The notes under the pieces are model-generated. The model was given only the letters and a program-made list of their open reading frames with translations. It searched no databases and was not told the DNA's origin. A stretch of DNA of 35,957 nt from Magnetococcales bacterium (GTDB lineage Bacteria > Pseudomonadota > Magnetococcia > Magnetococcales > JADGAQ01), in NCBI GenBank assembly GCA_015231925.1, contig JADGAQ010000018.1:1-35957 (forward strand), read 5' to 3'. Shown here in pieces: positions 1 through 35,957 of this stretch (position 1 is the first letter of the stretch; every line of letters starts with the position of its first letter). Both the position numbers and the translations under genes were made by a program.

Positions 1-225
1 CTGTTCAGGTATACGGGGGTTCGGGGGGGATTATCCCCCCCGACGGGTCCAGGGCGGCGCCCTGGGACTTTTCCTTTGCCGTTCCGACCCCAAGGGGTCC
101 AGGGGGCACCCCTGGGACTTTTCCTTTGCCGTTCCGACCCCAAGGGGTCCAGGGGGCACCCCTGGGACTTTTCCTTGCATTATTGATACGGTCACGCCAC
201 GTTGCACAGGGTCCTGAATCGTTAC
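1..225 (+). repeat. GC-rich mosaic intergenic repeat, copy A (cut by window start)
   Basis: The element holds several nested palindromes: a G-run/ATTAT/C-run hairpin near 23-42, a GGTCCAGGGCGGCGCCCTGGGAC-type palindrome near 47-69, and GACCCCAAGGGGTC palindromes. Its tail runs through TTGATACGGTC to CCTGAATCGTTAC. The same ordered parts recur at 3040-3207 (same orientation) and 35797-35957 (inverted). It ends about 10 bases from the hisF stop and contains no credible gene. A mobile, REP- or MITE-like or structural intergenic element is inferred; no transposase is seen here. Confidence 0.85.
61..177 (+). repeat. 50-bp tandem repeat, about 2.3 copies, inside copy A
   Basis: Positions 61-110 and 111-160 have period 50 and are nearly identical, and a partial third copy begins at 161. 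Each unit starts CCTGGGACTTTTCCTTTGCC and contains the palindrome GACCCCAAGGGGTCC followed by AGGGGGCACC. Copy B (3040-3207) carries a comparable but diverged pair. This points to internal unit duplication within the repeat family. Confidence 0.85.
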
Positions 226-234
226 AAAACGGTT

Positions 235-1014
235 TCAGACCGGGCGCACGGGAATACCCGCCGCCTGCAGATAAGCCTTGGCTTCGGCAATGGAATATTT
301 ACGAAAATGGAAGATGGAAGCGGCCAGAACAGCATCCGCACCCCCCTCCCGCACCCCTTCCAGCAGGTGTTCCAGGGTGCCGACACCTCCCGAGGCGATG
401 ACGGGAATGGTCACCGCTTCCGCCACGGCACGGGTCAGGCGCAGGTCGTAGCCGATGTGGGTGCCGTCCCGATCCATGGAGGTCAGCAGGATCTCCCCGG
501 AACCGTACCCCTCCATGCGGCGCACCCAGTCGATGGCATCCAGACCGGTCGGTTTGCGGCCCCCGTGGGTGAAGATCTCCCAGCGCACCGGCTGGCCTGC
601 GTCGTCGAAGGCGACGGCTTTGGCATCCACCGCCACCACGATGCACTGGGAGCCGAACTGGGCCGCCGCCTCCTGCACGAATTCCGGACGGAACACCGCA
701 GCGGTATTGATGGAGACCTTGTCGGCCCCGGCGTTCAGCAGGGCGCGGATGTCGGCGTTGCTGCGAATGCCGCCCCCCACGGTCAGGGGGATGAACACCT
801 GCTCGGCGGTCTGTCGAACCACCTCCAGAATGATGCCACGATTTTCATGGGAGGCGGTGATGTCCAGAAAGGTCAGCTCGTCGGCCCCTTCCTGATCGTA
901 ACGTCGCGCCGCCTCCACCGGGTCGCCGGCGTCCACCAGGCCTTCGAAGCGGATACCCTTGACCACCCGCCCCTCCCGCACGTCGAGGCAGGGGATGATG
1001 CGCCGGGCTAACAT
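235..1014 (-). CDS. hisF: imidazole glycerol phosphate synthase, cyclase subunit HisF
   Basis: HisF is the cyclase half of IGP synthase. With ammonia from HisH it converts PRFAR to imidazole-glycerol phosphate and AICAR in cytoplasmic histidine synthesis. The 259-residue product matches the usual length of about 255. It starts [20 protein letters not shown], which carries the N-terminal catalytic Asp, and has the second catalytic Asp in VVVAVDAK plus phosphate-binding segments TVGGGI and ASGGVG. The start at 1014 overlaps the hisA stop by 7 bases. In-frame sequence continues far upstream but is only the antisense-like reading of hisA, so it is excluded. It is the last his gene seen here, and the repeat follows directly. 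hisI/hisE are not in the window. Confidence 0.97.
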
Positions 1015-1763
1015 GCCGTCCCCCTGGCGTCGGCCAACGCCTGGGCCGCCGCGAAGTCGAGGCGACCGTCGTAGAGGGCCTTGCCGGTGATGATGCCTTC
1101 CAGGGACATGCCGTTGGCGTAGGGACCGGACTCTTGCAGAATGTGGCGGATGTCGTCCAGATCGGAAACCCCGCCGGAGAGGATGACCGGAATGGAGATG
1201 GCCTCCGCCAGGGCGCGGGTGGCGGGGATGTTGGGTCCGATCAGGGCCCCGTCCCGCGAGATGTCGGTGAAGATGATGGCCGACACCCCCGCCTGTTCGA
1301 AGCGGCGGGCCAGTTCCAGGGAGGTGAGTTCCGTGGTGGCGGCCCAGCCTTCGATGGCCACCCGGCCATCCCGTGCGTCGATACCGACCCGGATCCGACC
1401 CGGATGGCGGCGGCAGGCTTCGATAACCAGGGCGGGATCGCGACAAGCCACCGAGCCCAGAATCACCTGATCGACCCCCAGGGCCAGATAGGCCTCGATG
1501 GTGGCCGGATCGCGAATGCCTCCCCCCAGTTCCACCGGAACCTTCACCGCCGCAACGACGGACTCCACCGCCCGACGGTTGAGGGGCGCTCCGGCAAAGG
1601 CTCCGTCGAGATCGACCACATGGATCAGACGTGCGCCGAGAGCGGCCCAGCGTTGCGCCATGGCGCCGGGGTCGTCTCCGTAGACGGTGGCCTCTTCCAT
1701 GCGGCCCTGGAAGAGGCGGACGCACTGTCCCTGTTTGAGGTCGATGGCGGGAATGACGAGCAT
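1008..1763 (-). CDS. hisA: phosphoribosylformimino-AICAR isomerase HisA
   Basis: HisA isomerises ProFAR to PRFAR, the substrate of HisF/HisH. The 251-residue product is a standard HisA (beta/alpha)8 barrel. It begins [20 protein letters not shown], with the catalytic Asp in AIDLK, and carries ELGGGIRD and [11 protein letters not shown] phosphate-binding turns at the half-barrel positions. The start at 1763 is chosen because GAAGGA lies about 7 bases upstream and the family's N-terminus begins here. A further upstream in-frame start would add 13 residues that run into the hisH end. It sits 19 bases after hisH and overlaps hisF by 7 bases, so the genes look co-translated. Confidence 0.97.
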
Positions 1764-1782
1764 GATCGTTCCTTCAATACCC

Positions 1783-2421
1783 CTAGGGGTTCCAGCGCAC
1801 AAAGTTCTCCAGCAGTTTCAATCCGGCATGCTGGCTCTTTTCCGGATGGAACTGGGTTCCGAAGAGGTTGTCCCGTCCCACTGCGGCGGTGAAGGGTAAA
1901 CCGTAGACGGCTCGACCCTGTACCCACTCCTCCGCATCGGGGGTGCCGAAGTAGGAGTGGACGAAGTAGAAGTGGCTATCTTGCGCGATACCCTGCCAGA
2001 GCGGATGCGCCGGCTGGGTCTGATGCACCCGGTTCCAGCCCATGTGCGGCACTTTGAGACGACGCCGGGCATCACCGGGATCGGGCATCTCCCTGGAAAA
2101 GCGGTCCACCCGCCCGGCAATCAGGCCGAAGCCCTGGTGATGGCCGAACTCCAGGGATTCGGAGAAGAGCAGTTGCATGCCCACGCAGATGCCCAGGAAG
2201 GGTTTACCCCGCTGAATGTGGTCGAGTACCGGCTGCCAGAGTCCGGCCTGGAGGAGATTGTTGCGGCAGTCGGCAAAGGCTCCCACGCCGGGCAGAACAA
2301 GATGTCCCGCCTCGCGGATCACGGCGGGTACCGAAGTCACTTCCACGCGACCTCCGACCGATTCGAGGGCCTTGGCGGCGGAGCGCAGATTGCCGGATCC
2401 GTAATCCACGAGAACGATCAT
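1783..2421 (-). CDS. hisH: imidazole glycerol phosphate synthase, glutaminase subunit HisH
   Basis: HisH is the class I glutamine amidotransferase subunit that supplies ammonia to HisF. The 212-residue product starts [20 protein letters not shown]. It has the nucleophile Cys in [12 protein letters not shown] (elbow GxCxGxQ) and the His-Pro-Glu of the triad in GTQFHPEKS. The start at 2421 overlaps the hisB stop as ATGA, a 4-base overlap, which supports it over longer in-frame extensions lying inside hisB. The order hisB-hisH-hisA-hisF is common in Pseudomonadota. Confidence 0.97.
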
Positions 2422-3014
2422 ACGGAGAGGGTTCCTTTGGTGGATGGCACCTCCCCGGCGCGCCGGGGATCGAGGCTGACCGCCTGACGCAGGGCCAGGG
2501 CCAGGGCTTTGAAACACGATTCGATCATGTGATGGCTGTTGCTTCCCGCCAGACTGGTGACGTGCAGGGTCACGCCGCCGTTGCCGGCGAAGGCTTCGAA
2601 CCACTCCTTGAACAGTTCGGTATCGAAATCGCCGATTTTCTCGGTGGGCAGTTTGACCTGCCAGACCAGACCACCCCGGTTGGAGAGATCGACGGCCACC
2701 TGGGAGAGGGCCTCGTCCAGGGGCACCAGGGCCCATCCGAAGCGGGTGATGCCGCGACGCTCGCCGAGGGCGGCGCGCAGGGCTTGTCCCATCAGGATGC
2801 CCACGTCCTCCACGGTGTGGTGTCCGTCCACCTCCAGGTCCCCCGTGGCGGTGATGTTCAGATCGATGAGTCCGTGGCGGGCAATCTGATCCAGCATGTG
2901 GTCGAGAAATCCCAAACCGGTGCGGATATCCGACTGGCCGTTGCCGTCCAGATCGAGACGAACCTCCACCCGGGTTTCGCGGGTGGCGCGTGAAAGGGAT
3001 GCGCTACGTGCCAT
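2418..3014 (-). CDS. hisB: imidazoleglycerol-phosphate dehydratase HisB (monofunctional)
   Basis: HisB dehydrates imidazole-glycerol phosphate to imidazole-acetol phosphate. The 198-residue product has the size of the monofunctional enzyme, with no histidinol-phosphatase domain as in enteric HisB. Metal-binding repeats are visible: DGHHTVEDVG in the first half and NSHHMIESCFKA in the second, plus FLDHMLDQIARHG near residue 40. It is the first gene of the his unit in this window. A weak GGGAA lies upstream of the start, and beyond it is repeat copy B, so its promoter is probably in or next to the repeat. Confidence 0.97.
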   Translation of the reverse strand: MARSASLSRATRETRVEVRLDLDGNGQSDIRTGLGFLDHMLDQIARHGLIDLNITATGDLEVDGHHTVEDVGILMGQALRAALGERRGITRFGWALVPLDEALSQVAVDLSNRGGLVWQVKLPTEKIGDFDTELFKEWFEAFAGNGGVTLHVTSLAGSNSHHMIESCFKALALALRQAVSLDPRRAGEVPSTKGTLSV

Positions 3015-3039
3015 GGTTCAAATTCCCGTAAAAATCGCT

Positions 3040-3207
3040 CTGTTCAGGTATACGGGGGTCTGGGGGGGATTATCCCCCCCAGCGGGTCCAGGGCAGCGCC
3101 CTGGGACGTATCCTTTGCCGTTGACCTTCAACCCCATGGGGTCCAGGGGGTACCCCTGGGACGTTTCCTTTTGCCGTTGATACGGTCTCAGGATCCTGAA
3201 GAGTCAC
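3040..3207 (+). repeat. GC-rich mosaic intergenic repeat, copy B
   Basis: This copy begins with the same block as the window start (CTGTTCAGGTATACGGGGG). The G-run/ATTAT/C-run hairpin, the GGTCCAGGGC/GCCCTGGGAC palindrome, an ACCCCATGGGGT palindrome and a second AGGGGGTACCCCT palindrome follow. It ends TTGATACGGTCTCAGGATCCTGAAGAGTCAC. It fills the gap between the hisB start and the stop of the aminotransferase gene. It is compact, about 168 bases, because it has fewer tandem units than copy A. Confidence 0.85.
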
Positions 3208-3214
3208 TTCAAAC

Positions 3215-4504
3215 CTATCTCACCCGGAACAGGGGCTGAATGGGGGCACAGCGCAGCAGGCGCTCCATCTCCCCCTCCAGAACCGCCCGTCGCAGCAGCG
3301 GGAAGACCTCGTCGTAGACCTCCATCAGGCGGTCGATCTCCGCGTCGCCGTGGGCGTAGCAGAGATTGTGGGTGCCGATGAAGAGGATGCCCCGCTGGAA
3401 CAGCTCCTGGAACAGCAGGGTGCGAATGCTCCATTGGCTGACGTTTCCGGCGTCTTTCACCAGCAGGAACGACCAGACCGGATAGCCGCCGATGCTGAGA
3501 AAACTGCCCACGCCGTGGCGTTCGATGCGACCGGCCAGGAGTTCCATGAGCCGGGCGCCGTGTTGCCAGAGGGAGGGCACCACTTTCTCACGGGAGAGCT
3601 TGTCCAGGGTGGCGGAGGCCGCCGCCAGGGAGAGGGTTTCCCCACCGAAGGTGAAGGAGAAGAAGATCTCTTCCATCTCTTTCATCAGGTCGCGGCGTCC
3701 CACCACCGCCGACAGGGGCAGACCATTGGCCAGCCCTTTGCCGAAGGTGGCCAGATCCGGGGTCACGCCGAAATACTCCTGCGCCCCGCCCAAAGCGAAA
3801 CGGAAACCGGTGATGGTTTCGTCGAAAACCAGCAACGCGCCGTTCTGCCGGGTGACTTTGGCCACCTTTTGCAAAAAGTCGTCGGTCGGCGGCGTCACGT
3901 TGACCGGTTCCAGGATCACGGCGGCAATCTGGTTGGGCCACTCCGCGAAGAGCTTCTCCAGCGAAGCGATATCGTTGTAGGTGAAGACGTGGGTCAGGGA
4001 GCGGGTCGGCTCGGGTACGCCCTTGTGGCGCAAGGTGGAGCCGATATACCAGTCCTGCCAGCCGTGATAACCGCAGACCGCCACATGTTCCCGTCCGGTC
4101 TGGGCTCTGGCCAGGCGGATCACCCCTGCCGTGGCGTCGGAGCCGTTTTTGCCGAAGCGCACCATCTCGGCGCAGGGAATGGTGGCCACCAGCTTTTCGG
4201 CGACTTCCATTTCGAGCGGATGGGCCAGGGAGAAGGTCACGCCCCGATCGAGCTGCTCATGCACCGCCCGGTTCACGTCCGGATCCTGATAGCCCAGGAG
4301 AACGGCGGCCAGGGCGTTGATGAAATCGATATATTCGTTGCCGTCGGCATCCCAGACGCGGCAGCCCTTGCCGTGGGTGACGAAGAAGGGGGAGACCCCG
4401 CGGGGAAACTGGGTCAGGCTCTTGGAAAAAGTTTGGGAACCCAGGGGAATGGTGCGCAGAGCGCGCTCCAGAAGCTCCTCGGAAGTACGATAACGGGCAT
4501 CCAT
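3215..4504 (-). CDS. PLP-dependent aminotransferase, class III, HemL-like (sugar-cluster type)
   Basis: The 429-residue product belongs to fold-type I class III aminotransferases, closest in feel to glutamate-1-semialdehyde aminomutase. Visible features are GxTFSKS near the N-terminus, GCRVWDADGNEYIDF, the NGSDATAGVIRLAR phosphate-binding stretch, VFDETITGFR with the cofactor Asp, and the PLP lysine in TFGKGLANG. HemL-like paralogues beside sugar cytidylyltransferases usually act in surface-sugar or nonulosonate clusters rather than heme synthesis, so the true substrate is open. The start at 4504 begins where family homology begins (MDARYRTSEELLERAL). An in-frame ATG at 4528 is the alternative, and neither has a strong ribosome site. 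It is transcribed divergently from the cytidylyltransferase. Confidence 0.85.
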   Translation of the reverse strand: MDARYRTSEELLERALRTIPLGSQTFSKSLTQFPRGVSPFFVTHGKGCRVWDADGNEYIDFINALAAVLLGYQDPDVNRAVHEQLDRGVTFSLAHPLEMEVAEKLVATIPCAEMVRFGKNGSDATAGVIRLARAQTGREHVAVCGYHGWQDWYIGSTLRHKGVPEPTRSLTHVFTYNDIASLEKLFAEWPNQIAAVILEPVNVTPPTDDFLQKVAKVTRQNGALLVFDETITGFRFALGGAQEYFGVTPDLATFGKGLANGLPLSAVVGRRDLMKEMEEIFFSFTFGGETLSLAAASATLDKLSREKVVPSLWQHGARLMELLAGRIERHGVGSFLSIGGYPVWSFLLVKDAGNVSQWSIRTLLFQELFQRGILFIGTHNLCYAHGDAEIDRLMEVYDEVFPLLRRAVLEGEMERLLRCAPIQPLFRVR

Positions 4505-4858
4505 GTAAGGTATCCAATTTCGGGGCATTGTTGAAAATCGCCCGGAGCCAACGGCAGGCCGCTCCCTTCCCTTAAGGCTGGGAAGGCGGAAAAAACCACC
4601 ATCGGTCCCGGACTCTCCTCTCTCACTATGCCGTGAAATCGCCTGCTTGTCCATGCCCGATTCCGCCCGCGACCGGGGGGAGATGCCCTGCAAACCGCCT
4701 TCCGGACCGGGGTCATGGGGGCATGGATTTCCCTTTGCGACACAGTGCAAAGCTGCCATTATGGCGCGAACCCGGAGCACGGCGGCAGAATAGACGGCAA
4801 TCCCGAATCTTCCCGGAAAACGGCTTCGCCTGTTCGCTTTACGGACGGAAAGACCAGC
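4505..4858. other. 354-base divergent intergenic region
   Basis: This gap separates the aminotransferase (minus) and the cytidylyltransferase (plus). No reading frame here resembles a protein family. It holds one credible plus-strand promoter (4735-4762). I could not identify a clear minus-strand promoter. Confidence 0.6.
4735..4762 (+). promoter_or_regulatory. putative sigma70-type promoter for the cytidylyltransferase operon
   Basis: A -35-like TTGCGA (4735-4740) lies 16 bases before a -10-like CATTAT (4757-4762); each matches consensus at four of six positions. The -10 sits in GCCATTATGG, the same decamer found at the predicted rfb-operon promoter (21793-21821, minus). The implied leader is about 90 bases. 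Confidence 0.4.
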
Positions 4859-5593
4859 ATGAGAAAACGAATTTGTATCATCCCGGCCCGTGGCGGCAGC
4901 AAGAGACTGCCGGACAAGAACATTCGCGACTTCTGCGGACAACCCATCCTCGGTTACGGTTTACAGGCCGCCCGCGCCTCCGGACTGTTCGAGGTGATTC
5001 ATGTCTCCACGGACAGCCCGCGCATCGCCGAAGTGGCCACCCGGTTCGGCTGTCCGCCCGATTTCTATCGCGACGAAGCCCTCTCGGACGACCATACGCC
5101 CCTCATGCCCGTGCTGAAGCATGTGCTGGAACAATACATCCGGCGGGGCATCCAGTTCGACTCGGTCTGCCTGCTCTTCGCCACGGCCCCTCTGGTGGCA
5201 AGCAACGATCTGGTGGAAGCCTGCCGCCTCTTCGACGAGCTGTACCACACCGGTCGCACCGTGATGAGCGTGGCCCCCTACCCCGTTCCCGTCGAGTGGG
5301 CCTTCACCCGGCGGGAAGACGGCATTCTCGACCCCGTGCAACCCGGCAAGTTCGCCGTGCGCTCCCAGGATCTGCCGATCTGCTATTACGACACCGGGTC
5401 GTTCTCCTTCATCCATTCGCGCTTCATCCTGGAAAATACCGGCGCCGGCAGCGATACCAATTACATCGGCTATCCCTTGCCCCGCTGGAAGGCCGTCGAT
5501 ATCGACGACGCGGAAACCTGGGAGCAGGCCGAATGGATCTTTCGCGCCATGCAATCCCTGCCCCAAAAGGAGGATTGCCAAAATCGGGGTTGA
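4859..5593 (+). CDS. acylneuraminate/pseudaminate-type cytidylyltransferase (CMP-sugar synthetase)
   Basis: The 244-residue product is a CMP-nonulosonate synthetase-like nucleotidyltransferase that activates an acidic sugar with CTP to give CMP-sugar. The N-terminal signature IIPARGGSKRLPDKNI is the CTP-binding loop of the NeuA/PseF family. HVSTDSPRIAEVA follows, and DIDDAETWEQAEWIF near the C-terminus carries the metal-binding Asp pair. The start at 4859 has GGACGGAAAG upstream and begins at the family N-terminus; longer in-frame starts run through the promoter region. No NeuB-type condensing enzyme is in the window, so the activated sugar is unknown. It leads a plus-strand cassette. Confidence 0.9.
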   Translation: MRKRICIIPARGGSKRLPDKNIRDFCGQPILGYGLQAARASGLFEVIHVSTDSPRIAEVATRFGCPPDFYRDEALSDDHTPLMPVLKHVLEQYIRRGIQFDSVCLLFATAPLVASNDLVEACRLFDELYHTGRTVMSVAPYPVPVEWAFTRREDGILDPVQPGKFAVRSQDLPICYYDTGSFSFIHSRFILENTGAGSDTNYIGYPLPRWKAVDIDDAETWEQAEWIFRAMQSLPQKEDCQNRG

Positions 5594-5627
5594 CTCCAAA
5601 AAGAAGTGGGTTCACCCTGTACCCCGA

Positions 5628-5645
5628 GGTCAGTGGGGACTGACC
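5628..5645. other. perfect short hairpin between two cassette genes
   Basis: GGTCAGT, a GGGG loop and ACTGACC form a 7-bp perfect stem in the 112-base gap after the cytidylyltransferase. No T-run follows, so it is not a classical terminator. The gap also begins with TTGACTCC and ends with GGGGTCAA in inverted sense. An attenuator, RNA-stability element or repeat remnant are all possible. Confidence 0.45.
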
Positions 5646-5705
5646 CAATCTGCTGAAAAAATGATCAAAAACCGGACCTTCGACAGGGGAACAGGGGTCA
5701 ATTCG

Positions 5706-7640
5706 ATGAAGTTTCTTGTTATCGCCGGAACCACGAACCAGGAACATGCCCGCTTTTCGCCGGAACTCGAAGTCCTGGCTGCAGGATCCGACTTCCGCTT
5801 CCTTGGCACGGGCGTTCGTCATTCCCGGACCACCGGCAAGGGAAGCCGCTTCTGGTTCTTCGGTGAACTGGTCGGCGCCCGGGATCGCGCCGGCAATCTG
5901 CAAACACTGCTCGACCCGGAACGTTTCATCGCCGATCTGATCGACTCCAGGCCCCCGGAAGAGTGGGACACCATCCTGGAAGGCCGCTTCGTGGTGCTGG
6001 TGGAACGCCACGGGGAGTTCTTCCTGCGCGGGGATCGCTTCGGCAAGCGGGACGTCTACATCCAGCGGGAAGCCTCGGGCTGCGTCTTTCTGGCCTCGGA
6101 TCTGAGCCTGCTGCCCATCCCGCCCGCCGAGAGCGGCTTCGATCAGATGGGACTGGCCCACCAGTTGACCGTCTACGGCCATCGCCCTCCGAAAAAACAC
6201 ACCATTTATCAGAACACCTCCCGTCTCGGCCTGGGTGAAATCGCCTGGTTCCGGGAGGGCAAGTTCCACATCGAACGGGCTCCGTTCCAGGTTCCCGCCT
6301 CCGCGCCCTTCACCATGGCCGACCACAAGACCTATCAGGAGGCCTTCCTGAACCATCTGGAGGCCTCCGGCAGCCGGGACGGCAACGTCATCTTCCTCTC
6401 CTCGGGATGGGATTCCACCTCCATTCTGGCGGGGCTGGTTCACATCTTCGGAGCCCGCAAGGTCCGGGGTGTCATCGGGGAGATGCGCTATTCCGACCGC
6501 AGCGGCGTGGCCAACCAGTTCGAGATGGACCGGGCGCGCAAATTCGCCGATCACTACGGCATCCGCCTCGACGTGGCCGGTCTCGACTATGCCAAACAAG
6601 GCCCCTCCCTGGTCGAACAGTCCAAGGAGGTCTCCCTCAAACACCACTTCTTCAACACCAGTTGCACCAACCATCACATCCTGGCACGCAAGGCACGGGA
6701 GACCTCCACCACTTCGGGGGAAGTCATCTTCGCCGGGGAGATCAGCGACGGAGCGCACAATCTGGGCTTCAGCCAGTACGTCAGCATCTTCCACCCCTCC
6801 TACGCCTTCCGCGAGTACGCGGACAAGATGGCCTCCTACCTCTTCGGTCCCTCTTTCCTGAAGCTGCTGATGGAAAACCGGGAGAACGAAGACGTGGTCT
6901 ACGGACTCTTCAAGTCCAGAGCCGAAGCGGCCGGCGTGGCGCTGGATGCCAAACAGGCCGATCCGGCCCGACGACCTTTCCGGATGCTGATCGACTTTTT
7001 CCTGCGCAACGGGCGCATGCCCCTCTGGTCGGCACGCAACATCCAGATCCTGCAACCGGACGCCATCGACGCCTATACCCAGGAGATGACCAACCACTAT
7101 CTGGCCGATGCCAGGGATGTCACTCCCGAAACCCTGTACGGCTGGTATATCCGGCTCTACAACAATTTCCACTGGCAGGGTTCGACCATTCCCACCATAT
7201 CGATGGCCGCCGAACAGTATGGCTTTGAAGCCCACATGCCCTTCTGGGACGGACGACTGCAGGAGTTCTTCCAGGAGATGCCGGAGAGCTGGGGACGCGG
7301 CCTGGATCTCAACAACACCAAGTATCCCCTGAAGAAGATGCTCGCCGAGCGGCTGAACTATCCAATGGATTTCCAGCAGGGGCCCCACTCCTATCAGTAC
7401 GATGTGATCCACAGCTTCAGCCATACGGTGGAGCTGATCTATCATTCGGCGCTGCGGGATACCTTGAGAACGGCGATGAGCCAAAAGGTCTACCACAACA
7501 TCCTCTCCGACACGGTCTTCAACATGCCCTATCTGGACGGCCTGGCGGAGACCTATCTCAAGGATGAACTGCCCCAGGGGCAGGCCCTGGCCGACCTGGG
7601 CTCCCTGTGCTGGCTTTGTCTTTACGGCTGGATGCAATAA
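5706..7640 (+). CDS. asparagine-synthetase-like amide ligase lacking the glutaminase cysteine
   Basis: The 644-residue product keeps the two-domain plan of asparagine synthetase B. An N-terminal Ntn-type glutaminase-like domain includes GRFVVLVERHGEFFLRGDRF followed by SGCVFLASD. A PP-loop synthetase domain follows with SSGWDST at about residues 231-237 and a C-terminal MPFWDGRLQEFF block. The catalytic Cys2 of class II glutaminases is missing: the N-terminus is MKFLVIAG. The protein probably uses ammonia or an amine directly, as beta-lactam synthetase relatives do (family knowledge). The start at 5706 begins the domain. An upstream in-frame ATG at 5661 lacks a ribosome site. The acceptor is probably a sugar acid or carrier-bound intermediate made by the cassette. 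Confidence 0.82.
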   Translation: MKFLVIAGTTNQEHARFSPELEVLAAGSDFRFLGTGVRHSRTTGKGSRFWFFGELVGARDRAGNLQTLLDPERFIADLIDSRPPEEWDTILEGRFVVLVERHGEFFLRGDRFGKRDVYIQREASGCVFLASDLSLLPIPPAESGFDQMGLAHQLTVYGHRPPKKHTIYQNTSRLGLGEIAWFREGKFHIERAPFQVPASAPFTMADHKTYQEAFLNHLEASGSRDGNVIFLSSGWDSTSILAGLVHIFGARKVRGVIGEMRYSDRSGVANQFEMDRARKFADHYGIRLDVAGLDYAKQGPSLVEQSKEVSLKHHFFNTSCTNHHILARKARETSTTSGEVIFAGEISDGAHNLGFSQYVSIFHPSYAFREYADKMASYLFGPSFLKLLMENRENEDVVYGLFKSRAEAAGVALDAKQADPARRPFRMLIDFFLRNGRMPLWSARNIQILQPDAIDAYTQEMTNHYLADARDVTPETLYGWYIRLYNNFHWQGSTIPTISMAAEQYGFEAHMPFWDGRLQEFFQEMPESWGRGLDLNNTKYPLKKMLAERLNYPMDFQQGPHSYQYDVIHSFSHTVELIYHSALRDTLRTAMSQKVYHNILSDTVFNMPYLDGLAETYLKDELPQGQALADLGSLCWLCLYGWMQ

Positions 7641-7676
7641 GGCGCCGCCGGCGGCAGCCTTTTCGTGGAGTGGATC

Positions 7677-8744
7677 ATGATTCCTGCGGCCCCTGAGGAG
7701 GATACCCCGGAACCGGTTCTCGACAGCATGAAAGAGCGTCTCAAGCGGCAGTGGGAGGGCTCCGAACAGGAGAACATCCTGGTCGAGGCCCCTCCCTTTC
7801 CCAAGGACATCATGCTGGAGCTGTCGAACGCCTGCAACCACGAGTGCCTTTTCTGCGCCAGTCAGTTCATGACCCGCAAGGTGGGGCGCATGGACAAGAC
7901 GCTGCTGGGCCGCCTGCTCGCGGAAGCCCGGCAACTCGGCACCACCGACGTGGGGTTTTATACCACCGGGGAACCTTTCGTCCACAAGGAGCTGGAGCAG
8001 TTCGTGGCCCAGGCACGGGATCTGGGATTCGGCTACATCTACATCTCGACCAACGGGGCCCTGGCCAGTCCGAAGCGACTGCAGGCCCTGGTCGAGGCCG
8101 GCATCCACAGCATCAAGTTCTCCATCAACGCCGCCACCCGTGAAACCTACCGCCTCATCCATGGCCGGGACGATTTCGATGCGGTGCTGCGCAACCTGCG
8201 CTTCATCAGCGAGCTGCGCCGGGGGCTTGACCGCAAACTTCGCCTGTTCATCACCTACATCGTCACCAACAAGAACAGTCACGAGGTGGAGCTGTTCAAA
8301 ACCCTCTTCGAACCGTTGGTCGATGAGCTGATGTTCTTCGACATGAAGAGCCAAAGCGGCCAGATGGTGCAATCCCTGGATGTGCTGGCCCCCTCCGCCG
8401 CAGCCGAACCCTTCTCCGGCGAACCCAACACCTGCACCATGCCCTTCAACCGGGTCCACATCTCCTGGGAGGGCTATCTGACCCTCTGCTGCATCGACTA
8501 TCAGAATTATCTGGCCGTAGCCGATTTGAACAAGATGTCCCTGGAAGAGGGCTGGCTCTCACCTGCTTTCCGGGAGTTGCGCCGCCGGCATCTCGAAAAG
8601 CGGCTGGAGGGCACCCTTTGCCACAACTGCCTCTACTCCCTGACCTCGCCGATTTCGCCGCTGGTGGAGGAACTGGCCAGCCCCTTCGACCTCTCCGCCT
8701 GGCAGGTTGGCGATAAAAAAGTCATTCCCCTTCAGGCCCAATAG
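7677..8744 (+). CDS. radical SAM enzyme with SPASM-like C-terminus
   Basis: The 355-residue product has the radical SAM cluster motif CNHECLFC, with Cys at about residues 53, 57 and 60 (CX3CX2C). A glycine-rich TTGEPFVHKEL segment and STNGALASPK, typical of SAM binding in this superfamily, follow. Late cysteines in NTCTMPF, TLCCID and LCHNC resemble a SPASM/twitch auxiliary cluster domain. Such enzymes catalyse radical dehydrogenation, epimerisation or C-C chemistry on sugars or peptides; the reaction here cannot be read from sequence. The start at 7677 is preferred because GTGGAG lies 6 bases upstream. A GTG at 7665 is in frame but is part of that ribosome site. It lies 36 bases after the ligase gene and is probably co-transcribed with it. 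Confidence 0.88.
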   Translation: MIPAAPEEDTPEPVLDSMKERLKRQWEGSEQENILVEAPPFPKDIMLELSNACNHECLFCASQFMTRKVGRMDKTLLGRLLAEARQLGTTDVGFYTTGEPFVHKELEQFVAQARDLGFGYIYISTNGALASPKRLQALVEAGIHSIKFSINAATRETYRLIHGRDDFDAVLRNLRFISELRRGLDRKLRLFITYIVTNKNSHEVELFKTLFEPLVDELMFFDMKSQSGQMVQSLDVLAPSAAAEPFSGEPNTCTMPFNRVHISWEGYLTLCCIDYQNYLAVADLNKMSLEEGWLSPAFRELRRRHLEKRLEGTLCHNCLYSLTSPISPLVEELASPFDLSAWQVGDKKVIPLQAQ

Positions 8745-8784
8745 ATCCCCTGGCCGACAACAAAATCAGGAAGATCGGCGGCAC

Positions 8785-10743
8785 ATGAAGAAAATCTTAT
8801 TATTCGAACATCTCCGCCACGTTCATAAACCTCTCATTCTGCTGTTGCAGCGCGCCGGTTGGGAGATGGCCTATTTCGGCTTCTCGGATCCCCCAAGCGA
8901 CAAAGCCATGCTGCGCTGGATCAAACAGCGGCGCATCGCCAACATTTTGCCCCTGCCCATGCCCCCGTCCCAACGTCTGGCGCTGCAGGCCACCGAAACC
9001 TGGGCGGCACAAAACCGGGATCACCCGGCGGTTCGCGCCATCACCGACTTCTATGAAAGCGCGGAAGGGATCCTGCTGATTCAACGCTGTCTGGCGGAAA
9101 CCCTGAAAAAATATTTCTTCATTCAGTATTACCTGCAAAACGATCCGGAAGGTCTGCTGCACGACAAGCAGGTCTATTTCCTGCCGGACACCTTTCCGGC
9201 TTCGCACCGTCTGGTCCGCTCCCTGGGTCTCGACGCCCCGGCGGAGTTGCCTCCGCTTTTGCCGGGATTCCGGCTGTGGGATCGTTTGTCGCGCCTGGTC
9301 TCCGCCCCCCTCGCCCTGCTCGCCAGGCTGCCCAGGCTTCTTGTGCTGACCCTCCTGGCCCTGTGGCAGGGCCTGCTGGCCCGTCTGGGAAAGCGCCCCC
9401 CCCCGGCCACCACCGGAATTTTCGGCATCACCCTGGCTTCGTTCCGGCAATTGCGATTCGAGGAAAACCGGCGTTACGACTACCTCATCGACGGTGAACA
9501 CATCAAAAAAGAGGAGGTGGTCTTTCTGGATGAAGTCGGCTTTCCGGAGGACTTCATTCGCAGCGAATGGCAGCAGGGCAACCGCATCGAGCCCTTTCTG
9601 CGCCCTCCCCGACTGGCGGACTTGCACCACCTGTCGCCACATCATGCCCTTCTGGGGGATGCGGCCCGCCTGCTGGCCCGGACCCTGACGGTACAACCCG
9701 GCTTTCTGGGTGAGGCCGTTCACACAGCGGTGGTCAACGCCGTGCTGGTGGTCTTTTCCGCCCGGAAGGTCCGCTTCGAAGTGCTGGTCTTTTCCAACAA
9801 GGAGTCCAAGGCGCAGATTGCCTGCAATCTGCTTTTCCATCGTCTGGGGGTCAAAACCGCCTGTTACCCTTACGCCATCGGCGGCACCTATCTCTATCAA
9901 CACGAGTCCGGCCAGGGGCTCTACGATGTGGCCGACATCTACTGGAGCTATCTCAATCCCCAGCTCTTTCTGACCCATACCCCGGCCATGGTGCGCTATT
10001 TCGGTGGAAAGCACCCCCATGGGGTGAAGCGTTTCAAGGCCATCGGCAACCTCTTTGCCAGCATGATTCTTTCGGTTGACCGGGCCAAGGCCCGTCACGA
10101 CTTCTTCCGGGAAAACCATCTGGAGGAGAGGGGTCAGAAGATCGTCGCGGTTTACGACACCACATACATCGACTGTGCCTACTGCCCGACCACCTACGAT
10201 ACCGGGCTGGCTTTCTACGAGGATTTCCACCGTCTGGCGCGACAACGCAGGGATCTGGTATTCATTTTCAAGCCTTCCAAGGGTAAAATCTGGTATACCG
10301 ATCCCAACATGGTCTATTCCAACCCCGAAAAGGGGCAGAAGCTGCTCGACTGTTTCGCCCGGCTGGACGCTTTGGAAAATGCCGTGTTTTTGCATCAGGA
10401 CCGGGATCCGACCTGGATTTCGGCGTTGGCCGATCTGGTCATCACCGATGGTTTCTCCTCTCCCACCTGTGATGCTCTGGCTGCGGGGAAAAGGGGGTTC
10501 TGGTACGATGCCACCGGGAATCATCGCGGTTTTCCGCTGGATGGGCTCGGATTGGTCCGGCATGGTTTCGGGGAGTTGGAAAAAGGGCTGGAGGAGGTGT
10601 TGAATATGGACGATGAGAGCTTCAGAGGACGTTTTCTCCAGGAGGGGCAGAGGGAGTATATTGATTCCTTCATGGATGGACTTGGCCTGGAGCGTTGCCG
10701 AGGAAGTTTGAGGGATTTTGCAAAGGGAGGTTTTGACTTTTAA
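8785..10743 (+). CDS. large unrecognised protein, possible GT-B/CDP-glycerol-transferase-like glycan enzyme
   Basis: I do not recognise this 652-residue protein with certainty. It starts MKKILLFEHLRHVHKPLILL, like the first Rossmann strand of GT-B transferases. A hydrophobic/amphipathic stretch at about residues 165-205 may bind membrane. The C-terminal third has VFIFKPSKGK and LADLVITDGFSS near residue 550 followed by CDALAAGKRGFWYDAT. These resemble the nucleotide-sugar half of TagB/TagF-like (CDP-glycerol glycerophosphotransferase) and capsule proteins. The start at 8785 has AGGAAG upstream. The final codons, from about 10731, lie inside the left arm of the AT-rich inverted repeat, and codon GC content drops over the last 150 bases, so the original C-terminus may have been altered. 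The cassette context suggests transfer of the product sugar. Confidence 0.7.
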   Translation: MKKILLFEHLRHVHKPLILLLQRAGWEMAYFGFSDPPSDKAMLRWIKQRRIANILPLPMPPSQRLALQATETWAAQNRDHPAVRAITDFYESAEGILLIQRCLAETLKKYFFIQYYLQNDPEGLLHDKQVYFLPDTFPASHRLVRSLGLDAPAELPPLLPGFRLWDRLSRLVSAPLALLARLPRLLVLTLLALWQGLLARLGKRPPPATTGIFGITLASFRQLRFEENRRYDYLIDGEHIKKEEVVFLDEVGFPEDFIRSEWQQGNRIEPFLRPPRLADLHHLSPHHALLGDAARLLARTLTVQPGFLGEAVHTAVVNAVLVVFSARKVRFEVLVFSNKESKAQIACNLLFHRLGVKTACYPYAIGGTYLYQHESGQGLYDVADIYWSYLNPQLFLTHTPAMVRYFGGKHPHGVKRFKAIGNLFASMILSVDRAKARHDFFRENHLEERGQKIVAVYDTTYIDCAYCPTTYDTGLAFYEDFHRLARQRRDLVFIFKPSKGKIWYTDPNMVYSNPEKGQKLLDCFARLDALENAVFLHQDRDPTWISALADLVITDGFSSPTCDALAAGKRGFWYDATGNHRGFPLDGLGLVRHGFGELEKGLEEVLNMDDESFRGRFLQEGQREYIDSFMDGLGLERCRGSLRDFAKGGFDF

Positions 10744-10898
10744 TATTTTATCTTTTAAGTATCAAAAAAAAGAAAATGTTTTGACTTTTTTATTTTTTAT
10801 ATAATTGATAAATATTTTTAAAAACACACAAGAAAACGTCAAAAGTCAAAACATTTTCTTTTTTTGATACTTAAAAGATAACATATTGAAAGTCAAAG
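10731..10898. repeat. long AT-rich inverted repeat
   Basis: Two arms of about 57 bases (10732-10788 and 10841-10898) are near-perfect inverted copies. They differ mainly in the A-run length (8 versus 7) and two or three bases near the outer ends. The outer and inner edge of each arm carries TTTGACTTT or its complement. The loop of about 52 bases is also AT-rich. GC content is far below the flanks. The left arm contains the stop codon of the upstream gene, and the right arm ends just before the ribosome site of the next. A related half-copy occurs at 32584-32640. It may act as a terminator or be a MITE-like insertion. Confidence 0.9.
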
Positions 10899-10911
10899 GA
10901 TGGAGTCGCCC

Positions 10912-11691
10912 GTGACCGATATCGAGATCTTCGACCGTTTCGCCCGCGACGCCGCCCTGGCCGCCGGGCAGGCCATTCTCTCGGTCTATCGGCAGGCCAT
11001 CCGGGTAGAGCATAAAACCGACGGCTCCCCCCTCACCGCCGCCGATCGCTCCGCCCACGACACCATCCACAGCCTGTTGAGCCCAAGCGGCCTGCCGGTG
11101 ATTTCGGAAGAGGGCGAAGTGGACGGTTTCACCAGCGAAGCCTACTGGCTGGTCGACCCCCTCGACGGCACCAAGGATTTCCTGGCCGGCAACGACGAAT
11201 TCACCGTCAACATCGCCCTGATGCGGGACAACCGCCCCCTGTGCGGCGCCCTTTACGCCCCCGCCCTCGACGAACTCTACCTGGGCCGAATCGGCCAGGG
11301 CGTCACCCGCATTGTGCGCGGGCACGAGGAGAGCGTTTCGCCTTCACCCCGCCTCGCCGTGCCGCGCATGGTCACCAGCCGCTTCCACGACGGCCCGGCC
11401 AGCCAGCGCTTCGCCGACCTCAACGCCATCACCAACCGGGTCCCCATCGGCTCCGCCCTCAAGTTCGGACGGCTGGCCTTCGGACAGGCCGAGGTCTACC
11501 CCCGCTTCGTGGGCACCTGCGAATGGGATACCGCCGCCGGACAAGCCATCCTCGAAGCCAGCGGTGGACGGATCATCTCGTTGGAAAGCGCCCAACCACT
11601 GACCTACGGCAAGGCCAAACGCCTCAACCCGGCCTTTCTGGCCTTCCGGGCCCCCTATCGCTTCGACGATTTCCGCCTCGAACCGCCATGA
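10912..11691 (+). CDS. cysQ: CysQ-like 3'(2'),5'-bisphosphate nucleotidase / inositol monophosphatase family
   Basis: The 259-residue product is a metal-dependent phosphatase of the inositol monophosphatase family. In the CysQ branch it removes phosphate from PAP, the by-product of sulfate activation and sulfotransfer. Motifs seen are EEGE, WLVDPLDGTKDF (metal Asp and Thr) and GTCEWDTAAGQAIL. A GTG at 10912 is chosen because GGATGGAG lies 6 bases upstream. An in-frame ATG at 10900 would add four residues but sits directly on AAAGG without spacing. The stop overlaps the next start as ATGA, coupling it to the hybrid kinase. Other phosphatase substrates, such as a sugar phosphate of the flanking clusters, cannot be excluded. 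Confidence 0.88.
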   Translation: MTDIEIFDRFARDAALAAGQAILSVYRQAIRVEHKTDGSPLTAADRSAHDTIHSLLSPSGLPVISEEGEVDGFTSEAYWLVDPLDGTKDFLAGNDEFTVNIALMRDNRPLCGALYAPALDELYLGRIGQGVTRIVRGHEESVSPSPRLAVPRMVTSRFHDGPASQRFADLNAITNRVPIGSALKFGRLAFGQAEVYPRFVGTCEWDTAAGQAILEASGGRIISLESAQPLTYGKAKRLNPAFLAFRAPYRFDDFRLEPP

Positions 11692-13370
11692 ATCCCTTCC
11701 ACCTGCCCTCCGCCAACCTCTTCATCATCTCGGACAACCCGGTCGAGCTGCGCCTGTTGAGCAGCGTGCTGGCCGAAGCGGGCCATTCGGTTCGTACCGC
11801 CCTGGACGGAACGCGCGCCGTGACTTCCCTCAAGGCCCAGCCCGCCGACCTGATCCTTCTCGACCTCCACCTCTCCGGCGAGGACGGGTACGAGGTCTGC
11901 CGTCGACTCAAAATCGACAATACGCTCCGCCCGATTCCGATCCTCTTTCTGGCCAACCTCTCCGAAACCACGGACCGTCTCAAGGGATTCAACGCCGGCG
12001 GAGTGGATTACATCAGCAAGCCCCTGCACCCCCAGGAGATTCTCCTGCGGGTCAGCGCCCAACTCGGCCTGCAACACATGCGCCGCCAACTGGAAGAAGA
12101 CCGGATCCACCTGGAAAAACGGGTGCGGGAGCGTACTGCGGAACTGCTGGAAGCCAACCTGCAACTGCGGGAACTGCACGGCCAGTTACGACGCGCCAAG
12201 GAGCAGGCCGAAGCCGCCAGCCGTTTCAAAAGCGCCTTTCTCTCCAGCATGAGCCACGAAATCCGCACCCCCATGAACGTGGTCATCGGCATGGGGGATC
12301 TCCTCCTGGAATCGGAACTCACCGAGGAGCAGCAGGGCTATCTGGGCAAAATCCAACGGGCGGGCCATACCCTTCTGGAGTTGATCAATCAGATTCTGGA
12401 CCTGTCGAAAATCGAAGCCGGTCAGTTCACCCTGCTGGAGGAGACCGTCGATTTCGGCCAGGTCGTCGGAGAAGTCGTGGAACTGATGCGGGTTCTGGCC
12501 GATAAAAAAGGGCTGCGCCTGGACTATCTGCCCGAGGCGAACCGACCCCGCTGGCTGCTCGCCGACGGGTTGCGCCTGCGCCAGGTTCTGGTCAATCTGA
12601 TCGGCAACGCCGTCAAATTCACCGAACGGGGCGGCATCTCCCTGCGGGAGAGCGTCACGCCCGATGCCGCGCACCTGCGGTTGGCCGTGGAAGACAGCGG
12701 CATCGGCATGAAACAGGAGATCGTGGAGCGGCTCTTTCAACCCTTTGTCCAGGGGGATGCCGGCATCACCCGCCAGTTCGGGGGCAGCGGCCTGGGACTG
12801 GCCCTCTCCCGTGGACTGGTCGACCGCATGGGGGGCGATATTCAGGTCAGCAGTGAACCGGGGAAAGGCAGCACCTTCTGCATCACCCTGCCTTTGCGGG
12901 CAGCGCCGCCACCCGCCCTGCAGGCCACCCCCGAACCCCTGACCCTGTCGGAATGTCCGCCCCTGCGCATTCTGCTGGTGGAAGATTCCGAAGACAATCA
13001 ACTGCTGATCACCACCTTTCTGAAAAAAACGCCTCACACCCTCTCCGTGGCCTGGAACGGGGAAGAGGCACTGCAGCGACTGAAAAACGAGGTCTTCGAT
13101 CTGGTCTTCATGGACGTGCAGATGCCGATTCTGGACGGATACAGCGCCACCAGAGCCTATCGGGAGTGGGAGATTCAGGAAGGAGGGGGCCGCCACCGGC
13201 TCATCGTGGCGCTGACGGCCCACGCCCTGGAAGGAGAGGCCCAACGCAGCCGGGAAGCCGGATGCGACTTCTATCTGAGCAAACCGATCACCAAACAACG
13301 CCTGCTGGAGGTCATCCGGCAACTGGGCTGCCGCTTGGCCGTCACGGATGCAGGCCCCACACCCGGGTGA
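11688..13370 (+). CDS. soluble hybrid histidine kinase, REC-HisKA-HATPase-REC
   Basis: The 560-residue protein has four parts. These are an N-terminal receiver (phospho-acceptor Asp59 in LILLDLHLSG, Lys111 in SKPLHP), a coiled coil (about 130-180), HisKA with His190 in SMSHEIRTPMN, and HATPase_c with NLIGNAVKF, DSGIGM and GGSGLGLA. A C-terminal receiver follows, with Asp476 in FMDVQMPILDGY and Lys in LSKPIT. There is no membrane segment, so input is cytoplasmic and probably arrives by phosphorylation of the first receiver. No separate response regulator is adjacent. The start overlaps cysQ as ATGA. The 3' end overlaps the convergent membrane-protein gene by 29 bases. Its target and signal are not evident. 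Confidence 0.95.
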   Translation: MNPFHLPSANLFIISDNPVELRLLSSVLAEAGHSVRTALDGTRAVTSLKAQPADLILLDLHLSGEDGYEVCRRLKIDNTLRPIPILFLANLSETTDRLKGFNAGGVDYISKPLHPQEILLRVSAQLGLQHMRRQLEEDRIHLEKRVRERTAELLEANLQLRELHGQLRRAKEQAEAASRFKSAFLSSMSHEIRTPMNVVIGMGDLLLESELTEEQQGYLGKIQRAGHTLLELINQILDLSKIEAGQFTLLEETVDFGQVVGEVVELMRVLADKKGLRLDYLPEANRPRWLLADGLRLRQVLVNLIGNAVKFTERGGISLRESVTPDAAHLRLAVEDSGIGMKQEIVERLFQPFVQGDAGITRQFGGSGLGLALSRGLVDRMGGDIQVSSEPGKGSTFCITLPLRAAPPPALQATPEPLTLSECPPLRILLVEDSEDNQLLITTFLKKTPHTLSVAWNGEEALQRLKNEVFDLVFMDVQMPILDGYSATRAYREWEIQEGGGRHRLIVALTAHALEGEAQRSREAGCDFYLSKPITKQRLLEVIRQLGCRLAVTDAGPTPG

Positions 13371-15657
13371 AACGCCACCGCGACAGCAGCCAGGGCAGAC
13401 CCAGAATCCACAGCATGGAGAGGCTTACGCTGGCCGGAAGCAGCCATTTGGTCCAGGGAGCGAAGTGCAGGCGATAGTGGTGGCTACCCTCGGCAGCCGA
13501 GATGGACAGAACGCCCATCGGCCCCCGGGAGAGCCGCTCCGCCGCCGGCTGCCCGTCCACCAGCAGACGCCAATCGGGATGGTGGTTGTCCACCACCAGC
13601 AGGCTCTCCCCTTCCCGCCCGGCAAAGTCGAAATCGAGGCGGGCCGGAAGATAGCCGGTGAGGGGCACCGTGCGCACCGCCTCGTTGCCGGAGGCCTGCC
13701 AAGCCTCGACGTGGCGCCCCTGCCCCAGCAGCCCCTTCACTTCGGCGGAAACCGCCATCACCCGTGACAGAACCGGTTTCAGCTCGTAGACGAAAAAGCC
13801 GAAGCTCTCCTGATACGCCTCCCGCCGGTTATCCTGGCCACGCAGCAGGCCGAACAGGTGCCTGCGGTATTTGTGCTCGGTGATCGAGCCCTCTCCCAGC
13901 AGAACCAGTTCGGGGTGGTCCAGCACCACGCGGGAGCGGATGAGCCCCACATGGTTGAATCGCGCCCAGGCCACGATGTCGTCGGCATGGGCCTGCCAGG
14001 CCGCTTCGGTCAATTCGACCCGGTTGTTCCAGGCCTGAAAACCCCGGCTGCAGCCGGGAACGTCCCGAACCACCACATCGAGCCATTGTTGACCCATCGC
14101 TCCGGCGTAGAAGACGCTGAACCCGTCCAGGGTCTGCCAGCCCCGCTGGGAGACCTGAGCCGGATAGAACTCCCGAGGAGCGCACTTCTCCACCACGGAT
14201 AGCATGCGTCGGGGATCCTGGGGAGAAGAAACAGGGTAGGCGAACCGGTCGGCCTCCGCCAGACCCGAAGGAGCGGAAGGATCCCCGAAGGCCTGGAACA
14301 GAAAGAGCCCCCCCTTGAACCCGGTGAGGACCAGAAGCACCGGCAGCAGAAGCTGCAACGCACTCCCCTGTTTCTCCAGACGGAGAAAGAGCAGAACACC
14401 CCCCAGGAGCAGAAGCATGGCGCAGAACGAAGCGACCACCGGCAGCGCTTCCCGGCGTCCCGAATAGACCAGCGGCAGGGCCAGGACCATCAGCAAGGCC
14501 ATGCGGTGCCGGAGGCTTCGAAAGGACACCGACGCCAACCAGGCCGGACGACTCAGCAGCACTCCCCACAAAAGCAGCCAGACAAAGGGCACGGCGTAAT
14601 AAAAACGGGAATAGATGAACGAGAAGATCCCCACCCAGGGCAACTGATTCATCAACGGCAGCCAGAGTTCGGAGTTGACCAGCGACTCCAAAAGCCCCAG
14701 GAACAGCCCGACACCGCCCAGGGCGAGGACCCGCCTTCTCACCCGGTCATCCCGCTCCCCGGCCAGAACCAGAGCGACCGCCAGCACCAGGGAGGGGTAG
14801 AGAAACCCCTCCATACCCAAAAAGTAGGGGATCTTGCCCAAAAAACTCTGCAGAGCGGCGGACCATCCCGGCAATTCACCGGGAGCCACGCTCCAGAGGA
14901 GCCGATTGGACCCCGACCAATCTCTCACGATGCCCAACACGGCGGGAGCGGCAAACAGACCGTAGCCTCCCCAATAGACCATGCCCCGCAGCCACTGACC
15001 CTTGAGGTTGCACTGGAACAGCATCTGAATGAGGAGCAGAAAGAGGCCGTGAAATAGCAGGGTATTCGGCAGGATATACGGTGGGTAGTAGAACAGATAG
15101 GTGCCCAGATAACCCAGCAGCAGCCAGGGGGTGCTTTTGCGGGTGAACGGCACGGAGACCAGAGCGAAAATGGCGGGCAGAAAACTCGTCTGCACCACGA
15201 AGTAGTTTTCCACGTAGTAAAGCACCTGGCTACCGTAAAGAAGCCCGCCGAGCAGAGCCAGGGAGGGAGGCACCGCCAGGATGCGTCGCAGAAACCAGTA
15301 GGCCCCCAGAACGGCCACGACTTCGTGCAGCAGCACCAGCAACTGCATGGAGGTGACGGCGTTCAGAAAGGTATTGAACAGGCAAGGCCACTGCAGGGGA
15401 AAGATGGAGCCGTAGAGCATCGGCCAGCCACGCAGGATATCGGCATACCAGGCATGACCGGCAGGATCGCCCAGAAAGGCCGCACAGGCACCGAACTTAT
15501 GCAGATACTGGTCGGCGAAATCGTGCCGGAACAGGGGGGCGGAAGCTCCGTTGAGCAGCAGGGGCAGGTTGATCAGCAGGCACGCCAGCACCAGATGGAA
15601 GGAAAACAACCCATCCCGTTTGCCGTCGACCCCGATCCGATCCGGTTGTGGCATCAT
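13342..15657 (-). CDS. YfhO-like multi-pass membrane protein, putative GT-C glycosyltransferase
   Basis: The 771-residue product has an N-terminal membrane helix, a first loop with HDFADQYLHKFGA, about a dozen hydrophobic segments to about residue 450, and a C-terminal extracytoplasmic part. Near the end, LLVVDNHHPDWRLLVDGQP resembles the conserved YfhO C-terminal block (Leu-Val-x-x-x-x-x-x-Pro-x-Trp ... Asp-Gly), followed by a last helix. YfhO proteins are GT-C-fold and are thought to add sugars to polymers outside the membrane from polyprenyl-phosphate donors. It is the last gene of the rfb unit and begins 46 bases after the GT2 gene. The double ATG at 15657 is preferred over a GTG at 15687, as neither has a strong ribosome site. 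Confidence 0.82.
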   Translation of the reverse strand: MMPQPDRIGVDGKRDGLFSFHLVLACLLINLPLLLNGASAPLFRHDFADQYLHKFGACAAFLGDPAGHAWYADILRGWPMLYGSIFPLQWPCLFNTFLNAVTSMQLLVLLHEVVAVLGAYWFLRRILAVPPSLALLGGLLYGSQVLYYVENYFVVQTSFLPAIFALVSVPFTRKSTPWLLLGYLGTYLFYYPPYILPNTLLFHGLFLLLIQMLFQCNLKGQWLRGMVYWGGYGLFAAPAVLGIVRDWSGSNRLLWSVAPGELPGWSAALQSFLGKIPYFLGMEGFLYPSLVLAVALVLAGERDDRVRRRVLALGGVGLFLGLLESLVNSELWLPLMNQLPWVGIFSFIYSRFYYAVPFVWLLLWGVLLSRPAWLASVSFRSLRHRMALLMVLALPLVYSGRREALPVVASFCAMLLLLGGVLLFLRLEKQGSALQLLLPVLLVLTGFKGGLFLFQAFGDPSAPSGLAEADRFAYPVSSPQDPRRMLSVVEKCAPREFYPAQVSQRGWQTLDGFSVFYAGAMGQQWLDVVVRDVPGCSRGFQAWNNRVELTEAAWQAHADDIVAWARFNHVGLIRSRVVLDHPELVLLGEGSITEHKYRRHLFGLLRGQDNRREAYQESFGFFVYELKPVLSRVMAVSAEVKGLLGQGRHVEAWQASGNEAVRTVPLTGYLPARLDFDFAGREGESLLVVDNHHPDWRLLVDGQPAAERLSRGPMGVLSISAAEGSHHYRLHFAPWTKWLLPASVSLSMLWILGLPWLLSRWRFTRVWGLHP

Positions 15658-15703
15658 CGCTTTTCGAAACCCCACTGTGCGGTCCACCGCGATTGCGATG
15701 CGG

Positions 15704-16402
15704 CTATTTCATGAAGCGCAGGCGCAGGATGGACGAGGCAAAGGTAAAGATGAAAAGGACCAACTGACGCTTGGTCTTGCCATGCTTGCGGGATCGAAAC
15801 AGAAACGGCAGCTCCCGGATGGTCAGGTCGGGCAGCTGGCGCTTCAGTTTGATCAGGATCTCCTCGACGATTTCAAAATTCTCCGACACCAGGCGAATGG
15901 TGCGCAGAGCCTGACCCGGATAGAGTTTGAAGCTGTTGGAGACATCCCGGCAGTTGAGGGAGAAGACCAGACGGTAGCTGTAGTTGACCAGCCAGCTGAG
16001 GAACTGCAGGATCAGGATGTTTTCCGTACCACCCCCCTCGGTATAGCGGGAGGCCACGATGACGTGGGCTTCGTGGCGATGCCGGTACAACTCCCGAATG
16101 AACTCCGGATCGTGGGAGCCGTCGCCATCCATGCAGACCACGAACTCCCCGGTGGAGGCGTTGATGCCGGTACGCACCGCACTGCCGAAGCTGGGGCCCT
16201 CCCGGCGGGGCAGACAGCGCACCCCGTCGGCGGCGTAACGTCCACAGATCGCCGGGGTATCATCCAGAGGCGTTTCCGTATCGACGATCAGAATTTCGTA
16301 GCTCTGCCCCAAAGAACGCAGGGTTTCGATCAGGCGCGGCAGCAGTATGGCCAGATTGGCCCCCTCCTGATAGGCGGGAATGACCACGCTGAGTACCGTC
16401 AT
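15704..16402 (-). CDS. family 2 glycosyltransferase, polyprenyl-phosphate sugar synthase-like
   Basis: The 232-residue product is a GT-A fold GT2 enzyme like dolichyl-phosphate mannose synthase. It begins [17 protein letters not shown], has [10 protein letters not shown] in the nucleotide-binding part, and the metal/donor motif [12 protein letters not shown]. There are no obvious membrane helices except a hydrophobic C-terminal stretch ([12 protein letters not shown]). The start at 16402 overlaps the rfbE stop as ATGA and has GGGAG upstream. A likely role is transfer of a sugar, perhaps the dideoxyhexose made by the upstream genes, to a lipid carrier for the YfhO-like enzyme. The donor is inferred, not shown. 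Confidence 0.9.
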
Positions 16403-17424
16403 GGCAGGATCTCCCCACACCAGCGCACCATCTGCCGGATGCCGCCGAGGCAATCGACCCGTGGTTCCCAACCGAGGATCTTCCGGGCCCTGGCAATATC
16501 GGCCACGAAGACGAACTGATCGCTCTCCCGGCGCGGGGTATGGCGAAACACCATGCGGATACCCAACTCCTGGTCGAGAAGGTCGAAGAGTTGCAGCAGG
16601 GAGAGGCTGTTGGCCATGCCGCCACCGATGTTGAAAGCCAGCCCTTTGGCCGCATCAGCCTTGTCCACGGCGGTGAAATAGAGGCGGATCATGTCTTCGG
16701 CGTGCAGCAGATCCCGCACCTGCTTGCCGGTGTGAGTGATGGTGAAGGGCTCCGGCAGGGTGCCACGGCTGGTCTCCACCGCCTTCTGACAGAACCAGCC
16801 CACCCAGCCCTGATCGAAGCTGGCGAATTGCCGGGAACCGTACATCGAGGAGTGGCGGAAAACGATGGTGCGCAAACCGAAGATGCGGGCGTAGTCCAGC
16901 ATGTACTGGTCGGCGCTGCCCTTGGAACAGCCGTAGGGGGAGCGAAAATCGAGCGGAAGGGTTTCGTCGAAGCCGTTGGGAAAATCGGGGGTGAGATAAC
17001 GCCGTTCCGTCTCCTGATAACGCACCCACTCCAGGTCGCCGTAGACCTTGTTGGTGGAACTGAAAACCACCACGGCTCCGGGGGATCCGTGCCGCACCGC
17101 CTCCAACAGATGGATGGCGCCCAGGGCGTTGGTTTGGAAATCGAGAACCGGATCGGCGATGGAACGGGTCATGGTCACCTGGCCCGACAGGTGGAAAACC
17201 ACCTCCGGCCGCTCCTCGGCCACCAGACGGGCGATGGTCTCCGCCTCACGCATATCGCCACGCTCGAAACGAAAAGCGCCTTGTCCCCGCAGCCAGGCGA
17301 GATTGCTCTCCGACCCCAGGCGGGAGAGGTTGTCGAAAACCACCAGCGACTCCCCCCGACGCAACACCTCCGCGGCCAGATTGGATCCCAAAAAGCCGCA
17401 ACCACCGGTGATCAGATACTTCAT
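16399..17424 (-). CDS. rfbE: CDP-paratose 2-epimerase (CDP-tyvelose synthase) RfbE
   Basis: RfbE (Tyv) epimerises CDP-paratose at C2 to CDP-tyvelose. The 341-residue product is a short-chain dehydrogenase/epimerase. It starts [20 protein letters not shown] (GxxGxxG NAD site), has [12 protein letters not shown], the catalytic [20 protein letters not shown] (YxxxK), then [24 protein letters not shown] and [14 protein letters not shown]. From memory these blocks match the Salmonella Typhi enzyme very closely, including the length of about 338. The start at 17424 has AAGGAG upstream and overlaps the preceding stop as ATGA. Alternative C2-acting epimerases are less likely given rfbF/G/H in the same unit. 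Confidence 0.9.
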
Positions 17425-18392
17425 GAAACAGCTCCTTGCCAACCCGGTCGTTCTTTCTCGAAATGCAGGGTCGCTTCGAGGCCGGATTCCAGAGAAGTGG
17501 TTGCCTGCCAGTTCAGCAGACGCCTGGCCTTGTCGGCGTTGCAGACGATGCGGGGCACTTCGTTTTGCCGCATCGGCAACCGGCCCCATTGAAGCATATC
17601 CGTTCCGTTGCCCACAACCGCAGCGGCGCTTTCGCCCAGCGCGCGCAGGGTCAGGGGGCGGGCCGACCCCAGGTTGATGATCTCCTGATCGGGGAAAGGG
17701 TCGGCTGCGGCCAGACGCAGGCTGGCGTCGACCACATCTTCCACATAACAGTAATCACGAATCTGCGTGCCTTCGGTCAGAGGCAGCGGGGTGCGGCTCA
17801 GGCAGGCCCGCAGCACCTGGGGCACGAATTTGTGTTCCCCCTCCAGGGGGCCGTACATGCCGAAGGGCCGCACCACGGCCAGCGGCAGTCCCGCCGCCCT
17901 GGCGCGTCCCAAAGCCAGCAGGGTTCCCGCCAGTTTGCTGATGCCGTAATGGTGGGCCGGGCGCGGCAGGCTCTCTTCATCGACGGGTCCGTCGAGACCG
18001 GCGGCATCGCCGTATTCGGCTGCGGTACCGATGTGCAGAAAACGGCCCACCCGGTTTCGGGCCGCCGCATCCACCAGAAACGCCGTGGCCACCGCGTTGA
18101 AACTCAGGGCCGTGGCCACCTCCTGCTGCCGGTGATCCACACCGTAGGCCGCCGCGTGGACCAGAACCTCGGGAGGCTCCCGATCCAGGGCCGTCTCGAC
18201 CGCCTCCTGGTCCTGAAGATCGAGCAGCAGTCGATTCACCTCGGGCCCCCCCGCCAGGAGACGATCCAGGCGACGGGTGTCGGAGGCGCCCCGGCAGAGG
18301 GCGGTGACCCGCCAGCCCGACCGGGCGAAACCCCGGACCAGATGGGCTCCGAAGAAACCGCTGGCTCCGCTGATCCAGACCTCACCGCCCAC
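17421..18392 (-). CDS. rfbS: NAD-dependent sugar reductase/epimerase, probable CDP-paratose (or abequose) synthase
   Basis: The 323-residue SDR protein has a [11 protein letters not shown] nucleotide loop, [22 protein letters not shown], the catalytic YGISK (YxxxK), [17 protein letters not shown] and [16 protein letters not shown]. In enteric rfb loci the gene between rfbH and rfbE reduces the 4-keto group of CDP-3,6-dideoxy-4-ketohexose to make CDP-paratose (RfbS) or CDP-abequose (RfbJ). Position and fold support RfbS, because RfbE follows. The sequence is not as recognisably RfbS as its neighbours are RfbF, G, H and E, so the symbol is tentative. The start is GTG at 18392 with a strong GGAGGGGAGAGG site, 19 bases after the rfbH stop. 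Confidence 0.72.
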
Positions 18393-18411
18393 GGCGCCTC
18401 TCCCCTCCGGC

Positions 18412-19752
18412 TCAGGCCAGGCCCCGTCGGGCCAGGAAAGCCTCTACGCCGGCGACGACATAATCCAGCATGTCGCGGCTCAAGCCGGGGAAAACCCCCA
18501 GCCAGAAGGTGCCGCGCAGAATACGGTCGGTATTCTCCAGACTCCCGGAGATGCGACAGGGCTGATCCTGCATCAAGGGCTGCTTGGTCAGATTGCCTGC
18601 AAACAGCAACCGGGTGCCGATCTTGCGCTCGTTCAGCGCCACCATCAGCTCCTCACGGGTGAAAGGTGCCTCGTCTTTCACCGTCAGGGGGAAACCGAAC
18701 CAGCTCGGTTCGGCGTGAGGCGTGGCGCGGGGCAGAATGAAGAGGTGCGACCATTGAGCAAACGCGGCATGAAGGTGGGCGAAGTTGGCCTTGCGGGCCG
18801 CTTCCAGCTCGGGCAGGCGCTGCAGTTGCGCCAGACCGACCGCCGCCTGCAGATCGGTCATCTTCAGATTGTAGCCGATGTGGCTGTAGACGTACTTGTG
18901 GTCGTAGCCCGGCGGCAGGTTGGGAAAGGTGCGTTCGAAGCGTTGCTTGCAGGTGTTGTCGCGCCCTGTCGGACACCAGCAATCCCGACCCCAGTCCCGG
19001 AAGGACTCCACGGAGCGTTTGATCAGGGAGTTGTCGGTCAGCACCGCCCCCCCTTCCCCGGTGGTGATGTGGTGGGCCGGATAGAAGCTCAGGGAGGCCA
19101 CATCGCCGAACGAACCGGCGGGCTTGCCCCGATAGAAGCTGCCCAGAGCGTCGCAGGTATCTTCGATGAGCCAGAGATGGTGTTTTTTGGCGATTTCCAT
19201 CACCCCGTCCAGATCGAAGGGGTTGCCCAGGGTGTGGGCCATCATGATGGCGCGGGTCTTGTCCGTGACCGCATCCGCCAGGGCCTGAAGATCGACGTTG
19301 TAGGTTTCGGCCTGCACATCCACGAAAACGGGCAACAGGCGGTTTTGCAGAATGGGGTTGACCGTTGTGGGAAAGCCGGCGGCCAGGGTGATGACCTCAT
19401 CCCCCGGCAGCAGTCGCCGCTTGCCGAGCAGCGGCGAGGTCAGGGAGGTCAGGGCCAGCAGATTGGCCGAGGAGCCGGAGTTGGCCGTCAGGACATGACG
19501 GCGTTGCGTCACCTGTTTCAGCCCCTCGCAAAAGGCCGCGTCGAAACGCCCCGCCGTCAGCCAGAATTCGAGCGCCGCCTCGACCAGAGAGACCATCTCC
19601 GGAGCGCCGTAGACCTTGCCCGAAACCGGCACCGGGGTTTCACCCGGAACGAATGGCCGGGGAGCGTGGGCCATCTCGGCGAACCGGGCCACCCGATCCA
19701 GGATCTGCTGCTTCAATTCGTCCGGGGAGGCGGAAACATTTTCCATGGTCAT
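18412..19752 (-). CDS. rfbH: CDP-4-keto-6-deoxy-D-glucose 3-dehydrase RfbH (E1)
   Basis: RfbH removes the C3 hydroxyl of CDP-4-keto-6-deoxyglucose using PMP and a [2Fe-2S] cluster. The 446-residue product is a DegT-fold enzyme in which the usual PLP lysine is replaced by His227 in YPAHHITTGEGG. Cysteines at 200, 258, 260 and 268 reproduce exactly the C-X57-C-X1-C-X7-C cluster pattern described for Yersinia E1 (Cys193/251/253/261, with the active His at +27, as here). The start at 19752 overlaps the rfbG stop as ATGA; a second ATG at 19746 is possible. The cluster needs electrons from an E3 reductase (RfbI/AscD), for which no gene is present in the window. Confidence 0.96.
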   Translation of the reverse strand: MTMENVSASPDELKQQILDRVARFAEMAHAPRPFVPGETPVPVSGKVYGAPEMVSLVEAALEFWLTAGRFDAAFCEGLKQVTQRRHVLTANSGSSANLLALTSLTSPLLGKRRLLPGDEVITLAAGFPTTVNPILQNRLLPVFVDVQAETYNVDLQALADAVTDKTRAIMMAHTLGNPFDLDGVMEIAKKHHLWLIEDTCDALGSFYRGKPAGSFGDVASLSFYPAHHITTGEGGAVLTDNSLIKRSVESFRDWGRDCWCPTGRDNTCKQRFERTFPNLPPGYDHKYVYSHIGYNLKMTDLQAAVGLAQLQRLPELEAARKANFAHLHAAFAQWSHLFILPRATPHAEPSWFGFPLTVKDEAPFTREELMVALNERKIGTRLLFAGNLTKQPLMQDQPCRISGSLENTDRILRGTFWLGVFPGLSRDMLDYVVAGVEAFLARRGLA

Positions 19753-20864
19753 GACTCGGCTGGAGAATCCGGATTGAGGGAGGTGGCGCGCAGATGATCC
19801 CGAATCTGGGTCAGGGTGAAGGCCTGCATCGCCTGCTGATCCCAATAGGCCCGGTACCACTCGGCCACCATGCCCAAAGCGGCTTCCAGATCGGTATGGG
19901 GGGCCCAGGCCAGATGGTTTTCGGCTCGGGAGCAGTCGAGTTTCAGGAAACCCGCCTCGTGGGGCTGACGCCGGGTATCGGTGACGTAGGGCGTTTCCAC
20001 CCCCAGCAGACGCCCGAGACGCTGGGCCACCTCACCCACCGTGCGACAATCGGTGACACGGGGTCCGAAATTCCAGCCTTCGGCAAAAGCAAGGCCTTCG
20101 GTGTACAGACCGCGGGCCAGCATGAGGTAGCCCCGCAACGGTTCCAGCACATGTTGCCAGGGACGGATGGCCCGGGGATTGCGGATCAGGGGCAGCCGCT
20201 TCTCCTCGAAGGCGCGCAGGATGTCCGGCACCAGCCGGTCGAGGGCCCAATCCCCCCCGCCGATGACGTTGCCGGCCCTCGCGGAAGCCAGGGCCACTCC
20301 GTGAGAAGCGTAACGCTCGGCATGGAAGAAGGAGTGCCGATAGGCCGTGGTGACCATTTCGGAGCAGCCCTTGCTGTTGCTGTAGGGATCGAGTCCACCC
20401 AGGGGATCGTTTTCCCGATAGCCCCAGTCCCACTCCCGGTTCTGGTAACACTTGTCGCTGGTGACGTTGACCACGGCCCGCACCGTGTCACAGTGCCGCA
20501 CCGCCTCCAGAAAATGCACGGTTCCCATGACGTTGGTGGCATAGGTCTCCACCGGTTCGTCGTAAGAGAGGCGCACCAGGGGTTGGGCAGCCAGATGCAT
20601 GGCCACATCCGGGCGAAACTCCCTCATGGCGGACTGCAAATGGTGCAGGTCCCGCACGTCGCCCTGCAGGCTGTGCATGCCCTCTCCCACCCGGGCCACC
20701 TCGAAGAGGCTGGGCCGGGTCGGCGGCGGCAGGGCGTAACCCGTGACCTCGGCCCCCAGGTGTTGCAGCATCAGGGAGAGCCAGCTCCCCTTGAAACCGG
20801 TATGCCCGGTGAGAAAGACCTTCTTGCCGCGCCAGAAGGCGGCATCCACTACCAGATTTTCCAT
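19749..20864 (-). CDS. rfbG: CDP-glucose 4,6-dehydratase RfbG
   Basis: RfbG converts CDP-glucose to CDP-4-keto-6-deoxyglucose using bound NAD. The 371-residue product (family about 360) has the WRGKKVFLTGHTGFKGSWLS nucleotide-binding region, MHLAAQPLVRLSYDEP, NVTSDKCYQNREWDWGYREN, the catalytic YSNSKGCSE (YxxxK), and ARAGNVIGGGDWALDRLVPD. All are hallmark CDP-glucose dehydratase blocks. The start at 20864 has GGGAATGCGCC before it. A GTG at 20885 would add seven residues. It overlaps the rfbF 3' end by 16 bases. Confidence 0.96.
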   Translation of the reverse strand: MENLVVDAAFWRGKKVFLTGHTGFKGSWLSLMLQHLGAEVTGYALPPPTRPSLFEVARVGEGMHSLQGDVRDLHHLQSAMREFRPDVAMHLAAQPLVRLSYDEPVETYATNVMGTVHFLEAVRHCDTVRAVVNVTSDKCYQNREWDWGYRENDPLGGLDPYSNSKGCSEMVTTAYRHSFFHAERYASHGVALASARAGNVIGGGDWALDRLVPDILRAFEEKRLPLIRNPRAIRPWQHVLEPLRGYLMLARGLYTEGLAFAEGWNFGPRVTDCRTVGEVAQRLGRLLGVETPYVTDTRRQPHEAGFLKLDCSRAENHLAWAPHTDLEAALGMVAEWYRAYWDQQAMQAFTLTQIRDHLRATSLNPDSPAES

Positions 20865-21613
20865 GGCGCATTCCCGGAATCCCACAGGGCTTCCAACTCA
20901 TTCTTGTCCCGCAGGGTATCCATGGGACGCCAGAACCCGTCGTGACGATAGGCCGCGATCTGTCGGTCACGGGCCAGGGTCTCCAGGGGTTCCCGTTCCC
21001 AAATGGTGGCGTCCCCCTCGATGCGATCCAGAACCTTCGGATTGAGGACAAAAAAGCCGCCGTTGATCCATCCTTCGCTGGAGGGCTTCTCCCGGAAGGA
21101 GGTGACCGTGTTCTCCTTCAGGGTCAGGATGCCGAAGCGTCCGGGCGGACGAGTGGCCGTCATGGTGGCCTGTGTGCCCTGTTCGCGGTGAAACCGGATC
21201 AAAGCGGTCACATCGATGTTGCCCACGCCGTCACCGTAGGTCATGCAGAAATCCTCGTCGTCGAGGTAACGACCGACCCGCTTCAGACGCCCCCCGGTCA
21301 TGGAGTCCTCGCCGGTATCGGCCAGGGTGATGCGCCAGGGTTCGGTATTGCCCCCCAGGATCTCGACCCGCTGCCGCCCCACGTCCACATGCACATCGGA
21401 CTGGTGCAGGGCGTAGTTGACCATGTACTCCTTGATCAGATAACCCTTATAACCAAGGCAGATAATGAAATCGTGAATGCCGTGGGCTGAATAGATCTTC
21501 ATGATATGCCAGAGGATAGGCTTGCCACCGATCTCCACCATGGGTTTCGGACGCAGATGGGTCTCTTCGGAGAGGCGGCTGCCGCGCCCGCCCGCAAGGA
21601 TGACGGCTTTCAT
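20849..21613 (-). CDS. rfbF: glucose-1-phosphate cytidylyltransferase RfbF
   Basis: RfbF makes CDP-glucose from CTP and glucose-1-phosphate, the entry step to CDP-dideoxyhexoses. The 254-residue product (family 257) starts MKAVILAGGRGSRLSEET and continues RPKPMVEIGGKPILWHIMK, the diagnostic CTP/glucose-phosphate signature. MTYGDGVGNID (metal Asp) and FREKP follow. The ribosome site AAGGAAATGCC precedes 21613. It is the first gene of the minus-strand rfb unit, about 170 bases downstream of a good promoter candidate. Confidence 0.97.
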   Translation of the reverse strand: MKAVILAGGRGSRLSEETHLRPKPMVEIGGKPILWHIMKIYSAHGIHDFIICLGYKGYLIKEYMVNYALHQSDVHVDVGRQRVEILGGNTEPWRITLADTGEDSMTGGRLKRVGRYLDDEDFCMTYGDGVGNIDVTALIRFHREQGTQATMTATRPPGRFGILTLKENTVTSFREKPSSEGWINGGFFVLNPKVLDRIEGDATIWEREPLETLARDRQIAAYRHDGFWRPMDTLRDKNELEALWDSGNAPWKIW

Positions 21614-21792
21614 GGCATTTCCTTGTCGACGTCTGGATGGAAGGAGTGGCTGGATCGATTCATGAAGACACGCACGGGAAACAGGTGGTCGAAATCGGCA
21701 CGGAAGGCGCGGACACCGTTACGGCAGGGCCTCTCCCGACGAGCGGGACCAGCCTCCTGGTCAGTCACGGTGATGCCTTGCACAGCGTTACC

Positions 21793-21821
21793 ATAATGGC
21801 CGCGATCGGGGCTTCTTTCAA
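21793..21821 (-). promoter_or_regulatory. putative sigma70 promoter for the rfb operon
   Basis: Read on the minus strand: TTGAAA (-35, five of six) at 21821-21816, a 17-base spacer, and CATTAT (-10, four of six) at 21798-21793. The -10 lies in GCCATTATGG, shared with the promoter predicted at 4735-4762. Position and orientation fit transcription of rfbF and the genes after it. Confidence 0.5.
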
Positions 21822-21913
21822 CCCTCATTCGGCAAAGTGCGGGCAATTCCGGGAAGGGGAATGTCCGTCTCTCCCGTGCGGAGAGCAATCGCATCCGATT
21901 GGTCAATTCCCCA

Positions 21914-21942
21914 TTGACAACCGGCGGGTCTCCGAAAATCAT
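21914..21942 (+). promoter_or_regulatory. putative sigma70 promoter for the GT2-GtrA gene
   Basis: A perfect TTGACA (21914-21919), a 17-base spacer and AATCAT (21937-21942, four of six) point toward the gene starting at 22014, giving a leader of about 65 bases. Confidence 0.45.
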
Positions 21943-22013
21943 GCCTGGTCCTGAAATTATCATCATGGGGAAACCTCTCGGACGGAGAGGCACTTCAGAG
22001 GGGGCCGGCGTCG

Positions 22014-23102
22014 TTGATCATTCCCGAACTGACCGTTGTCGTACCAACCTTCAACGAACGGCCCAATATCCGTCCGTTGGTAACGGCTTTGGAAAAAGCC
22101 CTCTCCGGTATGGCCTGGGAGGTCATCTTCGTGGACGACGATTCTCCCGACGGTACCAGCGCCGAGGTACACGCTTTGGCCCGGGAGAAGGCCAATGTGC
22201 GCTGTCTGCGACGATTGCGGCGACGCGGTCTCTCCTCGGCCTGTCTCGAAGGCATGTTGGCCTCTTCCGCCCCCTGCATCGCCATTCTGGACGGAGACCT
22301 ACAACACGACGAAACCCTCCTCCCCGCCATGGTCGAAACCCTGCAGCGGGATAAGCTGGATCTGGTCGTGGGCTGTCAGGCCCGGGAACGACACGACCCG
22401 CTTGCCCACGGCCCCTGGACCACACGTCTGCTCTCCGCCCTGCTGAAGGTGCCGGTCTGCGACCCGCTGAGCGGCTTTTTCGTGGTCACCCGGGATTTCC
22501 TGGAACGCGCCGTGCCCAACCTGGCCATCATGGGGTTTCGCATTCTGCTCGACCTGCTCACCGCCGTGAAAGGGCCGGTTCGCCTCGCGGAATATCCCTA
22601 CACCCGACGGGAACGCCATGCCGGAACCAGCACCCTGGATCCCGGCGGCACCCTGGAACTGCTGTTGCTGCTGCTGGAAAAGTGGTTTCGCCACTATGTG
22701 CCCCTGCGTTTTCTGATGTTCGTCAGCATGGGCTCCATCGGGGCGCTGCTGCATCTGGCGGTCATGGGCCTGCTGCTGCTGCGGCTGGAGATGCCCTTCT
22801 GGATCAGCCAGTCGGTAGCCGCCACCCTGGCCATGACCCTCAACTTCACCCTCAACAACCGCTTCACCTTCCGGGACCACCGCCTGCGCGGCTGGGGCTT
22901 CCTGCGGGGTCTGCTCATCTACTACGGCGCTTGCAGCATCGGCACGGTGATCAGCGTTCTGGTGGGCGATTTTCTCTACGAGCAGTCCGTGGTCTGGTGG
23001 CTGGCCGGATTTCTGGGGGCAGTGGTGGCCTCGGTGTGGAACTTCACCACCACCGCCACCTTCTCCTGGAACAGTCGCCCGGCTTCGGGAGGCAACGGAT
23101 AG
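22014..23102 (+). CDS. GT2 glycosyltransferase fused to GtrA-like membrane domain
   Basis: The 362-residue product joins a Dpm1-like GT2 domain (residues 1-220: VVVPTFNERPNI, VDDDSPDGT, and donor/metal motif LDGDLQHDE) to a C-terminal GtrA-type domain. That domain has four membrane helices (about 225-350), with the typical LNFTLNNRFTF segment. Such fusions make polyprenyl-phosphate-linked sugars and may flip or pass them across the membrane. The start is TTG at 22014 with GAGGGGG about 12 bases upstream; no nearby ATG or GTG fits. It is divergent from the rfb unit and probably serves the same surface glycan by supplying lipid-linked sugar to GT-C enzymes such as the YfhO-like protein. Confidence 0.9.
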   Translation: MIIPELTVVVPTFNERPNIRPLVTALEKALSGMAWEVIFVDDDSPDGTSAEVHALAREKANVRCLRRLRRRGLSSACLEGMLASSAPCIAILDGDLQHDETLLPAMVETLQRDKLDLVVGCQARERHDPLAHGPWTTRLLSALLKVPVCDPLSGFFVVTRDFLERAVPNLAIMGFRILLDLLTAVKGPVRLAEYPYTRRERHAGTSTLDPGGTLELLLLLLEKWFRHYVPLRFLMFVSMGSIGALLHLAVMGLLLLRLEMPFWISQSVAATLAMTLNFTLNNRFTFRDHRLRGWGFLRGLLIYYGACSIGTVISVLVGDFLYEQSVVWWLAGFLGAVVASVWNFTTTATFSWNSRPASGGNG

Positions 23103-23153
23103 AACCCCGTGTTTGACCGGGGAAAGTGATATACACTGGTCGTGTTGGTATGC

Positions 23154-23550
<397 letters not shown>

Positions 23551-23569
23551 CCTCCCGGCCCTTTGGGGC

Positions 23570-25045
23570 TCATACCTGCGCCAACCGACGCAGATGGGCC
23601 GTCATCTCGTCCATCACGTTCTCCCACTCCCCGCTCCGGGTCTGACGGAACAGGCGCATGCCGGGATACCAGGGGGTGTCGGAACGCTGCCGCATCCAGC
23701 GCCAATCGGGAACATGGGGAATCATCACCCAGACCGGCTTGCCCAAAGCCCCCGCCAGATGAGCCGTCGGGCCGTCCGAAGCGATGACCAGATCCAGATT
23801 GAGCAGTACCGCCGCCAGATCGGCGCAATCCTTCACCTCGCCCGGTGGAACGGGCATGTCGGCTGCACTGCCGGTCTCTTCCTCCCCGCATCCGGGCAGG
23901 GCGAGAAAGCTCACCCCTTTCAGGCGTTTCAGCAGGTCGCGTTTTCCCGGATCCGGAGCCCGCAGCGGATCACTGCTCCAAGCCAGTCCCACCCGCAGCA
24001 GCGATGACGGACCCAATACCTGCCGCCACGCTGTTACCAAGGCCCGATCCACCGACAGATAGGCCGGTTTGCGGGGTAGCGTGGCCGGGGTCAGTCCCAA
24101 AAAACGCGGCAAACTCAACAGGGGAACCTCGGCCTCGGCCTGCTCCGCAGGGTCGGCAAAACCGCACAAGGAAAGCTCCCGCCCCACCTCGGGCTGCATG
24201 GCGAAGAGACGGTGCAACGGCTCCTGACAGGCCAGAACGGGCCGACAGCCACGTTCCGTCAACCAGGAGAGAAAACGGTAAAACTGGATGGTGTTTTCCA
24301 GCCCCGGCTCCGCCTGCACCCGCAAAACCCGGCCCGCCCGACAAATGCCGTCCCAGGCCGGGAGGCTCGGCTCGGGAAGCCCCTCGCGCCAGACGGAAAG
24401 CTCCCGTCGGGCCTCGAAGGCGCTCCACCCCTCGCTCCACAACCCTTTGCACAGCAGGGAGGCCGCCCGATGAAAGCGCACCTCCGTCAGGTGGGGATTG
24501 CTTCTCAGGGCCTGATCGTAAGCCTCCAGAGCCCCGTCCACATCACCGCCCTCCCGCAGGGCATTTCCCAGCGTCTCCTGGTAAAGGGCCACCCGGGGAG
24601 CCAGCAGCACCGCCTTGCGCAACGCGCCGATGGCCGCCTCCCCCCGGCCCGTCGCCCGAAGAGACCTTCCCAGCAGATAGTAGGTTTCCGCCGTTCCGGG
24701 TTGCAGATCGACCGCCTTCTGCAAAAAGGAGGTCGCCGCTTCCCAGTCGCCTTTGCTCAGAGCCAGTCGTCCCAGACAACGAGGGAAAACCCCGTCTCCC
24801 GCCGGTCCGCCCGGAATTGCGGACAACTCCGCAAAAGTCGCATCCCCTTGCCCGGCCTCCGGGAGTTCCAACTCCCGGCGCACATCCTCCCGCTCGGGAA
24901 GCCTCCCCAATGCCGCCTCGTAACAAAGCAGCGCCCGGAAAACCTCCCCGCACTGCCGATATCGCTCCCCCTCCTCCAGCAACTGTTCCGGATTCATTTC
25001 GGAAAGCATCCACGAAGAGGCGGGGAGGCTTGCACTCACCTGCAT
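23570..25045 (-). CDS. TPR protein with C-terminal heptosyltransferase-like domain
   Basis: The 491-residue product has TPR-like helices in residues 15-210 (RYRQCGEVFRALLCYEAALG, DWEAATSFLQKAVDLQPGTA, GDVDGALEAYDQALRSNP). A GT9/GT-B-like C-terminal half follows, ending IASDGPTAHLAGALGKPVWV, then MIPHVPDWRWM and SDTPWYPGMRLFRQ. Similar TPR-plus-GT9 proteins are frequent in polysaccharide and flagellin-glycosylation loci, but their substrates are mostly unknown. The usual SDT before xxAHLAGALG reads SDG here. The start at 25045 has GGGAG 7 bases upstream. ATGs at 25009 and 24997 lack sites. The stop lies about 20 bases from the end of convergent rnpB. Confidence 0.85.
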   Translation of the reverse strand: MQVSASLPASSWMLSEMNPEQLLEEGERYRQCGEVFRALLCYEAALGRLPEREDVRRELELPEAGQGDATFAELSAIPGGPAGDGVFPRCLGRLALSKGDWEAATSFLQKAVDLQPGTAETYYLLGRSLRATGRGEAAIGALRKAVLLAPRVALYQETLGNALREGGDVDGALEAYDQALRSNPHLTEVRFHRAASLLCKGLWSEGWSAFEARRELSVWREGLPEPSLPAWDGICRAGRVLRVQAEPGLENTIQFYRFLSWLTERGCRPVLACQEPLHRLFAMQPEVGRELSLCGFADPAEQAEAEVPLLSLPRFLGLTPATLPRKPAYLSVDRALVTAWRQVLGPSSLLRVGLAWSSDPLRAPDPGKRDLLKRLKGVSFLALPGCGEEETGSAADMPVPPGEVKDCADLAAVLLNLDLVIASDGPTAHLAGALGKPVWVMIPHVPDWRWMRQRSDTPWYPGMRLFRQTRSGEWENVMDEMTAHLRRLAQV

Positions 25046-25192
25046 GGCAATCTCCCGACATTTCTGACCAAATCCATCCCATTTCGGGGAATTCTACTCC
25101 ATTCCGGGCTCCGATCCCAGCCGGCACGTAGTGATGATCCCACCCGGAAACCACAATCCGGTGAATTTCCCTTCTTCTTTACCCAGGGGTGC

Positions 25193-25222
25193 TTGACAGG
25201 TACACATTTCCTGCCGAAAAAT
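25193..25222 (+). promoter_or_regulatory. putative sigma70 promoter of the rsmH-ftsL-ftsI-murE cluster
   Basis: A perfect TTGACA (25193-25198) is followed after 18 bases by AAAAAT (four of six). It lies 70 bases before the rsmH start, in the 246-base gap from the divergent TPR gene. No mraZ gene and no obvious MraZ-type repeat box are seen in this gap. Confidence 0.45.
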
Positions 25223-25291
25223 CAGGAAGGGCGTTTACTGCCTTGGCAGTCGATGTCCCCCTACTTGGATTCTTGCCAACCCGGGATCTCC

Positions 25292-26434
25292 ATGCCCTTG
25301 CCACGACAACGCACTCAGACCACCCCCGACCCCGCCCACCGGCGCGGCATTCGCCTGCATGGCGAAGCGACATCCCCTGCCGGGACGGAAGAGAGCGACG
25401 CCCCCGCCTGGAGCGGCACCCTGGAACGCGGCCTGCCCGTCAGCCAATCGGTGACCCCGCCCCCGGATTTCCGCCATCATCCGGTCATGTTGCAGGAGAC
25501 CTTGCAGGGGCTGGCCCCGAAACCCGGCGGATTCTATATCGACGCCACCTTCGGGGGTGGCGGACACACCCGCGCCCTCCTGGCCGCCTCCGCACCCGGC
25601 GGACAGGTGCTGGGCATCGATCAGGACCCGGAGGCCATCGCCCACGGCAAGATCCTGGCCGATACCTCGGGGGGCCGTCTGCTGCTTTGCCAGGCACGCT
25701 TCAGCGAACTGGCCCAAACCCTGGCCCTTTCCGGCCTGCCGGCTCCCGATGGCATCCTCTTCGATTTGGGCGTCTCCTCCCACCAGCTCGATACCCCACG
25801 GCGCGGCTTCTCCTTCCGTTACGACGCCCCCCTGGACATGCGCATGAACCAGGATATCAACTCCCCCTTTCCCACCGCGGCCACCCTGTTGCGCACCCTC
25901 GACGAAAAAGCCCTGGCCGACATCTTCTTCCACCTGGGCGAAGAGCGCCACGCCCGCAAGGTGGCCCGCACCATCGTCGAAAAACGCCGCCAGAAACCCA
26001 TCGCCACCACAGGCGATCTGATATCTCTGCTGGAGAAGATCCAGCCTCCCCGCAAACCGGGAGAGATTCATCCGGCCACACGGGTCTTCCAGGCCCTGCG
26101 CATGGCGGTCAACCGGGAACTCGAAGAGCTGGATGCCGCCATCGCCGCCGCCATCAAGGTGCTTAAACCCGGGGGAAGAGTGGCCATCATCAGCTTCCAC
26201 TCCCTGGAGGATGGCCTGGTCAAACGCTGGTTTCGCCACGGCTCGGGAGAGGATCCCTCCCGGACACCCGGCATGCGTTACCTGCCCGTCGCACCCCAGG
26301 GGCCCCCTCCCCTGCTCACTTTGACCGCCAAACCGCTGCGTCCCTCGGAAGCGGAAATGCGCGTCAATCCCCGTTCCCGCAGTGCCCGACTGCGCCTTGC
26401 CGAACGCCGGGGTCTTCCGGGAGAGGTCTCATGA
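25292..26434 (+). CDS. rsmH: 16S rRNA (cytosine1402-N4)-methyltransferase RsmH
   Basis: RsmH (MraW) methylates N4 of C1402 in 16S rRNA using SAM. The 380-residue product contains the family start block HHPVMLQETL at about residue 62 and the SAM-binding DATFGGGGHTRALL. It also has FDLGVSSHQLD, PLDMRM, TRVFQALRMAVNRELEEL and ISFHSLEDGLVKRWF. Typical RsmH is about 310 residues, so the start at 25292 gives an extension of about 60 residues rich in Pro, Arg and Thr. Either this is real or translation begins later, for example at GTG 25451, which has no visible ribosome site. It heads the partial dcw cluster, and its stop overlaps ftsL as ATGA. Confidence 0.95.
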   Translation: MPLPRQRTQTTPDPAHRRGIRLHGEATSPAGTEESDAPAWSGTLERGLPVSQSVTPPPDFRHHPVMLQETLQGLAPKPGGFYIDATFGGGGHTRALLAASAPGGQVLGIDQDPEAIAHGKILADTSGGRLLLCQARFSELAQTLALSGLPAPDGILFDLGVSSHQLDTPRRGFSFRYDAPLDMRMNQDINSPFPTAATLLRTLDEKALADIFFHLGEERHARKVARTIVEKRRQKPIATTGDLISLLEKIQPPRKPGEIHPATRVFQALRMAVNRELEELDAAIAAAIKVLKPGGRVAIISFHSLEDGLVKRWFRHGSGEDPSRTPGMRYLPVAPQGPPPLLTLTAKPLRPSEAEMRVNPRSRSARLRLAERRGLPGEVS

Positions 26435-26700
26435 AAATCGACTGGTTTCTGATCGTGGTGCTTTCCATCCTGCTGATCTCCACCGCCGCCGCCACCGTGG
26501 CCTCCCGCATGTGGATGCTCAACGCCCATCGCCAACTGGAAGAGACCAAGAAGGAACGGGTGCAACTCCTCGACCGCGAGCAGGCTCTGAAAATGGAACT
26601 GGTCTTCCGCACCGACCTCAATACCGTGGAACAACGCGCCAACAAGGAACTCGGCATGGTTCGACCGGAGGCCAAACAGTGGCTGGTGGCGGAACCTTGA
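26431..26700 (+). CDS. ftsL: cell division protein FtsL
   Basis: This 89-residue bitopic protein has a short cytoplasmic N-terminus, one membrane helix (residues 5-25, WFLIVVLSILLISTAAATVA) and a periplasmic coiled coil rich in Glu, Arg and Leu (residues 35-75). FtsL forms the FtsQBL divisome subcomplex that controls FtsWI. Sequence conservation is low in this family, so the call rests on size, topology and position between rsmH and ftsI. It overlaps rsmH by four bases and has GGGAGAGG upstream. Confidence 0.88.
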   Translation: MKIDWFLIVVLSILLISTAAATVASRMWMLNAHRQLEETKKERVQLLDREQALKMELVFRTDLNTVEQRANKELGMVRPEAKQWLVAEP

Positions 26701-26770
26701 GAAGCGTTCCTGTTACGGACCAACCCCATTAACCGGCGGATCAACCAAAAGCGTCCCAGCGGAATCTCCC

Positions 26771-28786
26771 ATGCCCCCAACCAAAAAACCACGGGCTGCC
26801 AAATCTTCCTGGTTGTCCCTTTTCGGCTCCAACCAGAAGCCCCGGTCCCCCCTGCCGTCCCAGAGCCGCTTCTTCCGGCGTCCGGGCATGCCCGCAGTCG
26901 ATCTGGCCAGCGGGAAACGGCTGGAATTCATCCTGGGCATCTTCATGCTGGCCTTCGTGGTATTGGCCATTCGCAGCCTGGACCTGGCCCTGGTTCAGGG
27001 CAGCAAGCTGCGGGAACGCGCCGAAAGCCAGTACAAGAAACGGGTCGTGGTTCCCGCCAACCGGGGACGCTTTCTCGATCGCCGGGGCACCCCGCTGGCC
27101 GTCAGCCTGCCGGTCAAGACCCTGAATATCGATATCGATCGCATGGGCAACCCCACCCAGTTGGCACGGCAACTGGCTCCCCTGATCGACATGCCGGAAG
27201 ACCGGCTGGCTCAGAAACTCCGCTCCTCCAAACCCGGCAGCTATCCGGTATTGAAACGCAAGATCGCGCCGGATATGGCCGAACGCATACTGGCCCTCGA
27301 TTCCGCCCTCTATTTCACCCCGGAGATGCAACGGTTCTACCCCATCGGCGAGGTGGCGGCCCATGTTCTGGGTTTCGTCGATATCGAAGGCAAGGGGGTG
27401 GAAGGGCTGGAACGCAGCTTCAACAAGATTCTGGAGGGCAAGTCGGGCCTGCGGGTCATCAGCCATGACCGCATGGGCCGCCCCATGACCGAGGCCAAGA
27501 CCATCGATCCCACCAAACCGGGATTGGACGTGGTCTTGACCATCGACAGCACCATTCAGTACATCGCCTATCGGGCGCTGCTCAAGTCGGTGACCCAGCA
27601 TCAGGCCAAGGCCGGCATGGCCATGGCCATGGATCCCCGTGACGGACGGCTGCTGGCCATGGTCAGCATCCCCAGCTACAACCCGAACAACCTCGCCGAC
27701 AGCAAGGCCGAATCCCGGCGCAACCGCAACGTCACCGACGCCTACGAGCCCGGTTCGACCTTCAAAATCTTCACCGTGGGCACCGCCCTGGATCTGGGGG
27801 TGGTCAATCCCGATACCCGCTTCGATGTCGAACACGGCAGATTCCGCCTGGCGGATGTGGTCATCCGCGATACCCACAAGGAGGATCTGCCCATGACCGT
27901 CACCCAGATTCTGCAAAAAAGCTCCAACATCGGCGCCGCCAAGATCGGTCTGCAAACCGGGCATACCCGCCAGCTCGACTATCTGCAACGCTTCGGTTTC
28001 GGCAAAGCCACCAATCTGGGCTTCACCTACGAAGCCAGCGGGCGTCTGCCGGACATCACCCACTACGTCACCGTGGGTCTGGCCAACCGCTCTTTCGGTC
28101 AGGGCATCTCCGTCACCCCGCTGCAGATCATTACCGCCGGAGCCGCCATCGTCAACGGCGGTCTGCTGCCCACGGCGCGGCTGGTGGAAGGCGTCATCCG
28201 GGACGGTCAACTCCTGGCCAAACCCCAGCCCGATCCGGTGCGCGTGATGAAAACCGAAACGTCACGCACCATGCGCCATATCCTGGCGGGTGTGGTCGGA
28301 CCCGAAGGCACCGCCCCTCAGGCGGCCATCGAAGGCTATACCGTCGGTGGAAAAACCGGTACCGCGCAGAAGGCCTCGCCCACCGGAGGCTACGGTGGGC
28401 GCCACTACTTCTCCTCGTTCATGGGGTTTGTCCCCGTCGAAACCCCCCGCCTGATCATGTACGTGGCCATCGATGAACCCCAGGGTCTCTACTACGGCGG
28501 TCAGGTGGCCGCCCCCGTGTTCCGGGAAGTGGCCCAGGAGGCGCTGCCCATGTTGGCCGCCCTGCCGGAAATTCCCGTGGACAATCCCATGCCCCCCATC
28601 GAAGGCTATGTTTTCGACCCGGAACGCAAACGTCAGGAAGGTTTCGACGCTTTGATCGGCTCCAGCCTGGGCGAAGCCCTGGAGATTTTGCGAGGTCAGG
28701 GCATCATTCCACGGGTCACGGGTTCCGGACTGGTGGCCCGCCATTTTCAGAACGACCAGCACGAACTGGTTCTCGAACTCAAATGA
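26771..28786 (+). CDS. ftsI: peptidoglycan D,D-transpeptidase FtsI (PBP3) with C-terminal PASTA-like domain
   Basis: FtsI cross-links septal peptidoglycan. The 671-residue product has a basic cytoplasmic tail, one helix (about 55-75), the PBP dimerisation region (NRGRFLDRRGTPLA) and the transpeptidase domain. Catalytic motifs are Ser329-x-x-Lys332 (GSTFK), Ser384-Ser-Asn386 and KTGT from Lys528. After the enzyme domain, residues of about 620-671 (FDALIGSSLGEALEILRGQGI, then VTGSG) resemble one PASTA repeat, which E. coli FtsI lacks but some other lineages have. The long Lys/Arg/Ser-rich N-terminus of about 50 residues is notable. It lies 70 bases after ftsL, and its stop overlaps murE as ATGA. 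Confidence 0.96.
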   Translation: MPPTKKPRAAKSSWLSLFGSNQKPRSPLPSQSRFFRRPGMPAVDLASGKRLEFILGIFMLAFVVLAIRSLDLALVQGSKLRERAESQYKKRVVVPANRGRFLDRRGTPLAVSLPVKTLNIDIDRMGNPTQLARQLAPLIDMPEDRLAQKLRSSKPGSYPVLKRKIAPDMAERILALDSALYFTPEMQRFYPIGEVAAHVLGFVDIEGKGVEGLERSFNKILEGKSGLRVISHDRMGRPMTEAKTIDPTKPGLDVVLTIDSTIQYIAYRALLKSVTQHQAKAGMAMAMDPRDGRLLAMVSIPSYNPNNLADSKAESRRNRNVTDAYEPGSTFKIFTVGTALDLGVVNPDTRFDVEHGRFRLADVVIRDTHKEDLPMTVTQILQKSSNIGAAKIGLQTGHTRQLDYLQRFGFGKATNLGFTYEASGRLPDITHYVTVGLANRSFGQGISVTPLQIITAGAAIVNGGLLPTARLVEGVIRDGQLLAKPQPDPVRVMKTETSRTMRHILAGVVGPEGTAPQAAIEGYTVGGKTGTAQKASPTGGYGGRHYFSSFMGFVPVETPRLIMYVAIDEPQGLYYGGQVAAPVFREVAQEALPMLAALPEIPVDNPMPPIEGYVFDPERKRQEGFDALIGSSLGEALEILRGQGIIPRVTGSGLVARHFQNDQHELVLELK

Positions 28787-30276
28787 ACGACGGAAATCGG
28801 CGAGTTGTCCCGCTGGCCGAACTGGTGGCCTCTTGTCCGGGGGCGGAGCTGGTCGGCGAGGGCTCTGCGCGGGTCTCGGGCCTCCATGCCGACTCCCGGG
28901 AGATTCGACCCGGCTGGCTCTTCGCCGCGCTGCAAGGGGTCCGGACCACGGGAAGCCGTTTCATCGAAGATGCCCTCTCCCGTGGAGCGACTGCCCTGCT
29001 GGTGAGCCCGGATACCCCCCTTCCTCCGGGGGCAACCCCCTTGAGCCGCATCGTGCATCCCCGGCCCCGATGGGCCCTGGCCCACCTGGCCGCCGCCTAT
29101 TTCGGCCATCCGGCCCGTTCGTTGCGGCTCTTCGGCATCACCGGCACCAACGGCAAGACCACCACCACCGTCCTGTTGGCCACCCTGCTGGAAGCCTTGG
29201 GCGAACGTCCGGGCCTTCTGGGCACCACCGGCATCTTTTTCGCGGGACACTCCCTGCCCGCTACCCACACCACACCCGATCCCGTGGCTTTGCAGGAGAT
29301 CTTTTACCGCATGGTCCGGGCCGGATGCACCGCCGTGGTCATGGAGGTCTCCTCCCATGCCCTGGACCAGGAGCGGGTGGCCGGGTTGGACTTCTCCGGC
29401 TCCGTCTTCACCAACCTCACCCAGGATCATCTCGACTACCACGGCACGGAAGAGGCCTATTTCGCCGCCAAGGCCCGGCTCTTTTCGGAACACACCCGTG
29501 AACTGGCCGCCCTGTGGGGAGAAGATGCCCACGCCGCCCGTCTGGCCGCCCTGTTGCCCCCGGAGGTGCGGGTATTGACCTTCGGGCAGGGAGAAGGCTG
29601 GACCGTTTCGGCCAGGGAGATTCACCGTTCCTGGGCCGGCAATCGCTTTCGACTGGTGGCCGAGGGGGCGTCCGTTCCCGTTGTTCTGCCGTTGTGCGGG
29701 GATTTCAACGTCAGCAACGCCCTGGCCGCCGCCAGCATGGCCCATGGCCTGAAGCTTCCTCTGTCGGAAATCGCCGCCGCCTTGGCGCACGTTCAGGCTC
29801 CTCCGGGGCGTTTCGAACGCCTCGACGCCGGCCAACCCTTTGCCGTGGTGGTGGATTACGCCCACACCCCCGATGCCCTGGAACGGCTGCTGCGCACCGC
29901 CCGCCCCCTCACCTCGGGGCGTCTCATCTGCCTCTTCGGCTGCGGCGGAGACCGGGACCGCGGCAAACGTCCCCTCATGGGAGCCGCCGTCCAGGCTCTG
30001 GCCGATCGGGTGATCCTCACCGACGACAACCCCCGCAACGAGGATCCCGCCGCCATTCGCGCCGCCATTCGTGCCGGGATGCGAAAGGATGACATTATCG
30101 AAATCCCCAATCGGCGTCAGGCCATTCGCCGCGCCATTGCCCTGGCCCAACCCGGCGATGCGGTTCTGATCGCCGGAAAAGGTCACGAAACGGTGCAGAT
30201 CGATGCCCGTGGATGCCATCCCTTCAGCGACCGCACCGAAGCCCTTCTGGCCCTTGGCGAGTTGTCTTCCCGCTAA
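28783..30276 (+). CDS. murE: UDP-MurNAc-tripeptide synthetase MurE
   Basis: MurE adds the third stem amino acid, usually meso-diaminopimelate in Gram-negatives, to UDP-MurNAc-L-Ala-D-Glu. The 497-residue product has the Mur ligase ATP loop GITGTNGKTTT at about residue 120, HTTPDPVALQ, EVSSHALDQERV, and VVVDYAHTPDALE. The DNPR motif (TDDNPRNEDP) is the signature of mDAP specificity. It overlaps ftsI by four bases. In most dcw clusters murF and mraY follow, but here the next gene is a CDF transporter 103 bases on, with no clear T-run terminator between. Confidence 0.97.
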   Translation: MNDGNRRVVPLAELVASCPGAELVGEGSARVSGLHADSREIRPGWLFAALQGVRTTGSRFIEDALSRGATALLVSPDTPLPPGATPLSRIVHPRPRWALAHLAAAYFGHPARSLRLFGITGTNGKTTTTVLLATLLEALGERPGLLGTTGIFFAGHSLPATHTTPDPVALQEIFYRMVRAGCTAVVMEVSSHALDQERVAGLDFSGSVFTNLTQDHLDYHGTEEAYFAAKARLFSEHTRELAALWGEDAHAARLAALLPPEVRVLTFGQGEGWTVSAREIHRSWAGNRFRLVAEGASVPVVLPLCGDFNVSNALAAASMAHGLKLPLSEIAAALAHVQAPPGRFERLDAGQPFAVVVDYAHTPDALERLLRTARPLTSGRLICLFGCGGDRDRGKRPLMGAAVQALADRVILTDDNPRNEDPAAIRAAIRAGMRKDDIIEIPNRRQAIRRAIALAQPGDAVLIAGKGHETVQIDARGCHPFSDRTEALLALGELSSR

Positions 30277-30379
30277 AATTCTGTCAGGATGCCGCTTTTT
30301 CAGAGCCAATTCAGATTGGCCAGGCCATTATTCCGCTTTACTTTTTTTGTCCATCCCCCCACTGCCGACTGGAAAAGCG

Positions 30380-31558
30380 ATGAGTCACTCGGAGCTGGAT
30401 CCCAAAGATGCCAATTACGCCACTGCCAAACGGGTTACCCAGGTGGGAACGCTGGGTGATCTGGTTCTGACGCTTTCCAAGCTGATCATCGGATTTCTCT
30501 CCAACTCCGCCGCGCTGGTCGCGGAAGGCTTCCACTCCGGCGCCGATCTTCTCTTCGATCTGGTGGTGCTGGTGGGCATGAAAATCGCCCGTAAGGAGGT
30601 GGACGAGTCCCATCCCTACGGCCATGGCAAGTTCGAGGGACTCACCTCCATCCTGCTTTCGGTGATTCTGCTGGGTGTCGCCGTGGGCATCGTCAAGGAT
30701 GCCGCCGGCCGGCTGGACAGCGACACTCTGGAGGCGCCCGGCCAACTGGCCTTCTGGGTGGCCCTCTTCTCGATCATTCTCAAGGAAATCCTCTACCAGT
30801 ACACCATTCGCACCGGGCGGCGACTCAAATCCAACATCCTCATCGCCAACGCCTGGCATCACCGGGCCGACTCCATCTCCTCCCTGGCCGCCTTGATCGG
30901 TATCGGCGGCGCCCTGATGGGTTACCCCATCTTCGACCCCCTGGCGGCCATCGCCGTGGCCTTTTTCGTCAGCAAGGTGAGTTTCGAGATCGGCAGCGAA
31001 GCCGTGAAGGAGTTGACCGATCACACGGGGAGCGTCGATGCCGAAGTGCGGCAAAAGATGCAGGACTTCATCATCAACCGCTCCGATGTGGTGTCAATCC
31101 ACACCCTGCGGGCCAGGCGACTGGGACCGGACATCGTGGCCGATGTTCACGTTCAGGTGGATCCCTTCCTGTCCGTGAGCGAAGGGCATCAGATTGCGGC
31201 GGAAATTCGCAGTGAGCTGCTGGAGGAGGTGGAGGCCTTGTCGGAGTTGATCGTCCACATCGACGTGGAAGACGACCTGATCGCCGATCTGGAACGGATC
31301 GAAAAAGCCCCGACGCGCCACATGATAAAAGTGGCCTTGCAGGAGCAGTTGTCGGCCCATCCGGGTCTTGGCCTCCGGGATGTGACGCCCCACTACAACG
31401 TGACCGGCATTATCCTTGACCTGATTCTGGAAGCGCCGGAAGAGATGGCGGATTCCACCTTCCGAAAGAACGCTCAGGCACTGGCCAAATGGTTACAGCA
31501 ATCGAAATTCAACATCACCCAAATCCGTTGCCTGCGTTATGTCGGAACGGTGGTCTGA
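30380..31558 (+). CDS. cation diffusion facilitator (CDF) transporter, Zn-type site, long C-terminus
   Basis: The 392-residue protein is a CDF metal/proton antiporter with six predicted helices in residues 20-215. The membrane metal site reads His52-x3-Asp56 (HSGAD) on helix 2 and His160-x3-Asp164 on helix 5, an HDHD set typical of zinc-exporting CDFs. Segments around SNSAALVAEGFHSGAD and IANAWHHRADSISS also resemble the MamB/MamM branch. After the usual cytoplasmic dimerisation domain (to about residue 300) a second similar domain of about 80 residues follows, making it longer than FieF (300). The start at 30380 has GGAAAAGCG upstream. It is convergent with the next CDF gene. Confidence 0.92.
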   Translation: MSHSELDPKDANYATAKRVTQVGTLGDLVLTLSKLIIGFLSNSAALVAEGFHSGADLLFDLVVLVGMKIARKEVDESHPYGHGKFEGLTSILLSVILLGVAVGIVKDAAGRLDSDTLEAPGQLAFWVALFSIILKEILYQYTIRTGRRLKSNILIANAWHHRADSISSLAALIGIGGALMGYPIFDPLAAIAVAFFVSKVSFEIGSEAVKELTDHTGSVDAEVRQKMQDFIINRSDVVSIHTLRARRLGPDIVADVHVQVDPFLSVSEGHQIAAEIRSELLEEVEALSELIVHIDVEDDLIADLERIEKAPTRHMIKVALQEQLSAHPGLGLRDVTPHYNVTGIILDLILEAPEEMADSTFRKNAQALAKWLQQSKFNITQIRCLRYVGTVV

Positions 31559-31582
31559 AGAAGGCGGCGCGATTTATTGTAC

Positions 31583-31614
31583 GGGGCTTCGGGGGACCGC
31601 CCCCCCGAAGCCCC
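31583..31614. terminator. strong GC-rich hairpin between convergent CDF genes
   Basis: Arms GGGGCTTCGGGGG (31583-31595) and CCCCCGAAGCCCC (31602-31614) form a perfect 13-bp stem with a 6-base loop. It sits between the stops of two convergent genes and can serve both strands. There is no T-run, so it is either a bidirectional terminator-like block or another member of the GC-rich palindrome family. Confidence 0.6.
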
Positions 31615-31618
31615 ATGA

Positions 31619-32515
31619 TTACACCGGATCCACATGCACCGCTACGTGAGCCACCCCCGGAATACCCTGTAACATGGCCTGAATCTTCTCATCCAGGTCG
31701 TGGCTGGCCTGCAGATCCATGCCCCGGTCCACATCCACATGCAGGGCGACGTGTATCTCCGAACCGACGTAATGCACCCGCAGTTCGTGGAAGTTGCGTA
31801 TGGATTTCTCTTTCTTCAACCCATTCAGACGGGCGCGAATCAGACGCACCAGCCGCGCCTCGGGAACCGCCCCCAATAGGCGTTCGATATTGGTTTTTCC
31901 GAGAGAGAAGCCGGTCCAGGCAATCCACACCGCGATGACCAAGGCCGCCACGCCGTCGAACCAGGCCCAACCCAGATCGGCGCCACCCACACCCACGATG
32001 GCCATCAGGCTGATGACCACATCCATTTTGGCGTCGATGGCCGCCGCGATCAGGGCCGGGCTGCGCGAGCGCCGGCCCATGCGCCCTGCCACGACCCAGA
32101 TGGCGCCCTTGACCGCAATGACCCCCAGCAATACCAGCAGCGGTGCGATGCCCTGCAACGGCTCCCCACCCTCCAGCAGTCGTTTGACGGACTCCCGCGC
32201 CACCTGAGCCGCCAGGACACAGGTGAGGACCGCGACGGTAAACGCCGCCAGCGGCTCGGCGCGGGCATGACCGAAGGGATGCCCCGTATCCGCCGGTTTG
32301 GACGTCTCCCGCACCGCAAACAGAATGATGGTCGAGGTGACGATATCCACCAGCGAGTTGCCCGCGTCCGACAACACCGCCAGGGAGTTGTATTGCAGAC
32401 CAACCACCACCTTGGCCAGAAAGAGCAGCAGGTTCAAGCCAATCAACACCCCCGCCGCCACCATGCCGGCATGAAAGGCAGGTTTGCGATTCAGCAGGAA
32501 TTTTTTGACCACCAT
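31619..32515 (-). CDS. CDF transporter with Asn-Asp-Asp-Asp metal site, possible Mn exporter
   Basis: The 298-residue product is a normal-length CDF protein with six helices and one cytoplasmic domain (about 210-298, RNFHELRVHYVGSEIHVALHV). The helix 2 site is Asn53-x3-Asp57 (SDAGNSLVD) and the helix 5 site is Asp161-x3-Asp165 (AIDAKMD), an NDDD set. From family knowledge, NDDD or DxxxD sites go with manganese export (MntE-like), unlike the HDHD set of its convergent neighbour. HPFGHARAE between helices 2 and 3 is the conserved loop. The start at 32515 has AAGGA about 10 bases upstream. Iron cannot be excluded as substrate. Confidence 0.9.
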   Translation of the reverse strand: MVVKKFLLNRKPAFHAGMVAAGVLIGLNLLLFLAKVVVGLQYNSLAVLSDAGNSLVDIVTSTIILFAVRETSKPADTGHPFGHARAEPLAAFTVAVLTCVLAAQVARESVKRLLEGGEPLQGIAPLLVLLGVIAVKGAIWVVAGRMGRRSRSPALIAAAIDAKMDVVISLMAIVGVGGADLGWAWFDGVAALVIAVWIAWTGFSLGKTNIERLLGAVPEARLVRLIRARLNGLKKEKSIRNFHELRVHYVGSEIHVALHVDVDRGMDLQASHDLDEKIQAMLQGIPGVAHVAVHVDPV

Positions 32516-32583
32516 GATTTTTATTCCTTGCGGGAGGGGGTAACTTTCGCAACAAAGCCAGTAAATATTATAAGGTTATGTAT

Positions 32584-32640
32584 TTCAATATTTTATCTTT
32601 TATTTATCAAAAAAATAAAATGTTCTATCCTTTGACTTTC
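32584..32640 (+). repeat. half-copy of the AT-rich repeat
   Basis: The segment (AATATTTTATCTTTT, then TTATCAAAAAAATAAAATGTT and TTTGACTTT) aligns with the left arm of the inverted repeat at 10731-10788, with a small insertion before TTTGACTTT and a few substitutions. No inverted partner is visible nearby. Two sites 22 kb apart point to a dispersed element. Confidence 0.65.
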
Positions 32641-32787
32641 TCATTCATTTTCATTTAGATCATCATGTTGCTTCGCCGTTTTACAATTGGCTCCCTTGGT
32701 AGAATAACGTCACGCCAGGAGTCTGTCGGCAACCATTATCGGCAGGACAAGCTGAAACCGGTCTGAAAGGATCTGCTGGGGAAGAAG

Positions 32788-32816
32788 CGGTTGCCTCACC
32801 TTGGGAGAGGCAACCG
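32788..32816 (-). terminator. hairpin after the glycine-zipper gene
   Basis: CGGTTGCCTC (32788-32797) pairs with GAGGCAACCG (32807-32816) in a perfect 10-bp stem with a 9-base loop. It begins 8 bases past the minus-strand stop at 32825. Only a pyrimidine-rich CTTCTTCCCC follows, so intrinsic termination is plausible but not textbook. Confidence 0.6.
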
Positions 32817-32824
32817 CAACGACA

Positions 32825-33370
32825 TCAGTATTGAATCGGGAAGGCCATACCGTTGACATATTGCAAACGGGGCTGATGGCCATGATGATGGGAGTGGTGC
32901 GGACGGGAAGGCACGGCAATCACGGACGGATAGCTCTGACCCACGACGACCGTCGAGGTGACGGGATAGGAGTAGGTCACCACCGGAGCCGGGGCGGGCT
33001 GAATGTAGACCGCCTGGGGAGCCGGATAGGTCGGCACCATGATCGGCGTACCGACAACCACCTGCTGCTGGGGCTGTGGATAATAGACCGTGGTTTGCTG
33101 ACTATAGCTCGGATAGGAATAGGTGGTGGTGGTGCGCGTGGTCGTGGTCGGCTCGGAACCGGCGACCGCTCCCAGCATCAGTCCGGCGACACCACCGATG
33201 GCCGCATTTTCCACACGATGTTTGGTATCCGGCCCGAAGACCGAACCGATCAGCGCCCCCGTGGCCATGCCTTGCAAAGCCGGGGAAATCTGCACGCCGT
33301 CCGCCTGTACGGGCGCAACCGTGGACAGGAACAATCCGCTCGCCGCCAATGCGGCCAATACCGCTTTCAT
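32825..33370 (-). CDS. secreted glycine-zipper protein with Tyr/Pro/Val-rich and His-rich tail
   Basis: The 181-residue product starts with a clear signal peptide (MKAVLAALAASGLFLSTVAPVQA, cleavage after VQA). A glycine-zipper pair follows at about residues 35-70 (MATGALIGSVFG and AAIGGVAGLMLGAVAG). Next come a Thr/Ser run, a long Tyr-Pro-Gln-Val-rich low-complexity stretch, and a histidine cluster near the end (RPHHSHHHGH). Glycine-zipper domains insert into or associate with outer or inner membranes. The His cluster suggests metal binding, which fits the neighbouring CDF genes but is inference. The start at 33370 has a perfect AGGAGGG. A single-gene unit is likely. Function unknown. Confidence 0.85.
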   Translation of the reverse strand: MKAVLAALAASGLFLSTVAPVQADGVQISPALQGMATGALIGSVFGPDTKHRVENAAIGGVAGLMLGAVAGSEPTTTTRTTTTYSYPSYSQQTTVYYPQPQQQVVVGTPIMVPTYPAPQAVYIQPAPAPVVTYSYPVTSTVVVGQSYPSVIAVPSRPHHSHHHGHQPRLQYVNGMAFPIQY

Positions 33371-33474
33371 GGAACCCTCCTGGTAGAAGATGGCACCTCC
33401 GTGCATCATACCACATTCCCGGACGGTTCAAGGGAAATGTTTGCACACGCCCAACAACCCTCCCCCCCAAAAGC

Positions 33475-33502
33475 AATGGGGGGGACTCGCGTCCCCCCCA
33501 TT
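33475..33502 (-). terminator. GC-rich hairpin at the end of the ter operon
   Basis: AATGGGGGGGAC (33475-33486) pairs with GTCCCCCCCATT (33491-33502) around a TCGC loop, a 12-bp perfect stem. It begins 26 bases after the terB stop. On the minus strand ATTGCTTTT follows, so it can act as an intrinsic terminator for terD-terD-terB. Confidence 0.65.
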
Positions 33503-33528
33503 TTGGATCCACACCCGCAGGCGATCCG

Positions 33529-33981
33529 TTACAGATCGAAATCCGCAGGGGCAAGTTTCAATTCCCGACAAATCTCCCGCACCACCCGTTTTTCCTGTTC
33601 GTCGAAGTTGCCGTCGGAAGCTCCGATGGCGCAGCAGACCCGTACCAGCAATCGGGCTTCGTCCGCTTTCGACACCTTGGCCACCACCTTCAGCGCCTCG
33701 GCTTTGCCCAACTCGAAATCGAATTCGAACTTGCCCACATGGCGTTGGAAGGCATCCACCACCTGATTGGTATCGAAGACCTTCAACGCTTCGGAGTTGC
33801 GCACGAAACCCAGCATCTTCTGCTTCTCCTGAGAGGAGACGCTGCCATCCGACGAAGCTACCAGAGCGCATCCCGCCAGAATACCCTCCATGAGATCCTT
33901 GTTCTTGAAACGGGACATCTCCGTGGAGAGGCTCTCCTGGATCTGTGCCGCCTTGTTCTTCAGGTCATCGAAAAATCCCAT
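33529..33981 (-). CDS. terB: TerB-like tellurite-resistance/stress protein
   Basis: The 150-residue all-helical product matches the TerB family length of about 151. It has the family's repeated acidic segments ALVASSDGSVSSQEKQKM and CAIGASDGNFDEQEKRVV, which carry the conserved Asp/Glu that bind metal. The N-terminus MGFFDDLKNKAAQIQ is typical. TerB works with TerC/TerD at the membrane in ter-type stress systems (tellurite, phage, metal); the exact role is unclear. It is the last gene of terD-terD-terB, 12 bases after the second terD. No terC, terA, terE or terZ is in the window. Confidence 0.9.
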   Translation of the reverse strand: MGFFDDLKNKAAQIQESLSTEMSRFKNKDLMEGILAGCALVASSDGSVSSQEKQKMLGFVRNSEALKVFDTNQVVDAFQRHVGKFEFDFELGKAEALKVVAKVSKADEARLLVRVCCAIGASDGNFDEQEKRVVREICRELKLAPADFDL

Positions 33982-33993
33982 GGTTCATCTCCT

Positions 33994-34578
33994 TTACAGG
34001 TTCGCCGAAATGATCGGCAACAGATCCAGGAAGGTCTTGCCCTGGGCCTTCTCGCCGATGGCGTGCATCTTCCAATCGTTTTCGTGCCGGTAGAGCTTGC
34101 CCAGAACCATGGCGGTGTGCGGTCCCTGGCTGTCAAGCTGGTAACGAGCCACCTCCCGGTTGTTGGTATGGTCCACCAGGCGACAAAACGAATTGGCAAC
34201 CGTGTCGAAACCCTGTCCGGTAAAGCTGTTGACCACAAAAACCAGGGCGGTCACCGACTCGGGAACCCGGGTCAGATCGACGATGATCGACTCGTCATCC
34301 CCTTCACCGGCACCGGTGGTATTGTCGCCGGTGTGCATCACCGACCCGTCCTTGCTGCGCAACTGTTTGAACCAGACCGCATCCAGAAGCTGGCCGGAAG
34401 CGTTGAACAACAGGCACGAGGCGTCGAGATCAACCTCTTTGCCACCGCCGAACAACGAGCCCAGCAGGCCTTTCTTCTTCACGCAATCCCACCCCAATCC
34501 CATGAGAATGCGGGTCAGCGTGGTGCCCGCCTCTTTGCTGAGGCTGATCTTTTGCCCTTTTTGCAGACTGATGGCCAT
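33994..34578 (-). CDS. terD: TerD-family calcium-binding stress protein, copy 2
   Basis: The 194-residue product starts MAISLQKGQKISLSKEAG, the TerD/CABP N-terminus. It has LGWD at about residue 30 and the calcium-binding [15 protein letters not shown] block, followed by VNSFTGQGFDTVANSFCRLVD and ARYQLDS. Compared with copy 1 it has an inserted KKKGLLGSLFGGGK segment before the DLDAS strand. The start at 34578 begins at the family N-terminus, and further upstream in-frame sequence is the antisense-like part of copy 1. The gap to the upstream terD is 23 bases and the ribosome site is a distant AGAGGTG. It is part of a three-gene ter unit. Confidence 0.93.
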   Translation of the reverse strand: MAISLQKGQKISLSKEAGTTLTRILMGLGWDCVKKKGLLGSLFGGGKEVDLDASCLLFNASGQLLDAVWFKQLRSKDGSVMHTGDNTTGAGEGDDESIIVDLTRVPESVTALVFVVNSFTGQGFDTVANSFCRLVDHTNNREVARYQLDSQGPHTAMVLGKLYRHENDWKMHAIGEKAQGKTFLDLLPIISANL

Positions 34579-34601
34579 GATGGTTTCGTCACCTCTTCCG
34601 G

Positions 34602-35180
34602 TCAGCCGACATCGACACCGTATTGCCGCGCCATGGCCGCCAAACCGCCGGCATAACCCTGACCCACGGCACGGAACTTCCAATCCGCGCCACTGCGATA
34701 GACTTCTCCGAAGAGCATGGCCGTTTCGGTGCTGTAGTCCTCGGAGAGATCGTAACGCACGATCACCGCGTTGTCGGCATTGTTGCAAACCCGGATGAAC
34801 GCATTCTGAATCTGGCCGAAATTCTGTTTGCGCGATTCGGCGTCATGGATGGTGACGCACACCACGATCTTGGCGATATCGGCGGGCAGGCTGGCCAGAT
34901 TGACCCGCACCTGCTCGTCATCCCCTTCACCGGCCCCGGTACGGTTGTCCCCCATGTGCTCGATGTTGCCGCAGGGCGACTTGCGATTGTTGTAGAAGAT
35001 GAAGTCGGTATCGGTACGCACCTTGCCCTGTTCGTTGAGAACAAAGGCGCTGGCATCGATATCAAAGGCGGCACCGTCGGTCTTGCGCACGTCCCAGCCC
35101 AGTCCGATCATGATCTCCTTGAGTCCGGGGGCCTCCTTGCTCAGTGAAACATTTCCACCTTTCGAAAGACTGATCGCCAT
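34602..35180 (-). CDS. terD: TerD-family calcium-binding stress protein, copy 1
   Basis: The 192-residue product matches canonical TerD length and begins [20 protein letters not shown]. It has [20 protein letters not shown], the calcium-site block [35 protein letters not shown] and ARQYG at the end. It is the first gene of the ter unit. GGAGAGATAAA precedes the start, and a promoter candidate lies at 35221-35251. TerD proteins bind Ca2+ and occur with TerB in tellurite- and stress-response modules. Confidence 0.95.
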
Positions 35181-35220
35181 TTTATCTCTCCTCGCGTGTC
35201 AAATTCGGTATCAATAGGTC

Positions 35221-35251
35221 AGTATATGGATATTTGCAGCGGAAAAATCAA
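35221..35251 (-). promoter_or_regulatory. putative promoter of the terD-terD-terB unit
   Basis: On the minus strand TTGATT (35251-35246) is followed after a 19-base spacer by TATACT (35226-35221, five of six to consensus). The -10 is good but the spacing is wide. It overlaps the end of iscX and gives a leader of about 35 bases. Confidence 0.35.
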
Positions 35252-35448
35252 TCCCGCTCATCCAACCACGCCATTTGAATCGCTTCCAGGACCTTTTCGT
35301 TGCAGCGCTCCGCGGAATCCTCGAAGCCCGGCAAGTCCAGAACCCATTGCATGAGATCGGTAAAACGCACGGCGAGGGGATCCTCTTGCCGCGAGTCGGC
35401 CAGGGCGATGGCGATATCCCGAACGTCGGTCCATTTGAGGGTCTTCAC
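35248..35448 (-). CDS. iscX: IscX, Fe-S assembly accessory protein
   Basis: This 66-residue acidic protein has exactly the usual IscX length. It reads KTLKWTDVRDIAIALAD, then VRFTDLMQWVLDL and NEKVLEAIQMAWLDE, the conserved IscX helix motifs. IscX binds IscS and iron and tunes Fe-S cluster synthesis. The start is GTG at 35448 and overlaps the fdx stop as GTGA. Longer in-frame starts would run inside fdx. The order fdx-iscX is the conserved end of isc operons. iscS, iscU and hscA are not in the window. Confidence 0.95.
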   Translation of the reverse strand: MKTLKWTDVRDIAIALADSRQEDPLAVRFTDLMQWVLDLPGFEDSAERCNEKVLEAIQMAWLDERD

Positions 35449-35777
35449 TTTTTGCGTCCCAGGCCGATGTTGACGTTGTAGTCCGGAATGGTCACCACCA
35501 GACCGTCGAGCTTGGGGCCCATGACGATCTGGCACCCCAGCCGGCTGGTCGGGGTCAGACCGAAAGCCTCGTCAAGGGTGTCCTCTTCCTCCTCGCTGGG
35601 GCCTTCCAGCCGGTCGTACCACTCCCGAGGCAGCACGACATGGCAGGTGGAGCAGGCCATGGAACCCTCGCAGGCCCCCTCCAGAGGCAGATCATGCTCA
35701 TGGGCCGCTTCCAGAACCGTGGTCCCCGGTTCGACCTCGACGGTGACGTTCATGGGCATAAAGGTCAATTTGGGCAT
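35445..35777 (-). CDS. fdx: ISC-type [2Fe-2S] ferredoxin Fdx
   Basis: The 110-residue product is an ISC-type adrenodoxin-like ferredoxin supplying electrons for Fe-S cluster assembly. Cluster cysteines are at 36, 42, 45 and 82: CEGSMACSTC (CX5CX2C) and GCQIV. Acidic EGPSEEEEDTLDEA lies between them, as usual. The start at 35777 has AAGGTGAGCC upstream. The operon reads fdx-iscX on the minus strand. Upstream lies repeat copy C rather than hscA, so the isc operon is either split here or the other genes lie beyond the repeat. Confidence 0.96.
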   Translation of the reverse strand: MPKLTFMPMNVTVEVEPGTTVLEAAHEHDLPLEGACEGSMACSTCHVVLPREWYDRLEGPSEEEEDTLDEAFGLTPTSRLGCQIVMGPKLDGLVVTIPDYNVNIGLGRKK

Positions 35778-35796
35778 GGCTCACCTTTTTGGGTTA

Positions 35797-35957
35797 GTAA
35801 CGATTCAGAACCCTGTACAGCACAGCATGACCGTGTCAACAGTAAAAGGAAAAGTCCCAGGGGTGCCCCCTGGACCCCATGGGGTTGGCACGTCAACAGC
35901 GAAAAGAAAAGTCCCAGGGCGCTGCCCTGGACCCGTCGGGGGGGATAATCCCCCCCG
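35797..35957 (-). repeat. GC-rich mosaic intergenic repeat, copy C (inverted, cut by window end)
   Basis: Its reverse complement carries the same ordered parts as copies A and B: the G-run/ATTAT/C-run hairpin at the very end, the GGTCCAGGGCAGCGCCCTGGGAC palindrome, ACCCCATGGGGT, the AGGGGGCACCCCT palindrome, then TTGACACGGTCA and GTTCTGAATCGTTAC. It begins about 20 bases upstream of the fdx start. Confidence 0.85.

Follow-up and report, generated by a model that had tools for sequence, protein, structure and literature searches.

An AT-rich intergenic palindrome in a Magnetococcales genome is one copy of a high-copy, probably MITE-like repeat family

The palindrome at positions 10732-10897 of a Magnetococcales contig (JADGAQ010000018.1, analysed over its whole 35,957 nucleotides and referred to here as the window) belongs to a non-coding family of palindromic repeats with well over a hundred copies in its genome, mostly in gaps behind genes. 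The family is probably lineage-specific and of the MITE kind. The repeat is probably non-autonomous and was probably once mobile. Repeats of this kind are already known; what is unusual is that conserved arms enclose an ever-changing centre. A literature search on Magnetococcales miniature inverted-repeat elements returned no papers, and our claim to novelty extends as far as that search.

The features of the palindrome and of a second family member in the window are listed in Table 1. Aligned with each other, the two arms are identical in 55 of 58 columns, with two mismatches and one one-base gap. The predicted RNA fold of the palindrome reaches -64.9 kcal/mol compared with -23.5 kcal/mol in shuffled sequences (z -12.8; none of 200 shuffles was as stable), and the DNA fold gives a z of -11.9. 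The long, near-perfect inverted repeat described in an earlier note on this DNA is thus real, as is its reach into the upstream gene, whose TAA occupies positions 10741-10743; on the other side, the possible ATG of the inositol monophosphatase family ORF lies 3 bases past the palindrome. Only this copy is so nearly symmetrical: among 71 sampled pairs, an inner stem shortened in both arms was seen here alone, compared with 11 pairs in which one arm is shortened and 59 in which neither is. The same note took TTTGACTTT to mark the edges. This sequence does border both arms on both sides, and these four arm borders account for four of its five matches in the window (mean in shuffles, 0.14), but it is not simply a terminus, since it stands at both ends of each arm and since, of 102 outer ends anchored in our sample, just 38 continue exactly as GTCAAA. 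An Rfam search of the whole window at the gathering score gave no match to the palindrome and found an RNase P RNA alone, of the bacterial class A, at positions 23154-23553.

Table 1. Coordinates of the palindrome, its neighbours and the second family member in the window
Feature	Position	Strand	Remarks
Left arm (A segment)	10732..10789	-	58 nt; runs TTTGACTTT...TTTGACTTTT
Core (loop), AT-rich	10790..10840	no strand	51 nt
Right arm (A segment)	10841..10897	+	57 nt; complementary to left arm
Family motif AACATTTTCTTTTTTTGATACTTAAAAG	10850-10877		inside right arm
Upstream ORF	8707..10743	+	678 aa; no Pfam match; TAA within left arm
Downstream ORF, inositol monophosphatase family	10900..11691	+	PF00459; alternative GTG at 10912
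Second family member, single D-A-C unit	32534..32693	+	160 bp; ends GAGG..../....GGCTC
A segment within the single unit	32583..32636	-	

The arm motif has 337 matches at up to three mismatches in the 4.51-Mb genome to which the window belongs (G000, a draft that is 97.4% complete), and the reversed motif has none; the whole element gives at least 89 matches on the two strands together, from the 40 of 299 candidates that were scored. The earlier note had listed a MITE among its readings, proposed a genome-wide search for the arm and held that a lack of other copies, with a conserved location in relatives, would speak for a fixed terminator and against a mobile element. As to copies, the opposite was obtained, and the MITE reading is supported both by the number of arms and by an arm-containing unit with terminal inverted repeats and direct repeats resembling target duplications. 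The family was characterised in stretches chosen for their copies and merged into 46, totalling 409 kb, so that the rates given for this sample are not genome-wide; gene positions come from a crude, purpose-written caller. The sample contains 165 arms. Mean GC content is 25% for arms and 20% for short cores, compared with 62% for coding DNA and 53% for other intergenic DNA, in agreement with the description of the palindrome as very AT-rich in a high-GC context. Copies of repeats were also seen at several contig ends of the genome (C53:1, C297:3392, C57:21549, and window positions 1 and 35957), indicating that repeats probably broke the assembly.

Arms are mostly arranged as pairs of a single orientation. 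In the sample, 71 of 73 cases of neighbouring arms less than 700 bp apart are -+ and two are ++; outside it, locus L124 carries two neighbouring - arms and L136 two overlapping - matches. For 23 of the 165 arms sampled, no partner facing them lies within 700 bp. The core between paired arms is short (23-79 bp) in 47 pairs and long (100-596 bp) in the other 24. Some cores contain a loop sequence, C, which is clear in 8 of the 71 pairs, and seven of these eight have D, an outer hairpin sequence found beside some arms, on one side. The idea that the cores descend by decay from a single ancestral loop was rejected, since a resemblance to C at p <= 0.05 was found in just 9 of the 47 short cores and since short cores, once 8 bases have been trimmed from either end, resemble one another no more than shuffled sequences do, whereas the arms exceed shuffles in this respect. 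Self-complementarity of the cores is slightly above that of shuffles (mean z -0.75; p <= 0.05 in 9 of 47), partly because their TTTT/AAAA ends are arm sequence. A gene cassette between distant arms was likewise discarded: in the sample, the sole -+ neighbours separated by 0.7-5 kb flank two ordinary-looking genes, between which no transposase was recognised by eye. At locus L084 (G000:C8, 9181-11242), two solo arms 1.95 kb apart surround two genes, one of them ATPase-like, which together recall, by eye, a two-gene defence pair.

The second family member in the window is a single D-A-C unit, and CCTTG is repeated close to both of its ends as a candidate target duplication. Seven of eight such units are 150-172 bp long, the other, at L136, being 227 bp with a second A match; their terminal inverted repeats are GAGNNANTTGCAAAAC-like. 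One of the eight, L128, has an A part too degraded for the profile to detect an A segment. Direct repeats of 5-8 bp lie near the ends of seven of the eight units, L136 being the exception (permutation p = 5e-5, with end windows anchored by hand, repeats displaced by as much as several bases from the presumed ends and two of the eight units added after their flanks had been seen). To judge from the sequence, direct repeats flanking single units in this way are the signature of an inserted MITE. For inverted pairs, of which 48 of 71 have recognisable outer ends, the mean longest string shared by the flanks is 4.38 bp compared with 4.06 bp for mismatched flanks (p = 0.018, uncorrected for the AT-rich composition that the flanks share), and strings of at least 6 bp are shared in 8 of 48 pairs where 3.9 would be expected. 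Candidates for the target-site duplications that the earlier note suggested looking for are seen at the single units, but the signal at inverted pairs is weak. All nine sampled matches to D lie within 400 bp of an arm, as do all matches to C (three and five for two probes). Genome-wide, the D motif has 29 matches at up to two mismatches, and an A arm was detectable at 17 of 20 newly fetched D-motif loci and not at three. Several pairs can be interpreted as a complete unit accompanied by a second arm. A search for a parental IS gave 20 exact matches to the end motif in the genome, none of which, by eye, bounds an element of IS length.

Within a pair, the left and right arms resemble each other no more than left and right arms combined at random, whether the 42 pairs with near-complete arms (p = 0.20) or all 71 (p = 0.22) are compared. 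This lack of likeness, together with the unpartnered arms and the pairs that resemble a complete unit with a second arm, would be compatible with a recombination of two solo elements, as had been suggested for the palindrome; the uniform orientation of almost all neighbouring pairs fits that suggestion less well. Variation within the arm is confined to few sites (31-fold overdispersion), and these are nearly unlinked, with a mean r2 of 0.016 and nine site pairs at p < 0.02. A second high-copy repeat, which we call repeat B, is GC-rich, about 184 bp long and ends in GTAACTATTCAG / CTGAACAGATAC. It occurs in the window at 1-131, 128-225, 3039-3206 and 35797-35957 and at many other loci, has 76 matches in the 409-kb sample and is often inserted within the AT-rich cores of the palindromes (19 of 24 long cores, none of 47 short ones); 21 of 40 matches to its centre have an A arm no more than 400 bp away. 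Overdispersion in repeat B is 5.9 (27 of the 76 matches used), compared with 5.4 in a subsample of arms of the same size. Since repeat B varies likewise, few-site, unlinked variation is no evidence of special selection on the arm, and a degenerate motif selected by the host was rejected because this unrelated repeat has the same pattern of variable sites.

Beyond its own genome, the family was sought across the order Magnetococcales in 40 relatives and then in 47, the 47 including no genome of the same taxonomic family. Strong matches were found in one other genome, G008, whose 13 are confined to contigs C153 and C253. G005, G031 and G034 in the search of 40 relatives, and G028 and G036 in that of 47 genomes, each gave one weak match (E 5e-5 to 9e-4). 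An exact-pattern scan of GTDB r220 contigs returned JADGAP010000044.1 alone (C253 of G008, bin nNGHbin13); the same kind of scan of IMG/VR gave no matches, nor did plasmid and phage searches. C153 carries pyrR and pyrB, and G008 has a second, divergent pair of these genes on C42. Because pyrB and pyrR of C153 duplicate those on C42, while their matches in G000 are distant (30% and 31% identity), C153 is probably mis-binned in G008; it possibly comes from the population of G000 itself. On the same contig (L074, 2868-3036), three + A segments stand in direct tandem with a period of 54 bp, between genes identified by eye as pyrB and pyrC, and an 8-bp tandem repeat, AGGATTAG, lies just ahead of them at 2833-2870.

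An unlikely alternative is that the host has selected the palindrome as a 3'-end element, that is, a bidirectional terminator or a hairpin for RNase III or other processing behind genes. On either strand, ATTTTCTTTTTTT comes after its inner stem GTTCTRTCCTTTGAC/GTCAAAGGAYAGAAC, T makes up at least 98% of each U-tract column from 22 to 28 (162-165 sampled arms per column), and the RNA hairpin is strong, as the folding z score given above attests. Placement points the same way, and it speaks for the MITE-like reading as well. Of 47 pairs on long stretches, 44 could be placed in a gap; 38 of these lie between co-directional, 5 between convergent and 1 between divergent genes, where 8.3 divergent cases would be expected from intergenic length (binomial p = 0.001) and 5.4 from gap count (p = 0.02); the median distance is 20.5 bp to the upstream stop and 48 bp to the downstream start, and 23 of the 38 co-directional pairs are closer to the stop (Wilcoxon p = 0.07). 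Like intrinsic terminators, the repeat thus lies near stop codons and has a T-run after its stem. Unlike them, it has a stem that is not GC-rich and a loop that is too long, with cores of 23-596 bp, and a terminator scan of positions 10600-11050 gave no sites. Moreover, the inner stem shows no covariation (0.831 observed, 0.848 after permutation; p = 0.97, 71 pairs), and a selected RNA stem was rejected for this reason. In two outer blocks, the compensatory-change test gave p = 0.09 and 0.08 (71 pairs; 0.22 overall), with two single columns at uncorrected p values of 0.006 and 0.044, and GU pairs are in no clear excess over AC pairs (53 and 40). Several copies sit, by eye, behind a GC-hairpin with a T-run (e.g. 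C24:16546, C97:1572, C81 and C128) and so already follow a terminator. The strong canonical terminator envisaged in the earlier note is not borne out by the scan, the covariation test or these copies, and a selected 3'-end element is further opposed by the variable-site pattern shared with repeat B and by the confinement of the family, among the genomes of the order searched, to its own genome and G008.

It is somewhat less probable that the arms form a REPIN-like population, in which paired inverted repeats with a variable spacer are spread in trans by a dedicated tyrosine transposase, RAYT. The inverted doublets, singlets, variable spacers and the three-arm tandem of L074 do recall the REP/BIME/REPIN organisation as set out in an excerpt of PMC3116915. 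However, PF01797 (Y1 transposase) has no match in G000, while 5 of 14 control genomes were positive, and a RAYT mobiliser was therefore rejected for this 97.4% complete draft. The arms, at about 57 bp, are also AT-rich and far longer than REP sequences, and the arm consensus lacks a visible GTAG tag, a feature of REPIN/RAYT systems; both REP size and tag are taken from PMC3733652. Very improbable is a putative cruciform or nucleoid-protein site (H-NS-like or an insulator) that is not a mobile repeat at all. The low GC content of arms and short cores within a background of 53-62% and the stable DNA fold would suit such a site, but the copy structure, the end duplications of single units and the nesting with other repeats point to dispersal.

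The reading as a MITE-like family, which we prefer, accords with known MITEs in that the family is short, non-coding, intergenic and present in high copy, and in that D-A-C units have terminal inverted repeats and 5-8-bp direct repeats. It is favoured also by the hundreds of dispersed arms, the nearly uniform orientation of inverted pairs, the scarcity of the family outside its own genome and the end of the upstream ORF inside the window copy. The family departs from known MITEs in that the commonest sampled form is an inverted A pair, usually without D/C ends, with a weak duplication signal and an unalignable core, and in that the parental IS was not seen. ERIC palindromes are about 100-200 bp long and intergenic, and their copies share the whole sequence. 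The present family resembles ERIC and RU-type palindromes of enterobacteria in size, palindromic structure and intergenic position, often between co-directional genes, but differs from ERIC in that mainly the arms are shared. We infer that a trans-acting transposase, which has since been lost or has diverged or is missing from the assembly, would have spread the MITE-like family, and that insertions would have survived where they were least harmful, downstream of stop codons and terminators and at a distance from promoters. The inverted pair, the form seen in this palindrome, is probably secondary, a dimer of two A segments which may have arisen when two units met tail to tail or by fold-back duplication at the inner hairpin, its core later drifting or being replaced. 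Each RNA copy would fold as a long hairpin, and effects on termination or RNA processing are taken to be incidental.

Several observations run against the MITE-like reading: the duplication signal at inverted pairs is weak at best, the end-motif search brought up no parental IS, and the two arms of a pair are not especially alike. In addition, the cores cannot be aligned while the arms can, which copying of whole elements does not predict. A further possibility, which we hold to be doubtful, is that spread or homogenisation acts on arms and not on whole elements. Two arms would then be gained separately at each locus, or fold-back copying would be combined with frequent conversion from a genome-wide pool, and the core between them would be renewed or left to drift. 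If true, this would explain the single orientation, the unlinked left and right arms, the near linkage equilibrium and the dissimilar cores, and would represent a mode of repeat-family evolution unlike the whole-unit copying of MITEs or REPINs.

There is also a practical caution, in that arms lie at contig ends and arm-bearing contigs turned up in another bin. With over three hundred palindrome arms of about 60 bp in one genome, and other repeat families nested around and within them, this family offers a natural test case for the spread, pairing and continued likeness of intergenic repeats in a genome where no mobiliser is visible.
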